A program made the translations under genes and the position numbers. From Phycisphaerales bacterium (lineage in GTDB: Bacteria; Planctomycetota; Phycisphaerae; Tepidisphaerales; Tepidisphaeraceae), in assembly GCA_020847375.1 (NCBI GenBank), contig JADLCB010000019.1, forward strand, positions 124,001-188,000: 64,000 nucleotides of DNA, given 5' to 3'. The first letter of the stretch is position 1. Each line of letters starts with the position of its first letter. The notes beneath the pieces were generated by a model. The model saw only the letters and a program-made list of their open reading frames with translations. It was not told where the DNA came from and did not search any database. Positions 1 to 64,000 of this stretch are shown here, piece after piece.

Positions 1-486
1 GATCGTGACCGCAAAATCGTCATTACCCAGTGGCAGAAGATTGCGCTCGGCATCGACCTTGGCGCGGGCGTAGGGCGTGAGTGGATTGAGCGGGCAGGTT
101 TCATCGACAACGACGCCACCACCAGCGCCATAATTCAACACGGTTGATGAGAAGATGAATCGTTTGACGCCGGCTTGACGGGCAGCTTCGGCAACGCGCA
201 CGGCGGCTTTATGGTTGATGTCATCCGTGACGCGGGGATTGAGGTTGCCCAGCGGATCATTGCACAGACCTGCCAAATGCATGACACAATCGGCATCGGC
301 AAAATCTTCCGGTTCAGCCTCACGGATGTCTTTGGCCAGGTTGGGCACATCGACAATGCCCTGCCCGAAACTACAGCGCTGGAACAGGTCATTATCCAAG
401 CCGCGAACAGTGTGACCATGCTGTAAAAGCAGGGGAACCAGCGCGGTTCCAATATAGCCAAGATGACCGGTTACGACGATGTTCAT
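1..486 (-). CDS. NAD-dependent epimerase/dehydratase, C-terminus cut by window edge
   Basis: The reading frame is open from an ATG at 486 to the first base, giving the first 162 residues; the C-terminal half lies outside. The N-terminus begins MNIVVTGHLGYIGTALV, the glycine-rich Rossmann NAD-binding motif of extended SDR enzymes. Further in are the serine/tyrosine region SSTVLNYG and a YARAK segment that fits the catalytic YxxxK. Family members oxidise, epimerise or dehydrate nucleotide sugars in the cytoplasm. It follows rfbF by 51 bases on the same strand, so a CDP-sugar substrate is plausible, but the sequence does not show whether it is a 4,6-dehydratase, epimerase or reductase. Confidence 0.85.
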   Translation of the reverse strand, partial: MNIVVTGHLGYIGTALVPLLLQHGHTVRGLDNDLFQRCSFGQGIVDVPNLAKDIREAEPEDFADADCVMHLAGLCNDPLGNLNPRVTDDINHKAAVRVAEAARQAGVKRFIFSSTVLNYGAGGGVVVDETCPLNPLTPYARAKVDAERNLLPLGNDDFAVTI

Positions 487-537
487 ATTATCTTCTTGAT
501 CGGGTGTTTCACCGATCGGCATTAACCTGCGACACTG

Positions 538-1305
538 TTACCAAATCTTCCAAGGTGCTTTACCGCTGGACCAAAGTTCCTGCAGCAACTGACGCTCACG
601 CAGCGTGTCCATACATTGCCAGAATCCGTTGTGGCGATAGGCCATCAGTTGTCCCTGACGAGCCAGCGTCCGCATCGGGCCATGCTCCCATGAGCTTTCA
701 TCACCATCAATATACTCCAGTACGCCCGGCTCAGCCACGAAGAAAGCGCCGTTGATCCATCCTTCGCCCGTATCGGGCTTTTCATCAAAATCAATGATCT
801 GATCACCATCAAAGACCAGATGACCAAAACGAGCCGGCGGACGCACGGCGGTCACCGTCAAAAGCTTTCCGTGGCGACGGTGGAACGCCAGCAATTCATC
901 CAAATTCACGTTGGAAACACCATCGCCCCACGTGAGCATAAAAGTGCTGTTACCCAACCACGGTGCCAGCCGTTTCACCCGGCCGCCGGTATTTGTTTTC
1001 GCTCCGGTTTCGATCAGTTCAACTGAAAAATCGTCAACCAATTCCGGCTGACGTTGATACGAACCTGTTTGCAAGTTGACACTGATATTGCCCTGCAACT
1101 GGGCCTTATCTACAAAATATCGTTTAATTACCTCGCCTTTATAACCAAGCGCCACAACAAATTGCTTGTGACCATAGGTACGATAATGGCGCATGATGTG
1201 CCAGAGTATCGGGTAATCCCCTATTTCCACCATCGGTTTGGGACGCACGACGGTTTCTTCGGACAAGCGCGAACCGATTCCACCGGCGAGTATGGCGACT
1301 TTCAT
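538..1305 (-). CDS. rfbF: Glucose-1-phosphate cytidylyltransferase
   Basis: 255 residues, the usual size for RfbF. It makes CDP-glucose from CTP and glucose 1-phosphate, the entry to CDP-linked deoxy sugars for surface glycans. The N-terminal nucleotidyltransferase signature is plain (KVAILAGGIGSRLSEET, then RPKPMVEIG), followed by the family-typical YGHKQFVVALGYKG and a WGDGVSN segment holding the metal-binding aspartate region. The ATG at 1305 overlaps the stop of the upstream glycosyltransferase (ATGA) and has AGGAGC just before it, so the two are translationally coupled. The downstream epimerase and the C-methyltransferase at 5199-6434 fit the same pathway. Confidence 0.93.
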   Translation of the reverse strand: MKVAILAGGIGSRLSEETVVRPKPMVEIGDYPILWHIMRHYRTYGHKQFVVALGYKGEVIKRYFVDKAQLQGNISVNLQTGSYQRQPELVDDFSVELIETGAKTNTGGRVKRLAPWLGNSTFMLTWGDGVSNVNLDELLAFHRRHGKLLTVTAVRPPARFGHLVFDGDQIIDFDEKPDTGEGWINGAFFVAEPGVLEYIDGDESSWEHGPMRTLARQGQLMAYRHNGFWQCMDTLRERQLLQELWSSGKAPWKIW

Positions 1306-2321
1306 GGGTTGCTCCTGCTGGTGGCGGGGAGAGGAGGTTGGGATTCTGGATGGTTGGGAAGATCAGATTTTGAGGTTAAATGAGACAACAGTTTCTCGCT
1401 GGCAAAAATAAGGTCGCGGGTAAGCTTGGGTGTGTGGCGTAACAACCAGTAAAAATAGCACGCATAACAGGCTGGGCGCTGTTTCGCCGGTACGCGCACC
1501 AGGTCGATCGAACGGAAGTATTCGTGGGCGATGCGCCATTCCGGCCAGACGACCCGCCCTTTGAGGCTGGCATCCCACCACTCGGGCGGAGGAATCGGCC
1601 CGACACCCAGCCAGCCGCGCAGCATTGACTCCAGACGTGTGGAGGTCGGTTTCTGAGCCATTGACTGGGCTGGATGGTCGCGTGAAAGAAACAGCGGTTC
1701 TTCCACGCGCTGGAAACGTCCCTGCAGCGCCATGCGCGTCAACAAAATACTATCGCCCCGAGCATAACACCCCTGCAGGGTTGTCTGACGCAGGGCGTCG
1801 CTCCGCATCAGTCCGAAAATTTCAGTCGCGCGGTGCTGACGATGATCCACCAGTATGAGTTCGGCAAAGCGGCGGGCAGGGGTGGGTTCATCAACATAAA
1901 TCCGATAGTGGTAACCGCCCAGAGACTCACTGTGCGGGCCGATCAGTTGCATATCCGTGTATGCCAGCGCGACGGTCGGATCGTTGTCCAACACTTCAAC
2001 CGTGCGCTCAAGCCATTGCGGTTTCAATACATCATCATGTGCAGCCCATTTGAAATAGCGTCCGCGCGAAAGCGTGAACGTCAGATTGTAGTTGGCGGAC
2101 GGGCCGATATTGCGGTCATTACGCTGATAATGAATGCGTTGATCCCGAGCGGCAAATTGACGGACGATCTCTGCCGTGTTGTCGCATGAGGCATTGTCAC
2201 AGATGATTAGTTCGAAATCATCAAAAGTTTGCGACAAAATGGATTTCAAGGCTTCATGGATGTAGTTGGCGCCGTTGTAGACAGGCATTCCAATACTGAC
2301 CTTCGGACAACTGCGATTCAT
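1302..2321 (-). CDS. Glycosyltransferase family 2
   Basis: GT-A fold glycosyltransferase of about 339 residues. The start of the catalytic domain, KVSIGMPVYNGANYIHEAL, and the metal-binding AHDD motif (WAAHDDVLKPQWLE, a variant DxD) are visible; ICDNASCDNTAEI is the nucleotide-binding loop. It should transfer a sugar from a nucleotide donor to a growing surface glycan on the cytoplasmic face of the membrane. I chose the ATG at 2321, preceded by GAGG, over an upstream TTG at 2336. It is the first gene of an operon with rfbF and the epimerase. The C-terminal third (HEYFRSIDLVRVP) is not a recognised domain. Acceptor and donor cannot be told. Confidence 0.88.
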   Translation of the reverse strand: MNRSCPKVSIGMPVYNGANYIHEALKSILSQTFDDFELIICDNASCDNTAEIVRQFAARDQRIHYQRNDRNIGPSANYNLTFTLSRGRYFKWAAHDDVLKPQWLERTVEVLDNDPTVALAYTDMQLIGPHSESLGGYHYRIYVDEPTPARRFAELILVDHRQHRATEIFGLMRSDALRQTTLQGCYARGDSILLTRMALQGRFQRVEEPLFLSRDHPAQSMAQKPTSTRLESMLRGWLGVGPIPPPEWWDASLKGRVVWPEWRIAHEYFRSIDLVRVPAKQRPACYACYFYWLLRHTPKLTRDLIFASEKLLSHLTSKSDLPNHPESQPPLPATSRSNP

Positions 2322-3059
2322 ATACGCCGACCTCAAAAATTATCGTATTTTTGGCACCAGCCATGCGTCTGACCATCCTGACGCATTAAAAATATAAAAA
2401 GTCAGACACACGAATATCGAATATTCTAGCACGGGTGTTTTGATCCTAGATCAAAATAAGGGACGCCCGCTTTTCATCGGAAAAAACTGGCTGCAACATT
2501 TCTGCTGCAAGCCGCCGGATCGCATGTTATCAAGGCGGTGATCGTTCACCAATTCTCTTGCGACCCGTCACACTCGCAACTGATCGCGTTATCGCCATAC
2601 CACGGCCTCTGAACGCTGCGCGACCAGGTTAAACCAGCCTTGCATGTTTTATAGTTCATTACATGACAAGCAAATCACCTGCCGCGCCAGCAATCAAACG
2701 TTCAATTTTATTGCTGGAGCATGTCTATTTTCAATGCCTCTTGCGGCGTCATTCTATTGGTCGTCTGAGCATACGCACTGCCACGGATGTTGGCAAAGAC
2801 GATCTGACGCAATGAGCCGGTGTCGGAGGGAGTATCAGGTATGAGTTAGCCGGACTTGAACGTTACAAGCGATGCAAACCGCATAACCTTACTTTGGCAA
2901 GAGAAATCGCACGAGTTCAGCAAAGGAAGTAATACGAGTGATAATATAGGGGATCTCCCGATTGTCTGACAGTTGCGTGCCAGCGATAGTTCCTGCCATT
3001 GGGAATACCAGTTACTTCCCACAACGGACCATTTTTCCAGTTACTTCGGGAGAACTATC
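2322..3059. other. Long intergenic region between divergent genes
   Basis: About 740 bases separate the glycosyltransferase from the first LEPR-XLL gene. No convincing ORF is present. The stretch is AT-richer than the flanking genes and holds an inverted repeat at 2438-2456. It should contain the divergent promoters, but I cannot fix -35/-10 boxes with confidence. Confidence 0.6.
2438..2456. promoter_or_regulatory. Operator-like inverted repeat
   Basis: Perfect 8-base arms, TTTTGATC and GATCAAAA, separated by CTA, lie about 115 bases upstream of the glycosyltransferase start in a divergent intergenic region. The short spacer suits a dimeric regulator better than an RNA hairpin. No regulator is assigned. 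Confidence 0.35.
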
Positions 3060-5018
3060 TTGAGCCGCAGCCGCAATTTTCGTCGTTCGATCAATGTCAA
3101 CAGAGACAGTGCGTTTGAAACACTCGAAGCGCGGCAGTTGCTGGCTGATGCAACGGTGGGAATCAACATCATCCGCGCGGTCGGTTCAGAAAATAATCCC
3201 GCCACGGTTGGTCGGGCATGGGTGGAATTTACCCGCACGGGCAGCACGGCTTCTGCATTGAACGTCAATTATTCAGCCCTACCGGCCAGTACGGCGACGG
3301 CTGGTCTGGATTATGTCGCATTGCCGGGCTGGGCAACGATCCCTGCCGGCCGATCCAGCGTGCGGCTGGCGATTCAGCCCATCGATGACATTCTGGTTGA
3401 AGAACCGGAGGTTATCGTCATGTCGCTGACGGCAGGCCGATATACCTTTGATTCACAAAAGACGATTGCCCGGCTGTATATCCAGGATAATGACACACCC
3501 GCTGCCAAACCGCAGGTCGAGCTGAAGATTACCAAGGCGGTTGCGCAAGAAGCCAATTCCGCCAATAAGGCGACGTTCACCATTACACGGACCGGCGCGA
3601 CAACTTCGCCGCTGAATGTCAGCTATCAACTGACCGGCACGGCGGTCAATGGTACGGATTACCAGACGCTCAGCGGTGTTGCGACGATTGCCGCTGGCCA
3701 AAGCAGTGTCAATGTCGATCTGACCGCGATTGAAGATCATGTTGCGGAATCGGTGGAATGGGTGCGCGTCAGCATCAATGCCCACGCCAACTACAACATC
3801 AATTGGAGCAAGTTCAATGGTGTGATGTATATCCAGGACAGCGGTGAGAATACTGTCCCCGGATGGTGGGATTCGCAGTGGGATTATCGCACGGGCTTTA
3901 CGTTCTCCTCCGGCAGCTACGCTCGTACTGATAAGCCGTTTGTTGTTCCGGTGAACTTCACCAATGCGCTGAATAGCGCCGGCGGCAGTGGTTCGTTGAT
4001 AACCGACTCGATTCGTGTGGTTGAAACAACGGCGGATGGTTCGAGTGTTGTCAGCGACAACGTTCCGTTCCAGTTTGATCCCGCCGCCGGTTATAACGCC
4101 GCGAACAATGCCACCGGTGAGCTGGTGGTGCTGGCAACTGGTACGACAGCCGCAGGGGCAACGCGCTATTTTCATGTCTATTTTGACACCTCTGGCAGCT
4201 TTACACCGGCTTCGGTGTCAGCACGAATCACCACGACGGACAATGTCACGGATGAAGGTCAGTCAGCCGTGCGCATCCAGACGCAGCGTGGAACCTATTT
4301 CTATCAAAAAGCCAATGGCGGATTTTCTTCGATTCTTGATGCCGACGGCAATGACTGGCTGAGCTTCAATCCGACTCCGGGCAGCGGGTCCGCCGGCGAG
4401 TATCGCGGGTTGCCCAATGCGGTATTCCCCGGTGGTGGTTTCCATCCTGGATTTACTAACGCCACGACCACGATTGTTTCGCAGGGTCCGCTGCGCACGG
4501 TGCTGCGTACCGATGCGACAATCGATCGCGGTTCCGGCGGCCAGCCGTGGAGTATGACCTGGGAGATATACCCCCAGTATGCCACCGCTCATGTGACCCA
4601 GGCCAGTGGCAACTACTGGTTCTTGTATGAAGGTACGCCGGGCGGGTCGGTCGGTGGCGGAGATTTGGTGGTTCGATCTGATGGGACGATTACGTCTGGG
4701 AGTGCATCATGGACGGAAAACAACGGTTTGGGTTCGGGCAATAACAGTTCATGGGTTTCTTTCGTTGATCCAGGTGTTGGGCGTTACCTCTACCTGGCCC
4801 AGCACGATGCGGACAATGTTGTTGACAGTTATTACCTGATGGAAAACAACATGACAGTCTTCGGGTTTGGTCGTGATGGTGGCAACGCGTACCTGACGGG
4901 CCAGCACAGCTTCACGATTGGTCTGGCTGATGGTGTTGATTTTGATCAGTCAGCGGCGACCATCAATGGTGGCTATCGTGATGTCAACGTCGTAGTCGGC
5001 AGTTCGCAGCATAAATAA
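3060..5018 (+). CDS. LEPR-XLL secreted protein with Calx-beta domains and a DUF2341-like module
   Basis: Large extracellular protein. I prefer the TTG at 3060, preceded by GGGAG, over an upstream in-frame TTG at 2973; it gives an Arg-rich N-terminus and places the motif FETLEARQLLAD at residues 19-30, as in the other two LEPR-XLL proteins here. LEPR-XLL is an N-terminal motif of many large planctomycete surface proteins, thought to act in export or sorting. Two Calx-beta-like repeats follow, with Asp-rich calcium-type strands (TAGLDYVALPG and NGTDYQTLSG loops). Then WWDSQWDYRTGFTF opens a DUF2341-like segment, and the C-terminal 250 residues resemble a jelly-roll or carbohydrate-recognition region without catalytic residues I can name. 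Function is likely adhesion or glycan binding outside the cell. It sits between surface-sugar genes. Confidence 0.85.
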   Translation: MSRSRNFRRSINVNRDSAFETLEARQLLADATVGINIIRAVGSENNPATVGRAWVEFTRTGSTASALNVNYSALPASTATAGLDYVALPGWATIPAGRSSVRLAIQPIDDILVEEPEVIVMSLTAGRYTFDSQKTIARLYIQDNDTPAAKPQVELKITKAVAQEANSANKATFTITRTGATTSPLNVSYQLTGTAVNGTDYQTLSGVATIAAGQSSVNVDLTAIEDHVAESVEWVRVSINAHANYNINWSKFNGVMYIQDSGENTVPGWWDSQWDYRTGFTFSSGSYARTDKPFVVPVNFTNALNSAGGSGSLITDSIRVVETTADGSSVVSDNVPFQFDPAAGYNAANNATGELVVLATGTTAAGATRYFHVYFDTSGSFTPASVSARITTTDNVTDEGQSAVRIQTQRGTYFYQKANGGFSSILDADGNDWLSFNPTPGSGSAGEYRGLPNAVFPGGGFHPGFTNATTTIVSQGPLRTVLRTDATIDRGSGGQPWSMTWEIYPQYATAHVTQASGNYWFLYEGTPGGSVGGGDLVVRSDGTITSGSASWTENNGLGSGNNSSWVSFVDPGVGRYLYLAQHDADNVVDSYYLMENNMTVFGFGRDGGNAYLTGQHSFTIGLADGVDFDQSAATINGGYRDVNVVVGSSQHK

Positions 5019-5198
5019 ACATTGCTGATCGACGGTGTTGATAAGGCGAAGATTGTGCTGGAGCGGATCGTCAGGCACGGGCACAGGCGTGGCGCGCCTG
5101 TATTGATCGGCAATGGCCTGCTCAGCATGGCGCTGGTACGGCGTGCGCCGGGCGATTGGAAGGTGCGATGCGCCAGGTGATGAGCGGCAAACCGCTGA

Positions 5199-6434
5199 TC
5201 AGGCCGGGTCGGGGCTGGTCGCATCCTCCAGGGGGAGAATTTGCGGATGCGCGCCAAGGCTGGCCAGCTGCTCGGCCACTTCCCGGCCATAAATGGGATT
5301 CATCACGATCACCGCTTCAGGCTTCAATTGCGCCGCCCGCTGGGGGGAGATGACTTCGTGTCCGGTTCCGGGCATGAATTTACCCTGCTTGTAGGGATTG
5401 ACATCGACGACGAAGGGGATTTCTTTTTCGCTCAAACCGGTTGTTTGTAAAAAGGCGACGCCCTTGGATCCACCGCCCCAGATCAGGACGGTTGCGCCGC
5501 GATCGGAGCGCTGCTTGACACGCTGGCGCCATTGATCGACACGCTGATGAATCAAACGGGAAAAGCGGTCGATATGTTTAAGCTGCTCCTGCAAGTCACA
5601 TTCCAGCGCCAAGGCGGAGGTGGCGGGTTTGCCGGCGGGCCGGCCACCGATCAGCAGATATTGGTCTCCGTAGCACCGCTGCAGTTGCGTGATATCCAGA
5701 CCATTGTGGCGATAAAGATGCGCCAGTGAACCAGCGGAAAAATAAGAGCAATGCTCGTAATAAACGTCCCAGAATCCCAGCGGCTGCAGGACGGTTGTTG
5801 TCGCATCGGGCACCTCAACGAAAAAATCAACGTCCGTGCGCTGGTGCATGCTGGCACGCACCTGTTTGACGAACTGATGCGTCGGGCCGATATGTTCGAG
5901 CGTATGGCGGCAGAGAATAAAGTCCGCCTCCAGTTTGCCATGATCTTCGTGATAGAGTTCCTGAATGAAGCGAACCCGATTCAACGCTGGGCTATGAATG
6001 CGGTCAGGCACGTAGGCAGGATCGATGCCAATGCCGTGGCAACCTGATTTTTCACACAGGCGCAGCAGGAATTCGCCTTTGCCACAACCGATTTCCAACA
6101 GCGTTTTGTCGGGGGTGAGACGATAGCGTTTGATACAATCGTCGATCAATTCATCGGCAAAGCGGCTGAAGGTGGGGGAAAAATGCTGTGTCTCCTCATA
6201 GCGGGTGGAATATTCGTGTACTTCCGGACGAAACAGGGCGTTAAAACCGAACCCGCAGCTGCGACAATAGGTCAGGTCGATATCACCGCGCGGATAATCC
6301 AGTGCTGCCTGACGTGTGGGCATGAGCAGAACGCTGTGAACCGTGACCTGATTGACACGGTAGACGGATTGCAGTTGCTGACTGGCGCAGGTGGGACAGG
6401 AATTGATACGATGTTCTGATGGCGATGGCGACAT
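5199..6434 (-). CDS. Sugar C-methyltransferase, SAM-dependent, with N-terminal zinc site
   Basis: 411 residues with the three-part layout of NDP-sugar C-methyltransferases (Methyltransf_13, _23/_12, _14). The N-terminal zinc-binding domain has CPTC near residue 14 and YCRSCG near residue 58. The central SAM-binding motif is LLEIGCGKGEF with CRHTLEHI downstream. The C-terminal domain shows the conserved GGGSKGVAFL and VVDVNPYKQGKFMPGTG. Such enzymes add a methyl group to C3 of a 4-keto-6-deoxy sugar, giving branched sugars. With rfbF and the epimerase upstream of the Calx-beta gene it suggests a CDP-linked branched deoxy sugar. No strong ribosome binding site precedes the ATG. The substrate is inferred from neighbours only. 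Confidence 0.86.
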   Translation of the reverse strand: MSPSPSEHRINSCPTCASQQLQSVYRVNQVTVHSVLLMPTRQAALDYPRGDIDLTYCRSCGFGFNALFRPEVHEYSTRYEETQHFSPTFSRFADELIDDCIKRYRLTPDKTLLEIGCGKGEFLLRLCEKSGCHGIGIDPAYVPDRIHSPALNRVRFIQELYHEDHGKLEADFILCRHTLEHIGPTHQFVKQVRASMHQRTDVDFFVEVPDATTTVLQPLGFWDVYYEHCSYFSAGSLAHLYRHNGLDITQLQRCYGDQYLLIGGRPAGKPATSALALECDLQEQLKHIDRFSRLIHQRVDQWRQRVKQRSDRGATVLIWGGGSKGVAFLQTTGLSEKEIPFVVDVNPYKQGKFMPGTGHEVISPQRAAQLKPEAVIVMNPIYGREVAEQLASLGAHPQILPLEDATSPDPA

Positions 6435-6607
6435 ATATTTTCTGTTCTATTGTTGGAGTCGATCAATCGACCCGATGTGGGACGATGCGTATTTATCGGC
6501 AATGGACGGGCTGGTTATAAAGAAGAACCGTACGACATCCGCCGGTTGACCTGTGGTTGACTGACAATGCCCAAGCCGGGAGGCCAGGTCTGAAGACTTT
6601 GGAAAAA

Positions 6608-7276
6608 TCAACCGCCCTGATCCAGTGAAAACTTGACCGCGTGACGCACCAGCTCCACCCAGCTTTTCAGGTGGAGTTTTTCCTTGATATGCTCGCGGTG
6701 GGCTTCGATGGTCTTGATGGACAGGAAAAGTTTGTCGGCGATTTCGCGGGTGCTGAGTCCGCGGCCAATCATGGTGAAGACTTCAAGTTCGCGGTCGGTC
6801 AGCCGTTCAATTGAATGTTTTTCGTCATCGCCGCGCCGATTCACATATTGGTTCAGCAGGCGGGCACTGGCCTGGCCACTGAGATAGACCCCGCCGCCGA
6901 GCACTTTGCGTATCGCGGCCAGTACAACCTCCGTCGCTTCCTGCTTCATGACGTAGCCGCGCGCTCCGGCGCGCAGGGCGCGTTCGGCATAGAGCGATTC
7001 ATCGTGCATCGACAGTGCCAGCAGGGGCAACCCCGGGCAGCGGGCCAGCATCTCCTTGATCAGCTCAATGCCGCTGCGGTCTTCCAGAGAAATGTCGATC
7101 AGCGCAATATCGGGCACGTCGATGGCAATCATCCGCATGGCCTCGGTTGCGCTGGCAGCCTCGCAGACCACTTTCATATCCGGCTGGGAGTTGATCAATA
7201 ACTGCAACCCCTGACGCACGATGGGATGATCATCCACCAGCATGACTCGGCAGGTTTTGGATTGGAGGGCGGGCAT
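6608..7276 (-). CDS. NarL/FixJ-type response regulator
   Basis: Two-domain transcription factor of 222 residues from the ATG at 7276. The receiver domain has the acidic pair D15-D16 in MLVDDHP, the phospho-acceptor D61 in ALIDISL, S89 and K111 in YVMKQE. The C-terminal LuxR-type helix-turn-helix reads LTDRELEVFTMIGRGLSTREIA with SIKTIEAHREHIKEKL as recognition region. A TTG at 7312 would extend it into the kinase gene; the ATG five bases beyond the kinase stop is simpler. It is co-transcribed with the histidine kinase and divergent from a sugar importer, so regulation of that importer is a reasonable guess. Confidence 0.9.
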   Translation of the reverse strand: MPALQSKTCRVMLVDDHPIVRQGLQLLINSQPDMKVVCEAASATEAMRMIAIDVPDIALIDISLEDRSGIELIKEMLARCPGLPLLALSMHDESLYAERALRAGARGYVMKQEATEVVLAAIRKVLGGGVYLSGQASARLLNQYVNRRGDDEKHSIERLTDRELEVFTMIGRGLSTREIADKLFLSIKTIEAHREHIKEKLHLKSWVELVRHAVKFSLDQGG

Positions 7277-7280
7277 GGCT

Positions 7281-8363
7281 TTATTTTGACATGGAGTGGG
7301 CTGGATTGGCAATGGGCAGGGAGCAGCGGACGATGGTGCCGCCTTCCTCTGAGGCCCGTTGCACGGCGATATTGGCGCCGATCATTCGCGCCCGGTATTG
7401 CATGATGCGCAATCCCAGGCCGGGATGTGCCATGGTTTTGGCGGAAAAACCGATTCCATCATCTATGATCATCAGCCGGATCTGCCCGGGTTCAAATGTC
7501 AGTCGAACCTCAATGTTTTTCGCCTTGCCATGTTTGACCGAATTATTCATCGCCTCCTGAACGATTCGATACAGGTGCGTTGCGATCTGCTGGCTGATTG
7601 TCACCGGCGTACCCTGGCAGGAAAAACTGCAGTTGATTTGCAGGATGCGTCCGGAATTGGCGGCGGCCTCCTCGATGGCACTGTCCAGAGCATCGCCGTC
7701 GCGTCCGACGGGCGACAAACCGCGCGCCAGATCGCGCGTCCAGCCAATCGACTGGTTGACCAACTGAGCGATTTGATCAGCAGTGCCGGCCACTTCGTCG
7801 CCGCGTGATTCAAGCTGATGGCGCAACACCTTGCCAAGCAGCGCAATGCCGGTCAGTTGCTGGCCCAGTCCGTCATGCAGGTCATGACCAATGCGGCGTC
7901 GTTCTTCATCGGAGATTTCCAGAATCTGCTGTTCGAGTTGCAGGTTGGCTTGTTCGATTGCGGTGGATTGTTGCAGGGTGCGATGCAGTCTGGCGCCCAG
8001 AAGACTCAACAGCACCCCTTCAAACAGATAGAGCAACAGTTGAGAATGCGTGATGACGGTATCGGTGCTGGATTCGGGAAAATAGATGTAGGCAGCAGCG
8101 CCACCCAGAACCGTAGCCAGCAGCCCCGGTGCCAGACCGCCGTAACCCGCCACGGCCAGAACAGTAGCAAAAAATAGTAGAAACGGTGCCTGCTGCCCGA
8201 TCAACGGTTGCAGGGCCATTCGCAACAATAATGAAATGGCCGTAATGACAACGGCCATTGCGTACCAGAACCACCGGTGGCGCAACCAGATCCACGCGCG
8301 ACGTTGACCGGTGGTTGGCACATCATAGGCAAGCGATTTTGGGCCAAGGTGCATCTGCCGCAT
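7281..8363 (-). CDS. Membrane sensor histidine kinase (DUF4118, HisKA_3, HATPase)
   Basis: About 360 residues. The N-terminal half has roughly four hydrophobic helices (WFWYAMAVVITAISLLL, PFLLFFATVLAVAGYGG, PGLLATVLGGAAAYIYF, LLLYLFEGVLLSLLG), the compact DUF4118/KdpD-like membrane sensor without an obvious external domain. A short coiled coil (QANLQLEQQILEISDEE) leads into HisKA_3 with the phospho-accepting His in LHDGLGQQ (about residue 163). The ATPase part shows VQEAMNNSVKHG (N box) and IIDDGIGF (G1 box). The start is the ATG at 8363; a TTG lies two codons upstream. It phosphorylates the adjacent response regulator. The signal is unknown. Confidence 0.9.
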   Translation of the reverse strand: MRQMHLGPKSLAYDVPTTGQRRAWIWLRHRWFWYAMAVVITAISLLLRMALQPLIGQQAPFLLFFATVLAVAGYGGLAPGLLATVLGGAAAYIYFPESSTDTVITHSQLLLYLFEGVLLSLLGARLHRTLQQSTAIEQANLQLEQQILEISDEERRRIGHDLHDGLGQQLTGIALLGKVLRHQLESRGDEVAGTADQIAQLVNQSIGWTRDLARGLSPVGRDGDALDSAIEEAAANSGRILQINCSFSCQGTPVTISQQIATHLYRIVQEAMNNSVKHGKAKNIEVRLTFEPGQIRLMIIDDGIGFSAKTMAHPGLGLRIMQYRARMIGANIAVQRASEEGGTIVRCSLPIANPAHSMSK

Positions 8364-8511
8364 ATCCAAACTCTGCGCTGGTCAAAAATATCCGAAGTAT
8401 CTGTTATTGGGAAATTATTGTGTGTGAGGGACAAATCTTTATCTGGAATCGATTGCACTTTTCGATTATCCTCAGATTTCTGGCTGTCTAATTGTCGTTC
8501 TGGAGATTGTT

Positions 8512-10278
8512 TTGAAATATCTCTTTGCTGGTTTATTTCTGGTTATCGTCGGTCTGAGTGTTCTGACGGCCCTGAGCTTGCCGAATTCACAGAGCGATGT
8601 CCCGATATTCTACTGGGTGACCGACAAAAATCCCGCCCGAACAGATCAGGTGCGGCTTTTCCACCAGTGGATGCTCACCGAGGGTCACACGAAAGAATTT
8701 ACGCTGGATAATGCCGATCATGCCAAGCGATTCATTGGTCGCAACATTGACGTGGTGCGCGATGTGGCGGATTCAGAGCTTCAGCCGCAGGGTGAGCAGT
8801 TGCAGCAACTACTGGCGGCGCATGAAAAGGGTCAGGCTATCCCTGATTCGATACAATTTCCGGTAAAAGTGCTGCTGCCTGAAGCACGTCTGGCGCTGGA
8901 TATGGCCAATCGGGATCCCACCAAACAGATTATCCAGAGTGTCAGCGGAGTGGCGGGCGATGTGCAGGATATCGGCAGCATGCAGCTACCCTATTTTCAG
9001 GAAATTGGCGTGACGCATGACCTGACCGAATGGGGAAAAGAGCTTCATTTTGATCCCAGTCGAACGTATCCGGCGCTTTTGACGGATATAACCGTACCCG
9101 ATCAGGATGAGCAGTTGCATCAGTATCTGTTTCCCTGCAATGTGACGGTTGGTGCTTTTATCATCAACAAGGAAGCCTTCCGCCAGTGGGGTCAGCCGAT
9201 ACCTCCGCGCATCTGGTCGCTCGAGGAATTTGAACGTCGCGGCAAAGCGTTCGTTGAAGCAGCCAATAAAGGGCAGGCGCGCCGGACGGTGTTTTTCGCC
9301 AACGGTGTCCCGACATCGATTTTGTGGGCGAGTTTGGGCGGTGCACGATTCAATGAAACCAATACCGGTTGCACCCTGGATTCACCAGCTTGCATCAAGG
9401 CACTGGAATTGGCGCACAAATGGATGTTTGTGGATCATCTGGTGCCCACGGCTGCGGATACAGCCAGTTTTTCTAGCGATTCGGGTTATGGTGGTCTGAT
9501 CGCCCAGATGTTCAACAACAACGAGCATCCCGAGCGGGGGCAGATCGGCATGATGTATGCGGGCCGATATTTGCTGATTGAATTTCGCAAATATGATCAG
9601 GTGCGCAAGGAACGTGGCCAGCCTTTGATCGATTATGGTCTGTCTGAAGCGCCCAACGGCGGTTTTCGTAACGGGTATATCATGGCACGCGGGGCCTTTA
9701 TGTACGAAGGTTCGCCGAATAAGGAACTGGCGAAGTATTTCCTGCAGTTTTTAGCCAGCAAGCCCTACAACATGCAGATTGTCAAAGATGCCGATGGGCT
9801 GCCCCCAGACCCGCAAACTACGCAGACTGAGGAGTATCTGCGTCCGCCGGATCATCCCAATGAATGGGAACTCCATGAAGGTTTTGCACAAATGGCCAAT
9901 GAAATCGCGATTGGTGAAAGTTACAGCCCGTTCATCCTGTCAGCCACTGCCGATCGCATCATGGCTGCCTGTGTTGATAAATATATGCAGCAGACGCCGC
10001 TGGAGGGTTTTGAAACGGCTGCCCGCACCATGGCAGTAGCGACCAGCCAGATTAATGATGAAATGCAGCGGACGATCACCGAAAATCCGCAGCTTAAACC
10101 GCTTTACGATAAGTTGATGGCGCGTCAACAACGGATTGACGACTTGAAGCAACGGATCACCGAGTTCGAGACATCCAGCCCGGGCCAGGCGATTCCTGAG
10201 GATATGCGCATCCCGCTGAAGTGGATTAATAACCCATTCCACCAAGCCTACTACAAACACAAGGGCTGGGTGAAGTAA
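8512..10278 (+). CDS. Extracellular solute-binding protein of a sugar ABC importer
   Basis: 588 residues, longer than the usual 400-450 for family 1 binding proteins. It starts at TTG 8512 with GGAG seven bases upstream, giving a signal or membrane anchor MKYLFAGLFLVIVGLSVLTAL with no lipobox cysteine visible. Typical family features include QDIGSMQLPYFQEIGVTHDLTEWG, an FIINKEAFRQWG loop and the C-terminal GFRNGYIMARGAFMYEGSPNKELAKYFLQFL region. A coiled-coil tail (QINDEMQRTITENPQLKPLYDKL...) follows the fold. It captures a carbohydrate outside the inner membrane and delivers it to the two permeases downstream (45 and 111 base gaps). The ligand cannot be deduced. Confidence 0.9.
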   Translation: MKYLFAGLFLVIVGLSVLTALSLPNSQSDVPIFYWVTDKNPARTDQVRLFHQWMLTEGHTKEFTLDNADHAKRFIGRNIDVVRDVADSELQPQGEQLQQLLAAHEKGQAIPDSIQFPVKVLLPEARLALDMANRDPTKQIIQSVSGVAGDVQDIGSMQLPYFQEIGVTHDLTEWGKELHFDPSRTYPALLTDITVPDQDEQLHQYLFPCNVTVGAFIINKEAFRQWGQPIPPRIWSLEEFERRGKAFVEAANKGQARRTVFFANGVPTSILWASLGGARFNETNTGCTLDSPACIKALELAHKWMFVDHLVPTAADTASFSSDSGYGGLIAQMFNNNEHPERGQIGMMYAGRYLLIEFRKYDQVRKERGQPLIDYGLSEAPNGGFRNGYIMARGAFMYEGSPNKELAKYFLQFLASKPYNMQIVKDADGLPPDPQTTQTEEYLRPPDHPNEWELHEGFAQMANEIAIGESYSPFILSATADRIMAACVDKYMQQTPLEGFETAARTMAVATSQINDEMQRTITENPQLKPLYDKLMARQQRIDDLKQRITEFETSSPGQAIPEDMRIPLKWINNPFHQAYYKHKGWVK

Positions 10279-10323
10279 ATGTTGCCAGCGTGCCGGTGAT
10301 CAGGGAACAACCAGATTGAATCC

Positions 10324-12108
10324 ATGGCCAGAGATAACATGAAGACGACCAATCCACCTTCAGCGGCGCCTGCGGAATCTGATCCGCATTACCAGGAGAT
10401 TCATCGGCGCAATTTGGAGTCAGCCCGCGCGCGTCAGCGCCGCAATTTGCTCTACGGCGTGGGGTTTCTGGCCCCCAACATTCTGGGATTTCTGGCGTTT
10501 ATTGCGATTCCACTGGTCTTTTCCATGGTGCTGGCGTTCAGTAACTGGGACTTGAAGCTGCATAATATGTTCAAGCCCGAATCTCATTTCAAATTTGTTG
10601 GTCTGGACAACTTCATGCGCCTGTTTCAACAGGCGGATTTCTGGCGTTTCCTGGGCAATACGTTGTTTTTGATGATCGGCATGCCCTTTTCCATCGCCGG
10701 CAGTCTGATGGCGGCGATGCTGTTGAGTAAAGATCCGCGCGGCGGCAGCGGCAGGGTCTGGTTGGCGCTGATCGGTGGGGCGATTCTGGTGGCCAGCGCG
10801 ATTCTGCTGACGACCCTGGGCATGGGCGGCAGCGCCATGTTGCTGCTGCTGGGCGGGGTGACCTGTGCAATCCTGATTGGCGGCACAATTGGCGGTAATT
10901 CGATTTATCGCACGTTGTTTTATCTGCCTAATTTTACCGCTGGTGTCGCCACTTATCTGCTGTGGAAAAAACTGTACAGCCCGACCGGGCCGGTGAACGC
11001 AGCTTTAGCGCCGCCATTGGATCAGTTGTCTCATTTTGCCAACGCCACCGGATCGGGTTTGTGGCAGGTTTTGGCGTGGGTCTGTATCGGGTTGTTTATT
11101 TTGTTTTTTGGCTGGGGCGTGCGAAGAATCTGTCGGCAGTGGGAGGAAGGCGATCTGGGCAGGGGCGCAGCATTGTTAGCCATTGGGCTGACTGTAATTC
11201 CGGTGGTGACGGGCTTGGGGTGGTTCAATGTGGTGGACTGGTCGGCTCTTTCACCGGTGAGTGCGATTCAAGCGGATCAGATTGCATCAGCCGATGCCGG
11301 GAGCATTCAGAGCGATTACGCGTCATCATTCCTGGTCAACCAGACCGACTATTTCAACCATGTCCGCCAAGGGCTGGTGCGCAACAATTTTTCGGACAAC
11401 TCCATTGCATTAACCCAACAATCGATTGGTGTTGGTCGGAATATGGCGTTGGTCATGCTGGCTGGGGCACTGTTGGCGCTGATCTGGAATCTGGTGAAAA
11501 CAGTGCGTATTCCGCGATTGTTCCGTTCACGACCGATGGAAGGCGTCGGCAGCAGCCTGATGCTGGGGGCTTCGCTGATGGTGGCGTTGATGGTTTTGTT
11601 GGGTCTGGTCGGTATTGGCGTCAATCTGACAGCGTGGGCATCGCATGAGAGCCTGCAGGCGCCTAAATGGCTGACGGATATGCAGTGGGCCAAACCGGCG
11701 TTGATCATCATGGGTTTCTGGGCGGCGGTGGGGAGCAACACCATGCTGTTGTATCTGGCAGCACTGACCAACGTGCCGCAGGAGCTGTACGAAGCAGCCG
11801 GTATCGATGGTGCTTCGCGTTTCCAGAAGTTCTGGAATGTCACCTGGCCACAACTGGCGCCAACGACCTTTTTCGTGGTGGTCATGGGCGTGATCGGCGG
11901 TCTGCAGGGTGGGTTTGAAATGGCACAGGTTATGACGCTGGGCGGACCGGCGGGGCAGACAACGACGCTGGCGTACTTTATTTACACCGAAGGTTTTGAA
12001 ACAGGCCGGTTGGGGTATAGCTCTGCCGTAGCCTGGGCGTTGTTCCTGATGGTGTTGCTGGTGACTTTGTTTAACTGGAAGTTCGGCAACAAATACGTGA
12101 ACGATTAA
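10324..12108 (+). CDS. Sugar ABC transporter permease, MalF/UgpA type with large insertions
   Basis: 594 residues, about twice the usual 290-320. The family core is clear: first helix FLAPNILGFLAFIAIPLVF, then NFMRLFQQADFWRFLGNTLFL, RTLFYLPNFTAGVATYLLW and the EAA loop YEAAGIDGASRFQKFWNVTWPQL that contacts the ATPase. Two insertions explain the length. One of about 55 residues (near 135-195) adds two hydrophobic helices before RTLFYLP. A second of about 215 residues (near 235-455) adds about four helices and a polar segment before WAKPALIIMGFWAAVGSN. It forms the membrane channel with the next gene product. The ATPase (MsmK/UgpC type) must be encoded elsewhere. An in-frame ATG at 10339 is an alternative start. 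Confidence 0.9.
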   Translation: MARDNMKTTNPPSAAPAESDPHYQEIHRRNLESARARQRRNLLYGVGFLAPNILGFLAFIAIPLVFSMVLAFSNWDLKLHNMFKPESHFKFVGLDNFMRLFQQADFWRFLGNTLFLMIGMPFSIAGSLMAAMLLSKDPRGGSGRVWLALIGGAILVASAILLTTLGMGGSAMLLLLGGVTCAILIGGTIGGNSIYRTLFYLPNFTAGVATYLLWKKLYSPTGPVNAALAPPLDQLSHFANATGSGLWQVLAWVCIGLFILFFGWGVRRICRQWEEGDLGRGAALLAIGLTVIPVVTGLGWFNVVDWSALSPVSAIQADQIASADAGSIQSDYASSFLVNQTDYFNHVRQGLVRNNFSDNSIALTQQSIGVGRNMALVMLAGALLALIWNLVKTVRIPRLFRSRPMEGVGSSLMLGASLMVALMVLLGLVGIGVNLTAWASHESLQAPKWLTDMQWAKPALIIMGFWAAVGSNTMLLYLAALTNVPQELYEAAGIDGASRFQKFWNVTWPQLAPTTFFVVVMGVIGGLQGGFEMAQVMTLGGPAGQTTTLAYFIYTEGFETGRLGYSSAVAWALFLMVLLVTLFNWKFGNKYVND

Positions 12109-12219
12109 CGCGGCACGAACGACTGGCTGCTGCCTGGTGTCATAACCAGCAGCAACGAAGCGGTTGCGACGGTTCATGATTTATAAGTGGTTTTAGATTA
12201 GCAAAGACGAAAGCCGGTA

Positions 12220-13218
12220 ATGTCTACGATCAACCCCAATTCTCAAAACGCCTCCACGGTTGGACAAAACGCACTGGTCGATAGCGCAGGTGGTTCGGTT
12301 GGAGCGACTGTGATTGCGCCGTGCGCCAAAAAATTTGCCAAGCCTTTTTTTTCCACGGCCGTGCTGCATGTGATACTGACATTTGTGTCGCTGTTGATGG
12401 TGTTGCCGTTTGTTTGGATGCTGCTGACCAGCCTCAAACCCGCCGGTGAAGCCAGCGAAGAAAATTGGATCCCCTCGCGTGTTGAAACCATGCCGCTGGT
12501 CGAAAGCCTGCCCAGCGTGAAAGTGCCGACGAATTACGTGGATGTATTTGATGAAGACAACCCGGATGTGAATCGGCGGGGCATTAATTTTGAGCGCTAT
12601 TACTGGAACAGTATTCTGATCGCGACCTGGGTCTCGTTTCTGCAGGTGTTGACCAGCTCCATGGCGGCGTTCAGTTTCAGCCGGATTCAGTGGAAAGGGC
12701 GGGACAAGGTTTTCCTGATGTATCTGGCCACGATGATGCTGCCTGGATTGGTGATGATGATCCCCAACTACCAGATCATGATTTCGCTAAGTTTGGTGGA
12801 CTCGTTTACAGGCCTGATTCTGCCCGCGGCGTTTGGCGCGTTTGGCACGTTCCTGCTGCGCCAGTTCATGATGACGATTCCATCCAGTCTTGACGAAGCG
12901 GCGGAAATTGACGGTGCCAGCAAATGGCGCTTGTTCTGGGATATTATCCTGCCGTTGTCCCGGCCGGGATTGATTACCCTGACGATCTTCACCTTCATCG
13001 GCAATTACAATTCTTATTTCTGGCCTTTGGTGATGATCAAGAGTGAAGCCAAATACACACTCCCCCTTGGCCTGATGTTCTTCGACTCATCGCGCGGGCA
13101 AAGCACTAACATGCTGATGGCCGCTGTCACCATGAGCGTCATCCCCATGATCCTTCTGTTTGTCTTCCTGCAGAAGTATCTGGTCAAGGGGATTCAGCTT
13201 GGCGCGGTGAAGGGCTGA
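12220..13218 (+). CDS. Sugar ABC transporter permease, MalG/UgpE type
   Basis: 332 residues, second membrane component of the importer. The first helix is VILTFVSLLMVLPFVWMLLTSLK, followed by the family's external loop and the conserved SMAAFSFSRIQWKGRD. The EAA loop reads LDEAAEIDGASKWRLFWDIILPLSRPG, which docks the cytoplasmic ATPase, and the C-terminus ends in the typical FLQKYLVKGIQLGAVKG. Roughly six membrane helices are seen. It lies 111 bases after the first permease on the same strand and has normal family length, unlike its partner. No ATPase gene follows, as is common where one ATPase serves several sugar importers. Confidence 0.92.
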   Translation: MSTINPNSQNASTVGQNALVDSAGGSVGATVIAPCAKKFAKPFFSTAVLHVILTFVSLLMVLPFVWMLLTSLKPAGEASEENWIPSRVETMPLVESLPSVKVPTNYVDVFDEDNPDVNRRGINFERYYWNSILIATWVSFLQVLTSSMAAFSFSRIQWKGRDKVFLMYLATMMLPGLVMMIPNYQIMISLSLVDSFTGLILPAAFGAFGTFLLRQFMMTIPSSLDEAAEIDGASKWRLFWDIILPLSRPGLITLTIFTFIGNYNSYFWPLVMIKSEAKYTLPLGLMFFDSSRGQSTNMLMAAVTMSVIPMILLFVFLQKYLVKGIQLGAVKG

Positions 13219-13309
13219 TGCAAGCAGAGGCCTGCCAATCTTTCGGCGCACGATCGCGGGCCAACGAATTAGGCGCGGACTGGCGATATCGGCGGTGCGG
13301 TATCAGTTA

Positions 13310-13654
13310 TTAACTGACCTTTGATCCGGCAGCGACATGCTGGCTGGGACTGATGATAATGACCTTGCCGTCGGTGTCGGTGGCAGCCATCAACATGCCC
13401 TGGCTGGCCTGTCCGCGCATCTGACGCGACGCCAGATTCGCCACAACGACAATCTGTTTGCCTACCAGCTCTTCGGGTTGGTAATGGTTGCGCAGACCGG
13501 CGCAAATTTGTCGCTGCTCACTGCCCAGATCAATTTGCAGGATCAGTAGTTTGTCTGCGTTTTCATGCGGGCGACACTCCAGAATTGTGGCGACGCGCAA
13601 TTCCAGCTTGGCAAAATCATCGTACTGAATCACGTTAACGGCAGGGGTTTCCAT
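13310..13654 (-). CDS. Stand-alone tRNA-binding domain protein (MetRS C-terminal/CsaA-like)
   Basis: 114 residues consisting of one OB-fold tRNA-binding domain, as found at the C-terminus of methionyl-tRNA synthetase and in CsaA. Key segments are FAKLELRVATILECRPHENADKLL, RQICAGLRNHYQPEEL and VVVANLASRQMRGQASQGMLMAA. In separate form it may bind tRNA or act as a trans subunit of MetRS. The ATG at 13654 has GAGGAAAC in front; the frame is open 18 codons further but that part has no homology I recognise. It ends head-on to the permease operon. If the genome's metG lacks this domain, the trans role would be favoured. Confidence 0.88.
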   Translation of the reverse strand: METPAVNVIQYDDFAKLELRVATILECRPHENADKLLILQIDLGSEQRQICAGLRNHYQPEELVGKQIVVVANLASRQMRGQASQGMLMAATDTDGKVIIISPSQHVAAGSKVS

Positions 13655-13997
13655 AGTTTCCTCAGACTGTTTGTCACGGAGTGTATTACTGTAATTCTTT
13701 GGCGACATTTCGCCAAGATGCGCTGGCGTACAATTTCAATTTTGGTTTGCAGTTCATTCAACATGCCCTGTATTGGTCATTTAGTATGGATGAGCCTGCC
13801 ACAAATTGAAATTTTGTCGCGGTTTTCGTTGGTGCAAATCAGAGGTTGCCTATGATTGATTACGCTTGCGCACGGAAATTGCGTGCGTAATTGCAGAGTG
13901 TTGATTGCGGCGTTTTGAATTTGTCTGGCCGCGGTGCGTGCGTCGATGTTGAGGCGCGGCAACCACGGGCTGGAGCATCAACAAAGGAGTGTCAATC
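13655..13997. other. Divergent intergenic region
   Basis: About 340 bases between the tRNA-binding protein and the KGG protein hold no gene I can support. An imperfect hairpin with arms ATTACGC (13859-13865) and GCGTAAT (13885-13891) lies about 110 bases before the KGG start. Promoters for both genes should lie here. Confidence 0.5.
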
Positions 13998-14300
13998 ATG
14001 GCAGGAACAAGCAAACGCGGTTTTGCATCGATGAATGCAGACAAACAACGTGAAATCGCCAGTAAAGGCGGTCGGGCAGCCCATGCCAAAGGTACAGCCC
14101 ATGAATTTACGGCGGATGAGGCGCGCGAGGCTGGCAGAAAGGGCGGAATGGCGATCAGCCAGGATCGCAAACATATGGCTGATATTGGTCGCAAAGGCGG
14201 TATGGAATCTGGTTCGCGCGGTCGTCGCAGCGAATCTCCAGCGCCGGCGGCAGTTGTGTCTGATGCTGGTGATCTTGCGTTGATGGCCCATCCAACGTGA
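13998..14300 (+). CDS. KGG-repeat protein, stress-induced type (GsiB/YciG-like)
   Basis: 100 residues, hydrophilic and rich in Gly, Lys and Arg. It has four KGG-type motifs: ASKGGRAAH, GRKGGMAIS, GRKGGMESG and the N-terminal GTSKRGFASM. These match the short repeat of the bacterial general-stress KGG family (Bacillus GsiB, E. coli YciG), thought to be disordered desiccation or stress protectants. AAGGAG eight bases upstream fixes the ATG at 13998 rather than the GTG three codons earlier. It is monocistronic, facing asd. Role in stress is known for the family only. Confidence 0.85.
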   Translation: MAGTSKRGFASMNADKQREIASKGGRAAHAKGTAHEFTADEAREAGRKGGMAISQDRKHMADIGRKGGMESGSRGRRSESPAPAAVVSDAGDLALMAHPT

Positions 14301-14413
14301 ATCAATAGGTGTATCGGGGCCGCACCAACATTCCACAATCTGTTGAGCGCTGCGATGACTGTGTACCGGGCACGTTTGCCGCAACCACGTGGCGCTGTTA
14401 ACCAACAGCCTGT

Positions 14414-15415
14414 TTACACGAGGTATTCGCCGATCTGGATGGCGTTGGTGGCCGCACCTTTGCGAATCTGGTCGCCAGCGACAAATATCTCCAACCCGCG
14501 CCCATCATCACGACTTTGATCCTGACGAATACGTCCCACCAGTACGTCATCTTGTCCACTGGCGAGACTGGGCATGGGGAATGTATTGGCGGCGGCATCA
14601 TCCACAATTTTCACGCCCGGCGCTTTAGCGAGAATATCGTACGCCTGTTGCGGCGTGATTGGACGCTCGAACTCCAGGTTAATGCTTTCACAATGCGCCC
14701 GCGGAACCGGAACGCGCACGCAGGTTGCGGTCACGGAGATTTTGGCATCGCCGAAGATTTTGTGGGTCTCGTTGACCATCTTCTGTTCTTCTTCGTTGTA
14801 TCCGTTGGCACCGACGGCCGAATTGTGGCTGAATAGATTATTGACGATTTGGTGGGGGAATTTGACCTTTTCGATCGGTGTGCCAGCCGCGTACGCCTTG
14901 ATCTGGCGCTCAAGTTCTTCCAGCCCCCAGGCACCAGCGCCGCTGACCGCCTGATAGGTGCTGACAATGATCCGCTTGACGCGGTTGTGCTTGTGCAGCG
15001 GCCAAACCGGCACATTCATGATGATGGTGCTGCAGTTGGGGTTGGCGATCAGTCCGTTATGCTTGCGAATTTGATCGCTGTTGACTTCCGGTACGATCAG
15101 CGGAATGCCGTCTTTCATACGAAACGCACTGGTGTTGTCGATGACAATCGCCCCGGCCTTGACGGCGCTGGGCGCAAACTCCTTGGAAATGCTTCCGCCG
15201 GCGGAGAAAAAGGCGATTTGCACGCCAGCAAAGCTATCGTGGGTCAATTCCTCGATCGTGAGGGTCTTACCAGCAAATTCAGCCGTTTTACCGGCGCTGC
15301 GGCTGCTGGCCAGGAGTTTCAGACTGGCGATGGGGAAATTTCGTTGAGCCAGAACCTTGAGTAGTTCCTGCCCGACCGCTCCGGTTGCTCCGACAATTGC
15401 AACATTGACCGCCAT
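14414..15415 (-). CDS. asd: Aspartate-semialdehyde dehydrogenase
   Basis: 333 residues. It reduces aspartyl phosphate to aspartate semialdehyde with NADPH, feeding lysine/DAP, threonine and methionine. Visible features are the Rossmann start VAIVGATGAVGQELL, the phosphate site LLASSRSAGK, the nucleophile C128 in IANPNCSTI, and the QAVSGAGAWGLEEL loop. The ATG at 15415 has CTGGAG upstream; the frame is open for 24 codons before it, but these are not conserved. DAP supply connects it to the murE product in this window. The ApgM-like gene about 1.6 kb away may belong to the same amino-acid branch. Confidence 0.95.
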   Translation of the reverse strand: MAVNVAIVGATGAVGQELLKVLAQRNFPIASLKLLASSRSAGKTAEFAGKTLTIEELTHDSFAGVQIAFFSAGGSISKEFAPSAVKAGAIVIDNTSAFRMKDGIPLIVPEVNSDQIRKHNGLIANPNCSTIIMNVPVWPLHKHNRVKRIIVSTYQAVSGAGAWGLEELERQIKAYAAGTPIEKVKFPHQIVNNLFSHNSAVGANGYNEEEQKMVNETHKIFGDAKISVTATCVRVPVPRAHCESINLEFERPITPQQAYDILAKAPGVKIVDDAAANTFPMPSLASGQDDVLVGRIRQDQSRDDGRGLEIFVAGDQIRKGAATNAIQIGEYLV

Positions 15416-15741
15416 GGGTGCATACTCCAGAAAAAGAAAATCGCCCCGAACCTTTACTTGATACTTCCGGCAAAACCAACAACGCAAGCAAACTGAACAA
15501 ACCGGCCAAAGTGCCGCTGTTCAGCATGTTTTTGTCGTTGTTTTTGTCGTCGTCAGCATCAAAATCAGCTCGTGGCGTTCAGAAAATCTTCGTTTGGGCG
15601 CATATTCTTACGTTGAATGACTGAAAATGCAAGTGTTCGGATTTATTGTCGAAAATTAGAACGACCCTTAAATACCCAGTCAATGTGATTATAGGCGCGC
15701 AACGTGCCGGGGAACGGATTTTCTCCCAAGCTGCACGGATG
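15416..15741. other. Intergenic region upstream of asd
   Basis: About 325 bases with no supported gene. It contains a perfect 12-base tandem repeat of TGTTTTTGTCGT at 15527-15550. The asd promoter should lie in this stretch; I cannot place it exactly. Confidence 0.5.
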
Positions 15742-16947
15742 TCAGGATTCAGCGATATCGCGGAAGGCTCTTTGGCGCAGACGCGGCAGCATCTCCCGCA
15801 GCCCCGTCGCCTGAACCGAATCCGGATAAACTTCGATCAGATGTTCAGCCAGTTCAATCGCCTGCGATAAGTGATTGGACTTGATCAGTTCCTGGATACG
15901 ACTCTCTTGTTCCTGGCGTTCCTCCACTTCGGCATTATCGCGGATCAGGTCGATCTGTTCACGAATCGTTGCTGCCCGATGGTGGCTGGCAAATTGTTCC
16001 AGTAGGCGATCGGCGTGTTGCCGTGCTTGCCGCCAGTTGCGGTGATTGATGTGATTTTTGGTTTCCTGGTAGACCTGTTCGGCCGTTGCGCTGTGCCAAA
16101 GCGTGTATTCTTTGGCAACTCGACGACTCTGCTCCGCCGCTTCGGCGTTGTCGGGGTAGTCCGCTGCCACCTGCTGAGCGAGTTGCATCGCCTGATCCCA
16201 GTGGGCGAGTGCGATCAAATCCCCGATGCGCTGTTGCGATTGGTCGAGCGCGGTCAACTCGGCGTTGGCTTGGGCGATGCGCAACTCCTGTCGAACCTGC
16301 TCGACTTCGGAATCATTCTGGTGATCGACGGAGGCCTTTTCCAGCAGATGCTGCGCCTGGCTCCAGTTGCCTTGATGGATTTGCGTTTGGGCGCGTTTCA
16401 GCAGGTCGATCTTCTGGTCGTATTGATGTTTCTCAGCCAGCTCGCGCCGTTGGGTTTCGTCCATCAACGCGATGTCGCGCAGCTCCTGAAGCAATTGCGT
16501 TAGCTGCGGTGCGATGGCCATATTGGCTGATGGATGCCCTGGGGCAAATGGGGTGGCTGCAATACCACCAGCATGGGCACCCTGATCTTCCTCATCTTCT
16601 TCCCTTCGCGCCTGATCGACCGCCAGCGTACTGCGCAGGAGATTAAACTCATCGCGCAATTCCAGAAGTGTTTCGTTGATTTGTCCCAGCTCATTGCTGG
16701 TACTGGCATGGCCGGGGGTTTGCTCCACAGATCGCGCTGATTGATTCAGCAGCGCCGCCAGCCCCAGCAAGGTCAATCCAATTCCGACGCCCACCATCAG
16801 CAGAAGCAGGATCGTTGGGAGTGTCACCATCCACGCCTGGCTGGCCTGACGGGCGGAAATCAATTTCAGTACGATCAACGCCAGCATTGCCCCCAGGACC
16901 AAACCACCGCTGATCTGCATTGCCAGGATAAGTCGGTTGTTGCGCAT
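15742..16947 (-). CDS. Membrane-anchored protein with helical (TPR-like) repeats, function unknown
   Basis: 401 residues from the ATG at 16947, which has GAGGAT seven bases upstream; the upstream ATG at 16980 would overlap the preceding gene. Two hydrophobic helices lie at the N-terminus (LILAMQISGGLVLGAMLALIVLKLI and LPTILLLLMVGVGIGLTLLGLAALL). A Glu/Gln-rich helical region follows, with TPR-like units of about 35 residues such as KIDLLKRAQTQIHQGNWSQAQHLLEKA, IGDLIALAHWDQAMQLAQQVAADYPDNAEA and IQELIKSNHLSQAIELAEHLIEVYPDS. It is probably a scaffold at the inner membrane. It directly follows the ApgM-like gene (stop at 16977). No family name is assigned. Confidence 0.75.
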   Translation of the reverse strand: MRNNRLILAMQISGGLVLGAMLALIVLKLISARQASQAWMVTLPTILLLLMVGVGIGLTLLGLAALLNQSARSVEQTPGHASTSNELGQINETLLELRDEFNLLRSTLAVDQARREEDEEDQGAHAGGIAATPFAPGHPSANMAIAPQLTQLLQELRDIALMDETQRRELAEKHQYDQKIDLLKRAQTQIHQGNWSQAQHLLEKASVDHQNDSEVEQVRQELRIAQANAELTALDQSQQRIGDLIALAHWDQAMQLAQQVAADYPDNAEAAEQSRRVAKEYTLWHSATAEQVYQETKNHINHRNWRQARQHADRLLEQFASHHRAATIREQIDLIRDNAEVEERQEQESRIQELIKSNHLSQAIELAEHLIEVYPDSVQATGLREMLPRLRQRAFRDIAES

Positions 16948-16976
16948 GTGGATATCCTCACGATTGCGGTGGCGAT

Positions 16977-18164
16977 TCAACGCAAAAATTGCCCCATCAA
17001 TTCGTGCCCCTTGGGCAGCGCCAGCCCCGTCGCGGCGGCGGCGGGTTCACTGTAACAGGCTGACCCATTGGCGGTAATGTCCGATCCGGCGATGGCAAAC
17101 AGCGTGGGGGCGTAACCATGCTTGCGCGTTGCGATATTGGTGGGGTGATCCGGCAATACCAGAATGCGCCAATCGGAAAATGTTTTGAGTTTTGCCAATA
17201 CCGGGCCGACAACGTAGCGGTCGATATGCTCAATGGCGGCGATCTTGGTTTTCCAGTCAGCCTGATGCGATGCTTCATCCGGCGCTTCGATATGACTCAG
17301 CACCAGATCATATTGATCGAGCATTGCAGCAGTATGTGTTCCCTGGTCGGTGTAGTTGGTGTCATGAAAACTGGTCATTCCCGGTACTTCATGCACATCC
17401 CAACCCAATAGAACCGCCAGCCCGCGCAACAGATCAACCCCGGTGATCATGCAACCGCGCCTGATGGCAAAACGCTCGACAAATTTTGGCATGTTCGGGG
17501 CATGGCCTTGTCCCCACAACCAGACCTGGGTGGCGGGATTAACTCCGCGCGCCTGGCGAGCGAGATTGATCGGATGATGGGTAAACAGCCGGATCGATTC
17601 GTTGATGATCTGTAAAAGCAGCTCCTGGGCGTTGCCCCTGGGCAGATAATCGGCGGCAGGCAGATCAGGAATTTCGTGCGGCGGCGTGGTGCGCACGTCC
17701 AATTTCTTATTGCCGCGATAGATCATCAGGTTGCGATAACTCACGCCATCGACAAATTCGACACCCGGCTCGGTAATGGTGGTGCGCAGTTCAGCCAGCA
17801 GTTTGGCTGCATCATCGTTGCTGATCCCACCGGCGGAATGATCCTTCATGATCCCGTTGATGACCGTGACCAGATTGCACCGGAAAACCCAGTCGGTGGG
17901 GCTGAGCGCAATATGTTGCGCGGCGGCTTCCAGCGGCGCGCGACCGGTATGATAAACCGCCGGGTCATAACCCAAAAGCGACATGGTGGCGACATCGCTG
18001 CCAGATTCAAATCCAGCGGGGATGGTATGAACCAATCCCAGCCGTCCGGCGCGGGCGATGGCATCCATGTTGGGTGTATGGGCAACCTCCAGCGGCGTCC
18101 TGCCGCCCAGTTGTTCCAGTGGATCGTCGGCGGCCCCGTCGGGAATGATAATGGCATACTTCAT
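16977..18164 (-). CDS. ApgM-family cofactor-independent phosphoglycerate mutase / proposed homoserine kinase
   Basis: 395 residues of the alkaline-phosphatase superfamily, archaeal-type iPGM branch. The N-terminal metal site reads IIIPDGAADDPLEQLGGRTPLEVAHTPNMD, with GFESGSDVATMSLLGYDP carrying the catalytic serine region, HTGRAPLEAAAQHI next, and C-terminal metal ligands in SHIEAPDEASHQADWKTKI and LPDHPTNIATRKHGYAP. A bacterial subfamily of this length has been proposed to be a non-orthologous homoserine kinase because it clusters with threonine genes (TIGR02535-type). With asd nearby, that role is as likely as glycolytic mutase. The gene is immediately followed by the membrane helical-repeat protein. 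Confidence 0.88.
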   Translation of the reverse strand: MKYAIIIPDGAADDPLEQLGGRTPLEVAHTPNMDAIARAGRLGLVHTIPAGFESGSDVATMSLLGYDPAVYHTGRAPLEAAAQHIALSPTDWVFRCNLVTVINGIMKDHSAGGISNDDAAKLLAELRTTITEPGVEFVDGVSYRNLMIYRGNKKLDVRTTPPHEIPDLPAADYLPRGNAQELLLQIINESIRLFTHHPINLARQARGVNPATQVWLWGQGHAPNMPKFVERFAIRRGCMITGVDLLRGLAVLLGWDVHEVPGMTSFHDTNYTDQGTHTAAMLDQYDLVLSHIEAPDEASHQADWKTKIAAIEHIDRYVVGPVLAKLKTFSDWRILVLPDHPTNIATRKHGYAPTLFAIAGSDITANGSACYSEPAAAATGLALPKGHELMGQFLR

Positions 18165-18225
18165 GTCGGTACTGCAATGTTCCGTCTGCAGGCGCTGTTG
18201 TCAAAACATCAGGTCATCAGCCGGT

Positions 18226-18612
18226 TCAGTTTTTGATCCGCGTGAAGGTTACGGTTGCCTGGGGCTGATCCGGTTTTTTCTGGATGACCAGCTTTTCGTC
18301 GGTCAATTGTTGTACGCGAAAGCTGGCACTTTGCCCGCTGCGCCCTTCGTCGCTGCTTTGGTCGATGGTCAGCGTAAGAATCGAATCAGCCAGTTTCCAC
18401 TGCCCTGACTCGCGGCGATTGAGTGCTGCCGTGTCACTGGTGATCGTGCTTTCAAAAGTGCCATCCGCGCGAAACATCTGTCGCTGCGTAAAATTCGTAC
18501 CGCGGTTCTCCCAAACGCCTGCCAGTTTGGCTGGGTCGATTGACTGAGCCTGGGTGATTGTGGTCAGAAGGAACAGCACAATTGCTGATACGCCGGTCAA
18601 TAGCTGCTTCAT
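18226..18612 (-). CDS. Small secreted protein, lipocalin-like fold possible
   Basis: 128 residues with a clear signal peptide, MKQLLTGVSAIVLFLLTTITQAQS, probably cut after QAQ or TQA. The mature part reads LAGVWENRGTNFTQRQMFRADGTFEST, then SGQWKLADSILTLTI and KLVIQKKPDQPQATVTF, the pattern of small beta-barrel lipocalin-like DUFs (a 'W...G.W...' start with alternating strands). The frame runs further upstream to 19014, but those residues overlap the divergent oxidoreductase gene and are Arg/Pro-rich noise. Ligand and role are unknown. It is divergent from the oxidoreductase and ends about 60 bases from the ApgM-like start. Confidence 0.75.
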   Translation of the reverse strand: MKQLLTGVSAIVLFLLTTITQAQSIDPAKLAGVWENRGTNFTQRQMFRADGTFESTITSDTAALNRRESGQWKLADSILTLTIDQSSDEGRSGQSASFRVQQLTDEKLVIQKKPDQPQATVTFTRIKN

Positions 18613-18738
18613 GCACCTAAAAATATCATCCACAAGTGCTTGAGACAACATTTTGCCACTGTCCCAGTCGGACGTATGATCAGTGTCCATTGATCGGCCG
18701 AGGGCTGGTTGACGTAGGATGAAAGGATTCATAAGAAC

Positions 18739-19770
18739 ATGGCAGAAGTGATTCGTGTGGGTATTGCTGGTGCGGGCTGGCCGGGATTGGCGCAGGGTCG
18801 GGCGATTGCTGGCACGCGGGGGATGAAGGTGGTGGCGGTGGCGGATCTGATTCCGGCCCGGCGTCGCACGATGATGGATGAATTGAAGATTACCCAGCAG
18901 TATGCTGACGCCAGTGAGCTGGTGCGCGATAAAAACCTGGATGCCATCTGTGTTTGCCTGCCCAATGATCTGCACGCGGCGACGGTCAGCGCGGCATTGC
19001 GCGCCGGCAAGCATGTTTTATGTGAAACACCACCGGCGGTCAGTCTGAAGGAAACCCGTGCCATGAAGCGCACGGCGGATAATTCCGGCAAGGTGTTGAT
19101 GTATGCCCTGCAACGCCGTTTTGGTTCACATGAGCTGGCTGCGCAACAGGCGATTGACAAGGGGTATATTGGTCAGGGGTATCATGTTCGGGCAGTCTGG
19201 ACGCGCACACGGGGGATACCGGTCGGTACGGGGTGGTACACGCAGCAGGCGCGATCCGGTGGCGGGGCGATGATCGATATTGGTCTGCCCATGCTCGATC
19301 TGGCGTGGTCATTGCTGGGGCAACCCAAACCAGTCAGTGTCTACGCGGTGAACCACAGCCGCTTCACCGCCAGCAGCGGTGACAAATCGTCTGATGTTGA
19401 GGATGCCGCTTTTGTGTTGGTGAAATTTGAGAACGACAAAAGTCTGGAATTGGCGTCCTCCTGGGCCATTAACCAGCCGCCGACTCAGAATGGCACGGTT
19501 TGCCGGGTTTATGGTACAGAGGGGGCGATCGAAGTTTACACCCGTCAGGGGCCGATGATTTATCGTAAATTCGATGAGGCGGGCAATTCCAAAAGTCAGC
19601 CGCTTACCGGGCCTAAAATCAGCGGCCACGATGCCCTGCTGCGCGCATTTCGCAAATCGATTACCGAACGTCAGGTAATCGCCCCTGGCCCCGATGAAGG
19701 TATTGTTCTAATGGAACTGATCGAGGCGATTTATCGCAGTGCGCAAAGCGGCAAGAGTGTGAACTTGTAA
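18739..19770 (+). CDS. Gfo/Idh/MocA family oxidoreductase
   Basis: 343 residues. The NAD(P)-binding Rossmann domain opens with VIRVGIAGAGWPGLAQGRAIAG and continues with AICVCLPNDLHAATVSAAL and GKHVLCETPPAVSLKETRAM, where the usual EKP of this family is replaced by ETP, so the catalytic-lysine position carries Thr. The C-terminal substrate domain has RSGGGAMIDIGLPMLDLAWSLLGQPKPVSVYA. These enzymes oxidise or reduce sugars and inositols, and are numerous in planctomycetes. The substrate is not predictable. The missing lysine could mean altered chemistry or a non-oxidoreductase role. Confidence 0.88.
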   Translation: MAEVIRVGIAGAGWPGLAQGRAIAGTRGMKVVAVADLIPARRRTMMDELKITQQYADASELVRDKNLDAICVCLPNDLHAATVSAALRAGKHVLCETPPAVSLKETRAMKRTADNSGKVLMYALQRRFGSHELAAQQAIDKGYIGQGYHVRAVWTRTRGIPVGTGWYTQQARSGGGAMIDIGLPMLDLAWSLLGQPKPVSVYAVNHSRFTASSGDKSSDVEDAAFVLVKFENDKSLELASSWAINQPPTQNGTVCRVYGTEGAIEVYTRQGPMIYRKFDEAGNSKSQPLTGPKISGHDALLRAFRKSITERQVIAPGPDEGIVLMELIEAIYRSAQSGKSVNL

Positions 19771-20123
19771 TTGGCGAGGGCACTTGCAACTGGTATTGGC
19801 AATTCGTGTGGGCAACGCAGGCTTACGCGCAGCTTCTATCGGCAAGTACAGCGGTCTGGATGGGTAACGATCCCACCACGTCTTCAGCTTGTCTCGATAT
19901 TGCTGAATAACGATGTTTTACGGGACATTTTAGGTTGGCGAAAAGACTGGATCTGCGGGCGTTGCGCCAGCAGGCGTAATTTGTTGAAAATCCTGCCCGC
20001 TGCTAAACTTGCAGACAACGATAGAGAGTTGAATCAACTCGAACAAGCTGGCGGGATCGATGCTCGACAACGAGCGATTACCAGCCTGTTCGACCCTACA
20101 ACCCGTTGCTGCGAGGTCACTCA
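19771..20123. other. Intergenic leader before the second LEPR-XLL gene
   Basis: About 350 bases without a supported gene. It carries a perfect 15-base palindrome at 20026-20040 and a small hairpin GCTCG-ACAA-CGAGC at 20062-20075, both within 100 bases of the next start codon. Confidence 0.55.
20026..20040. promoter_or_regulatory. Operator-like palindrome upstream of LEPR-XLL gene
   Basis: GAGTTGA-A-TCAACTC is a perfect odd palindrome 84 bases before the ATG of the SdrD-B-like repeat protein. Arms with a one-base centre cannot form an RNA hairpin of full length, so a dimeric DNA-binding protein is the more likely reader. No regulator is known. Confidence 0.35.
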
Positions 20124-22772
20124 ATGTTCAGTCAATTTCGTCGATTTATTTCGTCAAGTCATACCAAGTCTGTTTTGAATCGGGCAGCCGGTGCTGTACA
20201 GGCTAAAATTCGCCGGGGTGATCCGAGTCAGGATTTTGGGTTTCAGTCACTGGAGCCGCGGCGCTTGCTGGCGGATATCAGCGGGGCGGTGTTTCACGAT
20301 CTCAACGCCGATGCGATTCAAGGGCCAAGTGAAAAGTTGCAATCAGGCTTTAAGGTGTTCGCTGATTTGAATCACAACGGTCAGCGCGATGATGGCGAGC
20401 CTTCAGGGACGAGCGACGGGTTTGGTCAGTGGGCGATTCACGGGTTGACAGCCGGCACGTATGCCATTGCCATTGAACAACGGGACGGTTTTACGCGTTT
20501 TCCGATGGCGCCGGCGGGTGGTTACCATTTTGTGCACGTCAGTGATACGAGCGTGGTGAAAAATCTGGATTTTGGCGTGGTGCGCTACGCCAGCGCCAGC
20601 GGGAGTGTTTTTTTTGATGTCGATGGCAATGGGGTTCAAAATGCGGGCGAGATCGGTCAGGCGGGGGTGACAGTCTATGTCGATGCCAACGCCAACGGTC
20701 AGCTCGATACCGGCGAGCAGCGCAACATCACCAACGCCCAGGGACAGTACCGAATCGATTATCTCTATCCGGGCGTCAACACGGTACGAATCGATGTCTC
20801 CTCCGGCATGCACGCGACGGCGCAAACGCAGCGCTCAGGCAAACTGCCGTCGGGGTATGGCGCGACCAATCTTAATTTTGGCGTCAGTGACCGCGGCAGC
20901 TTGTTCGGGCATGTCTTTTCAGATAACGATGGTGACGGTCTGCAGGGGGTTATCGAGTCAGATTCAGCCAACCAGACCGTTTATCTTGATCTGAATAACA
21001 ACGGCAGATTCGATCCTGCCACCGATCTGAGCACGCGAACCAATCTTCAGGGGGACTATCTGTTCAACAATCTTGCGCCCGGCACGTACCGGGTACGGAT
21101 TGTCGAACCGGCCGGCAAGTCAATTTCCAACCCGTCACCCACGTTCTATACCATCAACCTTCAGCCCAGTGAGAATGTGCAGACACTGGATTTTGGCTTG
21201 GCGCCCTACGGGCGAATCCGCGGTTATGTCTTTGGTGACAACAACAGCGATGGCGTTAAAAATGGGGATGAAGTCAATCTGGCTGGGCGTAAAGTCTTCA
21301 TCGATTTCAACGGCAACCGCAGCCTGGATGATGGCGAGCCAATCGCCTACACGAATGTGAGGGGCGAGTATCTGTTCCCCAGCCTGCCGGCCGGCCGCTA
21401 TTTTGTGGACATGGTTGTTCCTGCCGGTCAGATCAAAACGACTCCGGTCAGTGGCCGTCATATCGTGACGGTGGTGCCAGCCCGGGCTACGGCTGATGTT
21501 GCCTTCGGCGTGGCGCTGACGGGGGAGATTCATGGCAGGGTCTTTGAAGACCTTGACGGGAATGGCATTTTGGATCCGAACGAAAGCGGGATCGCCGGCG
21601 TCACGGTTTTTCTGGATCTGAATAAAAACGGCGTTTTGAATGTCGGCGAACCCAGAACGGTCAGCGACGTTGCGGGCAATTATGTGTTCCCACGGCTGAG
21701 TGATGGCCTTTATGATGTCCGCGTCGGCAATCTGGCAGGCGCTTCCTTATCGACCCCGGCAGGCAATTACTTTCAGAATGCCAGGGTAATCGCCGGTGTT
21801 ACGTACAACAGCCGCGACTTCGGATTTATTTATCCTGCGACGGTCATGGGCTATGTGTTTGGCGACCTGAACGGTAATCAGGAGAAGGATATCACGGAAT
21901 CGTCGATGGCGGGCGTGACCGTTTTTGCGGATTACAACCGCAATGGCGTGTTGAACGCGGGAGAACCCAGCACAGTCAGCGGTGCAACGGGTATGTATAC
22001 GCTCAATGGTGTCAGGCCCGGGTGGCTGATCGTGCGCCCGCAACTGCCGCCCGGTTTCCATACCAGCCTGCCCAACGGCACTGGATACAGCTACACAATT
22101 CTCAGCCATCAAATCCGAACGCAGAATGATTTTGGTATCTATGAAGAAGCGGCAATCAGCGGCAACGTCTATGGCGATATTGATGGTAACGGCACAATGA
22201 ATGGTGGTGAAACCGGTGCCCAAGGCCTGGTGGTCTATCTGGACATCGATAACAACCAATCGCGCAATCCGGGCGAGCCGTACCAGACAACCGATAGCGA
22301 TGGTGATTACGCATTCACAGCCATGCTGCCCGGGACGTATAGCGTGCGTCTTGATGCACCGCCGCAGTCAACCGTTACCGATCCGGGCAGTGGCGATTAT
22401 GCCAATACCGTGGTGGCCAGCGGCCAGAGTCTGATCAATTATGACTTTGGCGTGCAGTTGCCCGGGGTGATTACGGGTGGTGTTTATACCGATGCCAACA
22501 GCAATGGAACCAAAGACAGCAATGAATCCTGGTTGAGCGGGGCAACGATTTATGCGGATCTCAACGATGATGCGCTGCATGATCCGGGCGAGCCTTTTGC
22601 GACCTCGGCGGCCAATGGCACGTATCGATTGGTTGTTCCACCAGGAACCTATGATGTGCGGGTGCTGACCACGCCGGGACATGGCGTTATCGAACCGCTC
22701 AGTGGTTGGTATGATGATCTGGCGGTACTCAGCCAGCAGGTGCTCAGCGGGTATGATTTTGGCATTACCTGA
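20124..22772 (+). CDS. LEPR-XLL secreted protein with eight SdrD-B-like repeats
   Basis: 882 residues from the ATG at 20124 (GAGGTC upstream). The N-terminus is basic and has FQSLEPRRLLAD at residues 40-51, the canonical planctomycete LEPR-XLL motif. The rest is almost wholly eight repeats of roughly 95-105 residues, each beginning like ISGAVFHDLNADAIQG, ASGSVFFDVDGNGVQN, IRGYVFGDNNSDGVKN or ISGNVYGDIDGNGTMN. Each repeat has two Asp/Asn-rich loops of the DxNxNGxxDxGEP kind and ends in NLDFGV- or DFGI-type strands. That is the SdrD B / Cna-B-like beta-sandwich seen in staphylococcal surface proteins, where the loops bind calcium. It probably forms a calcium-stiffened extracellular rod. No C-terminal anchor or LPXTG signal is visible; a hairpin and a terminator follow. 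Confidence 0.9.
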   Translation: MFSQFRRFISSSHTKSVLNRAAGAVQAKIRRGDPSQDFGFQSLEPRRLLADISGAVFHDLNADAIQGPSEKLQSGFKVFADLNHNGQRDDGEPSGTSDGFGQWAIHGLTAGTYAIAIEQRDGFTRFPMAPAGGYHFVHVSDTSVVKNLDFGVVRYASASGSVFFDVDGNGVQNAGEIGQAGVTVYVDANANGQLDTGEQRNITNAQGQYRIDYLYPGVNTVRIDVSSGMHATAQTQRSGKLPSGYGATNLNFGVSDRGSLFGHVFSDNDGDGLQGVIESDSANQTVYLDLNNNGRFDPATDLSTRTNLQGDYLFNNLAPGTYRVRIVEPAGKSISNPSPTFYTINLQPSENVQTLDFGLAPYGRIRGYVFGDNNSDGVKNGDEVNLAGRKVFIDFNGNRSLDDGEPIAYTNVRGEYLFPSLPAGRYFVDMVVPAGQIKTTPVSGRHIVTVVPARATADVAFGVALTGEIHGRVFEDLDGNGILDPNESGIAGVTVFLDLNKNGVLNVGEPRTVSDVAGNYVFPRLSDGLYDVRVGNLAGASLSTPAGNYFQNARVIAGVTYNSRDFGFIYPATVMGYVFGDLNGNQEKDITESSMAGVTVFADYNRNGVLNAGEPSTVSGATGMYTLNGVRPGWLIVRPQLPPGFHTSLPNGTGYSYTILSHQIRTQNDFGIYEEAAISGNVYGDIDGNGTMNGGETGAQGLVVYLDIDNNQSRNPGEPYQTTDSDGDYAFTAMLPGTYSVRLDAPPQSTVTDPGSGDYANTVVASGQSLINYDFGVQLPGVITGGVYTDANSNGTKDSNESWLSGATIYADLNDDALHDPGEPFATSAANGTYRLVVPPGTYDVRVLTTPGHGVIEPLSGWYDDLAVLSQQVLSGYDFGIT

Positions 22773-22885
22773 TCTGGTGGGCGGCGGGTGCTGGCCGGTT
22801 GGTCGATCATCAGAGCACTGAAAAAGTCTGTTCCTTCCCCCCGGTTTCTTGACAGGCAAGCACCGGACTCCTATTTTCGCGCATC

Positions 22886-22917
22886 AGGCTGATCAGTTCC
22901 GCGAGACTGATCAGCCT
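22886..22917. repeat. Perfect 12-base inverted repeat
   Basis: Arms AGGCTGATCAGT and ACTGATCAGCCT enclose the 8-base loop TCCGCGAG. Each arm itself contains the palindrome CTGATCAG. The stem is strong but not followed by a T-run, so it could be a first-stage terminator, an mRNA-stabilising hairpin or a protein site. Confidence 0.6.
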
Positions 22918-22927
22918 ATACTTGGAT

Positions 22928-22957
22928 TCAGGTTGAGTATTTCAACCTGAGCTTTTT
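22928..22957 (+). terminator. Rho-independent terminator after the SdrD-B-like gene
   Basis: A perfect 9-base stem TCAGGTTGA / TCAACCTGA with loop GTATT is followed by GCTTTTT. It ends transcription of the LEPR-XLL gene before gap. Confidence 0.8.
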
Positions 22958-23023
22958 GGTCTGCTCCGCGGCGACGGATGAGCTGCAAGCTTCAGGTGTT
23001 GCATGCCAGCCCGAACCAGATGA

Positions 23024-24106
<1,083 letters not shown>

Positions 24107-24141
24107 TCAACCGTCGTTGTTCCATCATTTGCCATCAATAA

Positions 24142-24179
24142 AAAACACCCGTTTCTCAGATATGAGAAGCGGGTGTTTT
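24142..24179. terminator. Bidirectional rho-independent terminator after gap
   Basis: The stem starts AAAACACCCGTTTCTCA and closes with TGAGAAGCGGGTGTTTT around a GATA loop, 17 pairs with one G-T wobble. A-run and T-run at the two ends let it serve gap on the plus strand and the converging pil-type operon on the minus strand. Confidence 0.88.
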
Positions 24180-24324
24180 CGTTGGCAATATAATCGCAAT
24201 CGCAAGGAACAGATCGTGATTGTCATCGTTGATTGTGCAATCGTATCGGTCTGTTTTGCCTCTGCGGGTGATTGACCGGGCGCAACCGGAATAAACGTTG
24301 CCAGCGGTGCGCCAATGGTTTTGA

Positions 24325-26304
24325 TCATCTCAGACGTTGCGGCGCTGGCGGAGGCATATTGGGTGCGCCACCCGGGCCTGGAATCATCGGGTTGGCGATC
24401 GGATTCTGGGTTTGTTGACGATTGTCGTTCGCTTTCTGCTGCAGCTCGCGTCGCATGGCATCATTTTGATCGGTGCGCTGATCGCGGGTGGTCAGGTTGC
24501 CCTGCGGATCCATGATGATGACCGAAGGATCGCGGTTGGGGCCGGTATAACGAATATCCACCAGGGTTGAGCCGGTCGAAAAATCCATCTTCTGGCCATA
24601 GATCGTCTTTTCGTTGCCGATCACGTCGCCCGGGCGCACGTTATCAAAGCGTGTCTGGTGCCACCCGCCACCTTCCCATTTGAAAATATCAAATGAAGTG
24701 GATTCTCCGCGTGGCGATGTGCCCGAGACATAGTATTGCGACAGCGAGTTCATCACGATCGGTGTACTCCAGTCGCTCCAGGGGCTGGTCAGGGTGAAAA
24801 CATCCTGAAGACTTTCAGGTTTGGACGAATTGATCATGTCATAAATCGGATTCAACATGACATAGCGCACGCGGTAGCGATAGGTTTTTCCCGCCAGCAG
24901 GTTTTCATCATGCACCCAAAGTTCCACGTCGGGGGCGCTGGATTCAGGAACAAATCTGCCGATGACCGCTTCGGGTTCAACGGTATTGCCCGGTTGCTGG
25001 CCGGGGTAGGTTTGGCTAGGCATGCCGGGCATACCGGGCGTGCCGGGCATACCAGGCATACCGGCCATTCCCGGGGGCAGTTGGCCTTGCAAAGCCTGCA
25101 TATCAGCCAGCATGGGGTTCATGGCTGGCGCAGCGGCTGGTGTTCTGGGCTGAGTGCGCGGAGTTGGGCGTTCGGTGCGTTCACGCCGCGTGGGAGTGGC
25201 TGACCTACTTCGGCTGCGCGACGTTCCGGGCATACCGGGCATGTCCGGCGGTACCATCATATCCCTGTCGTTCGCGCGTGGGGCACGTGTTTCGCGCTCT
25301 TTCTTCTTTGCCTCAAGATAGGCCCGATATTCTTCCCGCGTCATCTGCCCCGGTCGGCGCGGTTGTTCGGTGGTTACGGCAGACGTATCAGCCGGTTTGG
25401 ACCACTGCACACCACCAACGGTTGAATAAAATGGCGGCTTGAGGACGAGCAGGGCGTTGGTGGCGGCCCAGTCAACATATTTGTGCGCCAGTTCGGGGTC
25501 CGTGCCATCGGGTAACGGCGGCAGTTCATCCATTTCCAGCAACGGAACCGCAGTTGCCTGGCCCCATTGACCGTCGCTGAGCAGCTCCTGGCGTTCGGTT
25601 TCGATGCGCAAAAATGCGGTCAGCGGTTGATCATCCAGCACGGCGTAATACTGCGCCTTGGTCAGGGCGGCGGTGATCGCGCCGATATCAACCTGATAGA
25701 GCAATGTCGCCCACAAGCGATCGACCTTTTTCGCGGTATCGGCCGTCAGGGAAACCTGCATGCGTGGCTGGGGATTGGGGCTGTTGAGATCAGGATATTT
25801 TTGATTGGGATCGATTGGTGGCAGGAGGACTTCCGAGACACCTTTGCTGATCAGTTGGATGGGCTGGTTGTTACCCTCGTGCGTGACGGTTACCGGCTGG
25901 GGTGCGGGCAATTGGGCCAGCTCGGTGACCCACACCTGCTGTTCGGCGGTGGCGCTGGTATCGACCGCTGGACCGCTGCTACCACCAAAAGAGGAAACAT
26001 AGGGGGATAATGTCGCGGCTGGGGGCAGACCCTGATTAGCCATTTCGTTGCGGAAAATGCTGACGACTTCAGGGAAGTTCAGGTTGGTCTTGCCGGGTTG
26101 TTCGATGGCCAGGCGCAACTGCGATGCCGGCCCGCGCAGAATCTGCTGATCGACTTCGCCCAGCGGGTAGCTCTGTGTGCCAATTTTGGCTGTGGCTGGT
26201 GGGACAATGATATAGGCCCAGACCACCAGAAGCAGGAAGATTCCACCAATGGCCAGCGCCAGCCATTCGACGTTTTTTTCAAGTAGTGCGGTGTATTGTT
26301 TCAT
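24325..26304 (-). CDS. Membrane-anchored protein of the PilM operon, PilP-like position
   Basis: 659 residues, last gene of the three-gene operon. A single helix at the N-terminus (WLALAIGGIFLLLVVWAYIIV) anchors a long periplasmic part. Residues about 340-440 are disordered: basic Ser/Arg/Thr-rich sequence (SRSRSATPTRRERTERPTPRTQPRT) and then a GMPGMPGTPGMPGMP tract. The C-terminal part is beta-rich (LWVHDENLLAGKTYRYRVRYV, and MDFSTGSTLVDIRYTG). Its order after PilM-PilN and PilO-like genes suggests it takes the PilP or similar alignment role, but I see no PilP motif. Two internal fibronectin-like segments are possible. It ends at the bidirectional terminator shared with gap. Confidence 0.7.
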   Translation of the reverse strand: MKQYTALLEKNVEWLALAIGGIFLLLVVWAYIIVPPATAKIGTQSYPLGEVDQQILRGPASQLRLAIEQPGKTNLNFPEVVSIFRNEMANQGLPPAATLSPYVSSFGGSSGPAVDTSATAEQQVWVTELAQLPAPQPVTVTHEGNNQPIQLISKGVSEVLLPPIDPNQKYPDLNSPNPQPRMQVSLTADTAKKVDRLWATLLYQVDIGAITAALTKAQYYAVLDDQPLTAFLRIETERQELLSDGQWGQATAVPLLEMDELPPLPDGTDPELAHKYVDWAATNALLVLKPPFYSTVGGVQWSKPADTSAVTTEQPRRPGQMTREEYRAYLEAKKKERETRAPRANDRDMMVPPDMPGMPGTSRSRSRSATPTRRERTERPTPRTQPRTPAAAPAMNPMLADMQALQGQLPPGMAGMPGMPGTPGMPGMPSQTYPGQQPGNTVEPEAVIGRFVPESSAPDVELWVHDENLLAGKTYRYRVRYVMLNPIYDMINSSKPESLQDVFTLTSPWSDWSTPIVMNSLSQYYVSGTSPRGESTSFDIFKWEGGGWHQTRFDNVRPGDVIGNEKTIYGQKMDFSTGSTLVDIRYTGPNRDPSVIIMDPQGNLTTRDQRTDQNDAMRRELQQKANDNRQQTQNPIANPMIPGPGGAPNMPPPAPQRLR

Positions 26305-26358
26305 AAAAGCGCTCGCCGTGATTGCTGAAAAATCAGTAAAAGAAAATCAAACCGCCGG

Positions 26359-27807
26359 TTAGTTCATCTGGCCGGTGGCACCCGTTGCGCTGGTGGCATT
26401 GGGATCATGCGGCGGAATACCCAGGGTTACACGAACGACATCGGGTATGCTCGGCGTTGTCCATGAACGCATGAACAGCATCTCCATATCCAGCGTCACC
26501 TCAACGACGGGTACATCGCCATAAATGAATCCATCCAGTTGCAGACTCGCTGGATCCAGTGAGGTGATCTGCAAATTGCGGATATAAACCAGACGGTCAT
26601 CGCCGATCTGCTGGAGGAACTGATCCAGCCGGGTGAAATCCACATGGACGACAGCGCGAAAATAAGCCACATCAAATAGCGGGTTGGATACGCGCCCGGT
26701 TACGCTGCGCTCATATTCGTACACCAGGGGCGCCGTCGGATCGCCCGGTGTTATGGCGGGCGTAGCCGGAGCGGCGGCGCTGTTTCGTGAGGGACCACCA
26801 AACCCTGGCATACCCGGCATACCAGGCGCACCTGGAAATCCCCCGGGGAATCCACCAGGACCTCCGGCGAAATCACGCGGCATTCCAGAAAATTCCATTG
26901 GATTCATGCCCTGATTCTCCGTGATGGGCGACTTGGCCAGGACATACGGGTTTTCGGCAATATCAATCCGCACCAGCCGTTTGACGACGGCATCGCGAAC
27001 GTTGTGTGCCTGACTGTTGGCCGAGGCGAGAATGCGGGCAAAGCTGGTCTGCATCCACAAACCGAGCTGTGCCTGCCAGATCTGCGTCGGGTTGGGCGCT
27101 TCGCCGCCGATCTGGGCGAAGGCGGGATGCCAGGTGAATGCCTGCGAATCGACATACATGCGAATGGCGCTGGCACGGTCATTGAGCAATCGGGGGGCGA
27201 TCAGAACCGACTGGGTTTCATATTCCTTCGTAAGCTCCTCGCGGTTATCGCCACCGTTGGGATAAGTGCGGAACTTTCGTTCGATCTGGCTTTTGAGGGT
27301 GTTGATGGCGTCTGAAACCTCTTCCCTGGTCGGCGGGGTGTCTCCCTGCAGCAATTGCCTGGCCAGTGTCTGCTGAGCGGCAAGCTCTTTATAGCGATTA
27401 CGAAAATCAAACGCGCCGTTGTTACGCGGGCTGGGCAGGGCATCCTTGACCAGCAGCACATCGCTCAACCCGGGAAGCGTCATGCTCTGCTGGTTGATTT
27501 CCGTTGCAGCCTTGACCATATCCGCCGCCGAGGCCGCCACTTTTTGCTGCAGCGCCCGTCCTTCGTCGATCGTGGCCTGATTGGGGAACCGATCCAGCGG
27601 TGTTGCCTGCCCATCGATGCTGACGCCGGGCGTCATGCGCTCCTTATTCAGCAGGCCGGTGATGGTTGACGCCGTAGACTGGCTGGCTTTGGCCTTGGTT
27701 TCCAACATGCTGGCATATCCGGACAAAAGCCAGAATGGTGTTGTCAGCGCCACCAGCGCGATAACCCCGAGGATAAGGCTGAAAAGATGATTTTTGATGA
27801 TGTCCAT
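26359..27807 (-). CDS. PilO-like inner-membrane protein
   Basis: 482 residues. One N-terminal membrane helix (LFSLILGVIALVALTTPFWLL) is followed by a helical, coiled-coil-like region (about 35-250), a flexible Gly/Pro/Met tract near residues 300-335 (GGFPGGFPGAPGMPGMPGFGG) and a compact C-terminal alpha/beta domain (AYFRAVVHVDFTRLDQFLQQIGDDRLVYIRNLQI ... VVEVTLDMEMLFM split over two strands). That order, helix, coiled coil, ferredoxin-like domain, is that of PilO/GspM alignment proteins of type IV pilus and type II secretion platforms. It sits 62 bases after the PilM-PilN gene. Assignment rests on architecture and position. Confidence 0.72.
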   Translation of the reverse strand: MDIIKNHLFSLILGVIALVALTTPFWLLSGYASMLETKAKASQSTASTITGLLNKERMTPGVSIDGQATPLDRFPNQATIDEGRALQQKVAASAADMVKAATEINQQSMTLPGLSDVLLVKDALPSPRNNGAFDFRNRYKELAAQQTLARQLLQGDTPPTREEVSDAINTLKSQIERKFRTYPNGGDNREELTKEYETQSVLIAPRLLNDRASAIRMYVDSQAFTWHPAFAQIGGEAPNPTQIWQAQLGLWMQTSFARILASANSQAHNVRDAVVKRLVRIDIAENPYVLAKSPITENQGMNPMEFSGMPRDFAGGPGGFPGGFPGAPGMPGMPGFGGPSRNSAAAPATPAITPGDPTAPLVYEYERSVTGRVSNPLFDVAYFRAVVHVDFTRLDQFLQQIGDDRLVYIRNLQITSLDPASLQLDGFIYGDVPVVEVTLDMEMLFMRSWTTPSIPDVVRVTLGIPPHDPNATSATGATGQMN

Positions 27808-27869
27808 GGTGTTATCTCGTCCGATGAATCTTCATTTTTGGCCATTTCGAGGTTTTACGAGAAACCACT

Positions 27870-30104
27870 TCACGGCGCCGGCTGGTCCGTCTGGGCCGAT
27901 GAACCAGTCGGGCTGGTTGACCGATCCATGACAACCAGGAAGACGACGCGAAATTCGGTGTCATTGTTCATGGATTCGCCGGTAATGGGATCGACAATAT
28001 CCTGAATCTGGTTGGTCTGGGTGGTTCGACCACCAGCGTTCGTTGATCCAAGAGTAAACGGTTGATTACCGCCGGGTCTGTTACCGCCCCGTGCTCCGAA
28101 ACGTTCCATTTCCGGGAGCATACCCGGAGGCATACCGGCGGGCATACCCGGCATACCCGTCATACCCGGTTGCAGACCTCCACCGAAAGCGCCGGCATTA
28201 AATCCGCCGCTGCGACGAGTGCTGTCGAAGCCGAGGGTTGACCCATCTTTCAGCGCAGCCTGACTTTGCGCCGCAGCCAGATATTTGTTTTTCAACTGAC
28301 CATCAGCCATTTTGATCGAATCGAGCGTAATGGCGCGGGCGATATAGTAATGGCGGGCGCCTTTGTTGTCCCTGCCAATACCGTTGATTTTTTTGACCAG
28401 GGTTGAGCTGACCAGCTCCAGACCGGCACTGAAGGGGGTCGTGCCGCGAATGGCAATCAGAAAGCCGCGTTTAGGTTCGCCGGCGGTTGCATGATCCTGC
28501 CTCTGTCCGTCGGCCATCGGATTATTCTGCATCGGAGCGCCACCGAAACCGCGTGAGGAATCAGCGCGACCATCCTGACCCAGGAGTCGCCGGACATGAC
28601 CGGAATAATCCAAGTCGCTGGCTGAGAGCAGGGGGTCGAGGTCAGCGACATATTTGGTTTCAATCGAATCGACCACGATCTGCTGACGCTGCGTGCGCGG
28701 TGTGGCTTTCAACTGATCCAGCGACTGCCAGTCTGGCTGGGGCAGGGAAGAATAGACATCGGCCAGAACCTGCGGCCAGAAATTGCGGTAATTGAGCAAA
28801 GACTGGACGTTGATGATTTCCTGACGGTCGGCAGAACCGGATTGCTCGATTTCCGACCAGGCGCTATCAAGCGAGCGTGCTTCACTGACGATACGTTTGA
28901 TTTCAGAGCGATTTTTTTCCGCCGCTTCGTAGGGGGCATCGTGCATGGCCCACATGGCGCCGTACGCCAGAACCGGTGCTGCGACAAAACAGGCGGCGGC
29001 CGCGGCGAACCATTTGTTTTTTTCTCGCCACATCTTGGCGCGGCGAATCGCCGTTGGTAGCAGGCTGCTGGCGATTTTGCCTTCGCCCATGGCCTGGATC
29101 GCCAGACCGTAGGCTCCGGCCATGCTCAGGACATGATCGTTGAACGCGGTGGCGAGCTTGGGTTCAGCCGGTGCTCCAGCACCGAGATGATCGAGGCGAA
29201 CGACCTCCAATTGCAGATTCTGCTGCAGGTACTTTTGCAGCGTCGGCATCTTGAAGGTGCCACCCACCGCGATGATTTTTTGAATCTGCGATTCGCGGTG
29301 GATACTGGCGTAAAAACCCATGGAACGCTGGATTTCACTGACCAGATCAGCAAAAACCGGGCGCATCGCCTGGAAGATCTGACGGGCATATTTGCTGGTG
29401 GCAGCATTGCGCTTGAGATCTTCAGCCTTGGCGAAGTTGAGCTTGAATGCCTTGACCAGCGATTCGGTAAAAGCGTTGCCGCCGATCGGTATGGAGCGCA
29501 GCCAGACGGTTTCGCCGTCGGCGATGATCAGGTCGGTATTTTCAGCCCCCAGATCCACGATCATCGTCGTACCACTGAACCGGTTGTCGTGGTACATGGC
29601 GTTGTAGACCGCCAGCGAGTTCATCTGAACGACCTGTACGTTCAGCTCGACATCGGTGAACTGCTTGATGTGGCGGCTGACCAGATCCTTGCGCATGGCG
29701 AAGATACCCACCTCGACATCGGGCGAGCGTTCGTCGCGAAAGAGCTGGTAACTCCATTCGACATCATCCAGCGGGAAGGGACTCTGCTGGATGGCTTCAA
29801 AACGGACAATTTCGGGGATCTTTTTTTCTTCGACCGGTGGCAGCTTGATGAAACGCGCGAAAGACTGCTGGCCGGAAGTGCTCACTGCGGCCACGCCTCC
29901 CTTGATGGGGTGGCGGGCAACAAAGTTGGCCAGGGCGCTGGCCACCAGGGCATCGCGATTGTCGCCGGCGCTGGAGAGCACCTGTTCATGCTCGATGTAC
30001 TCAAAATCGGTTACCCGGAGCTGATCATTTTCACGGGTAAGGCAGACGGCCTTGAGAGCGCCGTTGCCAACGTCGATACCCCAAGCAAAGCGGGGGGAAG
30101 CCAT
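27870..30104 (-). CDS. pilM: PilM-like actin-fold ATPase fused to a PilN-like membrane domain
   Basis: 744 residues. Residues 1-345 are PilM: the actin-type phosphate-1 loop GIDVGNGALKAV, the PilM-typical VRFEAIQQSPFPLDDVEWSYQ, phosphate-2 segment MIVDLGAENTDLIIADG, and IIAVGGTFKMPTL near the C-terminal subdomain. Residues 346-363 (ASSLLPTAIRRAKMWREKNK) resemble the PilN N-terminal LLP...R motif, followed by one membrane helix (364-387) and a periplasmic helical part, so the PilM-binding tail of PilN is covalently joined here. Near residues 640-690 is a GMTGMPGMPAGMPPGM tract. It should form the cytoplasmic and inner-membrane ring of a type IV pilus or type II secretion machine. ATG 30104 has GAGGAG upstream. 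It is the first gene of the operon. Confidence 0.87.
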   Translation of the reverse strand: MASPRFAWGIDVGNGALKAVCLTRENDQLRVTDFEYIEHEQVLSSAGDNRDALVASALANFVARHPIKGGVAAVSTSGQQSFARFIKLPPVEEKKIPEIVRFEAIQQSPFPLDDVEWSYQLFRDERSPDVEVGIFAMRKDLVSRHIKQFTDVELNVQVVQMNSLAVYNAMYHDNRFSGTTMIVDLGAENTDLIIADGETVWLRSIPIGGNAFTESLVKAFKLNFAKAEDLKRNAATSKYARQIFQAMRPVFADLVSEIQRSMGFYASIHRESQIQKIIAVGGTFKMPTLQKYLQQNLQLEVVRLDHLGAGAPAEPKLATAFNDHVLSMAGAYGLAIQAMGEGKIASSLLPTAIRRAKMWREKNKWFAAAAACFVAAPVLAYGAMWAMHDAPYEAAEKNRSEIKRIVSEARSLDSAWSEIEQSGSADRQEIINVQSLLNYRNFWPQVLADVYSSLPQPDWQSLDQLKATPRTQRQQIVVDSIETKYVADLDPLLSASDLDYSGHVRRLLGQDGRADSSRGFGGAPMQNNPMADGQRQDHATAGEPKRGFLIAIRGTTPFSAGLELVSSTLVKKINGIGRDNKGARHYYIARAITLDSIKMADGQLKNKYLAAAQSQAALKDGSTLGFDSTRRSGGFNAGAFGGGLQPGMTGMPGMPAGMPPGMLPEMERFGARGGNRPGGNQPFTLGSTNAGGRTTQTNQIQDIVDPITGESMNNDTEFRVVFLVVMDRSTSPTGSSAQTDQPAP

Positions 30105-30427
30105 AGGTGTCTCCTCTGTCGCAGCGACTGATTCACGCTATTGCCAGCCAACGGCATTGGCGCTAATCAGGGCGGCGTAGCTGGGGTCTGGGATAAGCAG
30201 TGGTGCTGATCAACGCCGAACCCGGGTGCATTGTTTCATGAATTTACCGGCTGTAGCGAACTTGTTCAACCTTGCCGCCACAGAACAACAACTCTATTTT
30301 ATCAGACGCCAATCGTGCAAAAAAAGTTCCGTGTGGCGTCAGGTTGCAACCCTGAACCAATCGAAAGTCGTATTGTAACGATCCCGTTCCGCTTTTAGAG
30401 TGATTTTGCTGGCGATGGTCGCGTGTG
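30105..30427. other. Divergent intergenic region, pilM / mtaB
   Basis: About 320 bases with no supported gene. Both flanking genes read outward, so it should hold two promoters, but I could not identify convincing boxes. Confidence 0.5.
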
Positions 30428-32029
30428 ATGAAGACATTTTTTATCCAAACTCTGGGTTGCAAGGTGAACCAGTATGAAAGCGAGCAACTGGCTACGCTGT
30501 TGCGTGCGCGTGGGTTGACCGCTTGCGCGCAGGATCAGGCGGATTTACGGATTATCAATAGTTGTGCGGTCACGCGCGAGGCGGTGAGTAAAAGTCGGCA
30601 ACTAACCCGTCGGGCGCTGCGTCTACCGGTTTTGGCTGGTGCAGGGGCGCACAATGGTGGCGCTGAGGCGGACATGCGTGCTGCGGCGGAGGCTGGTACT
30701 GACGAAAAATTGCCCACCAGCACGAAATCAACCTTTGGCGACACCCCAGCGGTTGATCATTCAGTTGATGCTGATCAAACAACCAGACCGCGCCCCCGGG
30801 TGGTGGTGACGGGTTGCTGGGCGACAAGCGATGCGGCTGCGGTCAAGGCGATTCAGGGGGTGGACGCGGTTGTTGGGCATCATGACGATGTGGCGGCGGC
30901 GCTTGGGGTGTTGCTTGATGAGTGGTTGCAACCGTCAACCGGCGATGCAACATCTGGTTTGGACGGTGTGGCTGGACAAAACCGGGATTTGTTCGTTTCG
31001 CACTCGGAATATCGGCCGGGAACAATGGCGCTGCCGGTTTTAACTCAGCATGTGGCTGATCATGCCCGTGCCTTTGTTAAAGTGCAGGATGGCTGCGATG
31101 CGCATTGCACGTACTGCATTATTCCCCAGTTGCGGTCGCAGTTATGGAGCAAGCCAATCGATTCCGTGGTGGATGAGGTCAAGGCGCTGGTTGACGCAGG
31201 GCATCAGGAGATTGTTCTGACCGGCATCTTTCTCGGCGCCTATGGCCAGGAAACAGCGCTGCGGCGCAGACAGAAAACTGATCCATCATCCATCAGCCCG
31301 CTGGGAGAATTGGCGCAGGCGCTGTGTCACAAGGTTGCGGGTTTGAAGCGGCTGCGTTTCAGCAGTCTGGAACCAATGGATCTGACCGCCACGATGGTGG
31401 ACGTTTTGCGCGATCTACCGCAGGTGGTCCGGCATTTTCATCTGCCGCTGCAGTGCGGTTCGGATCGATTGCTGCGGCGGATGAATCGCCAGTACCGCCG
31501 TGATGATTATCTGCGCATGCTCGATCGTGTTTACGCAGCGTTTGATCGTCCTGCCCTTACGACGGACATTATCTGCGCTTTTCCCGGTGAAGACGAAAGT
31601 GATTTCGCCCAGACGCTTGAGGTGGTTGAACGCGCCAGATTTATTCATATTCACGCCTTTCCCTTTTCGCCCCGGCCGGGTACGGCAGCGGCGCGCTGGC
31701 GGGATGAATTTGTTGATGCTGCGGTTGCGGCGGATCGTGTCAGCCGGTTGCAAGCCAGCGCCCAACAGCACAGTTTCGCCTTCCGCCAGCAGTTCATCGG
31801 CCAGAACGTGGAATTGCTGGTCGAGCGACAAAGTGCAGCCATGCGTGAATCGGGCATTGGGCATGGTCGCTGCGCCCGTTATTTTGAGGTGCATTTTTCG
31901 GCGGATGATGTGCGCTGGGGACAGATTGCGACCGTGCGGATTGATCGGATTACGCGCACACGCACGTTTGGGGTGCTGGTTGGTGTCGATCAGCCGTCGA
32001 TCCCAGCGGATGGGGGGACGATAATATGA
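30428..32029 (+). CDS. mtaB: tRNA t6A37 methylthiotransferase MtaB
   Basis: Radical-SAM enzyme of 533 residues that adds a methylthio group to t6A37 of ANN-decoding tRNAs. The N-terminal UPF0004 domain begins MKTFFIQTLGCKVNQYESEQ and supplies cysteines for the second iron-sulfur cluster (C10, C46 in NSCAVT and the C of VVVTGCWAT). The radical-SAM cluster is CDAHCTYCI. The C-terminal TRAM region ends near DRITRTRTFGVLVG. About 65-70 residues of low-complexity Ala/Gly/Asp/Thr sequence are inserted between the second and third N-terminal cysteines (from about residue 70), which explains the length over the normal 430-450. It overlaps dtd by ATGA. Confidence 0.92.
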   Translation: MKTFFIQTLGCKVNQYESEQLATLLRARGLTACAQDQADLRIINSCAVTREAVSKSRQLTRRALRLPVLAGAGAHNGGAEADMRAAAEAGTDEKLPTSTKSTFGDTPAVDHSVDADQTTRPRPRVVVTGCWATSDAAAVKAIQGVDAVVGHHDDVAAALGVLLDEWLQPSTGDATSGLDGVAGQNRDLFVSHSEYRPGTMALPVLTQHVADHARAFVKVQDGCDAHCTYCIIPQLRSQLWSKPIDSVVDEVKALVDAGHQEIVLTGIFLGAYGQETALRRRQKTDPSSISPLGELAQALCHKVAGLKRLRFSSLEPMDLTATMVDVLRDLPQVVRHFHLPLQCGSDRLLRRMNRQYRRDDYLRMLDRVYAAFDRPALTTDIICAFPGEDESDFAQTLEVVERARFIHIHAFPFSPRPGTAAARWRDEFVDAAVAADRVSRLQASAQQHSFAFRQQFIGQNVELLVERQSAAMRESGIGHGRCARYFEVHFSADDVRWGQIATVRIDRITRTRTFGVLVGVDQPSIPADGGTII

Positions 32030-32475
32030 TTGCGGTCATTCAACGGGTACTGGCCGGTAGCGTGAAGGTAGAGGGGAGGCAGATCAGCCAGATCGAACAT
32101 GGGCTGGTTGCGCTGGTGTCGGTGGTGCGCGATGATACGGAAGTTGATGCCCGATGGATCGCGCGAAAAATAGCACAACTGCGCATTTTTCGGGATCACA
32201 GTGGTCAGAAGCATTTTGATCGGGACGTGCAGCAGGTTGGCGGTTCGGTGCTTCTTGTCAGCCAGTTTACTCTGGCGGGGCAGACCAGCACCGGTCGTCG
32301 GCCGGGGTTTGATCGCGCCGCTGCGCCCCAGCAGGCGCAGCCGTTGCTCGAGCTAACCGTGCAGGCGATTCGTGAAGCGGGAATCCAAGTGCAGACCGGT
32401 CAGTTTCAGGCGGATATGCAGGTTGCCTTGATCAACGACGGACCGGCGACATTTATTCTCGATTCGCGGCAATAG
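32026..32475 (+). CDS. dtd: D-aminoacyl-tRNA deacylase
   Basis: 149 residues, the standard DTD length. It hydrolyses D-amino acids (and glycine mischarged on tRNA-Ala) from tRNA. The two active-site signatures are SQFTLAGQT near residue 80 and the cis-Gly-Pro motif as NDGPATFIL near residue 138 (NxGPVT in most members, so Val is Ala here). It starts by MIAVIQRVLAGSVKVEG. The start codon overlaps the mtaB stop (ATGA), so the two tRNA-quality genes are coupled. Confidence 0.95.
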   Translation: MIAVIQRVLAGSVKVEGRQISQIEHGLVALVSVVRDDTEVDARWIARKIAQLRIFRDHSGQKHFDRDVQQVGGSVLLVSQFTLAGQTSTGRRPGFDRAAAPQQAQPLLELTVQAIREAGIQVQTGQFQADMQVALINDGPATFILDSRQ

Positions 32476-32497
32476 CAGGGACAATTGAATTGGCGGG

Positions 32498-33946
32498 TCA
32501 AGTCGTCGATTGGCCTGCCGGCAGGTAAGGATCATCCAACCGGCGCAATTTGACTGTCAGAATCAGACACAACATCCACATCACAACGAAGTGCCAGAAA
32601 CTCGACCCCCAGGCGTCCAGCCAGTCCATTCCATCGCGACCAAAGAGGCCCCGCAGCAAATCGCCGCTGGTTCCCATCAACCACAAGAGACCGGCGACGA
32701 ATACCCATCCGCAGCGGGTGCGTGTGCGCTGATCCAAGCGGCTGCAGAAAATCGCGTAAATGGCTGCGAAATGAGCGATCATCAGGTGTACCGCGTGGTG
32801 ATCCCAGGTGCGCTGACTCAGTAGCAGCATCAGGGCACTGATTAAACCAAAGTGCAGCATACGCCGTGGGTCGTCGCGATTCAGGCGTCGCCAACCCATT
32901 GCCCAGCCGCTGATGATCAGCAGGAGTGCTTGAAGTACCCAGAGAAGGTATTTTGCGCCCAGAGGCCCCAGATCATAAATGGCGATGCTGGCGTAGGCGG
33001 GCTGGGCGGTGGGGGGCAGATCGACATCCATGAGATAGTTGCCGCGCAAGCCGCCAATGAACAAACGCGCGATCATTCCGTGCAGCGACTGGTTGTTGTT
33101 GGTGGGCCACCACGACCCACCCAGCGTCGCCGGACGGATTACGTAGGTCCACCAGCTCAGCAGATCCTCCACCAGACGCTGCCAACCCAGTATCAATGCT
33201 GGTGAGAGGGTGAGAATGATAAATGCCACGCCGCTGGTGATCAGCAGTTTCCATTGGCGCTGATACAACCAGTAAACAGCGAAAAGTGCCGGGGTCAGTT
33301 TTAGGCAAATCGCCATTGCCAGGGCAGTACCCGCGGCGATGTCGTGCTTGTGGTGATAAAGCCACAAGTGCAGCACGATGAAAAAGGCGGTAAAGATGTT
33401 GGTGTTGGCGTGGGAAATATCGCCATTGAAAAATTTCCACGCTGCCACAAACGCCAGCAGGGCAGCGCCGCCGCCAAGCAGCCGGTGCCTGGCGCTGATC
33501 AGTTGCAGTACCATCAGCAGGGAGACGACCCAGGCGATCAGTTTGATCAGGGCGTAGACTCCAGCGATGGCCGGCGCGGGTAATAGCACAAACGGTGTGA
33601 GCAGCACAACGACCAGCGGCATGTTGGGATGCTCGACCGGCCAGCCATCGCGTTCACCCGTCACTTGCTGACCGGTGGAGGGGATGGGAAGGTAGATATT
33701 TTCGCCCTTCCAGAATGCCTGAATATCGTTGCGCCACCGACCCAGAGCGCCAGCCATGATCGGTTTTGCTTCCAACCCCCTGGCGATATCACGCTGATTG
33801 CGCGCCATTTTGCGCAATGGTTCACTGGCTTCATTGATGACCGGTATCAACACCATCAATGCCATGAGCAGCAATATCATCCGCATCGGCCAGGGGCGGT
33901 TGGCCGCAGATTCCAGCGGGATGGTAAATCGTCTGTGTTGACCCAT
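32498..33946 (-). CDS. Polytopic membrane glycosyltransferase, GT87/DUF2029 type
   Basis: About 482 residues with around ten hydrophobic helices (MRMILLLMALMVLIPVI, VVVLLTPFVLLPAPAIAGVYALI, AALLAFVAAWKFFNGDISHANTN, GTALAMAICLKLTPALFAVYWLY, LITSGVAFIILTLSPALILGW and others). The GT87 marks are the early periplasmic loop DIQAFWKGENIYLP with WPVEHPNMPL, and GDISHANTNIFTAFF followed by KLTPAL. Members use polyprenyl-phosphate sugars to glycosylate lipids or polysaccharides on the outer face of the inner membrane. The ATG at 33946 is used; a TTG at 33961 is possible. It faces dtd across 22 bases. The product is not known. Confidence 0.83.
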   Translation of the reverse strand: MGQHRRFTIPLESAANRPWPMRMILLLMALMVLIPVINEASEPLRKMARNQRDIARGLEAKPIMAGALGRWRNDIQAFWKGENIYLPIPSTGQQVTGERDGWPVEHPNMPLVVVLLTPFVLLPAPAIAGVYALIKLIAWVVSLLMVLQLISARHRLLGGGAALLAFVAAWKFFNGDISHANTNIFTAFFIVLHLWLYHHKHDIAAGTALAMAICLKLTPALFAVYWLYQRQWKLLITSGVAFIILTLSPALILGWQRLVEDLLSWWTYVIRPATLGGSWWPTNNNQSLHGMIARLFIGGLRGNYLMDVDLPPTAQPAYASIAIYDLGPLGAKYLLWVLQALLLIISGWAMGWRRLNRDDPRRMLHFGLISALMLLLSQRTWDHHAVHLMIAHFAAIYAIFCSRLDQRTRTRCGWVFVAGLLWLMGTSGDLLRGLFGRDGMDWLDAWGSSFWHFVVMWMLCLILTVKLRRLDDPYLPAGQSTT

Positions 33947-33982
33947 ACGTTCGGTGGTCAAAGCTTACCGGCGAATCAAAGG

Positions 33983-34624
33983 TTATAAAAGGCCAGTTGT
34001 TGCCAACCATGCACGGGCGATCAGCATATGCCCGGTGGTGGTCGGGTGTACGCCGTCATTGGTCCACTGGAGGTCAGGCCGCTGCGCCAGAGCCTGAAGG
34101 AACAGGTTGTGCAGGGGAATAACCACATTGGCCCGATACTCCTGAGCCAGCATATTAACAGCCTGGACATATGGCTTGAGTACCTTGTTACCATCGGCAA
34201 TCGAAGCTGGCGGGCAGATGACGCTGGGTTCACACAGAACCAGTGCGCACGTGGGCAGCGTCGAGCGCAGTTGCTTGAGAATGTTGCGGTAGGTGGCGGT
34301 ATAAACCTCCAGCGAAGTCCCGTTTTTTTTGCCGTCCAGCCCATGCCAGACATCGTTGATGCCGATTTTAATCGACAGCACATCCGGCTTGAGATCCAGT
34401 ACATCCTTCTGCCAGCGCTGCTGCAGATCGGTGATACGATTGCCACTGACACCGGTGTTCAGCACGACTGGAGCGTTTTCGGGGTCTTTGGCGCGCAGAT
34501 AATCCCGGATCAGACGTGGGTAGCCGCTGCCAATACCTTCAGCCTCTTCGCGCCGGTCGCAATCGGTAATACTGTCGCCGATGAACAATAGACGTGAATT
34601 ACGATTCAGATGGATCTTGGTCAT
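33983..34624 (-). CDS. SGNH/GDSL-type esterase or lipase
   Basis: 213 residues of the SGNH hydrolase fold. Block I is LLFIGDSITDCDRR with the nucleophilic Ser18; block II has the Gly in NTGVSGNRITDL; block III is IKIGINDVWHGLDG with Asn; block V is WTNDGVHPTTTGH with the catalytic Asp and His. No signal peptide is seen, so it is probably cytoplasmic. It is of the type that deacetylates sugars or cleaves acyl esters. It lies between the GT87 gene and ndk, reading in the same direction, which hints at glycan tailoring. Substrate unknown. Confidence 0.9.
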   Translation of the reverse strand: MTKIHLNRNSRLLFIGDSITDCDRREEAEGIGSGYPRLIRDYLRAKDPENAPVVLNTGVSGNRITDLQQRWQKDVLDLKPDVLSIKIGINDVWHGLDGKKNGTSLEVYTATYRNILKQLRSTLPTCALVLCEPSVICPPASIADGNKVLKPYVQAVNMLAQEYRANVVIPLHNLFLQALAQRPDLQWTNDGVHPTTTGHMLIARAWLATTGLL

Positions 34625-34730
34625 GACAATAAGTTGTTGTAGCGATTGATCGACAAATTGCCACAGGTGGCGATGTCTGCTGATGGCCGGTTAATCGCGC
34701 CCGAATCATTGCCAACCAACGGGCTGGATT

Positions 34731-35201
34731 TCATTCCGGCGTGCCTTTGCTCAGGTCATAAACCCACGAGGCGATGGCGGGTTTCCAGTCGATCAGTTCT
34801 TCGGGTTTGAAGAACAAGCCCAGCTCGCGCGTGGCGCTTTCAGGGGCATCAGAACCGTGGATCAGGTTGAAGGAGTTGCTGACGCCGAAATCGCCGCGGA
34901 TCGTTCCGCTTTCCGCTTGCGATCCGAAGGTCTTGCCCATCATCTTGCGGGCAATGGCGATGGCGTCCTTACCCGCCAGGGCCAGCACCACCACCGGGCT
35001 GGAGGTCATGAAATTGACCAGGCCGTCATAAAAAGGCTTGCCCTTGTGCGGTTCATAATGTGTCTGGGCGAGTTGGCGTGAAATCTGCATGAATTTCATA
35101 CCGACGATCTGCAACCCCTTTTTTTCAAAACGGGTGAGAATCTCGCCGCACAGACCACGCTGGACGGCATCGGGTTTGAAAATAATCAGTGTGCGTTCCA
35201 T
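34731..35201 (-). CDS. ndk: Nucleoside diphosphate kinase
   Basis: 156 residues. It transfers the gamma phosphate between nucleotides through phospho-His. The active-site histidine is H115 in FNLIHGSDAPESA, and the N-terminus MERTLIIFKPDAVQRGLCGEI is typical, with GTIRGDFG before the active site. The ATG is preceded by AGGAG. About 15 residues at the C-terminus (DWKPAIASWVYDLSKGTPE) go beyond the usual ending. It stands alone between intergenic gaps of roughly 110 and 135 bases. Confidence 0.97.
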   Translation of the reverse strand: MERTLIIFKPDAVQRGLCGEILTRFEKKGLQIVGMKFMQISRQLAQTHYEPHKGKPFYDGLVNFMTSSPVVVLALAGKDAIAIARKMMGKTFGSQAESGTIRGDFGVSNSFNLIHGSDAPESATRELGLFFKPEELIDWKPAIASWVYDLSKGTPE

Positions 35202-35335
35202 GAATCATGACTCCTGAAAAAGTTTGAGTTGCGGGTTATATCGCCTTGGCTGCGTCAAGCCAAGTCGCCGGAATCAACCGTCACTGGAAAACTGCGAAAA
35301 TAGATCATCGATCACGGGTGTCCGGCCGTGATAAA

Positions 35336-36478
35336 TCAGCCAGCCAATGAACAAAGAATCCGACATCCCTCCGCCAGCCGCTCATCGGTTGTGGCGTAGC
35401 TGATGCGAAAATGCGTGTCACGGGTGCTGAAGACATTGCCGGGAATAATCAGCACATTGTTGGCGATGGCTTTGGTGCAAAAATCGCTGGCGGTGATACC
35501 GTCGGGCGCTTTGGGGAAGATGTAAAAAGCCCCGTCGGGACGATTGACCTGGAATCGTTTGGAGAGCAGATCGTAGGCAATATCACGTTTGCGCTGGTAG
35601 GCGCTGCGTGCCTGCTCCATGGGGCTGTCAACCACCGCCAGGGCGGCATATTGCAACGGCGAAGGGGCGCAGACAAATGTATATTGCTGCAATTTGGTCA
35701 TCTGGGCGATGATCTGGGCTGGCCCGGCGGCGTAACCCAGGCGCCAGCCGGTCATGGCGTGACTCTTGCTGAATCCGCGCAGCAGGATGGTTCGGTCATA
35801 ATCACGGGCAGGCGAAGGCAGGGGTGTGCCGGGGTTGGCTTGGCGCTGGTCATATAAAAAAGGTTCGTAGATTTCATCACTGAGAATCAGCAGGCCATGC
35901 TGGCGGGCGATACGCACGGCGTCATCGACCTGTTGCTGGCTCATCACCATGCCGGTGGGGTTGCACGGGCTGTTGAGCATCAGCATTTTGGTGCGCGGCG
36001 TAATGGCAGCAGCCACTTTCTCGGCGGGGAAGCCAAAATCGGGATAGGTATCAACCAGCACCGCCTTGGCGCCAGCCATGGTCAGCAGATGTTTGTACAT
36101 CACAAAAAACGGATCGAGTACGATCACTTCATCGCCGGGGTCGCAAACCGCCATGATAACCAGCAAGAGCGCACCGGAGACGCCGGAGGTAATCAGCACA
36201 TCGCCCAGATCGCGTCCCATTTCGGCGCTAAGTCGTTGGCGCAGCGCTTGGCGCAATGGCGCAATGCCCTGGGTCTGCGTGTAGCGATTCTGCCCGGATT
36301 CAATGGCTTGAATTGCTGCGGTTTTTCCAGCTTCGGGAACATCAAAATCAGGCAGACCGATCGACAGATTGATCGGATCGGGCATTTTGGCAGCCAGATC
36401 GAAAACTTTACGAATGCCCGAAGCATCAATGCCCAGGGCGCGATGGGAAACAAATTCATCAATCGAGCGCATCATCAT
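35336..36478 (-). CDS. PLP-dependent aminotransferase, class I/II
   Basis: 380 residues of fold type I. Substrate and cofactor motifs are INLSIGLPDFDVPE, LMLNSPCNPTGMVMSQQQVDD, LILSDEIYEPFLYD (Asp and Tyr contacting PLP) and the Schiff-base lysine in RGFSKSHAMTGWRLGYAAGP; the carboxylate-binding Arg lies in HFRISYATTDERLAEG. It is of the aspartate or broad-specificity aminotransferase branch. Three methionine codons in a row at the start (36478, 36475, 36472) leave the exact start open; no ribosome site decides. It is isolated, so the amino acid cannot be named. Confidence 0.92.
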   Translation of the reverse strand: MMMRSIDEFVSHRALGIDASGIRKVFDLAAKMPDPINLSIGLPDFDVPEAGKTAAIQAIESGQNRYTQTQGIAPLRQALRQRLSAEMGRDLGDVLITSGVSGALLLVIMAVCDPGDEVIVLDPFFVMYKHLLTMAGAKAVLVDTYPDFGFPAEKVAAAITPRTKMLMLNSPCNPTGMVMSQQQVDDAVRIARQHGLLILSDEIYEPFLYDQRQANPGTPLPSPARDYDRTILLRGFSKSHAMTGWRLGYAAGPAQIIAQMTKLQQYTFVCAPSPLQYAALAVVDSPMEQARSAYQRKRDIAYDLLSKRFQVNRPDGAFYIFPKAPDGITASDFCTKAIANNVLIIPGNVFSTRDTHFRISYATTDERLAEGCRILCSLAG

Positions 36479-36564
36479 AGTGTATCAAAAAGTTCAAATG
36501 GGTGAGTAATCCTGACAGCCATCTTCTTGGAACCGGGTCGCTCCAATAGCGGTTGCAGACCTGA

Positions 36565-37533
36565 TTAATCCGGCTGGTGCATCAGATAAGACTGCACATA
36601 ATCGCGGATGCCATCTTCCAGCGTGGTGAATGGTTTGGTGTAACCGGCGGAACGCAATTTGTCGGTTTTAGCTTGGGTGAAATACTGATACTTGCCTCTC
36701 AGTGTTTCGGGCATATCGATAAAACGAATGTTGGGTTGACGATCCATCGCCTTGAATAGTGCCTTGGCCAGATCGATCCAGGTACGGGCCTGGCCGGTGC
36801 CGATGTTGAACAATCCACCCCCTTTGCGCTGGCTGGCGAAGTGGAGCGTAGCATCGACGGCATCCTTGACGTAGATAAAATCGCGTTTCTGCTGGCCGTC
36901 GGCATATTCCGGTTTGTAACTGCGGAACAAGGTAATTTCGCCGCTCTGTTGGATTTGATGGTAGGCTTTGTGAACCACGGAGCGCATATCCGCTTTATGG
37001 TCTTCATACGGGCCGTAGACGTTGAAATATTTCAGGCCGACAATGCGATCAAATAATTGATGTTTCAGTGCCCACAGATCGAAAAGATGCTTGGAATAGC
37101 CGTACATATTTAATGGGACGAGCGACGGGGTGACGCCATCATCATCGCTGTAACCTTGGGCGCCATCGCCGTAGGTGGCAGCACTGGAGGCGTAAACAAA
37201 GCGGGCATGGTTTTCCAGACTCCACTGACAAAGCGTGCGTGTGTAACGGTAATTGTTTTCCAGCAGGTAGTCTGCGTCGCGCTCGGTGGTGGCGCTGCAG
37301 GCACCCAGATGGATAATCGCCTCGGTTTCCCATGAACTGCCGGTCAGGTGCTGGAGATATTGCTGGGGCGAAATAAGGTCTTCAAAGCGCAATCCGCGCA
37401 AATTGCGCCATTTTTCGCTTGTTTCCAGACGGTCAACCAGAAGCAGGTCGGTCATCCCTCGCTGATTCAATTCAGCCACGACATTGCGCCCAATGAATCC
37501 AGCAGCGCCGGTGACAACGATAAGTCTTGACAT
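36565..37533 (-). CDS. hldD: ADP-L-glycero-D-manno-heptose 6-epimerase
   Basis: 322 residues from the ATG at 37533 (MSRLIVVTGAAGFIGRNVVAEL); the frame is open another 24 codons but these lack homology. It is an extended SDR with the HldD-specific RYTRTLCQWSLENHARFVYASSAATYGDG, the catalytic Tyr-Lys pair in YGYSKHLFDLW, and KYFNVYGPYEDHKADMRSVVHKAYHQI. It converts ADP-D-glycero-D-manno-heptose to the L-glycero form for lipopolysaccharide core or S-layer glycans. No other heptose gene lies in the window. It suggests a heptose-containing outer-surface glycan. Confidence 0.93.
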   Translation of the reverse strand: MSRLIVVTGAAGFIGRNVVAELNQRGMTDLLLVDRLETSEKWRNLRGLRFEDLISPQQYLQHLTGSSWETEAIIHLGACSATTERDADYLLENNYRYTRTLCQWSLENHARFVYASSAATYGDGAQGYSDDDGVTPSLVPLNMYGYSKHLFDLWALKHQLFDRIVGLKYFNVYGPYEDHKADMRSVVHKAYHQIQQSGEITLFRSYKPEYADGQQKRDFIYVKDAVDATLHFASQRKGGGLFNIGTGQARTWIDLAKALFKAMDRQPNIRFIDMPETLRGKYQYFTQAKTDKLRSAGYTKPFTTLEDGIRDYVQSYLMHQPD

Positions 37534-37713
37534 GGACGGCCATAATACCGCCTTTGGCTGAACAGGTGTAGACCGACTCATGGTCATAATTCGCATGTCG
37601 GCCATGTATTTGTCTGATAACCAGGTTGGTCATTATAGACAGCCTGCCGACAGGCTTTACACTTGCGTAATCGTTCCGCTTTGACAGTGAACGGCAAGAT
37701 TGGAGCTGGTTCG

Positions 37714-39462
37714 ATGGACTGGTTTATTGACCTGTTTACGCAGGATTCGGTTGCCCACACGGTTTTACTTCTGGGGATTGTTGCGGCCATCGGGCTGGCG
37801 ATCGGGAGTATCCGTGTCAAGGGTATTGGTCTGGGCATCGCGGGGGTGTTGTTCAGTGGTTTGATCGTGGGGCATTTTTACGGCGCAAGTTTCTGGACAC
37901 CGCCGACCGATGGGCACTATTCCGGTGGATTAAACGACCATGTGCTGCATTTTGCACAGGAATTCGGGCTGATTCTGTTCGTTTACACCATTGGCGTGCA
38001 GGTTGGTCCGGGTTTTTTTGCCAGTCTGCGCCGCCAGGGTCTGCCGTTGAACATCATGGCAGCCTCGATTGTGCTGCTGGGCGTTGTGGTGACGGTTGGG
38101 ATTCGTTACATCGCCAAGGTGGAAACTCCGGCAGCTGTTGGTTTGTTCAGCGGGGCATCGACCAATACGCCCAGCCTGGCGGCAGCGCAGGCGGCGCTGA
38201 AGGATCAATCCACCAGCAAAATAAATCCGGCGACCGGTCAGGTTTATAGCGAGGAAGAAACCCGTCTACTGGTGAACAAGCCGGTGCTGGGTTACGCCGT
38301 TGCCTATCCGTTTGGCGTCATTGGCATCATTCTCAGCATGTTATTGATCCGCTTTATTGGCAAAGTTGACCCTCACAAGGAAGCCCAGGCGCTGGCCAGT
38401 CTGAACGGGCCAAAAGAGAGCTTGCTCGACACGATGAATATCGAGGTGCAGAACCCCAACATGAACGGCAAGCGCATCGTGGAGATACCGGCGTTGCCGG
38501 AGCTGGGGGTGGTGATCAGTCGCGTTTTGCGGGGCGAACAGGCGACGATCGCCCGGCGCGATACGGTGCTGCAGATAGGGGATGTGCTGCTGGCGGTTGG
38601 CCAGTCTCATCGTCTGGAACAGTTGCGCGATGTTCTGGGATCAAAAAGCCAGGTGGATGTCAAAAAATTCCCCAGCCAGATTGTGACCCGTCGTGTGGTC
38701 GTTACGCAAAGTCCGGTGTTGGGCAAGACGGTGGCTGAGCTTGATCTGGCGCGGCGGTTTGGGGTGATGGTGACCCGGCTGGCGCGGGCGGAGGTGGAGA
38801 TTCCGCCGTCGCGTACACGGCTGCAATTTGGCGATACGTGTCTGCTGGTTGGCGATGAACCGTCGATCAAAGAGGCGGCGCTGGTTCTGGGCGATCAGGT
38901 AAAAAAACTCAGCCATCCCCAGGTGATTCCGATTTTTGTGGGGATCGTGCTGGGCGTAATTGTCGGAAGCTGGCCGATGACACTGCCGGGAATGCCTGCT
39001 CCGATCAAGCTTGGTTTGGCCGGTGGTCCGCTGATTGTGGCGATTATTCTATCGCGCCTGGGGCACATCGGTCCGCTGGTCTGGCACTTGCCAGCCAGTG
39101 CGAATCTGGCAATCCGTGAAATCGGGATCATTCTGTTTTTAGCATGCGTTGGTTTGCGCTCCGGCGATCAATTGCTCGATACGCTGATGCGCGGCGATGG
39201 GTTGATGTGGATGGGGATGGGGGCGCTGATCACAATCATCCCGCTGATGAGCGTGGGGTTGATCGGGCGGTTTATTTACAAAGTGAACTTCCTGACGCTT
39301 TGCGGTGTTCTGGCGGGTTCAATGACCGATCCGCCGGCACTTGCATTTGCCAATACGATCAGCCAGTCCGATGCGCCGGGCGTTTCTTATTCAACGGTTT
39401 ATCCATTGACCATGCTGCTGCGGGTGCTGTGCGCCCAGGCCATGGTGCTGATGATGACCTGA
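37714..39462 (+). CDS. AspT/YidE/YbjL-family transporter with two RCK_C domains
   Basis: 582 residues. GGAG eight bases ahead fixes the ATG at 37714 (MDWFIDLFTQDSVAHTVLLLG); the open frame upstream is not conserved. The protein has two homologous membrane halves, each with the family duplication pattern: the first has FIYTIGVQVGPGFF-like FVYTIGVQVGPGFFASLRRQGLP, the second FLACVGLRSGDQLL. Between them lie two TrkA-C (RCK_C) regulatory domains (about 205-370; RIVEIPALPELGVVISRVLRGEQ and KTVAELDLARRFGVMVTRLARAE). NTPSLAAAQAAL and MTDPPALAFANT are the paired gate motifs. Members exchange small carboxylates, as in aspartate:alanine antiport. It is divergent from hldD and faces frr. Confidence 0.9.
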   Translation: MDWFIDLFTQDSVAHTVLLLGIVAAIGLAIGSIRVKGIGLGIAGVLFSGLIVGHFYGASFWTPPTDGHYSGGLNDHVLHFAQEFGLILFVYTIGVQVGPGFFASLRRQGLPLNIMAASIVLLGVVVTVGIRYIAKVETPAAVGLFSGASTNTPSLAAAQAALKDQSTSKINPATGQVYSEEETRLLVNKPVLGYAVAYPFGVIGIILSMLLIRFIGKVDPHKEAQALASLNGPKESLLDTMNIEVQNPNMNGKRIVEIPALPELGVVISRVLRGEQATIARRDTVLQIGDVLLAVGQSHRLEQLRDVLGSKSQVDVKKFPSQIVTRRVVVTQSPVLGKTVAELDLARRFGVMVTRLARAEVEIPPSRTRLQFGDTCLLVGDEPSIKEAALVLGDQVKKLSHPQVIPIFVGIVLGVIVGSWPMTLPGMPAPIKLGLAGGPLIVAIILSRLGHIGPLVWHLPASANLAIREIGIILFLACVGLRSGDQLLDTLMRGDGLMWMGMGALITIIPLMSVGLIGRFIYKVNFLTLCGVLAGSMTDPPALAFANTISQSDAPGVSYSTVYPLTMLLRVLCAQAMVLMMT

Positions 39463-39497
39463 TGCGCTGCCCAGTGTGATAAAGCGGATAACGGATT

Positions 39498-40058
39498 TCA
39501 GACTTCGAGAATTTCCTTGCGCTTGGCTTCGATCATGTCATCGGCCTTGGTTTCATAGGATTTGGTCAGCTCTTGAACCTGTTCCTTGCCGCTGGTCAGG
39601 GCATCTTCGGAAATGACGCCTCCTTTTTGTTCGGTTTCGAGCACTTTGTTGGCATCGCGGCGCGCGTTGCGAATGGAGATTTTGGCGGCCTCGGCGTGCT
39701 GCTTGCACTGGCCGACGAGCTGGAGTCGTCGTTCCTGGCTGAGCGGAGGCAGAAGCAGGCGAAGCTGTTTTCCGTCGGAATGGGGTGTCAGACCGATTTT
39801 GCTGTCGCTGATGGCCTTTTCGATGGCTTTGAGGTCGCCGGGGCTGAAGGGTTTGATCAGAATCTGGGCTGCTTCGGGCACGGAGATCGACGCGATGCTC
39901 TTGAGTGCGGTGGGGGCGCCGTAGTATTCAACTTGAAGATGTTCAACCAGCGCCGGCGAAGCCCGCCCGGTACGAATCGCCCGCAACCCGTGGCGCAGGT
40001 GTTCAACAGCTTTATCCATTGCTTCTTCGCAATCCAGTAGCACATCATCAACCGGCAT
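39498..40058 (-). CDS. frr: Ribosome recycling factor
   Basis: 186 residues, standard length. It splits the post-termination ribosome with EF-G. Helix 1 and the hinge read VEHLRHGLRAIRTGRASPALVEHLQVEYYGAPTALKSIASISVPE in the family pattern, with the conserved RTGRA, and the C-terminal helix has ISIRNARRDANKVLE. The ATG at 40058 has GAGGAT in front; a TTG two codons upstream is less likely. Elsewhere frr often follows pyrH and tsf; here it stands alone, convergent with the transporter. Confidence 0.97.
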   Translation of the reverse strand: MPVDDVLLDCEEAMDKAVEHLRHGLRAIRTGRASPALVEHLQVEYYGAPTALKSIASISVPEAAQILIKPFSPGDLKAIEKAISDSKIGLTPHSDGKQLRLLLPPLSQERRLQLVGQCKQHAEAAKISIRNARRDANKVLETEQKGGVISEDALTSGKEQVQELTKSYETKADDMIEAKRKEILEV

Positions 40059-40379
40059 TGGCAATATCCTCGTAATTAGTGTGGGGCTAGGTTAACACAA
40101 AGAGGCTTGGGATGGCAGTAGTTGTTCGTCGCGACGGGATTGATCGATGGGATCAGGCGATTCGGCAGGTGTGTTGATACGATTCGGTTGCGGCGCGGGT
40201 GACCTGCCTTGGAGCAGTGTTGCCCCCGGCAGCCAATGGCCACATGGTTCGGCAGCGGTCGGCGTGCTGGTTGACAGATGACGGCTGGGGGAATATCACT
40301 AAAGCAGTTGGGAACCAGGTTGGCTGTTGTAACCGGTGCAATAGCCACGACAGAGCTTTTACAGAATCAGAACACAAAT
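40059..40379. other. Divergent intergenic region, frr / TPR-alphaCTD gene
   Basis: About 320 bases with no supported gene. An in-frame ATG at 40278 would extend the TPR protein by 34 residues that look unlike its domains, so I left it out. No clear promoter boxes seen. Confidence 0.5.
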
Positions 40380-41288
40380 ATGACTGAGCTTAGTACGGCG
40401 ATTAACGAGCGGGCCTCTGAAGAATTCTATAAAAAGGCGCTCGACGCGGAAAAAGACGGAAATTACGGAAAGGCTGTGGATTTTTACGAGCGCGCGCTCA
40501 GTGAGAATCCGGATCATGAAAACGCCTGTTTTCGTCTGGCGGTTTTGTACGATCGTCAGGCGGATGATACGCAGGCGATTGAGCTGTACGAGCGGCTTTG
40601 CTCCGGTTCGCCGGTCTATCTCAATGCCTTGGTGAATCTGGCTATTTTGTATGAGGATAATGCCCATTACGAAGAGGCGCACCGTTGTCTCAAGGCGGTG
40701 TTGCAGACGAACCCCAATCATCCCCGCGCCAATTTGTTCATGAAGGATGTCGATTCAGCGCGGTCGGTCTCTCTGGAGGAGGATATTGACCGTAATGACG
40801 GGCGTCGGGACATGATCCTGGATATTCCGCTTACGGATTTTGAACTGACGGTTCGCAGCCGCAATTGCCTGAAGAAAATGAATCTGAATACGTTGGGCGA
40901 TCTGCTGCGCACCACGGAGCAGGAATTGCTGACGTATAAGAATTTTGGTGAAACCAGCCTGAGTGAAATCAAGGCGCTTCTGGCCAGCAAGGGATTGCGC
41001 CTGGGTCAGGCGGCGGATGAGGGCGATGGTGATTCGATGGCGCGACGGCCGACATCGATCGGCGGCGACGTGCCGGATGAGATTCTCAACAAGAGTGTCA
41101 ACGATCTGGAATTGAGCGTTCGCAGTCGCAAGGCGCTGCAGCGCTTGAATATCAACACGGTTGGCGACCTGGCATCACGGACTGAAGATGAGCTGCTGGG
41201 ATGCAAGAACTTCGGCCAGACCAGCCTCAATGAGGTGAAACAGCAACTGGCGACGCTGAGTCTGAGCTTGCGTAAGCTCGACGATTAA
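40380..41288 (+). CDS. TPR protein with two RNA polymerase alpha-CTD-like domains
   Basis: 302 residues. Three TPR-like units occupy about residues 13-114 (FYKKALDAEKDGNYGKAVDFYERAL; ACFRLAVLYDRQADDTQAIELYERL; ALVNLAILYEDNAHYEEAHRCLKAVL). After an acidic linker come two copies of the RNA polymerase alpha C-terminal domain. Copy 1 (149-210) reads DFELTVRSRNCLKKMNLNTL, very close to E. coli alpha; R159, N162 and C163 match the UP-element-binding R265, N268 and C269, but K298 is Thr. Copy 2 (240-296) keeps the arginine (R248) but has Lys for N268. Both end in FGETSLSEIK or FGQTSLNEVK. It is not RpoA itself since the assembly domain is missing. It may dock on promoter DNA or RNA polymerase. Ends at a hairpin followed by TTTT. 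Confidence 0.88.
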   Translation: MTELSTAINERASEEFYKKALDAEKDGNYGKAVDFYERALSENPDHENACFRLAVLYDRQADDTQAIELYERLCSGSPVYLNALVNLAILYEDNAHYEEAHRCLKAVLQTNPNHPRANLFMKDVDSARSVSLEEDIDRNDGRRDMILDIPLTDFELTVRSRNCLKKMNLNTLGDLLRTTEQELLTYKNFGETSLSEIKALLASKGLRLGQAADEGDGDSMARRPTSIGGDVPDEILNKSVNDLELSVRSRKALQRLNINTVGDLASRTEDELLGCKNFGQTSLNEVKQQLATLSLSLRKLDD

Positions 41289-41658
41289 ATAATAAGGTTG
41301 TCCATTGACCGCAGGCGACTGTCGAGGCTCCATCCCAGTGGCGGATACCAGGAGCTGAAAACAGTCGCCTGTTTTGTTTATATTATTTTGTTTTGTCGAC
41401 GCGGCGATGGACGCATTGCATCGATCAATACGAATTATATCGATTGGATAGGTGAGACATTTTCTGGAAAAGCACGAAATTAAAACCTACGATTGGCTGA
41501 ACAGTTGAACGGAACGAAAACAGCCCCGGGAATCAACAGCGGGAGTCCGTGGCGAATGCCGGCGGTGATAAGCAGCGCGTTAATTGTCATCGCAGCGCAA
41601 TCGGTTACAATTGTTTTGTAGGTCGATAATCAGAGAAGCTAAGACAGGCTGGATAAAT
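41289..41658. other. Intergenic region after TPR-alphaCTD gene
   Basis: About 370 bases. It contains the long hairpin at 41312-41375 and an AT-rich stretch to 41480. The short frame at 41298-41483 spans the hairpin and has no protein-like features, so no gene is called. Confidence 0.6.
41312..41375 (+). terminator. Terminator-like branched hairpin
   Basis: A perfect 11-base stem, CAGGCGACTGT and ACAGTCGCCTG, encloses a 38-base loop with an inner 5-base pairing GCTCC/GGAGC, and is followed by TTTTG. The T-run suggests termination; the long loop is unusual for a simple terminator. Confidence 0.6.
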
Positions 41659-42846
41659 ATGTTAAAGACACTTGATCAGAAATTACAGCGGATTCACGCT
41701 GATCCAACGGGCAGCAAGGATTTTATTCTCGCCGATGCCAAGGATGCAGATATGGCTGCGGGCATGGCAGCACCGGGCGTGGATGCACGAACACGCAAAA
41801 TGCGTTCGCTGGCGGAATACCGGCAGTTGATGCGTGATGTTGTGAAACAGGGGTTGGTGGACATCATGCTGATGTCAGCCAGCAGCAGCGAGCAACTGAC
41901 GATCCAGGAACGTTTGTTCGACTCGTCGGCGGTTACGCCGGCCTGTCGCGCTAATGACACCACGGATATCCACCTGATGACAGGGGGTATTGCCCCGACT
42001 GAGCCTTCGCGGCCGTTCCGTACTGCCACGATTGACCAGATTCAAAGCGCGCGGGTCAATCCCACGCCCGAACAGCGCCGACTCGGTGCCAACCTTGGGT
42101 TATATTCGATTACGCCGAATAATCAGGTGGAATTTGATTACCCGATGATCGAGGCGTATCGCGAGTTCCGCATCGAGGCTGAGATCAAGGGATTTCGGCA
42201 TTTCCTGGAAATTTTTGATCCCAACGCCTGCGGCGAAGCCTGCCCGGAGGATATGGGCCGGTATATCAATGATCTGGTTGCCCGAACATTGGGCGGCGTG
42301 CCGCGCGCCGGCCGGCCGATCTTTCTGAAGATGGTTTACCACGGGCCTAAGGCACTGGAAGAACTGGTGACCTACGATCCGCATTTGGTGGTGGGGCTTT
42401 TGGGCGGTTCCAGTGGTACGACGCTGGATGCCTTCAAACTGCTGGAAAATGGGCGTAAGCATGGTGCGCGGGCGGCGCTGTTTGGGCGCAAGATCAACAA
42501 TAGTGAAGATCAGTTGACGTTCATTCGTTTCCTGCACACGATCGCCAGCGGGCAGATCGGTGCGGTTGAAGCGACCAAGGCGTATCATGGTGAGTTGCAG
42601 AAACTGGGTATCACGCCCTATCGCAAACTGGAAGATGATCTGCAAGAGACGGTGACGGTCAGCAGTTACGCGGGAACCAGCACGACGGTGGTTGTCAAAC
42701 CGGGTGGTGCTGATAAAGCCAAAGCGGATGGCGTCGCGATCGGGAATGCGAATCTGCCGACCCGTGCTGATGGGACACCGGACTTTTCCAAAATGAGCCT
42801 GGCGCAGAAAGTGGCGTATAACCGTCAGCGCATCGCGCGAATTTAG
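41659..42846 (+). CDS. Aldolase-like TIM-barrel protein, function unknown
   Basis: 395 residues from the ATG at 41659. I do not recognise a named family. The C-terminal half has a barrel-like strand pattern: GFRHFLEIFDPN, IFLKMVYHGPKALEEL, HLVVGLLGGSSGTTLDAFKLL and GARAALFGRKINNSEDQL. The GGSSGTTLDAF stretch and the following LFGRKI resemble the phosphate-binding end of class I aldolases (DeoC, LacD-like), and the Lys of FLKMVY could be a Schiff-base lysine. The N-terminus has DFILADAKDADMAAGM and LVDIMLMSASSSEQL, also aldolase-like. The C-terminal tail after residue 340 is low in conservation (SSYAGTSTTVVVKPG). Single gene with its own terminator. Sugar or keto-acid metabolism is an inference. 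Confidence 0.7.
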   Translation: MLKTLDQKLQRIHADPTGSKDFILADAKDADMAAGMAAPGVDARTRKMRSLAEYRQLMRDVVKQGLVDIMLMSASSSEQLTIQERLFDSSAVTPACRANDTTDIHLMTGGIAPTEPSRPFRTATIDQIQSARVNPTPEQRRLGANLGLYSITPNNQVEFDYPMIEAYREFRIEAEIKGFRHFLEIFDPNACGEACPEDMGRYINDLVARTLGGVPRAGRPIFLKMVYHGPKALEELVTYDPHLVVGLLGGSSGTTLDAFKLLENGRKHGARAALFGRKINNSEDQLTFIRFLHTIASGQIGAVEATKAYHGELQKLGITPYRKLEDDLQETVTVSSYAGTSTTVVVKPGGADKAKADGVAIGNANLPTRADGTPDFSKMSLAQKVAYNRQRIARI

Positions 42847-42883
42847 TCAGTTTGGCAAGGCCATTATTGGCAACCGAACCTTG

Positions 42884-42913
42884 ATCGGCTGGCGTTAAGC
42901 GTCAGCCGATTTT
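42884..42913 (+). terminator. Rho-independent terminator after the aldolase-like gene
   Basis: An 11-base stem ATCGGCTGGCG / CGTCAGCCGAT with one G-T pair and loop TTAAG is followed by TTTA. It lies 38 bases after the stop. Confidence 0.78.
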
Positions 42914-42965
42914 ACTTGCGCGCAGCGGCGATGGTTTATTATCGTGGCACTGGTCAGAGCGATAT

Positions 42966-44504
42966 TCAGGCTTCGATCATGGCGCGGGCGGCGGCTTTGG
43001 CGGCGAAGAGATTTTTAGCCTGGCCGACAAGATAGAATGAACCGGTGATGCAGATCAGGTCTTCCTTGGTGACCGCGCGATTGGCAATCGCCAGCGCATC
43101 TTCCAGCGTAGCGGCGACCTGGGCCATCTTGCCGTACTCCTCGGTGTACTTGGCGGACAATTCGACCGGATTAGCGCTGCGGACGTTGTTGACCTTGGTG
43201 AAAATAACCTTGTCGGCTCCGGCGGCGATGCGCTCGAGCATGCCCGAAACATCCTTATCGCTGCAGCAACCGAAAATAATGACCATGGAATCGTAGGGAA
43301 TATGCTGGCCGATGGCTTTGAGCATGGCATCGAGACTGGCAGCATTATGCGCACCATCCACGAGGACGCGCGGCGTCTGATTGATCATTTCCATTCGACC
43401 AGGAATCTGAGTCTTCTGCAGACCCTCCATGACCGCCGCATCGCTGATGGCCAGGCCGCGGGTCTTGAGCCGGTCAATAATCGACAAAGCCAAGCCGCAG
43501 TTGATGGCTTGGTGTTCGCCCATCAACGGGACAGCCAGATGCTCAAATTTGCTGTTGGGTGTGGTCAGACAGATACGATTGTGCGGCCCCATCAGGCGGG
43601 ACGACTCAAACCGATAGCTGAATTCAATCGTGCGGCCGGTGATATCCAGCGGAGCGCCGACCGTGGTCGCGACTTCTTTGAGGACGGTCTCGACTTCCGG
43701 CGCCTGCTGAATGGTGACAGCGGGAATGCCCGGTTTGAAGATGCCCGCTTTTTCACGGGCAATGGCGCTGAGGCTATTACCCAGCTGCGCCATGTGATCC
43801 TTGGAAATACTGGTGATCGCGGTGACTTCGGGTTTGAGAATGTTGGTTGAATCAAGCCGCCCGCCCAGACCAGTCTCGACGACGGCGATTTCCACTTTCT
43901 GCTCGGCAAAATATTTGAAGGCGACAGCGGTCAACACATCAAAATAAGTGACGGGGGGTTTGATTTTGGAGGCGATGGGCTGAATTGTACGCACCAATCG
44001 GCCAAAATCGGCTTCGCTGAGCATTTCGCCGTTGATGACGATACGTTCGCGAATGTCGGTCAGATGCGGCGAAGTGTAGACGCCGACCTTGTACCCGCAG
44101 GCTTGGAGCATGCTGGCAACCATGGCGCAAGTGCTGCCTTTGCCTTTAGTTCCAGCAATATGCACCGAGCGGAATGCGTCCTGGGGATTGCCCAGTTTCT
44201 TTAGAAACGCGCGCATGCGATCCAGATTGAAATTCACGGAGTTATAACGAACGATACGAAGGCGTTCGTAATCAGCCAAGGTTAAAAGATAGCGCAGTGC
44301 CCGCTGGTAGGGGCTGAGCGCAGTCGGTACAGCGCGTGGTTCGACGGCTGTTGCACTATTTTTGCGACTGTTTGTAGCTGTTGAGCGAGAAGAAGGCGCA
44401 GAATTAGCGTTATTTTGTCCTGCTTTTTTGGCAGGCCGTGCAACGGCTACTGCGGGTGACCTTCGACGGGCTGTCGTTTTCTTTACTTTGCTACTGGTCG
44501 CCAT
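42966..44504 (-). CDS. folC: Folylpolyglutamate synthase / dihydrofolate synthase
   Basis: 512 residues of the Mur-ligase superfamily. The enzyme joins glutamate to dihydropteroate and to folates. The P-loop is VHIAGTKGKGSTCAM, and other motifs are YTSPHLTDIRERIVING, FDVLTAVAFKYFAEQKVEIAVVETGLGGRLDSTN, and VLVDGAHNAASLDAMLKAI. The first 63 residues are an unusual Lys/Arg/Ala/Ser/Asn-rich extension (KKTTARRRSPAVAVARPAKK and so on) with no family counterpart. It follows mraY by about 185 bases in the same direction but is likely separate. folP at 54823-55680 makes its upstream substrate. Confidence 0.93.
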   Translation of the reverse strand: MATSSKVKKTTARRRSPAVAVARPAKKAGQNNANSAPSSRSTATNSRKNSATAVEPRAVPTALSPYQRALRYLLTLADYERLRIVRYNSVNFNLDRMRAFLKKLGNPQDAFRSVHIAGTKGKGSTCAMVASMLQACGYKVGVYTSPHLTDIRERIVINGEMLSEADFGRLVRTIQPIASKIKPPVTYFDVLTAVAFKYFAEQKVEIAVVETGLGGRLDSTNILKPEVTAITSISKDHMAQLGNSLSAIAREKAGIFKPGIPAVTIQQAPEVETVLKEVATTVGAPLDITGRTIEFSYRFESSRLMGPHNRICLTTPNSKFEHLAVPLMGEHQAINCGLALSIIDRLKTRGLAISDAAVMEGLQKTQIPGRMEMINQTPRVLVDGAHNAASLDAMLKAIGQHIPYDSMVIIFGCCSDKDVSGMLERIAAGADKVIFTKVNNVRSANPVELSAKYTEEYGKMAQVAATLEDALAIANRAVTKEDLICITGSFYLVGQAKNLFAAKAAARAMIEA

Positions 44505-44689
44505 AGATTTGGCTATCGTACCAATATCGGGCTAAAACCGCAAATTTCAACGACAAATCACGACAATGACAGTATTTACGAGCGGTTGGCGATGCGGTTT
44601 TGACCAGTTTGAGGCGAAAAAACAGGCCAAAAAAGTCATTTTTGCGGCAATTACCCTAATTTCCTATAGTGTTGTAGCGAAATGGGGTG

Positions 44690-45847
44690 TCAGCGGAGTT
44701 TGATCGTCGCCAGGGCCAAGGCAGCCAGCATGGCACTGATCAACCAGAACCGGACGACAATCTGGTTCTCTGTCCAGTTTTTTCGCTGAAAATGATGATG
44801 CAGGGGGGTCATCAGAAAGATTCTGCGACCTTCGCCGAAGCGCTTGCGTGTGTACTTAAAATAGGAAACCTGGATAACCACTGAAAGTGCTTCGACAACA
44901 AAAATCCCACCCACCAGAAACAGCATCAATTCCTGACGGACGACAATAGCGAGATAACCCATCAACCCGCCCAAGGCCAGCGAACCGGTATCCCCCATGA
45001 AAACACGGGCTGGATGGCAGTTGTACCAGAGAAAACCGAGACAAGCACCGACCATCGCACCGGCCATAACCGCCATTTCGGCGCTGCCTTTGATGTGTGG
45101 CAGGAACAGGACATTCAATACCGGATCATTCCAAGGCGTCAGCAGGCCGACGACCAGGGTAAGCACCAGAAAAGTGAACGCCACAATCGCCATTGTGCCC
45201 GAAGCCAGACCATCCAAACCATCGGTGAGATTGACGGCATTGCTTGATCCGGTGATGACGACCGTACCGACAGCGATAAAGGCCCACAGACCAAGCGGAA
45301 TCTGCCATTGCTTGAACAGCGGGAAGTAAAACGTGTGGTTGGCTTCGATATTCTGGCCGTAATTGAAGGTGAAATAAGACAAAACTGCGGCCAGACCAAC
45401 TTGAAACGCCAGTTTTTCCAGGCTGGTCAACCCCTGGCGGCTGCCGTCGCGCCGGCTGGCGGTTAATTTCAGCCAGTCGTCGATCATTCCCACGCCCCCC
45501 AGAACCAGCACGCAGACCAGTCCCATGCGTACATAAAAATTCGTCAAATCCGCCAGCAGCAAGGTGGTGACGGTAATGGCTGCGATAATCAGCACGCCAC
45601 CCATGGTTGGCGTACCTTTTTTGCCTTCCATCAGTCGATTGACTTCCGCTTGATCAAATTCAGCCGTATCGCCGATTTTCTGTCGTCGCAGCCAATTGAT
45701 CACCATTGGCCCGAAGATAAGCACCAGCAGGAAGCTCAGAAAAGCAGCAATGGCGGATTGAAAGGTGCTGAAGGTGAAGACGCGCAGCGCCCCCAGGCCA
45801 TGTTCTTCCAGCCAAGGCAGCGAGTCTCGTATGAAAAGATAGAGCAT
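44690..45847 (-). CDS. mraY: Phospho-N-acetylmuramoyl-pentapeptide transferase
   Basis: 385 residues, about ten membrane helices. It transfers phospho-MurNAc-pentapeptide to undecaprenyl phosphate to make lipid I. Conserved motifs are GTPTMGGVLIIAAI, IDDWLKLTASRRDGSRQGLTS (the DDxxK region with catalytic acids), NAVNLTDGLDGLASG and the HHHFQRKNWTENQIV end. It follows murF by 35 bases in the order murE-murF-mraY. A normal dcw cluster would continue with murD, ftsW, murG; here folC follows. Confidence 0.96.
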   Translation of the reverse strand: MLYLFIRDSLPWLEEHGLGALRVFTFSTFQSAIAAFLSFLLVLIFGPMVINWLRRQKIGDTAEFDQAEVNRLMEGKKGTPTMGGVLIIAAITVTTLLLADLTNFYVRMGLVCVLVLGGVGMIDDWLKLTASRRDGSRQGLTSLEKLAFQVGLAAVLSYFTFNYGQNIEANHTFYFPLFKQWQIPLGLWAFIAVGTVVITGSSNAVNLTDGLDGLASGTMAIVAFTFLVLTLVVGLLTPWNDPVLNVLFLPHIKGSAEMAVMAGAMVGACLGFLWYNCHPARVFMGDTGSLALGGLMGYLAIVVRQELMLFLVGGIFVVEALSVVIQVSYFKYTRKRFGEGRRIFLMTPLHHHFQRKNWTENQIVVRFWLISAMLAALALATIKLR

Positions 45848-45882
45848 GTTGCTTTCTGGTTCGGACTCTATTCAACGCCTTA

Positions 45883-47286
45883 TTAACGCTGCTTCGACCC
45901 TGCTGATAGATTATGTTCAGTCAGACCGGTGATGACTTGTTCCAGTTTCATCCCGCGCGAACCTTTTATCAGCAGCAGATCTTCCGCCTGTAATCTGGGA
46001 ATCAGCGCCTCCACGGCTGCTGAACTATCGGGCACATGGACGATCTTCGACGCATCAAGTCCCGCATCTTGAGCCGCAGCAGCCAAGTGCTGCACCTCGA
46101 TACCGACACAGATCAGCAAATCCAGATTGCTTTGACCAGCCAGTTTACCGACCTGCTGATGCAGTTCGTGGCTGGCTTGGCCCAGTTCGCGCATGTCGCC
46201 CAGGATGGCGATGCGCCGTTTGGCTGTCGGCCAGTCCGTCAGTGTCTGCAACGCGGCGGCCATGGAGGCGGGGTTGGCGTTGTAGGCGTCATTTAATATG
46301 GTCATTTTGTCAAGGTGCTGCAAATTCAGGCGCATCTCCGGCCCGACTGCGTGCGCCAACCCATCAGCCAGCGCCTGATCCGTCACCCCCAGACGCCGGG
46401 CCACGGCCAGCGCTGCCAGGGCATTGGCTGCGGTATGTCGGCCTAACAGAGGAACAAACAATTCCGTTTTGCTCGTGTTGACGCGAAAGCGGACGCCGGT
46501 TGCGTCGCAATGGATATCGGTTGGGAAAAGATCGTTGGTGTGACTGAAACCGAATGTCACACGCCTGCCTGTAAATGGTTTGGTCATCTCCAGCAGCCCG
46601 GCGTCGTCGCCGTTGACGATCAGGAAACCATCCGCCGTCAAGCCGGTGATGATGCTCGCTTCTTCATGGCGCACGCCCTCAAGATCGCCCAGACCTTCCA
46701 GATGCTCGGCCGATACGTTGGTTATAACCGCGATATCCGGCTGGGCGATATTGGTCAGCACTTTCATCTCGCCAGGATGGTTTGTTCCCATTTCCAGCAC
46801 GAGGTAGTCCTGCATCGGCTCGGCTGCGAAAATCGTCAGGGGAACACCAATATCGTTGTTGAAGCTTTTGGGAGAAATTGTCCCGTGCAATGATGAGCTG
46901 AGTGCCGCTTGGATCAGATGCTTGGTGGAGGTCTTGCCGTTACTACCTCCCACGCCAATGACCTGTCCGCGCAGTTGCTTGCGCACGGCGGCGGCCAATT
47001 TGCCCATCGCCAGGCGCGTGTCGGGCACCAGAATCATCGGCACGTTGCCGGAGAATCCGGCCGGCGCGTGATCAACCAGCGCCGCGATAGCACCACCAGC
47101 CACTGCCTGAGACAGATATTGATGGCCGTCATGGTTTTCGCCACGCAAACAGATAAACAGTGATTGGGGCGACAGATGGCGCGTGTCGGTACAGACCGCG
47201 CTGATGATCGGTTCAGCCCCGATGATCTGGCCGATCATTTTGCCGCCGGTAAACCGTCGAATATCGCGAATGGTCAAGGGTTTCAT
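45883..47286 (-). CDS. murF: UDP-N-acetylmuramoyl-tripeptide-D-alanyl-D-alanine ligase
   Basis: 467 residues from the ATG at 47286 with AGGGA upstream; the frame opens nine codons earlier. It adds D-Ala-D-Ala to the muropeptide precursor. The ATP-binding loop is GVGGSNGKTSTKHLIQ, with HPGEMKVLTNIAQPDIAVITNVSAEHLEGLGDLEGVRHEEASI, and LNDAYNANPASMAAALQTL near the C-terminal domain. Spacing from murE is about 60 bases and to mraY 35 bases, so the three form an operon. Confidence 0.95.
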   Translation of the reverse strand: MKPLTIRDIRRFTGGKMIGQIIGAEPIISAVCTDTRHLSPQSLFICLRGENHDGHQYLSQAVAGGAIAALVDHAPAGFSGNVPMILVPDTRLAMGKLAAAVRKQLRGQVIGVGGSNGKTSTKHLIQAALSSSLHGTISPKSFNNDIGVPLTIFAAEPMQDYLVLEMGTNHPGEMKVLTNIAQPDIAVITNVSAEHLEGLGDLEGVRHEEASIITGLTADGFLIVNGDDAGLLEMTKPFTGRRVTFGFSHTNDLFPTDIHCDATGVRFRVNTSKTELFVPLLGRHTAANALAALAVARRLGVTDQALADGLAHAVGPEMRLNLQHLDKMTILNDAYNANPASMAAALQTLTDWPTAKRRIAILGDMRELGQASHELHQQVGKLAGQSNLDLLICVGIEVQHLAAAAQDAGLDASKIVHVPDSSAAVEALIPRLQAEDLLLIKGSRGMKLEQVITGLTEHNLSAGSKQR

Positions 47287-47348
47287 CTTGGTCCCTGAAA
47301 AATCAGCCTGCACTTGCCGCGGTCAGCTTTTTGTTTTGCTGCCACTGG

Positions 47349-48815
47349 CTAACTGGCGGCGGATCGCTTTTGCAGTGCCAGTGTCGCCTGCTCAACATCG
47401 TCAAAGTGGTGCTTGGTTGTCCCGAGTATCTGATAATTTTCATGTCCTTTACCAGCCAGCAGGACAATATCTCCCGGCTGAGCATCAGCGATGATCTGAT
47501 TGATCGCCTTCTGACGATCCGGTTCGACCAGGGCTGACGATGATGGATTCAGGCCGGCGCAGATTTCGGCAATGATCGCCTGCGGGTCTTCGGTGCGGGG
47601 GTTGTCGCTGGTGATATAGACCACATCAGCCAGCCGCGTCGCGGTCCGGGCCATGCGCGGGCGCTTGGTGCGATCACGATCTCCACCACAACCAAACAAT
47701 ACGCGCAATTGTCCGCTGGCCAGCGGGCGCAGCGCGGTGAGAACATTCTCCAAGGCATCGTCGGTATGCGCATAGTCCACCAGAACCGCAAATGGCTGAC
47801 CGATTTGCACCACTTGCAGCCGCCCGGGCGCGCCGGTTGCGTCACCAAGACCGGCCGCAATTTGCTTCAGTGTCAAACCCAGCGCCTCGCCGGCAATCGC
47901 AGCGGCGCACAGGGCATTTTCGATGTTGTGTTGTCCGATCAGCCGCAGGGAAGTCTGCTGCTGTCCATGAGGGGTGGTCAATAAAAACTCGCTGCCCTGG
48001 GCGCTGGCGCGAATATTGGTGGCTTGGTAATCGCCGGGATGCGTTATGCTGAATTGAGCCCGCCGCGCCGACGAGTGGCGGATCATATGGCCAGCATATT
48101 CATCGTCAGCATTGACGACCGCGACCGCATCGCGCCCAAGCTGAGTGAACAGCCGCGCCTTGGCGTCGGCGTATTGCTGCATGGTGTGATGGTAATCAAG
48201 GTGATCGCCGGTGAGATTGGTAAAAGCGCCAGCAGCGAAGGTGATACCATCCACACGGTGCTGATCCAGGGCATGGCTGGACGTTTCCATTACGCAGGCG
48301 TTACAACCGTTGGCGCGCATCTGGCTGAGCAGACGCGCAACATCAATGGCGGATGGAGTGGTCATTTCCGCAGGGGTGCAGGTGACACCATCATCGATTT
48401 CGACGGTCCCGATCATGCCGCAGCGCCGACCGGCTGATTGAAGCAGATGACGGATCAAATAAGCGGTGGTTGTCTTGCCGTTGGTGCCTGTAATTCCCAG
48501 CACCTTCATCGAGCGGCTGGGGTTGCCGTAAAACTGATTAGCCAGGATGGAGATTACAGCCGCCGGATTCTCCACGATGGCTTGTGCCACCGGGCATGAT
48601 TGAATCGGTTGGCTGGTGATGATCGCTGCTGCGCCGCGCTGGATGGCGCTGGCGATGAATGCAGCACCGTCGGCCCGCGTGCCGGGTCGTGCGATGAACA
48701 GGCTGCCCGGTACGACCTGGCGCGAATCTTCGTGAATTGCGGTGATGGGGATATTGGCCAGTGACGAAAGATCAACCGCCAGCCCACTGGCCTGCAAAAG
48801 ATCGTGCAGCAGCAT
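47349..48815 (-). CDS. murE: UDP-N-acetylmuramoyl-tripeptide synthetase, meso-DAP type
   Basis: 488 residues from the ATG at 48815, chosen because GGAAGG lies 10 bases before it; ATGs at 48824 and 48833 are in frame. It adds the third stem amino acid. The ATP loop is GITGTNGKTTTAYLIRHLL. The specificity motif DNPRTEDP is the DNPR form found in meso-diaminopimelate-adding enzymes, not the Lys type. HYDH-like region is NLTGDHLDYHHTMQQY. First gene of murE-murF-mraY. Together with asd it implies DAP peptidoglycan. Confidence 0.95.
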   Translation of the reverse strand: MLLHDLLQASGLAVDLSSLANIPITAIHEDSRQVVPGSLFIARPGTRADGAAFIASAIQRGAAAIITSQPIQSCPVAQAIVENPAAVISILANQFYGNPSRSMKVLGITGTNGKTTTAYLIRHLLQSAGRRCGMIGTVEIDDGVTCTPAEMTTPSAIDVARLLSQMRANGCNACVMETSSHALDQHRVDGITFAAGAFTNLTGDHLDYHHTMQQYADAKARLFTQLGRDAVAVVNADDEYAGHMIRHSSARRAQFSITHPGDYQATNIRASAQGSEFLLTTPHGQQQTSLRLIGQHNIENALCAAAIAGEALGLTLKQIAAGLGDATGAPGRLQVVQIGQPFAVLVDYAHTDDALENVLTALRPLASGQLRVLFGCGGDRDRTKRPRMARTATRLADVVYITSDNPRTEDPQAIIAEICAGLNPSSSALVEPDRQKAINQIIADAQPGDIVLLAGKGHENYQILGTTKHHFDDVEQATLALQKRSAAS

Positions 48816-49488
48816 CGGGTGCATCCCTTCCATGAGAATGCTGTTTTACTCCTAAGCAAAGCGACCCACATCCTTGTGGATTGCGCCTGTAAAGTAGCAG
48901 CGATAGCGGGGAGTTACAATCTTTTATAATTAAGTGTCAAAGTATTGTACGTTTGTTGTGGTATTCAAAGGGTGAAACACATTGGCCGGTGGGGGGCGCT
49001 GCGCCGATGGTTGTTGGTTTGCGCGTGGTAAGTCAGGCGATCTGTAATCAAGCTCTCACAGCAGTATAGAGGGCGGGGCGATAACTGCGCCGGCACAAAG
49101 CGTACAAGCGTTATTGCCAAACCACCTACCTCATCTCATCCGTTTTTATCGGACGGAAGCAGAAAAACTACTGTTTCAACCTCTCCAAAGCGTCAACTAT
49201 CTCAAGTTACGGGTCGATGCTTGGCATGAAGCGATAGACTGGGAAAGATCGCTAAAGTAGTGACGGGAGAGAAAATCAGTAGTTTGGAGAATGTAGAGAA
49301 CTTTATGCGGCTGCGGTCGTATTAAAGCTGGAGGCGGGGAGCCTCAAATCGCTCTGACTGATTACTGAATCTCACCCAACTGAATCTGACGCAATTACTT
49401 CAGCGTCGATCAATCACTCCCGACGATCTTTCCGCGGCCAGGCCCGTCATCTGTCACTTCTTGGTTTTCGCCGTTTGTGGGAGAAAAA
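48816..49488. other. Long intergenic region between murE and the third LEPR-XLL gene
   Basis: About 670 bases with no gene I can support. A 70-codon frame without a start (49048-49260) is the only ORF of note. A small hairpin GAGGC/GCCTC (49331-49345) lies inside. The region should hold the divergent promoters of the mur operon and the LEPR-XLL gene. Confidence 0.55.
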
Positions 49489-52461
49489 ATGCCTAAGCGT
49501 ACTAATAACCGTAAGAACAATGCGCAGCGTGTCAGCACGTTTGAACAGCTTGAACAGCGCCGATTGATGGCGAGTATCAATGTCGCCGACTTCGGTGCCC
49601 GGCCCAACGACGGGGTTGATGATACGTCTGCGATTCGCGCTGCGATCAATGCCTCCAGTGCCGGTGATACTATTGTCATCTCCGGTGGCCGGTTTGATAT
49701 TCGCGATACCATCGAACTCAAGAGCAACCGCACCTATACCGGTGGCGGGACGATCAAGCGTCCGGCTGGTCAGGGGTTTGTCCTGGCAGCCGACGGCGCC
49801 AATACGAACATCACGGTCAATAATCTGACCCTGGATGGTGGCGGTCTGTCATGCACCAACGGCAAGGCTAACGGTCTGACCGTTACCAACAGCACGATTC
49901 AGAACATCACGGGTGGCTGGCCCAATGGTAATGGCATTCTGCTGACGGCGGGTGCGGAAAATACCAAGATCAATAACAACAAGTTCATCAACATCATGGG
50001 TGAAACGGGTATTTATGGTTTTACCCGTTATCACAATGTCGAGATCAGTAACAACTATTTCGACACGGTGTTTGAAGGCATCCACCTGGCGTACGAAAAC
50101 GGTGGTGACAACCTGCGCGTGACCAACAATACGTTCATCCGCACGCACCGCATGGCGGTCGAGCTGCAAGGCCGCAACGCCACCAATACGCTGGTGGAGG
50201 GGAACAAGGCCAGCGAGTGGGTCAATCCGTACGATGGTTCGTTCTTCCTGTCGATCGTGAACATGGGACGCAACACCATTGTCCGCAACAACCATGCCTC
50301 CAGTGGCAAATTCGGGCAGATTGATCCGCGTGCCAATGATGTGCCGGTTGGTCTGGAAATCAGTGGTTGGGGCGTGACAGTGGAAGGGAACGTCATTGAA
50401 AACTTCCGTGAAGGCTGCCACCTGATGAATATCCGCGATGCCGTGGTGCGCAATAACAAGTTCTACAACCAGACCTGGATGGGTATCTGGCGCACCGGTA
50501 TCAGCACTGGTGATTTCAACGGAACCAATCTCACCATCGAAAACAATGAGATTTACAACCCGAAGGTGACGGCGTTCATGTTCCATGGGCGGTCAACGGG
50601 TACGATCCGCAATAATGCGGTCTATCTGTTCGGCAATGCCAATGAATACACCGAAGCCAGCGGCGGCGCGTTCAATGGTGTGAACCGTGCAGGTAATCAG
50701 GTGAGCAAACCGGCGGGTAGTGCCAAGCCGTATACAGGTACGACCCCACCGGCTGGATCGGGTTCCAACGGCAATTCTGGTTCGACGACGGGCAGTGCGC
50801 CGGTTGCACCGGGCAACGTGAAGGCGTTGGCGGTGGGAACCAGCCAAATCAACGTGACCTGGTCGGATTATGCCAACAATGAAAAGGGTATGAAGCTCTA
50901 TCGCCGTGACAATGATGCCGGCGATGATAACGCCTGGGTTCTGGTCGCGACGCTCGATGCCAATGCGACGACGTACAACGATGGTGGTTTGAAGGCGAAT
51001 ACGAATTATTCGTACAAGATCATGGCGTACAATGAAAATGGCAGCTCCGGTTGGAGCAATGAGCATAACGCTGTGACCGCCTCGACCGCTCCGACGGCGC
51101 CGTCGGCCCCGACGGCTCTGGAAGCGACGGCTAAATCGCCGACGCGGATCGATCTGACCTGGGCGGATAACGCCAATAATGAAAGTGGCTACCGCGTTTA
51201 CCGCCGGTTGGCGGGTGGCAACTGGGAATTGATCGCGACCATGGGTGCTGGCAGCAATGCCTACAACGATACCACGGTGGCTGCCAGCAGCAGCTACACC
51301 TACCGGGTGCTGGCGTTTAACACGGTCGGTAACTCCGACTGGAGCAATGAGCGCAGCGCAACAACTGATGCTGCTGCGGTGGTGTTGACCAAACCGACGA
51401 CCCCCAGCGGTCTGCAGGTGCAGACGCTGAGCAGTGGTAATGTCAACGTGAAATGGGATGACAAGAGCAATAATGAAACCAACTTCAAGCTCTATCGTCG
51501 CGACAACAATGGTGGCGATGACAATGCCTGGGAGCTGATTGCGACGCTCGATGCCAACACCACCAGCTATGTTGATGGTACGGCGGCTGCGGGCATGCAC
51601 TACTCGTACAAAGTGGCTGCGGTCAACGCCGCGGGTGCTTCAGGCTGGAGCAATGAACATGATGCGCGGACCAACAACAATGACAGCAATCCGCTGAATC
51701 CGCAGGCACCGACGGCGCTGGACAACCTGACAGCGCGCGTGCTCAACGCCAAGGTGGTTGAGACGAACTGGGGCGGTGTGACCAATGATACCCGTGGTGT
51801 GAAGGTTTATCGCCGCGAAGGCAATGGTCAGTGGGTGTTTATCGCCCAGATGGATGGACAGGCCAGCAGCTACAAGGATGGCGCGATTGAAGGTGGCAAA
51901 ATGTACACCTACCGCGCGGTGCAGTTTAACCAGTTGTTCCACAGCAGCGCATCCAATGAAGGTACGGTGACAACGCTGCCGGGCGCGCCCGATGCCACGC
52001 CGTTGATCGGCAATGGCAATGGTCTGGTGGCCCAGTATTTCAACGGTGAAAACTTCAATACGCCGGTTCTGACCCGCAGCGAAGCCGTGAACTTCAAGTG
52101 GGGCGGCAGCGCCCCGGCGGCGGGCGTGGGCGCCGACCACTTCAGTGTCCGCTGGACGGGCCAGATTCTGGCGCGGTACTCAGAGAACCATACGTTCTAT
52201 CTGACGGCGGATGATGGCGTGCGTCTGTGGGTCAACGGGAAATTGATCATCGACAACTGGGGCGCCCAGCCGGAAAAGGTGAGCGTCGGCAAGATCGACC
52301 TGGAAGCAGGCAAGGCCTATGACATCAAACTCGAATACTTTGAGAATGTCGGCTATGCCTCGTGCGTGCTGGGTTGGGCCAGCCGTAGTCAGGCGTATGA
52401 AGTGGTTCCGACGACGCAGTTGTTTTCGGCCACGGCCAGCACCTTGGCGGCTGCTGCCTGA
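49489..52461 (+). CDS. LEPR-XLL secreted protein with beta-helix, four FN3 and PA14 domains
   Basis: 990 residues from the ATG at 49489, which follows GGGAGAAAAA. A basic N-terminus is followed by FEQLEQRRLMAS at residues 18-29, a variant of LEPR-XLL. Residues about 30-400 are a right-handed beta-helix of the pectate lyase 3 kind (INVADFGARPNDGVDDTSAIRAAI, then stacked NNxF/NNTF turns). Four fibronectin III domains follow, each starting like APVAPGNVKALAVGTSQINVTW and carrying GMKLYRR- or YRVYRRL-type strands. The C-terminal 150 residues are PA14 (GLVAQYFNGENFNTPVL, ADDGVRLWVNGKLIIDNW). It is likely a polysaccharide-degrading or -binding exoprotein. Catalytic residues cannot be named. A strong terminator follows. 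Confidence 0.92.
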   Translation: MPKRTNNRKNNAQRVSTFEQLEQRRLMASINVADFGARPNDGVDDTSAIRAAINASSAGDTIVISGGRFDIRDTIELKSNRTYTGGGTIKRPAGQGFVLAADGANTNITVNNLTLDGGGLSCTNGKANGLTVTNSTIQNITGGWPNGNGILLTAGAENTKINNNKFINIMGETGIYGFTRYHNVEISNNYFDTVFEGIHLAYENGGDNLRVTNNTFIRTHRMAVELQGRNATNTLVEGNKASEWVNPYDGSFFLSIVNMGRNTIVRNNHASSGKFGQIDPRANDVPVGLEISGWGVTVEGNVIENFREGCHLMNIRDAVVRNNKFYNQTWMGIWRTGISTGDFNGTNLTIENNEIYNPKVTAFMFHGRSTGTIRNNAVYLFGNANEYTEASGGAFNGVNRAGNQVSKPAGSAKPYTGTTPPAGSGSNGNSGSTTGSAPVAPGNVKALAVGTSQINVTWSDYANNEKGMKLYRRDNDAGDDNAWVLVATLDANATTYNDGGLKANTNYSYKIMAYNENGSSGWSNEHNAVTASTAPTAPSAPTALEATAKSPTRIDLTWADNANNESGYRVYRRLAGGNWELIATMGAGSNAYNDTTVAASSSYTYRVLAFNTVGNSDWSNERSATTDAAAVVLTKPTTPSGLQVQTLSSGNVNVKWDDKSNNETNFKLYRRDNNGGDDNAWELIATLDANTTSYVDGTAAAGMHYSYKVAAVNAAGASGWSNEHDARTNNNDSNPLNPQAPTALDNLTARVLNAKVVETNWGGVTNDTRGVKVYRREGNGQWVFIAQMDGQASSYKDGAIEGGKMYTYRAVQFNQLFHSSASNEGTVTTLPGAPDATPLIGNGNGLVAQYFNGENFNTPVLTRSEAVNFKWGGSAPAAGVGADHFSVRWTGQILARYSENHTFYLTADDGVRLWVNGKLIIDNWGAQPEKVSVGKIDLEAGKAYDIKLEYFENVGYASCVLGWASRSQAYEVVPTTQLFSATASTLAAAA

Positions 52462-52586
52462 AAGCGATGAATGGAATCTGTGTCGTGGCCGTTGTCCGAC
52501 AGCAGGCGAAAGTGGCTGCGGTTCGGCGATGGCGCTGGACGAATAAACGTGATTGCATCATCAAGCGAGAAATCGCCTGATAACAC

Positions 52587-52622
52587 AAGAGCCTGGCAAC
52601 ATCTGCTGTTGTCAGGCTCTTT
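52587..52622 (+). terminator. Rho-independent terminator after the beta-helix gene
   Basis: Stem CAAGAGCCTGGCAACA / TGTTGTCAGGCTCTTT, 15 pairs with one G-T, around loop TCTGC, ends in a T-run. It lies about 125 bases past the stop and before the convergent cdaR gene. Confidence 0.85.
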
Positions 52623-52666
52623 AAGTTGAAATTGCGTGCTGGATGGCCGATTGATCGCGCGACGTT

Positions 52667-53842
52667 TTAATCGCTGTTGCGCGGACTGATGCTGAAACTG
52701 ACCTTGCGCGAGCGATCCTGCGGGCTGACGGTAACACCTTCGGGCAGATCGAATTTGACGGTTTTTTCGCGTGGCTGGGCTGCTGGCGGGGCATCACTGG
52801 CTGTGAGTTCCAGTATCGCTTTGGGCGCACCGCCCTGGAGGCGGCCTTCACGAATGGCATCGATGATTTCACGGCTGCCGATGAGTGTGACACGTTCGAG
52901 GAAGGGGTCGTACTGCACTTTGAATTTGTCCAGCGTGTCGGCGGGGTGCGACAGGTAGACGGGCATGGAGTTCATGACATAGGAGATATTGGCGGCATGG
53001 ACCTGCAGGATGGCGTTGACCGTGGATGGCTGAAAGGTCGGATTTTTATCGCGTAGCTCCGTGCTGGGGATCAAAGGCAGGGCTTTGAGATCGTAGGTTC
53101 CGGGTTTGGATAAATCGCGTCCGGACAAATCGGGGTAGACTTCCAGGGCGTCGCGATCGGCCAGATCCTGCTTGCGCGCGGTGACGCGCACAAAGGGGGG
53201 ATCATAGACGGATTCGGCGTCGAGATTGGAGTACTGCTCGGCGGGGGGATTACGAACCGGCACTTCGATTGTTTCCAGCTCGCTGACGACCACGGTCAAC
53301 TGTGATGGTGACACATCGGAAATCGTGACACCGCCGTAGGGACTGAAAAACTCGCTGCGCTGCAGGAGCGTCTGAGTGGTCAGGGAGTAGGGATCAGCCT
53401 TGGGTTCGAGTTTGGGGTCAAGGTCGAGAATGATGCGGTTTTCAAGAGCGCGTTGAGACAGGGCGGAGCGAATGGCATCAAGCTGCTTGCGCGGGCCGGT
53501 GAGGGTTACAACCACGTTGCGTTCGCGCGGGATCAGGATATTGCCGACCTTATTGGTTCCGGGCAGGCGCACCTCGATGGGCACGGTCTGGCCGACGAGC
53601 TTGTCGAGCTGTTCGCGTTCAGCCCAGATCCAGATCAAGATGGTCAGCGGGGCGACCCATGCCAGTGTCTTGAGGGCATCGATTATTTTGTCGTGGGTAA
53701 AATGAGTACGAAGATTGGCGGGGCTGGCCAGCGACAACAGATACTTCATCAAGTTGGAACGAAACAGACGTGTCAACGCGCCAAGCGCCGCACCGGCGTG
53801 CCTGCTGTCGGGATCGAGGTTGTTTTTGTTTGATTCAGCCAT
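52667..53842 (-). CDS. cdaR: YbbR-domain regulator of CdaA
   Basis: 391 residues from the ATG at 53842; a TTG at 53851 is in frame. After a cytoplasmic start, a single helix (ALKTLAWVAPLTILIWIWAE) leads to several YbbR-type beta domains on the outside, recognised by repeated PTTV-like segments such as VEVRLPGTNKVGNILIPRERNVVVTLTGPRKQLDAIRSAL and SQLTVVVSELETIEVPV. It follows cdaA by a few bases, the classical cdaA-cdaR order. CdaR binds CdaA and tunes c-di-AMP synthesis in Firmicutes; that role is inferred. No glmM follows. Confidence 0.85.
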   Translation of the reverse strand: MAESNKNNLDPDSRHAGAALGALTRLFRSNLMKYLLSLASPANLRTHFTHDKIIDALKTLAWVAPLTILIWIWAEREQLDKLVGQTVPIEVRLPGTNKVGNILIPRERNVVVTLTGPRKQLDAIRSALSQRALENRIILDLDPKLEPKADPYSLTTQTLLQRSEFFSPYGGVTISDVSPSQLTVVVSELETIEVPVRNPPAEQYSNLDAESVYDPPFVRVTARKQDLADRDALEVYPDLSGRDLSKPGTYDLKALPLIPSTELRDKNPTFQPSTVNAILQVHAANISYVMNSMPVYLSHPADTLDKFKVQYDPFLERVTLIGSREIIDAIREGRLQGGAPKAILELTASDAPPAAQPREKTVKFDLPEGVTVSPQDRSRKVSFSISPRNSD

Positions 53843-53854
53843 GGTTGGCAACGC

Positions 53855-54703
53855 TCAAGCAACAGAGTCGGATGAACTGTCATCCGACGACTGCGACGAT
53901 TCAGTTTTTTGAGTAAGCAGGCTGAGCAGCAACCCGCGCAACCCATCCGGAGTAAGTTGACGAATCAGTTTTCCGCGCTCGGCAACGGACACATTCCCGG
54001 TTTCTTCCGAAACCACCACGACCACGGCATCGCAATCCTGACTCAAGCCCAGGGCGGCCCGATGGCGCGCGCCCAGCTCCTGCTCCAGATCGCCCGGTTC
54101 TGCCATGGGGAACTGCACACCCGCGTAGGAAATACGCCCCTGGGAGACAATGACACCCAGATCGTGCAGCGGGGAATTGGGCCAGAAGATTGTTTCGAGC
54201 AAAGGGGCACTCAGATTGGCATTGACGTGCGTCCCCGATTCGGCCAGCGTGGCCAGACTGATATCGCGCTCGATGGCGACAATCGCACCGATTTTGCGTT
54301 TGGATAAAAAGGTTGTGGCCTGAATGATTTCATCAATTTCCGCGTTGATCTGGTTGGAAAAACTGCGGAACAGGCGTGTTTCGCCCAAGTGCATGAGGGC
54401 GCGGCGCAGCTCCGGTTGGAAAATGATCACCATGCCGAAAGCAGCGATCACCAGCAGGCGCTGATAGAGATAAGCGATGCGCTCCAGATCGAGTTTGTCA
54501 GCCACGAGCTGCACGACCAGGAACAGTCCGATCATGAAAAAGGCCATTCCCTGAAGCATGCGCGCCCCGCGCGTGCCGCGAAGGAATCTGATCAGCCAGG
54601 TGACGACCACGCCGATCAGCACCAATTCCAATAGAACACGCCACCAGCCGTAGCTGGCGACACTCCTGAAGAAACTGGTGAAATCCCAAAAACTGTTATC
54701 CAT
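53855..54703 (-). CDS. cdaA: Diadenylate cyclase CdaA with DLG in place of DGA
   Basis: 282 residues. Three N-terminal membrane helices (VLLELVLIGVVVTWLIRFL, LQGMAFFMIGLFLVVQLV, LLVIAAFGMVIIF) precede the cytoplasmic DAC domain, which joins two ATP into c-di-AMP. The RHR motif (R213-H214-R215 in GARHRAALGLS) and SEETGNVSV are intact. The usual DGA motif reads D181-L182-G183 in SPLHDLGVIV, confirmed on the DNA (GAT CTG GGT in coding sense). The metal-binding Asp is kept. In front is folP, behind is cdaR. c-di-AMP controls potassium and cell-wall balance in other bacteria. Activity is likely but the motif change is notable. Confidence 0.9.
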   Translation of the reverse strand: MDNSFWDFTSFFRSVASYGWWRVLLELVLIGVVVTWLIRFLRGTRGARMLQGMAFFMIGLFLVVQLVADKLDLERIAYLYQRLLVIAAFGMVIIFQPELRRALMHLGETRLFRSFSNQINAEIDEIIQATTFLSKRKIGAIVAIERDISLATLAESGTHVNANLSAPLLETIFWPNSPLHDLGVIVSQGRISYAGVQFPMAEPGDLEQELGARHRAALGLSQDCDAVVVVVSEETGNVSVAERGKLIRQLTPDGLRGLLLSLLTQKTESSQSSDDSSSDSVA

Positions 54704-54822
54704 TGGCCATCAGTGGAAATACGTCTTTAATCGACAAAGCCCATGCTGACAAGCATCGGACAAGTCCGCGTGAATCATACAAATAAAGTATTGGCCGGGC
54801 CAAGGCGCGGTGCGCGAAGTTT

Positions 54823-55680
54823 TTAGCGCGGTGTTGGAGGGGAGGCGATTGCTTCGAGAACCGCCCGCACCTGGGCGATGGGCTGAACATCGTGAACACG
54901 GAGGATGGACGCGCCCTGGGTGATCGACCAGGCGCAGGCTGCTGCCGTACCCATCAAGCGGCGGGTGGGGTCCGGTTCGTGGGTGATCGCCCCGATGAAT
55001 GCCTTGCGGCTGACGCCCATGAGCAGAGGTTGACCCAGTGAGGTCAACTGATCCAGATGGCGCAGCAGTAAGAGATTGTGCTGAAGCGTTTTGCCAAAAC
55101 CGATGCCAACATCCAGAATGATTTTGGCCCGATCAATACCGGCATCAACAGCAACCTGGCGGCGCTGAATCAGAAACTGACGCACTTGTGCGACAACATC
55201 TTCATAATGGGGGTTTGCCTGCATGGTCTGCGGCGTGCCCTGCATGTGCATGAGAACGACGGGCACCTGGCGACTGGCCAGCAGGGGCAGTAAGTCAGGG
55301 TCGAAGCGGCCGGCGGAAATATCGTTGATCAGATCAGCCCCGGCGTCGAGCGTCTGGCGGGCGATGACCGCGCTGGTGGTGTCGATGGAAATAGAGACAT
55401 GGGTCCGAGGCCGGATGGCCTTCAGCACGGGCATGATCCGTTGCAGTTGCTGCTCGTCGGAGACCGGCGCAGCGCCGGGGCGGGTCGTTTGTCCGCCAAG
55501 GTCGATCAGATCAGCCCCTTCGTCAACCAAGCGCAGCGCTTGCTCGATGGCACGATTGGGATCAAGAAATTGTCCGCCGTCGCTGAAACTATCCGGCGTG
55601 ATGTTGACAATACCCATCAGCAGGCAGCGACGCTGATCATCGGCCAGCCAGTGGTTCAGGTTTGGGCTGATGCTGGCCAT
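54823..55680 (-). CDS. folP: Dihydropteroate synthase
   Basis: 285 residues, TIM barrel. It joins p-aminobenzoate and the pterin diphosphate in folate synthesis. The first signature is LMGIVNITPDSFSDGGQF, the second LIDLGGQTTRPGAAPVSDEQQLQR, and KIILDVGIGFGKTLQHN and GVSRKAFIGAIT bind the pterin. Its start codon overlaps the accA stop by one base (TAATG), so it is translated from the accA transcript. cdaA follows after about 120 bases. Confidence 0.96.
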   Translation of the reverse strand: MASISPNLNHWLADDQRRCLLMGIVNITPDSFSDGGQFLDPNRAIEQALRLVDEGADLIDLGGQTTRPGAAPVSDEQQLQRIMPVLKAIRPRTHVSISIDTTSAVIARQTLDAGADLINDISAGRFDPDLLPLLASRQVPVVLMHMQGTPQTMQANPHYEDVVAQVRQFLIQRRQVAVDAGIDRAKIILDVGIGFGKTLQHNLLLLRHLDQLTSLGQPLLMGVSRKAFIGAITHEPDPTRRLMGTAAACAWSITQGASILRVHDVQPIAQVRAVLEAIASPPTPR

Positions 55681-56726
55681 TACGCCATGGATCGACTGGA
55701 TTGTTTGCGGGATGATTCGATGACCACGCCCAGATCGCGGAAGCGTTCATAACGGCGGGCCAGAAGGTTTTCGGTCTTGCAGCGTTTGAGATCGCGGAGT
55801 GTTTTGGCGATGTACTGCTCGAGGCTGTAGGCAGCGGCGCGCGGGTCGCGGTGTGCGCCCCCCAGAGGTTCGGGAATGACCGTATCGACAATTCCCATGG
55901 GTTTGAGGTATTTGCTGGTGAGCTTGAGTGCTTCGGCGGCCTCGGCGACGTTATTGCCGCCTTTCCAGAGGATGCCGCTGCAACCTTCGGGGCTGATGAC
56001 GGAATACCACGCGAATTCGAGCATCGCCACCTTGTCGGCAATCGCCAGTCCCAGCGCGCCGCCGGAACCACCTTCGCCAGTGATAATGCTGATGATTGGC
56101 GTGCGCAAACGCGACATTTCCATGAGATTGCGCGCGATGGATTCTGCCTGTCCGCGTTCTTCAGCACCAATACCAGGATAGGCACCGGCGGTATCCACCA
56201 GCGTTACCACGGGCAGACCGAATTTTTCCGCCAGCTTCATGCAACGCAGTGCCTTGCGATAACCCTCGGGATGAGCCAACCCGAAGCAGCATTTGATTTT
56301 TTCCTTGGTATCCCGCCCCTTATGCGTGCCGATCAGCATGATCTTGTGACCAGCCAGCCGAGCCAGGCCACACTGAATGGCGGGGTCTTCGCCAAAATGC
56401 CGGTCGCCGTGCAGTTCGCGGAAATCGCGGCAGATCATTTCAACATAATCGCGGAATAACGGTCGCTGGGGATGACGCGCCACCTGCACCGTTTCCCAGG
56501 CGCTTAAATGTCCATAGGTCTTGCGCAGCAGGGCGGTGTAATTGTTACGAAGATCGCGCAGTTCAGCGGCGTAATCGACGCCGTTTTTGCTCTGCAACCC
56601 CTCGACTTCATGAATCTGCTGTTCCAGGTGGGCCAGTGGTTTTTCAAACTCCAGCACATGGCGCAGGTTGGAAGCACCGGCTGAAGCAAACGTGTCAGTT
56701 TGTGATTCTACGATTGTCGTTGCCAT
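55680..56726 (-). CDS. accA: Acetyl-CoA carboxylase carboxyltransferase, alpha subunit
   Basis: 348 residues, about 25-30 longer than E. coli AccA, the extra being at both ends. With AccD it moves the carboxyl group from biotin to acetyl-CoA, the first step of fatty acid synthesis. Seen are YFHLSAWE-like YGHLSAWETVQVARHPQRP, the ELHGDRHFGEDPAIQCGLARL region, LVDTAGAYPGIGAEERGQAESIARNL and ITGEGGSGGALGLAIAD, which line the active site. It heads the operon accA-folP-cdaA-cdaR. accD is not in the window. Confidence 0.96.
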   Translation of the reverse strand: MATTIVESQTDTFASAGASNLRHVLEFEKPLAHLEQQIHEVEGLQSKNGVDYAAELRDLRNNYTALLRKTYGHLSAWETVQVARHPQRPLFRDYVEMICRDFRELHGDRHFGEDPAIQCGLARLAGHKIMLIGTHKGRDTKEKIKCCFGLAHPEGYRKALRCMKLAEKFGLPVVTLVDTAGAYPGIGAEERGQAESIARNLMEMSRLRTPIISIITGEGGSGGALGLAIADKVAMLEFAWYSVISPEGCSGILWKGGNNVAEAAEALKLTSKYLKPMGIVDTVIPEPLGGAHRDPRAAAYSLEQYIAKTLRDLKRCKTENLLARRYERFRDLGVVIESSRKQSSRSMA

Positions 56727-56978
56727 AACTTTAATTCAGCCAGCCGAGTCAATAAAGGCTGGTTCTCCTGAAGGCTCCCCCGCTTGACTGGGCATCGATT
56801 TCACGATGCGGATGTCAGTAGCGTAGAAAAAGCTGGTTCCAGTATCAAGTTCCACGATATTTGACAGCGGGCGATCCTTGGTTGACCATCCTGAGTATAT
56901 GGCTGGCGACGTTCGTCAGCCAATTGTGGACGGCGTATCCACGATTATCTGCTACGACTACTGAGGTATTATCGGGCC

Positions 56979-57845
56979 ATGTTCCCAAAGCGCTTGAGCA
57001 TCCTCGGCACTGGATTATTGGGCGGCTCAATCGGACTGGCGGTTCGATCGCGCATAAGTAATTGTAAAATAACAGGATACGGTCATCGAGCTGCGACGCG
57101 GGAAAATGCTGTAAAAATCGGCGCCGTCGATCAATCCTACGATAATCCCTCCAATGCGGTTCGCGATTGTGATCTGGTTATTTTGGCAACGCCGGTGGGC
57201 GTATTCGAGTCATTGTTGCAAATGATTGCTCCGGCGCTATCACCCGGCGCGATTGTGACCGATGTCGGATCGACCAAGCGCAACATCGTTCAGTTGGCGG
57301 AAAAAATACTGCCTGCCCATGTCCATTTCATCGGTAGTCACCCGATTGCCGGTTCGGAAAAAAGGGGCGTCGATTTCGCCCGGGCGGATCTGTTTGAAAA
57401 TGCCCAGTGCTTAATCACACCGACCAGCACCAGCCATGCGGAGGCTTTGGCTGCGGTGGAAGGTTTCTGGCGACAACTGGGTATGCGCACCCTGCAACTT
57501 TCTCCGGCGGCGCACGATCAGTATCTGGCGGACATTTCCCATCTGCCGCACGCGGTGGCCGCTGCACTGGTTTTGATGCAGAGCCAGGCGGCGCTTGATC
57601 TGGCGGGTAAGGGGTTTATTGATACGACACGGATTGCTTCGGGCGATGCCGGTTTGTGGCGTGATATTTTTCTGGACAATCGCGATAATCTGCGCAACGG
57701 AGCCGAACGTTTGCGTCAGAACCTTGACCGCTTGATTGAGATGCTCGACCAGGGCGATGGCGCTGCGATCAGTCAGTGGCTGGAACAGGCATCGCGCCGG
57801 CGCGATGAGCTGCTTCAGAAGAAACTGAAGGACCTGGGTTCGTAG
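56979..57845 (+). CDS. tyrA: Prephenate dehydrogenase
   Basis: 288 residues, TyrA without a chorismate mutase or ACT domain. The NAD(P) loop is SILGTGLLGGSIGLAVRS, followed by LVILATPVGVFES, IVTDVGSTKRNIVQ and FIGSHPIAGSEKRGVDFARADLFENA, where the conserved His and Ser-His pair sit; YLADISHLPHAVAAALV is the helical domain mark. It makes 4-hydroxyphenylpyruvate (or tyrosine from arogenate; the sequence does not decide). It converges on argC. Confidence 0.92.
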   Translation: MFPKRLSILGTGLLGGSIGLAVRSRISNCKITGYGHRAATRENAVKIGAVDQSYDNPSNAVRDCDLVILATPVGVFESLLQMIAPALSPGAIVTDVGSTKRNIVQLAEKILPAHVHFIGSHPIAGSEKRGVDFARADLFENAQCLITPTSTSHAEALAAVEGFWRQLGMRTLQLSPAAHDQYLADISHLPHAVAAALVLMQSQAALDLAGKGFIDTTRIASGDAGLWRDIFLDNRDNLRNGAERLRQNLDRLIEMLDQGDGAAISQWLEQASRRRDELLQKKLKDLGS

Positions 57846-57867
57846 TCAATAAAGAATGACCGGCCTC

Positions 57868-58860
57868 TTATGGCCACAGCGCCATACCCTGCAGGCCAGC
57901 GGTTTGATCCTGTCCGGTAATGAGATTGGCATTTTGAATGGCCTGACCCGCCGCACCTTTTCCAAGGTTGTCCACCACACCCAGCGCCATAACCAGATCA
58001 CGCTGCGGATCAGCTGCGTAAGACACAAATGCCAGATTGCTCCCCGTTGCCCATTTGGTATGGGGTGGATTGTCCGTCACACGCACAAATGGGCTGTTTT
58101 TATAGAACTGACGGGCTGCGTCCAGGCAGTCCTGCGTGGTCGGGCCGTGGCCGGGTTGCGATGCACGGCAATAGATCGTGGCCAGAATGCCGCGCGTCAT
58201 CGGGCACAGGTGGGGCGTGAAGACCAGACCAGCAGCGCCAGTGCCTGATATTTTTGCGATGGTCGCGGCGATTTCCGGCATGTGCGTATGTTTGAGCAGA
58301 CCGTAGGCGATCAGATCCTCATTTACCTCGGCATAACCAAAACGCGCATCAGTCCCGCCACGACCGGCTCCGCTGACACCGGTTTTGGCGTCGATAATGA
58401 TATTTTCCGGCGCGATCAGTTTGGCGGCCAGCAACGGCGCCAACGCGGTCAACGCCGCCGCCGGATAGCAACCCGGATTGGCGATGCGCGTTGCCCGACG
58501 CACCTGATCCGGCCAGACATCAGCCAGACCATATGTCCAGCCATCGACGTAGCGGTGGTCACCGCCAATATCCACGATCTTGATCTTGTCGCTCACCGCC
58601 GCCAATGGTTCGCGCGATTTACCCGTGGGCAGCGATGCCAGAAGAACATCCAGATCAGGCAGAGTCGCTGGATCCCATTTTTGGATCTGCAAATCAGCCA
58701 GTTTTGGTGAAATTCCAGGAAAACGCTCGATCAGGCGCGCACCAGCACTGGAATCACCAGCCACATAGACCAGCTCAAAGGAAGGATGCGCAGCGATCAG
58801 CCGCAGCGCCTCGCCGCCGCCATATCCACTGACTCCGACAATGCCGACTTGAATGCTCAT
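57868..58860 (-). CDS. argC: N-acetyl-gamma-glutamyl-phosphate reductase
   Basis: 330 residues. It reduces N-acetylglutamyl phosphate in arginine synthesis. The NADP loop is IQVGIVGVSGYGGGEALRLI, the catalytic C131 lies in RIANPGCYPAAALTAL, the site motif is TGVSGAGRGG, and HTHMPEIAATIAKIS carries the active-site His. It starts about 100 bases from the parS-like palindrome and converges with tyrA across 22 bases. No other arg gene is near. Confidence 0.95.
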   Translation of the reverse strand: MSIQVGIVGVSGYGGGEALRLIAAHPSFELVYVAGDSSAGARLIERFPGISPKLADLQIQKWDPATLPDLDVLLASLPTGKSREPLAAVSDKIKIVDIGGDHRYVDGWTYGLADVWPDQVRRATRIANPGCYPAAALTALAPLLAAKLIAPENIIIDAKTGVSGAGRGGTDARFGYAEVNEDLIAYGLLKHTHMPEIAATIAKISGTGAAGLVFTPHLCPMTRGILATIYCRASQPGHGPTTQDCLDAARQFYKNSPFVRVTDNPPHTKWATGSNLAFVSYAADPQRDLVMALGVVDNLGKGAAGQAIQNANLITGQDQTAGLQGMALWP

Positions 58861-58960
58861 AGTTGCACAAGTTTAACAACAAGACTGGTGAATCCAATGC
58901 AGCCGCCGCCCCCGTGCTGGGCGTTGCACCTATTGTAGGCCGGTTTTTGGGAATTAATGC

Positions 58961-58980
58961 AATGTTCCACGTGGAACATT
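58961..58980. promoter_or_regulatory. parS: parS-like ParB-binding site
   Basis: AATGTTCCACGTGGAACATT is a perfect 20-base palindrome. Its core TGTTCCACGTGGAACA (58963-58978) fits the widely conserved chromosomal parS consensus TGTTnCACGTGnAACA. It lies in the short gap between argC and the polyprenyl synthase gene. I found no second copy in the window, and parA/parB are not here. ParB loading and origin-region placement are inferred from the consensus. Confidence 0.85.
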
Positions 58981-59006
58981 GTAGTGATGCGCGGGTTGTG
59001 AATGCT

Positions 59007-60002
59007 TTACATTGGCCGATTGATGATGAACTGGGCAATGGTGTCCAGCACCTGGCGCGGTTCGGAATCGGGCAGCTCCTGCAACGCCTGACGGGCGGAG
59101 TCGATCCACTGGGTCGCCGCCTGACGGGTGTAAACGATCGACTGGCTGGGCAGGATCAGATTGCGTATTTTTTCCGCCCGATCAGGATCACGGTCGCTCA
59201 GCAGACTGCGCAGCAACTGGCGATGTTCCAGCGGGGCATTTTGCAGAAAATGAATAATCGGAAGCGTCAACTTTCCCTTTTCAATATCAATCCCCAGCGT
59301 TTTGCCGACGGTATCGACATCGCCGATCAAATCGAGAATGTCATCTTGAATCTGAAACGCGATGCCGATGGACAGACCGTACTGCTCCATCGCCTTAACC
59401 TGCTTTGGGGTCGCGCCGGCGAAGGTTGCGCCCAGACTGCAACAGGCAGCGCACAGGCTGGCGGTTTTGTACGAAATGATCTGATAATACGTCTTCTCGT
59501 CCAGATCGATGTTGTTGCGGTTGTCGATCTGCAGCAGCTCGCCTTCGCAAACCTGATTGGTGGTGCGGGCGATCAGGCGCGATGCATATTGCGCCGGCAG
59601 ATCGTGTGCTGCTGCATCGACGCTGCTGCACAGGTGGTAACTGTGACTGATGAGATAATCACCCAACAGCACCGCAGCTTCGTTGCCGCGCAGGTGGTTG
59701 ATCGTGGCTCCTTTGCGCCGCAGTTCGGCTTCATCCAGCACATCGTCGTGTACCAGCGTGGCCATGTGAACCATTTCCACCACGGTTGCCAGGGTGATGT
59801 GGGCATCGCTGGTCTGGCCAGCAGCTTTGCCACTCAACAGCACCAGCATTGGCCGCAACATCTTGCCGCGAAAACGACTGACGTGTTTTACCAGCGTATT
59901 GACGCAGCGCAGCTCCGAGTTTAGTTCCAGATGGAACCGATCCTCAACGGCGCGCAGCTCCGTCCCGATACAGGCAGTCAGATCAGCCAGCAAATGAGTC
60001 AT
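59007..60002 (-). CDS. Polyprenyl diphosphate synthase
   Basis: 331 residues of the trans-prenyltransferase fold. The first Asp-rich motif is DDVLD (86-90, in TLVHDDVLDEAELRRKG), the second is DDILD in AFQIQDDILDLIGDVDTVG, followed by GIDIEKGKLTLP. It condenses isopentenyl diphosphate to a long chain; residues before the first motif are mixed (VEMVHMATLVHDD), which fits octaprenyl-type enzymes for quinones or a similar chain, but length is not certain. AGGAGA sits six bases before the ATG. Confidence 0.92.
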   Translation of the reverse strand: MTHLLADLTACIGTELRAVEDRFHLELNSELRCVNTLVKHVSRFRGKMLRPMLVLLSGKAAGQTSDAHITLATVVEMVHMATLVHDDVLDEAELRRKGATINHLRGNEAAVLLGDYLISHSYHLCSSVDAAAHDLPAQYASRLIARTTNQVCEGELLQIDNRNNIDLDEKTYYQIISYKTASLCAACCSLGATFAGATPKQVKAMEQYGLSIGIAFQIQDDILDLIGDVDTVGKTLGIDIEKGKLTLPIIHFLQNAPLEHRQLLRSLLSDRDPDRAEKIRNLILPSQSIVYTRQAATQWIDSARQALQELPDSEPRQVLDTIAQFIINRPM

Positions 60003-60207
60003 GCGCTTCTCCTATAGCGTGCCGGATTGTATCGACCGACCGATCCTGACGCGATGGGGTCACAAGTTTCGAAAATCCTGAAAATTCAAAAAATGCAAAT
60101 CACGGATGCAGTTTTGACTCTGCGTGATTCGCTGGACGGAAAAATGCCATGAAAATGTTCAGGCCCGTGACATTCGCCTTCAACTGGCCAACAATCAACA
60201 GACCTCA

Positions 60208-61353
60208 ATGCCTGTTTACCTGGACAATAACGCCACCACCCAGCCGGCTCCCGAAGTCGTGGCGGAGATGAATCGTTTTCTCACCGAGTGTTACGGTAAT
60301 CCTTCCAGCGTGCATCGGCTGGGCCAGCAGGCGCGCCAGGCGATGGATGAAGCCCGGTCGCAACTGGCCAGGCTGGTCGGTTGTTCCGATTCGGAGTTGA
60401 TGTTCGCTGGCGGGGGAACCGAGGCGGTCAACACCGCCATCCGTTTTTTTTACAATTCCCGTCAGCCTCGTCAGCGCATCATCACCAGCACGGTCGAACA
60501 CTCCGCCACCCGTGAACTGATTCATCAACTGGGCGAAGAAGGGGCGCAGATCGTCGAAATCGGCGTCAATCAGGAAGGCTTGCTCGATCTGGATGCGCTG
60601 CAGCGCGCCCTTGATGATCAGACCGCGCTGGTGGCACTGATGTGGGCCAACAATGAAACCGGCGTTATTTTCCCGATCGAACGGGTGGCGCAACTTTGTC
60701 GTCAGCACCATGTTCCGTTGCATGTCGATGGTACGCAGGTCGTGGGCAAATTGCCGGTCGATGTCAAAGCAGCCGGTGTTGATGCCATGACCTTCGCGCC
60801 ACATAAATTTCACGGCCCCAAGGGTCTGGGCGTTTTGTATATGCGACGTGGGGTTCGGCTTAAACCGCTGATCATTGGCGGGCCGCAGGAGCGCCAGCGT
60901 CGCGGTGGTACGGAAAATGTCCCCGCCATCGTCGGTGCCGGTGTGGCCGCCCGATTAGCTGCGCAACATCTGCCCGACATGGCGCAGGTGGCAGACTTGC
61001 GCGATGAGCTGGAGCAGAGGATTCTCCAGACGATCCCGCAAACATCGGTCAATGGTTCAACCGCCCATCGTCTGCCCAATACGACCAATATCGCCTTTCA
61101 TGCGCTGGAGGCCGATGCGATCGTCGTTTCGCTCAGCGAGCAGGGCATATGTGTCAGTGCTGGCGCTGCCTGTTCCAGCGGGAGTCTCGAGCCGTCGCAT
61201 GTCCTCAAAGCGATGCAGCTCGATCCGGTCGTGGCGCATGGCGGGATTCGTTTCAGCCTCAGCCGCCATACCACGCGCCAGGACATCGAAACTTGTCTGG
61301 CGGTATTGCCGGGCGTGATCCAGCGTCTGCGTGATGTACTGCCATTGGGGTAG
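60208..61353 (+). CDS. Cysteine desulfurase, NifS/IscS type
   Basis: 381 residues from the ATG at 60208 (MPVYLDNNATTQPAPEVV); the frame is open 28 codons further but is not conserved. A PLP enzyme that takes sulfur from cysteine for iron-sulfur clusters and thiolated tRNA. K200 in FAPHKFHGPKGLG is the Schiff-base lysine and C322 in SAGAACSSGSLEPSHVL is the persulfide cysteine. ITSTVEHSA is the His region. No iscU or nifU follows. MtaB in this window depends on such sulfur supply. No clear ribosome site precedes the ATG. Confidence 0.92.
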   Translation: MPVYLDNNATTQPAPEVVAEMNRFLTECYGNPSSVHRLGQQARQAMDEARSQLARLVGCSDSELMFAGGGTEAVNTAIRFFYNSRQPRQRIITSTVEHSATRELIHQLGEEGAQIVEIGVNQEGLLDLDALQRALDDQTALVALMWANNETGVIFPIERVAQLCRQHHVPLHVDGTQVVGKLPVDVKAAGVDAMTFAPHKFHGPKGLGVLYMRRGVRLKPLIIGGPQERQRRGGTENVPAIVGAGVAARLAAQHLPDMAQVADLRDELEQRILQTIPQTSVNGSTAHRLPNTTNIAFHALEADAIVVSLSEQGICVSAGAACSSGSLEPSHVLKAMQLDPVVAHGGIRFSLSRHTTRQDIETCLAVLPGVIQRLRDVLPLG

Positions 61354-61394
61354 GGAATTATCGATACTTTTCAAGGGGCTTTTCTAAAAGTCAA

Positions 61395-61853
61395 TCAAAG
61401 GCTCAAGCGCAAAAAGGGTTTGGCCGAGCCATCGTCCAGAATTTGCGCCATGAGTTCAACCAGTGCCGCTTTTTCGCCCGGCCACATCAATTCACTGGCG
61501 ATCTGTTCGCGCTTGACCCAGCGATAATCGGTGTGCTCGTCGCTGAGCTTCACCTGGGCGTCATTCGTCACCAGCGCGCAGAACATCGGGCTTTGAAAAA
61601 TCGCGTCACGGGCGGCGATGTAAAAAGTATTGACCGTATCAAGTTGATAAAACTCGATGGGCTGGAGTCCGGTTTCCTCTTTCAGTTCACGCAAGGCAGC
61701 CTGCCACGCCGTTTCGCCATCTTCAATTTTTCCCGTAACCAGTTGCCAGGTCTGCTGCATGAATTGTCCACCAGCCCGCAGGAGCTGAAGAAAATCATGT
61801 CCCGATTCAGTCTGGCGAACCACAAAACAACTGGCGTAATATCCGTGGTTCAT
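61395..61853 (-). CDS. Nudix hydrolase
   Basis: 152 residues. The Nudix box is GKIEDGETAWQAALRELKEETGL, with Gly, the first Glu, Arg-Glu and the Glu-Glu metal ligands in place. AGGAG eight bases upstream selects the ATG at 61853, which overlaps the dprA stop as ATGA; a TTG at 61871 is less likely. It resembles dihydroneopterin triphosphate or NTP pyrophosphatases (FCALVTNDAQVKLSDEHTDYRWV), but the substrate cannot be fixed. Coupled to dprA. Confidence 0.88.
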   Translation of the reverse strand: MNHGYYASCFVVRQTESGHDFLQLLRAGGQFMQQTWQLVTGKIEDGETAWQAALRELKEETGLQPIEFYQLDTVNTFYIAARDAIFQSPMFCALVTNDAQVKLSDEHTDYRWVKREQIASELMWPGEKAALVELMAQILDDGSAKPFLRLSL

Positions 61854-63055
61854 CGCTGGCGCTCCTGACAACGGACAAATGTCTGACCGTCAATGCGTTT
61901 AACCCTTCCCTTGAGACTTAAAAAAGTCAGCTCGCGCAATACTTCATGTGCTTCCAGGCCCGTGCGCTCGATCAGTACATCGATGTGAACCGTATCATCC
62001 TCCATCTTTTCCAGTAGCAGGGATTGATGGCCGGTCAGTCCGCTTGATTCATCCGGTTCACTGGAATTGCCCGACAAAGCAGCTTCAGGTTCCGGCGCGA
62101 TATCGGTAAATAAATCCGCTTGGGTTGCTGGCGGCGGGTTGCTGACCGTGATCCCGGGCTGGCGCACTGTCTGGGAAACAGGCCCCAGGTCTTCAACAAT
62201 GTCATCGATACTGCTGACCAGCGTTGCCCCATCCCGAATCAACCGATGCGTGCCGGCTGAGGTGGTGCTGTCCACCCGTCCGGGCAGCGCCATGACCGCA
62301 CGGTTATGGTCTTCGCCAGCCAGGCGCGCCGTGATCAGCGCTCCGCTGCGTACATCAGCCTCAATCACCAGAACGCCCCGGCTCATTCCACTGACAATGC
62401 GGTTACGCCGCGGAAAGTTTTCCGCCCGTGGTTCCGTGCCCAATCGATATTCGCTGATGACCGCGCCTTGGCGCGCGATTTGGGCAAACAGCTCCTTGTT
62501 TTCCGGCGGATAAACAATATCCAGCCCGCAACCCAGCACCGCAATGGTGCGCCCCTGATCGTGCTGCAGCGCGCCGCGATGGCTGGCTGAATCAATCCCG
62601 CGCGCTCCGCCGGAGATGACTGTAAAACCCGCACCGGCCAGGAGTGCCCCAAAACGCTGCGCCTGTTCCCGCCCGTAATAGCTGCACTTGCGCGAACCGA
62701 CGATGGCGACGGCATTCAGATCGCGTGGCTGGATGCTTCCGTGAACATACAGCACGCTGGGCGGATCAATAATTTCACGCAGCAGCGCCGGATAGCTTTC
62801 ATCATCACGGCAGATCAATGCAAAACCCAGCGCGGTCGTTTTGGTCAGTTCGTCTTCGGCTTGGCCGCGCCCGTGTTGCAGGGCATGATGAATCCTGGCG
62901 GCCTTGCTGGCCCCCAGTCCTTCGATGGACTGAAGATCGGATAGCGAGCTATGGCACGCCGCCTCGGCGCTACCCATGCGCTGAACCAGCCGGCCAATCA
63001 GGATCGGCCCCAGTCCGTCGGTCATCGCCAGTTGCAACCAGTCCAGTGTTGCCAT
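61850..63055 (-). CDS. dprA: DNA-processing protein DprA
   Basis: 401 residues. An N-terminal HhH/SAM-like part (LIGRLVQRMGSAEAACHSSLSDLQSIEGLG) precedes the Rossmann core: SVLYVHGSIQPRDLNAVAIVGSRKCSYYG, VISGGARGIDSASHRGAL, AVLGCGLDIVYPPENKELF, NFPRRNRIVSGMSRGVLVIEADVRSGALITARLA. The C-terminal winged helix (DDTVHIDVLIERTGLEAHEVLRELTFLSLKGRVKRIDG) is present. DprA loads RecA on incoming single-stranded DNA during transformation. Operon with the Nudix gene downstream. Confidence 0.95.
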   Translation of the reverse strand: MATLDWLQLAMTDGLGPILIGRLVQRMGSAEAACHSSLSDLQSIEGLGASKAARIHHALQHGRGQAEDELTKTTALGFALICRDDESYPALLREIIDPPSVLYVHGSIQPRDLNAVAIVGSRKCSYYGREQAQRFGALLAGAGFTVISGGARGIDSASHRGALQHDQGRTIAVLGCGLDIVYPPENKELFAQIARQGAVISEYRLGTEPRAENFPRRNRIVSGMSRGVLVIEADVRSGALITARLAGEDHNRAVMALPGRVDSTTSAGTHRLIRDGATLVSSIDDIVEDLGPVSQTVRQPGITVSNPPPATQADLFTDIAPEPEAALSGNSSEPDESSGLTGHQSLLLEKMEDDTVHIDVLIERTGLEAHEVLRELTFLSLKGRVKRIDGQTFVRCQERQR

Positions 63056-63143
63056 GATTACACCAGTTACATGATAGCGCCAGTTACCAGATGCCCGCTT
63101 GCCTCGCCATTGGATGCGCCAGCACCCGTTTTCAGTCAGGGGG

Positions 63144-64000
63144 TCATGGCTGATGATCAGCCTGCAGGCTGCTGACCGCTTCGAGCATCAGACCAACCGG
63201 TACATCGTCACGAATAACCGCCTGGCCAATACCATGCGGCAGAACCAGACGAATTTTTCCAGCCTCCACTTTCTTGTCGAAAATCATCGCATCGACCACA
63301 TGCTGCGCATCCAGCTTCAATCCACCCGTCGGCAGTTGCGCGCTGGCAATCAATCGCCGGATGCGATCATGATCAGCTTTGGTCAGCAATCCCAGTTTTT
63401 CAGCGGTGTAGGCTGCTGCACACATGCCCAGTGCCACCGCCTGACCGTGCGCAATTTCGTAATTGGACATGCTTTCAATGGCATGGCCGAACGTGTGTCC
63501 CAGATTCAGGTGGGCGCGCTGCCCTTGTTCCAGCGGGTCATCCGCCACGACTCTGGCTTTGATCGCCACATTGTGCCCCACCAGTTGGGCGATGTAGGGC
63601 AGATCGCCAGCCAGCGCGCGCGGTAGATTTGTTTCCAGTTCGGCAAACCCGTGGCTATCACGGATGATTTCGTGTTTGATGCACTCCGCCAGACCATTGC
63701 GCAGTTCGCGCGGGGGCAGTGTCCGCAGCACGTTGGGATCGATCAGCACCGTAATGGGTTGATGAAACACGCCGATGAGATTTTTGCCCCTGGCGTGATC
63801 GATTCCCGTTTTTCCGCCGACGCTGGCATCCACCATCGCCAGCAGGCTGGTCGGCATCTGGATAAACGGCACGCCGCGCAGAATCGTGCCGGCGATGAAC
63901 CCCGCCATGTCGCCGATCACCCCGCCGCCCAGGGCGATAACCGGTGTCTTGCGGTCGATCCGGCTGGACAAAAGTTGATCGTAAACCGGCAGCAGATGTT
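63144..64000 (-). CDS. aroB: 3-dehydroquinate synthase, N-terminus beyond window
   Basis: The frame is open from 63144 through the right edge, giving about 285 residues of the C-terminal part. It converts DAHP to 3-dehydroquinate in the shikimate path. Visible are IALGGGVIGDMAGFIAGTILRGVPFIQMPTSLLAMVDASVGGKTGID (NAD and Zn region in two stretches), the Lys of KNLIGVFHQP, GLAECIKHEII and HLNLGHTFGHAIE with zinc histidines. The apparent start at 63971 is a TTG inside the gene. About 80-90 N-terminal residues are missing by the window cut, not broken. It is 88 bases from dprA. Confidence 0.96.
   Translation of the reverse strand, partial: HLLPVYDQLLSSRIDRKTPVIALGGGVIGDMAGFIAGTILRGVPFIQMPTSLLAMVDASVGGKTGIDHARGKNLIGVFHQPITVLIDPNVLRTLPPRELRNGLAECIKHEIIRDSHGFAELETNLPRALAGDLPYIAQLVGHNVAIKARVVADDPLEQGQRAHLNLGHTFGHAIESMSNYEIAHGQAVALGMCAAAYTAEKLGLLTKADHDRIRRLIASAQLPTGGLKLDAQHVVDAMIFDKKVEAGKIRLVLPHGIGQAVIRDDVPVGLMLEAVSSLQADHQP

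Follow-up and report, generated by a model that had tools for sequence, protein, structure and literature searches.

A gene at positions 40380-41288 of the forward strand in the window (the whole 64,000-nucleotide stretch of Phycisphaerales DNA that was analysed) was found to encode a 302-residue protein that joins three TPRs to two copies of the RNA polymerase alpha C-terminal domain (alpha-CTD; here CTD1 and CTD2). Judged from sequence comparison, this TPR-CTD gene is a core gene of the Planctomycetota, present almost throughout the phylum, and the constraint on CTD1 is stronger than that on the CTD of RpoA. That an extra copy should be conserved more strongly than the CTD of the polymerase suggests an as yet undescribed transcription co-factor. 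Studies of the alpha-CTD have treated it as a part of RNA polymerase; in this case, an entire phylum retains two more of them on a separate scaffold.

Domain layout and structure models

The open frame runs from 40278 to 41288 on the + strand, and the protein was taken from the ATG at 40380. A start near this codon is backed by the orthologue alignment, in which 71 of 81 rows have Met at position 1. The features are as follows.

40380..41288, +, TPR/tandem alpha-CTD protein, 302 aa (stop included); Pfam and PDB matches, orthologues throughout Planctomycetota
40419..40724, +, three TPR repeats, about residues 14-115; three Pfam TPR_2 stretches, model helices
40725..40817, +, capping helix and linker, residues 116-146; model helix 115-147, alignment conservation
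40818..41009, +, alpha-CTD copy 1, residues 147-210; Pfam, alignment, model
41010..41084, +, flexible linker between both alpha-CTDs, about residues 211-235; low pLDDT, variable in alignment
41085..41273, +, alpha-CTD copy 2, residues 236-298; Pfam, alignment

Pfam RNA_pol_A_CTD (PF03118) matched twice (E 7.2e-43, 144.6 bits against a cut-off of 23.8), and each copy passed this cut-off when scored singly. TPR_2 matched in three stretches (E 1.5e-14, 53.3 bits against a cut-off of 27). In a sequence search of the PDB, alpha-CTD entries aligned at residues 135-216 with E values of about 1e-15 and others at 229-301, while TPR proteins matched about residues 8-118. The open frame, Pfam and the PDB search therefore bear out the architecture that had been read from the letters alone. 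The same is true of the reported absence of an alpha N-terminal assembly domain (alpha-NTD). None was found in the protein with Pfam or NCBIfam, only the TPR part precedes the two CTDs, and the NCBIfam RpoA models were matched through their C-terminal part only, below cut-off. The N-terminal domain for dimerisation and beta/beta' assembly that RpoA requires is therefore missing.

The count of three TPRs is valid for the source genome. About 153 residues precede CTD1 here, compared to about 280-310 in most other classes, where the N-terminal TPR region is longer. Helix A of the third TPR is closed by a near-invariant Glu-Asp pair (E92 in 81/81 aligned proteins and D93 in 79/81), which is present at the same site in at least 121 of 139 fusion proteins. 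The capping helix and linker at residues 116-146 carry the conserved motifs R-A-R-L-F-x-K-D and M-x-x-D-E-D.

An AlphaFold model of the whole protein (mean pLDDT 85) showed ordered TPRs and two ordered alpha-CTDs. Helices were placed at residues 2-25, 29-42, 47-59, 63-75, 81-93 and 97-110, with a long capping helix at 115-147, and residues 216-228 were disordered (pLDDT <50). The TPR part resembled the consensus TPR 1na0 (TMt 0.88), as expected of a helical solenoid. Since Foldseek searches with the whole protein were swamped by TPR matches, the CTD tandem was modelled separately with AF2 (AlphaFold; mean pLDDT 77). The best PDB matches of the tandem were RpoA chains. A single domain superposed on the DNA-bound alpha-CTD 1lb2_E with an rmsd of 0.9 A (TM 0.93), on 1z3e_B with 1.0 A (TM 0.93) and on 8y5t_A2 with 0.7 A (TM 0.92), so the likeness to alpha-CTD first noted by eye extends to the predicted fold.

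Distribution and conservation across the phylum

A contig scan returned 259 relatives, and the best 80 of the 259 were nearly all titled planctomycetes or Phycisphaerae-type groups. The exceptions among these 80 were two contigs titled 'uncultured bacterium' and one titled Vicinamibacteraceae (WYBR01000125.1). The latter has a typical planctomycete orthologue, and its bin is probably mislabelled. A 27-row profile was then searched against 294 Planctomycetota genomes with a completeness of at least 90%, and 292 of them matched at E <=1e-20. The clear cases number 291, all at 1e-60 or better (the weakest at 1.5e-61); genome G083 was left out of these because its match of 2.4e-21 could be reached by RpoA alone. 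Two genomes were missed; in one of them, G023, a 73-aa open frame contains part of an alpha-CTD, so this miss may reflect a gap in the assembly. The match was clear in about 94 of 101 nearer relatives, some of which are incomplete, and of RpoA strength only in seven. Within the Planctomycetota, where the family search suggested with the original prediction was run, the fusion is thus near-universal. Plasmid and phage collections gave only partial, rpoA-like matches.

The gene stands beside an intact RpoA. RpoA was above cut-off in all 30 genomes tested, and that of the source genome is encoded elsewhere, with an intact CTD that has R, N and C at 265, 268 and 269. Loss of the RpoA CTD was rejected as a reason for the gene, as the RpoA match reached the C-terminal end of the model in 29 of the 30 genomes; the sole exception was G023, whose short match lies close to the start of a contig. 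In 51 of 59 genomes, PF03118 occurs exactly three times, once in RpoA and twice in the TPR-CTD protein. Separately, an 822-aa open frame in G015 (C19:17212-17898) has three further weak alpha-CTD-like repeats, and additional weak copies were seen in G013 and G026.

The alpha-CTD residues that contact DNA, sigma and CRP were established by E. coli genetics and by structures such as 1lb2. Positions were numbered from the E. coli alpha-CTD sequence, with reference letters identical to those of a deposited E. coli record. This alignment confirmed that R159, N162 and C163 of CTD1 are the equivalents of R265, N268 and C269. Together with N188, G190, S193 and E196 they leave the contact set intact, which predicts a complete DNA-contact surface on CTD1. 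D153 and E155 correspond to the sigma-facing D259 and E261.

These residues recur in the 139 fusion proteins, a sample weighted towards Phycisphaerae. In CTD1, R265 is kept in 100%, N268 in 97%, C269 in 96%, N294 and G296 in 100%, S299 in 98% and E302 in 100%, and the sigma-facing D259 and E261 in 97% and 98%. Position 298 (K298 in E. coli) is mostly Thr, as it is in planctomycete RpoA. The basic residues R267, K271 and K272 of CTD1 are all absent from RpoA. Both copies have a conserved Met or Leu at position 273, unlike RpoA (Glu in E. coli). The full triplet at 265, 268 and 269 was found in CTD1 of 130 of 139 orthologues, and N268 was kept by 19 of 23 matched genomes spread over the phylum (the exceptions being G001, G008, G010 and G025), so most orthologues retain the Arg and Asn contacts of copy 1. 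A few lineages alter N268 or C269 (CTD1 reads 'RTRTALKRM' in G001 and G025), which suggests that a complete set of contacts is not strictly necessary.

CTD2 does not have the full set. Its residues here are R248, K251 and A252, in agreement with the original prediction that copy 2 keeps the arginine and not the asparagine. Over the 139 proteins, R265 is invariant, 268 is Lys in 74% and Arg in 21%, and 269 is mostly Ala. It had also been proposed that the two copies may differ in DNA binding. Because the Asn is replaced by a conserved basic residue, binding by CTD2 is more likely to be altered than lost.

Constraint was compared in the same 23 genomes, matched for RpoA, which give 253 pairs that are not independent. 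Mean pairwise identity was 0.67 for CTD1, 0.53 for the RpoA CTD and 0.46 for CTD2, and CTD1 exceeded the RpoA CTD in 218 of the 253 pairs. CTD2 decays in a few lineages: the copy of G007 is without the N-F-G-x-T-S motif, and three genomes of one genus (G066, G125 and G145) have just two PF03118 matches each. These identities and losses suggest tight constraint on CTD1 and loose constraint on CTD2. A tree of 98 domains, coarse because it has only 62 columns, agreed with the identity figures in that CTD1 branches were short and RpoA branches longer. Every CTD1 fell on one side of a branch (95/98), along with one long-branched viral row, and CTD2 was grouped with weak support (82/47). From this grouping, CTD1 and CTD2 probably separated before the radiation of the phylum.

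Phage copies of CTD2 and possible roles of the protein

In five viral contigs (L173-L177), short open frames carry one alpha-CTD, about 70 residues long, at their C-terminal end. The frame of L173 (3999-4219) encodes a stand-alone mini-protein, as do those of L175 and L177, and these three were nested inside planctomycete CTD2 in the domain tree (95/99). When the L173 protein was compared with 195 planctomycete genomes, it matched CTD2 of the TPR-CTD protein best, with up to 61% identity. Two phage contigs share an arrangement in which a terminase large subunit gene lies about 1 kb away (phrog_675, E 1.8e-55 and 4.5e-54). Open frames in L185 and L186 also group with CTD2 and have longer flanks. 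These copies give the clearest indirect hint that CTD2 makes contact with a target worth controlling. In five other viral contigs (L178 and L180-L183), frames of about 130-320 aa contain an alpha-CTD-like region that is divergent and not close to CTD2.

We infer that the TPR-CTD protein binds DNA and contacts RNA polymerase. The evidence is consistent with the suggested role as an UP-element binder or a bridge to the polymerase, and we see about an even prospect that it acts as a phylum-core transcription co-factor supplying alpha-CTDs in trans. CTD1 would enter the A/T-rich minor groove with its Arg265, Asn268 and Cys269 equivalents, as the RpoA alpha-CTD does at UP elements, and its D259 and E261 equivalents could face sigma region 4. 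CTD2, with Lys or Arg at 268 and on a flexible linker, would add affinity of altered specificity or bind a protein. The TPR groove, with its acidic pair, may hold a basic segment of a partner, either RNA polymerase or a regulator. Overall, many promoters would gain additional, UP-element-type recruitment of RNA polymerase. This reading is favored by the near-invariant 265 determinant of CTD1, the fold matches to RpoA and the near-universal presence of the gene beside intact RpoA. The mini-proteins near terminase also count for it, as they are expected if the domain is worth hijacking. Some points count against it. Folds of the helix-hairpin-helix type, to which the alpha-CTD belongs, can also serve in other contacts with DNA or proteins; the neighbours of the gene in the ancestral order are ruvCAB, tgt and sec genes and not transcription genes; and N268 or C269 is altered in the few lineages mentioned above.

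A bolder form, which we put forward tentatively, is that a universal and possibly essential trans-acting factor took over part of the UP-element and sigma role of the RpoA CTD. This would have freed the RpoA CTD to drift, and phages would employ a CTD2 taken from their hosts to seize or block host transcription. If the role is as inferred, planctomycete promoter recognition could not be explained from the holoenzyme alone. The question is directly testable in genetically tractable species such as Planctopirus limnophila, and the phage-borne copies offer a natural probe of the same system.

Another possible explanation, which we consider unlikely, is that the protein is a competitor or decoy. 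It would occupy UP-like DNA, sigma region 4 or the activator surfaces of the RpoA CTDs and so lower or redirect transcription, with the TPR groove sensing or binding a signal partner. Its DNA surface and its 261/287-type surfaces are as in RpoA, without an assembly domain, and the CTD2-like mini-proteins of phages have a form suited to a competitor. However, a pure antagonist would be less likely to be so nearly universal and to evolve so slowly.

The alpha-CTDs could instead act only as protein-protein adaptors that dock the polymerase to another machine without binding DNA. The alpha-CTD is known to dock Spx or NusA, and complexes with Spx (1z3e and 3gfk) were among the structure matches. 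The conserved Met or Leu at 273, unlike RpoA, may mark a new interface, and the decay of CTD2 in some lineages, such as G007, would also fit. We find this improbable, since no class of residues in CTD1 is conserved better than those that contact DNA. The C-terminal repeat of NusA, which binds the alpha-CTD in E. coli, was above cut-off in none of 21 genomes (the source genome and relatives), with a weak match in one. It was rejected as an E. coli-like partner, making a NusA route of the E. coli type less likely.

Gene neighbourhood and relation to known proteins

A gene with a Pfam SpoIID domain lies on the same strand, at most about 360 bases 3' of the TPR-CTD gene, in 57 loci, with tgt, yajC and secD next in line at many of them (neighbour names other than SpoIID were read from sequence). 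On one strand of L129 (5563-12869), the order is TPR-CTD, ruvC, ruvA, ruvB, queH, spoIID, tgt and yajC. L128 has TPR-CTD, ruvA, ruvB, queH, spoIID, tgt and yajC. In L118, L123 and L126, ruvA directly follows the TPR-CTD gene, and in L116 it is followed by tgt and yajC. These orders suggest that the gene probably once headed a ruvCAB-queH-spoIID-tgt-yajC housekeeping cluster, with the L129 order likely to be the ancestral one in the phylum. The arrangement is gone in the window. Upstream, the opposite strand carries a gene resembling ribosome recycling factor. Directly downstream, where most relatives have the SpoIID-domain gene, the open frame at 41584-42846 (420 aa) had no Pfam match. In many bacteria, yebC adjoins ruvC upstream; replacement of yebC by the TPR-CTD gene was rejected, as YebC was found elsewhere in 38 of 40 genomes.

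The position directly upstream of ruvC-ruvA-ruvB or ruvA-ruvB in deep lineages (L129, L128), and next to ruvA in three others, raises the idea of a recombination or repair accessory whose alpha-CTDs bind DNA structures and whose TPRs dock Ruv or other repair proteins, the least probable of the readings considered, because Phycisphaerae and Planctomycetia keep the gene beside spoIID and/or tgt-yajC-secD without ruv (so that the ruv link looks like a remnant of a general housekeeping cluster), the sequence and structure matches point to RpoA, and the sigma-facing D259 and E261 would be kept without an obvious reason.

One of the known proteins closest to the co-factor proposed above is RpoA. The fold of the RpoA alpha-CTD (PF03118; PDB 1lb2, 3n97, 9zum) is common to both, with about 40-56% identity over one domain, and copy 1 shares its DNA-contact set and sigma-facing residues. 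In contrast to RpoA, the TPR-CTD protein has tandem CTDs on a TPR scaffold, no alpha-NTD, and Lys or Arg at 268 in copy 2, and it comes from a separate gene beside an intact rpoA. The component domains are not new, and genes of this kind are presumably annotated in public databases as encoding TPR or alpha-CTD-containing proteins. No description of the protein or its domain architecture was found in the open-access literature, and the accessible portion of an essential-gene paper on P. limnophila (PMC10632474) does not mention it. An alpha-CTD-like module without an alpha-NTD is also present in PRK07758 (NCBIfam, a 95-aa hypothetical protein), BREX PglW and the RpoC form PRK14906. Their models align with the CTDs of our protein, all below their cut-offs, and, judging by the models, none combines TPRs with tandem alpha-CTDs. 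In Streptomyces, the SARP activator AfsR likewise has a TPR domain and is linked to the alpha-CTD, which is part of its activation complex (PMC10936776; PDB 8hvr). It has a SARP domain of its own for DNA binding, and the alpha-CTD that it meets is that of RpoA, whereas the TPR-CTD protein itself carries alpha-CTDs.
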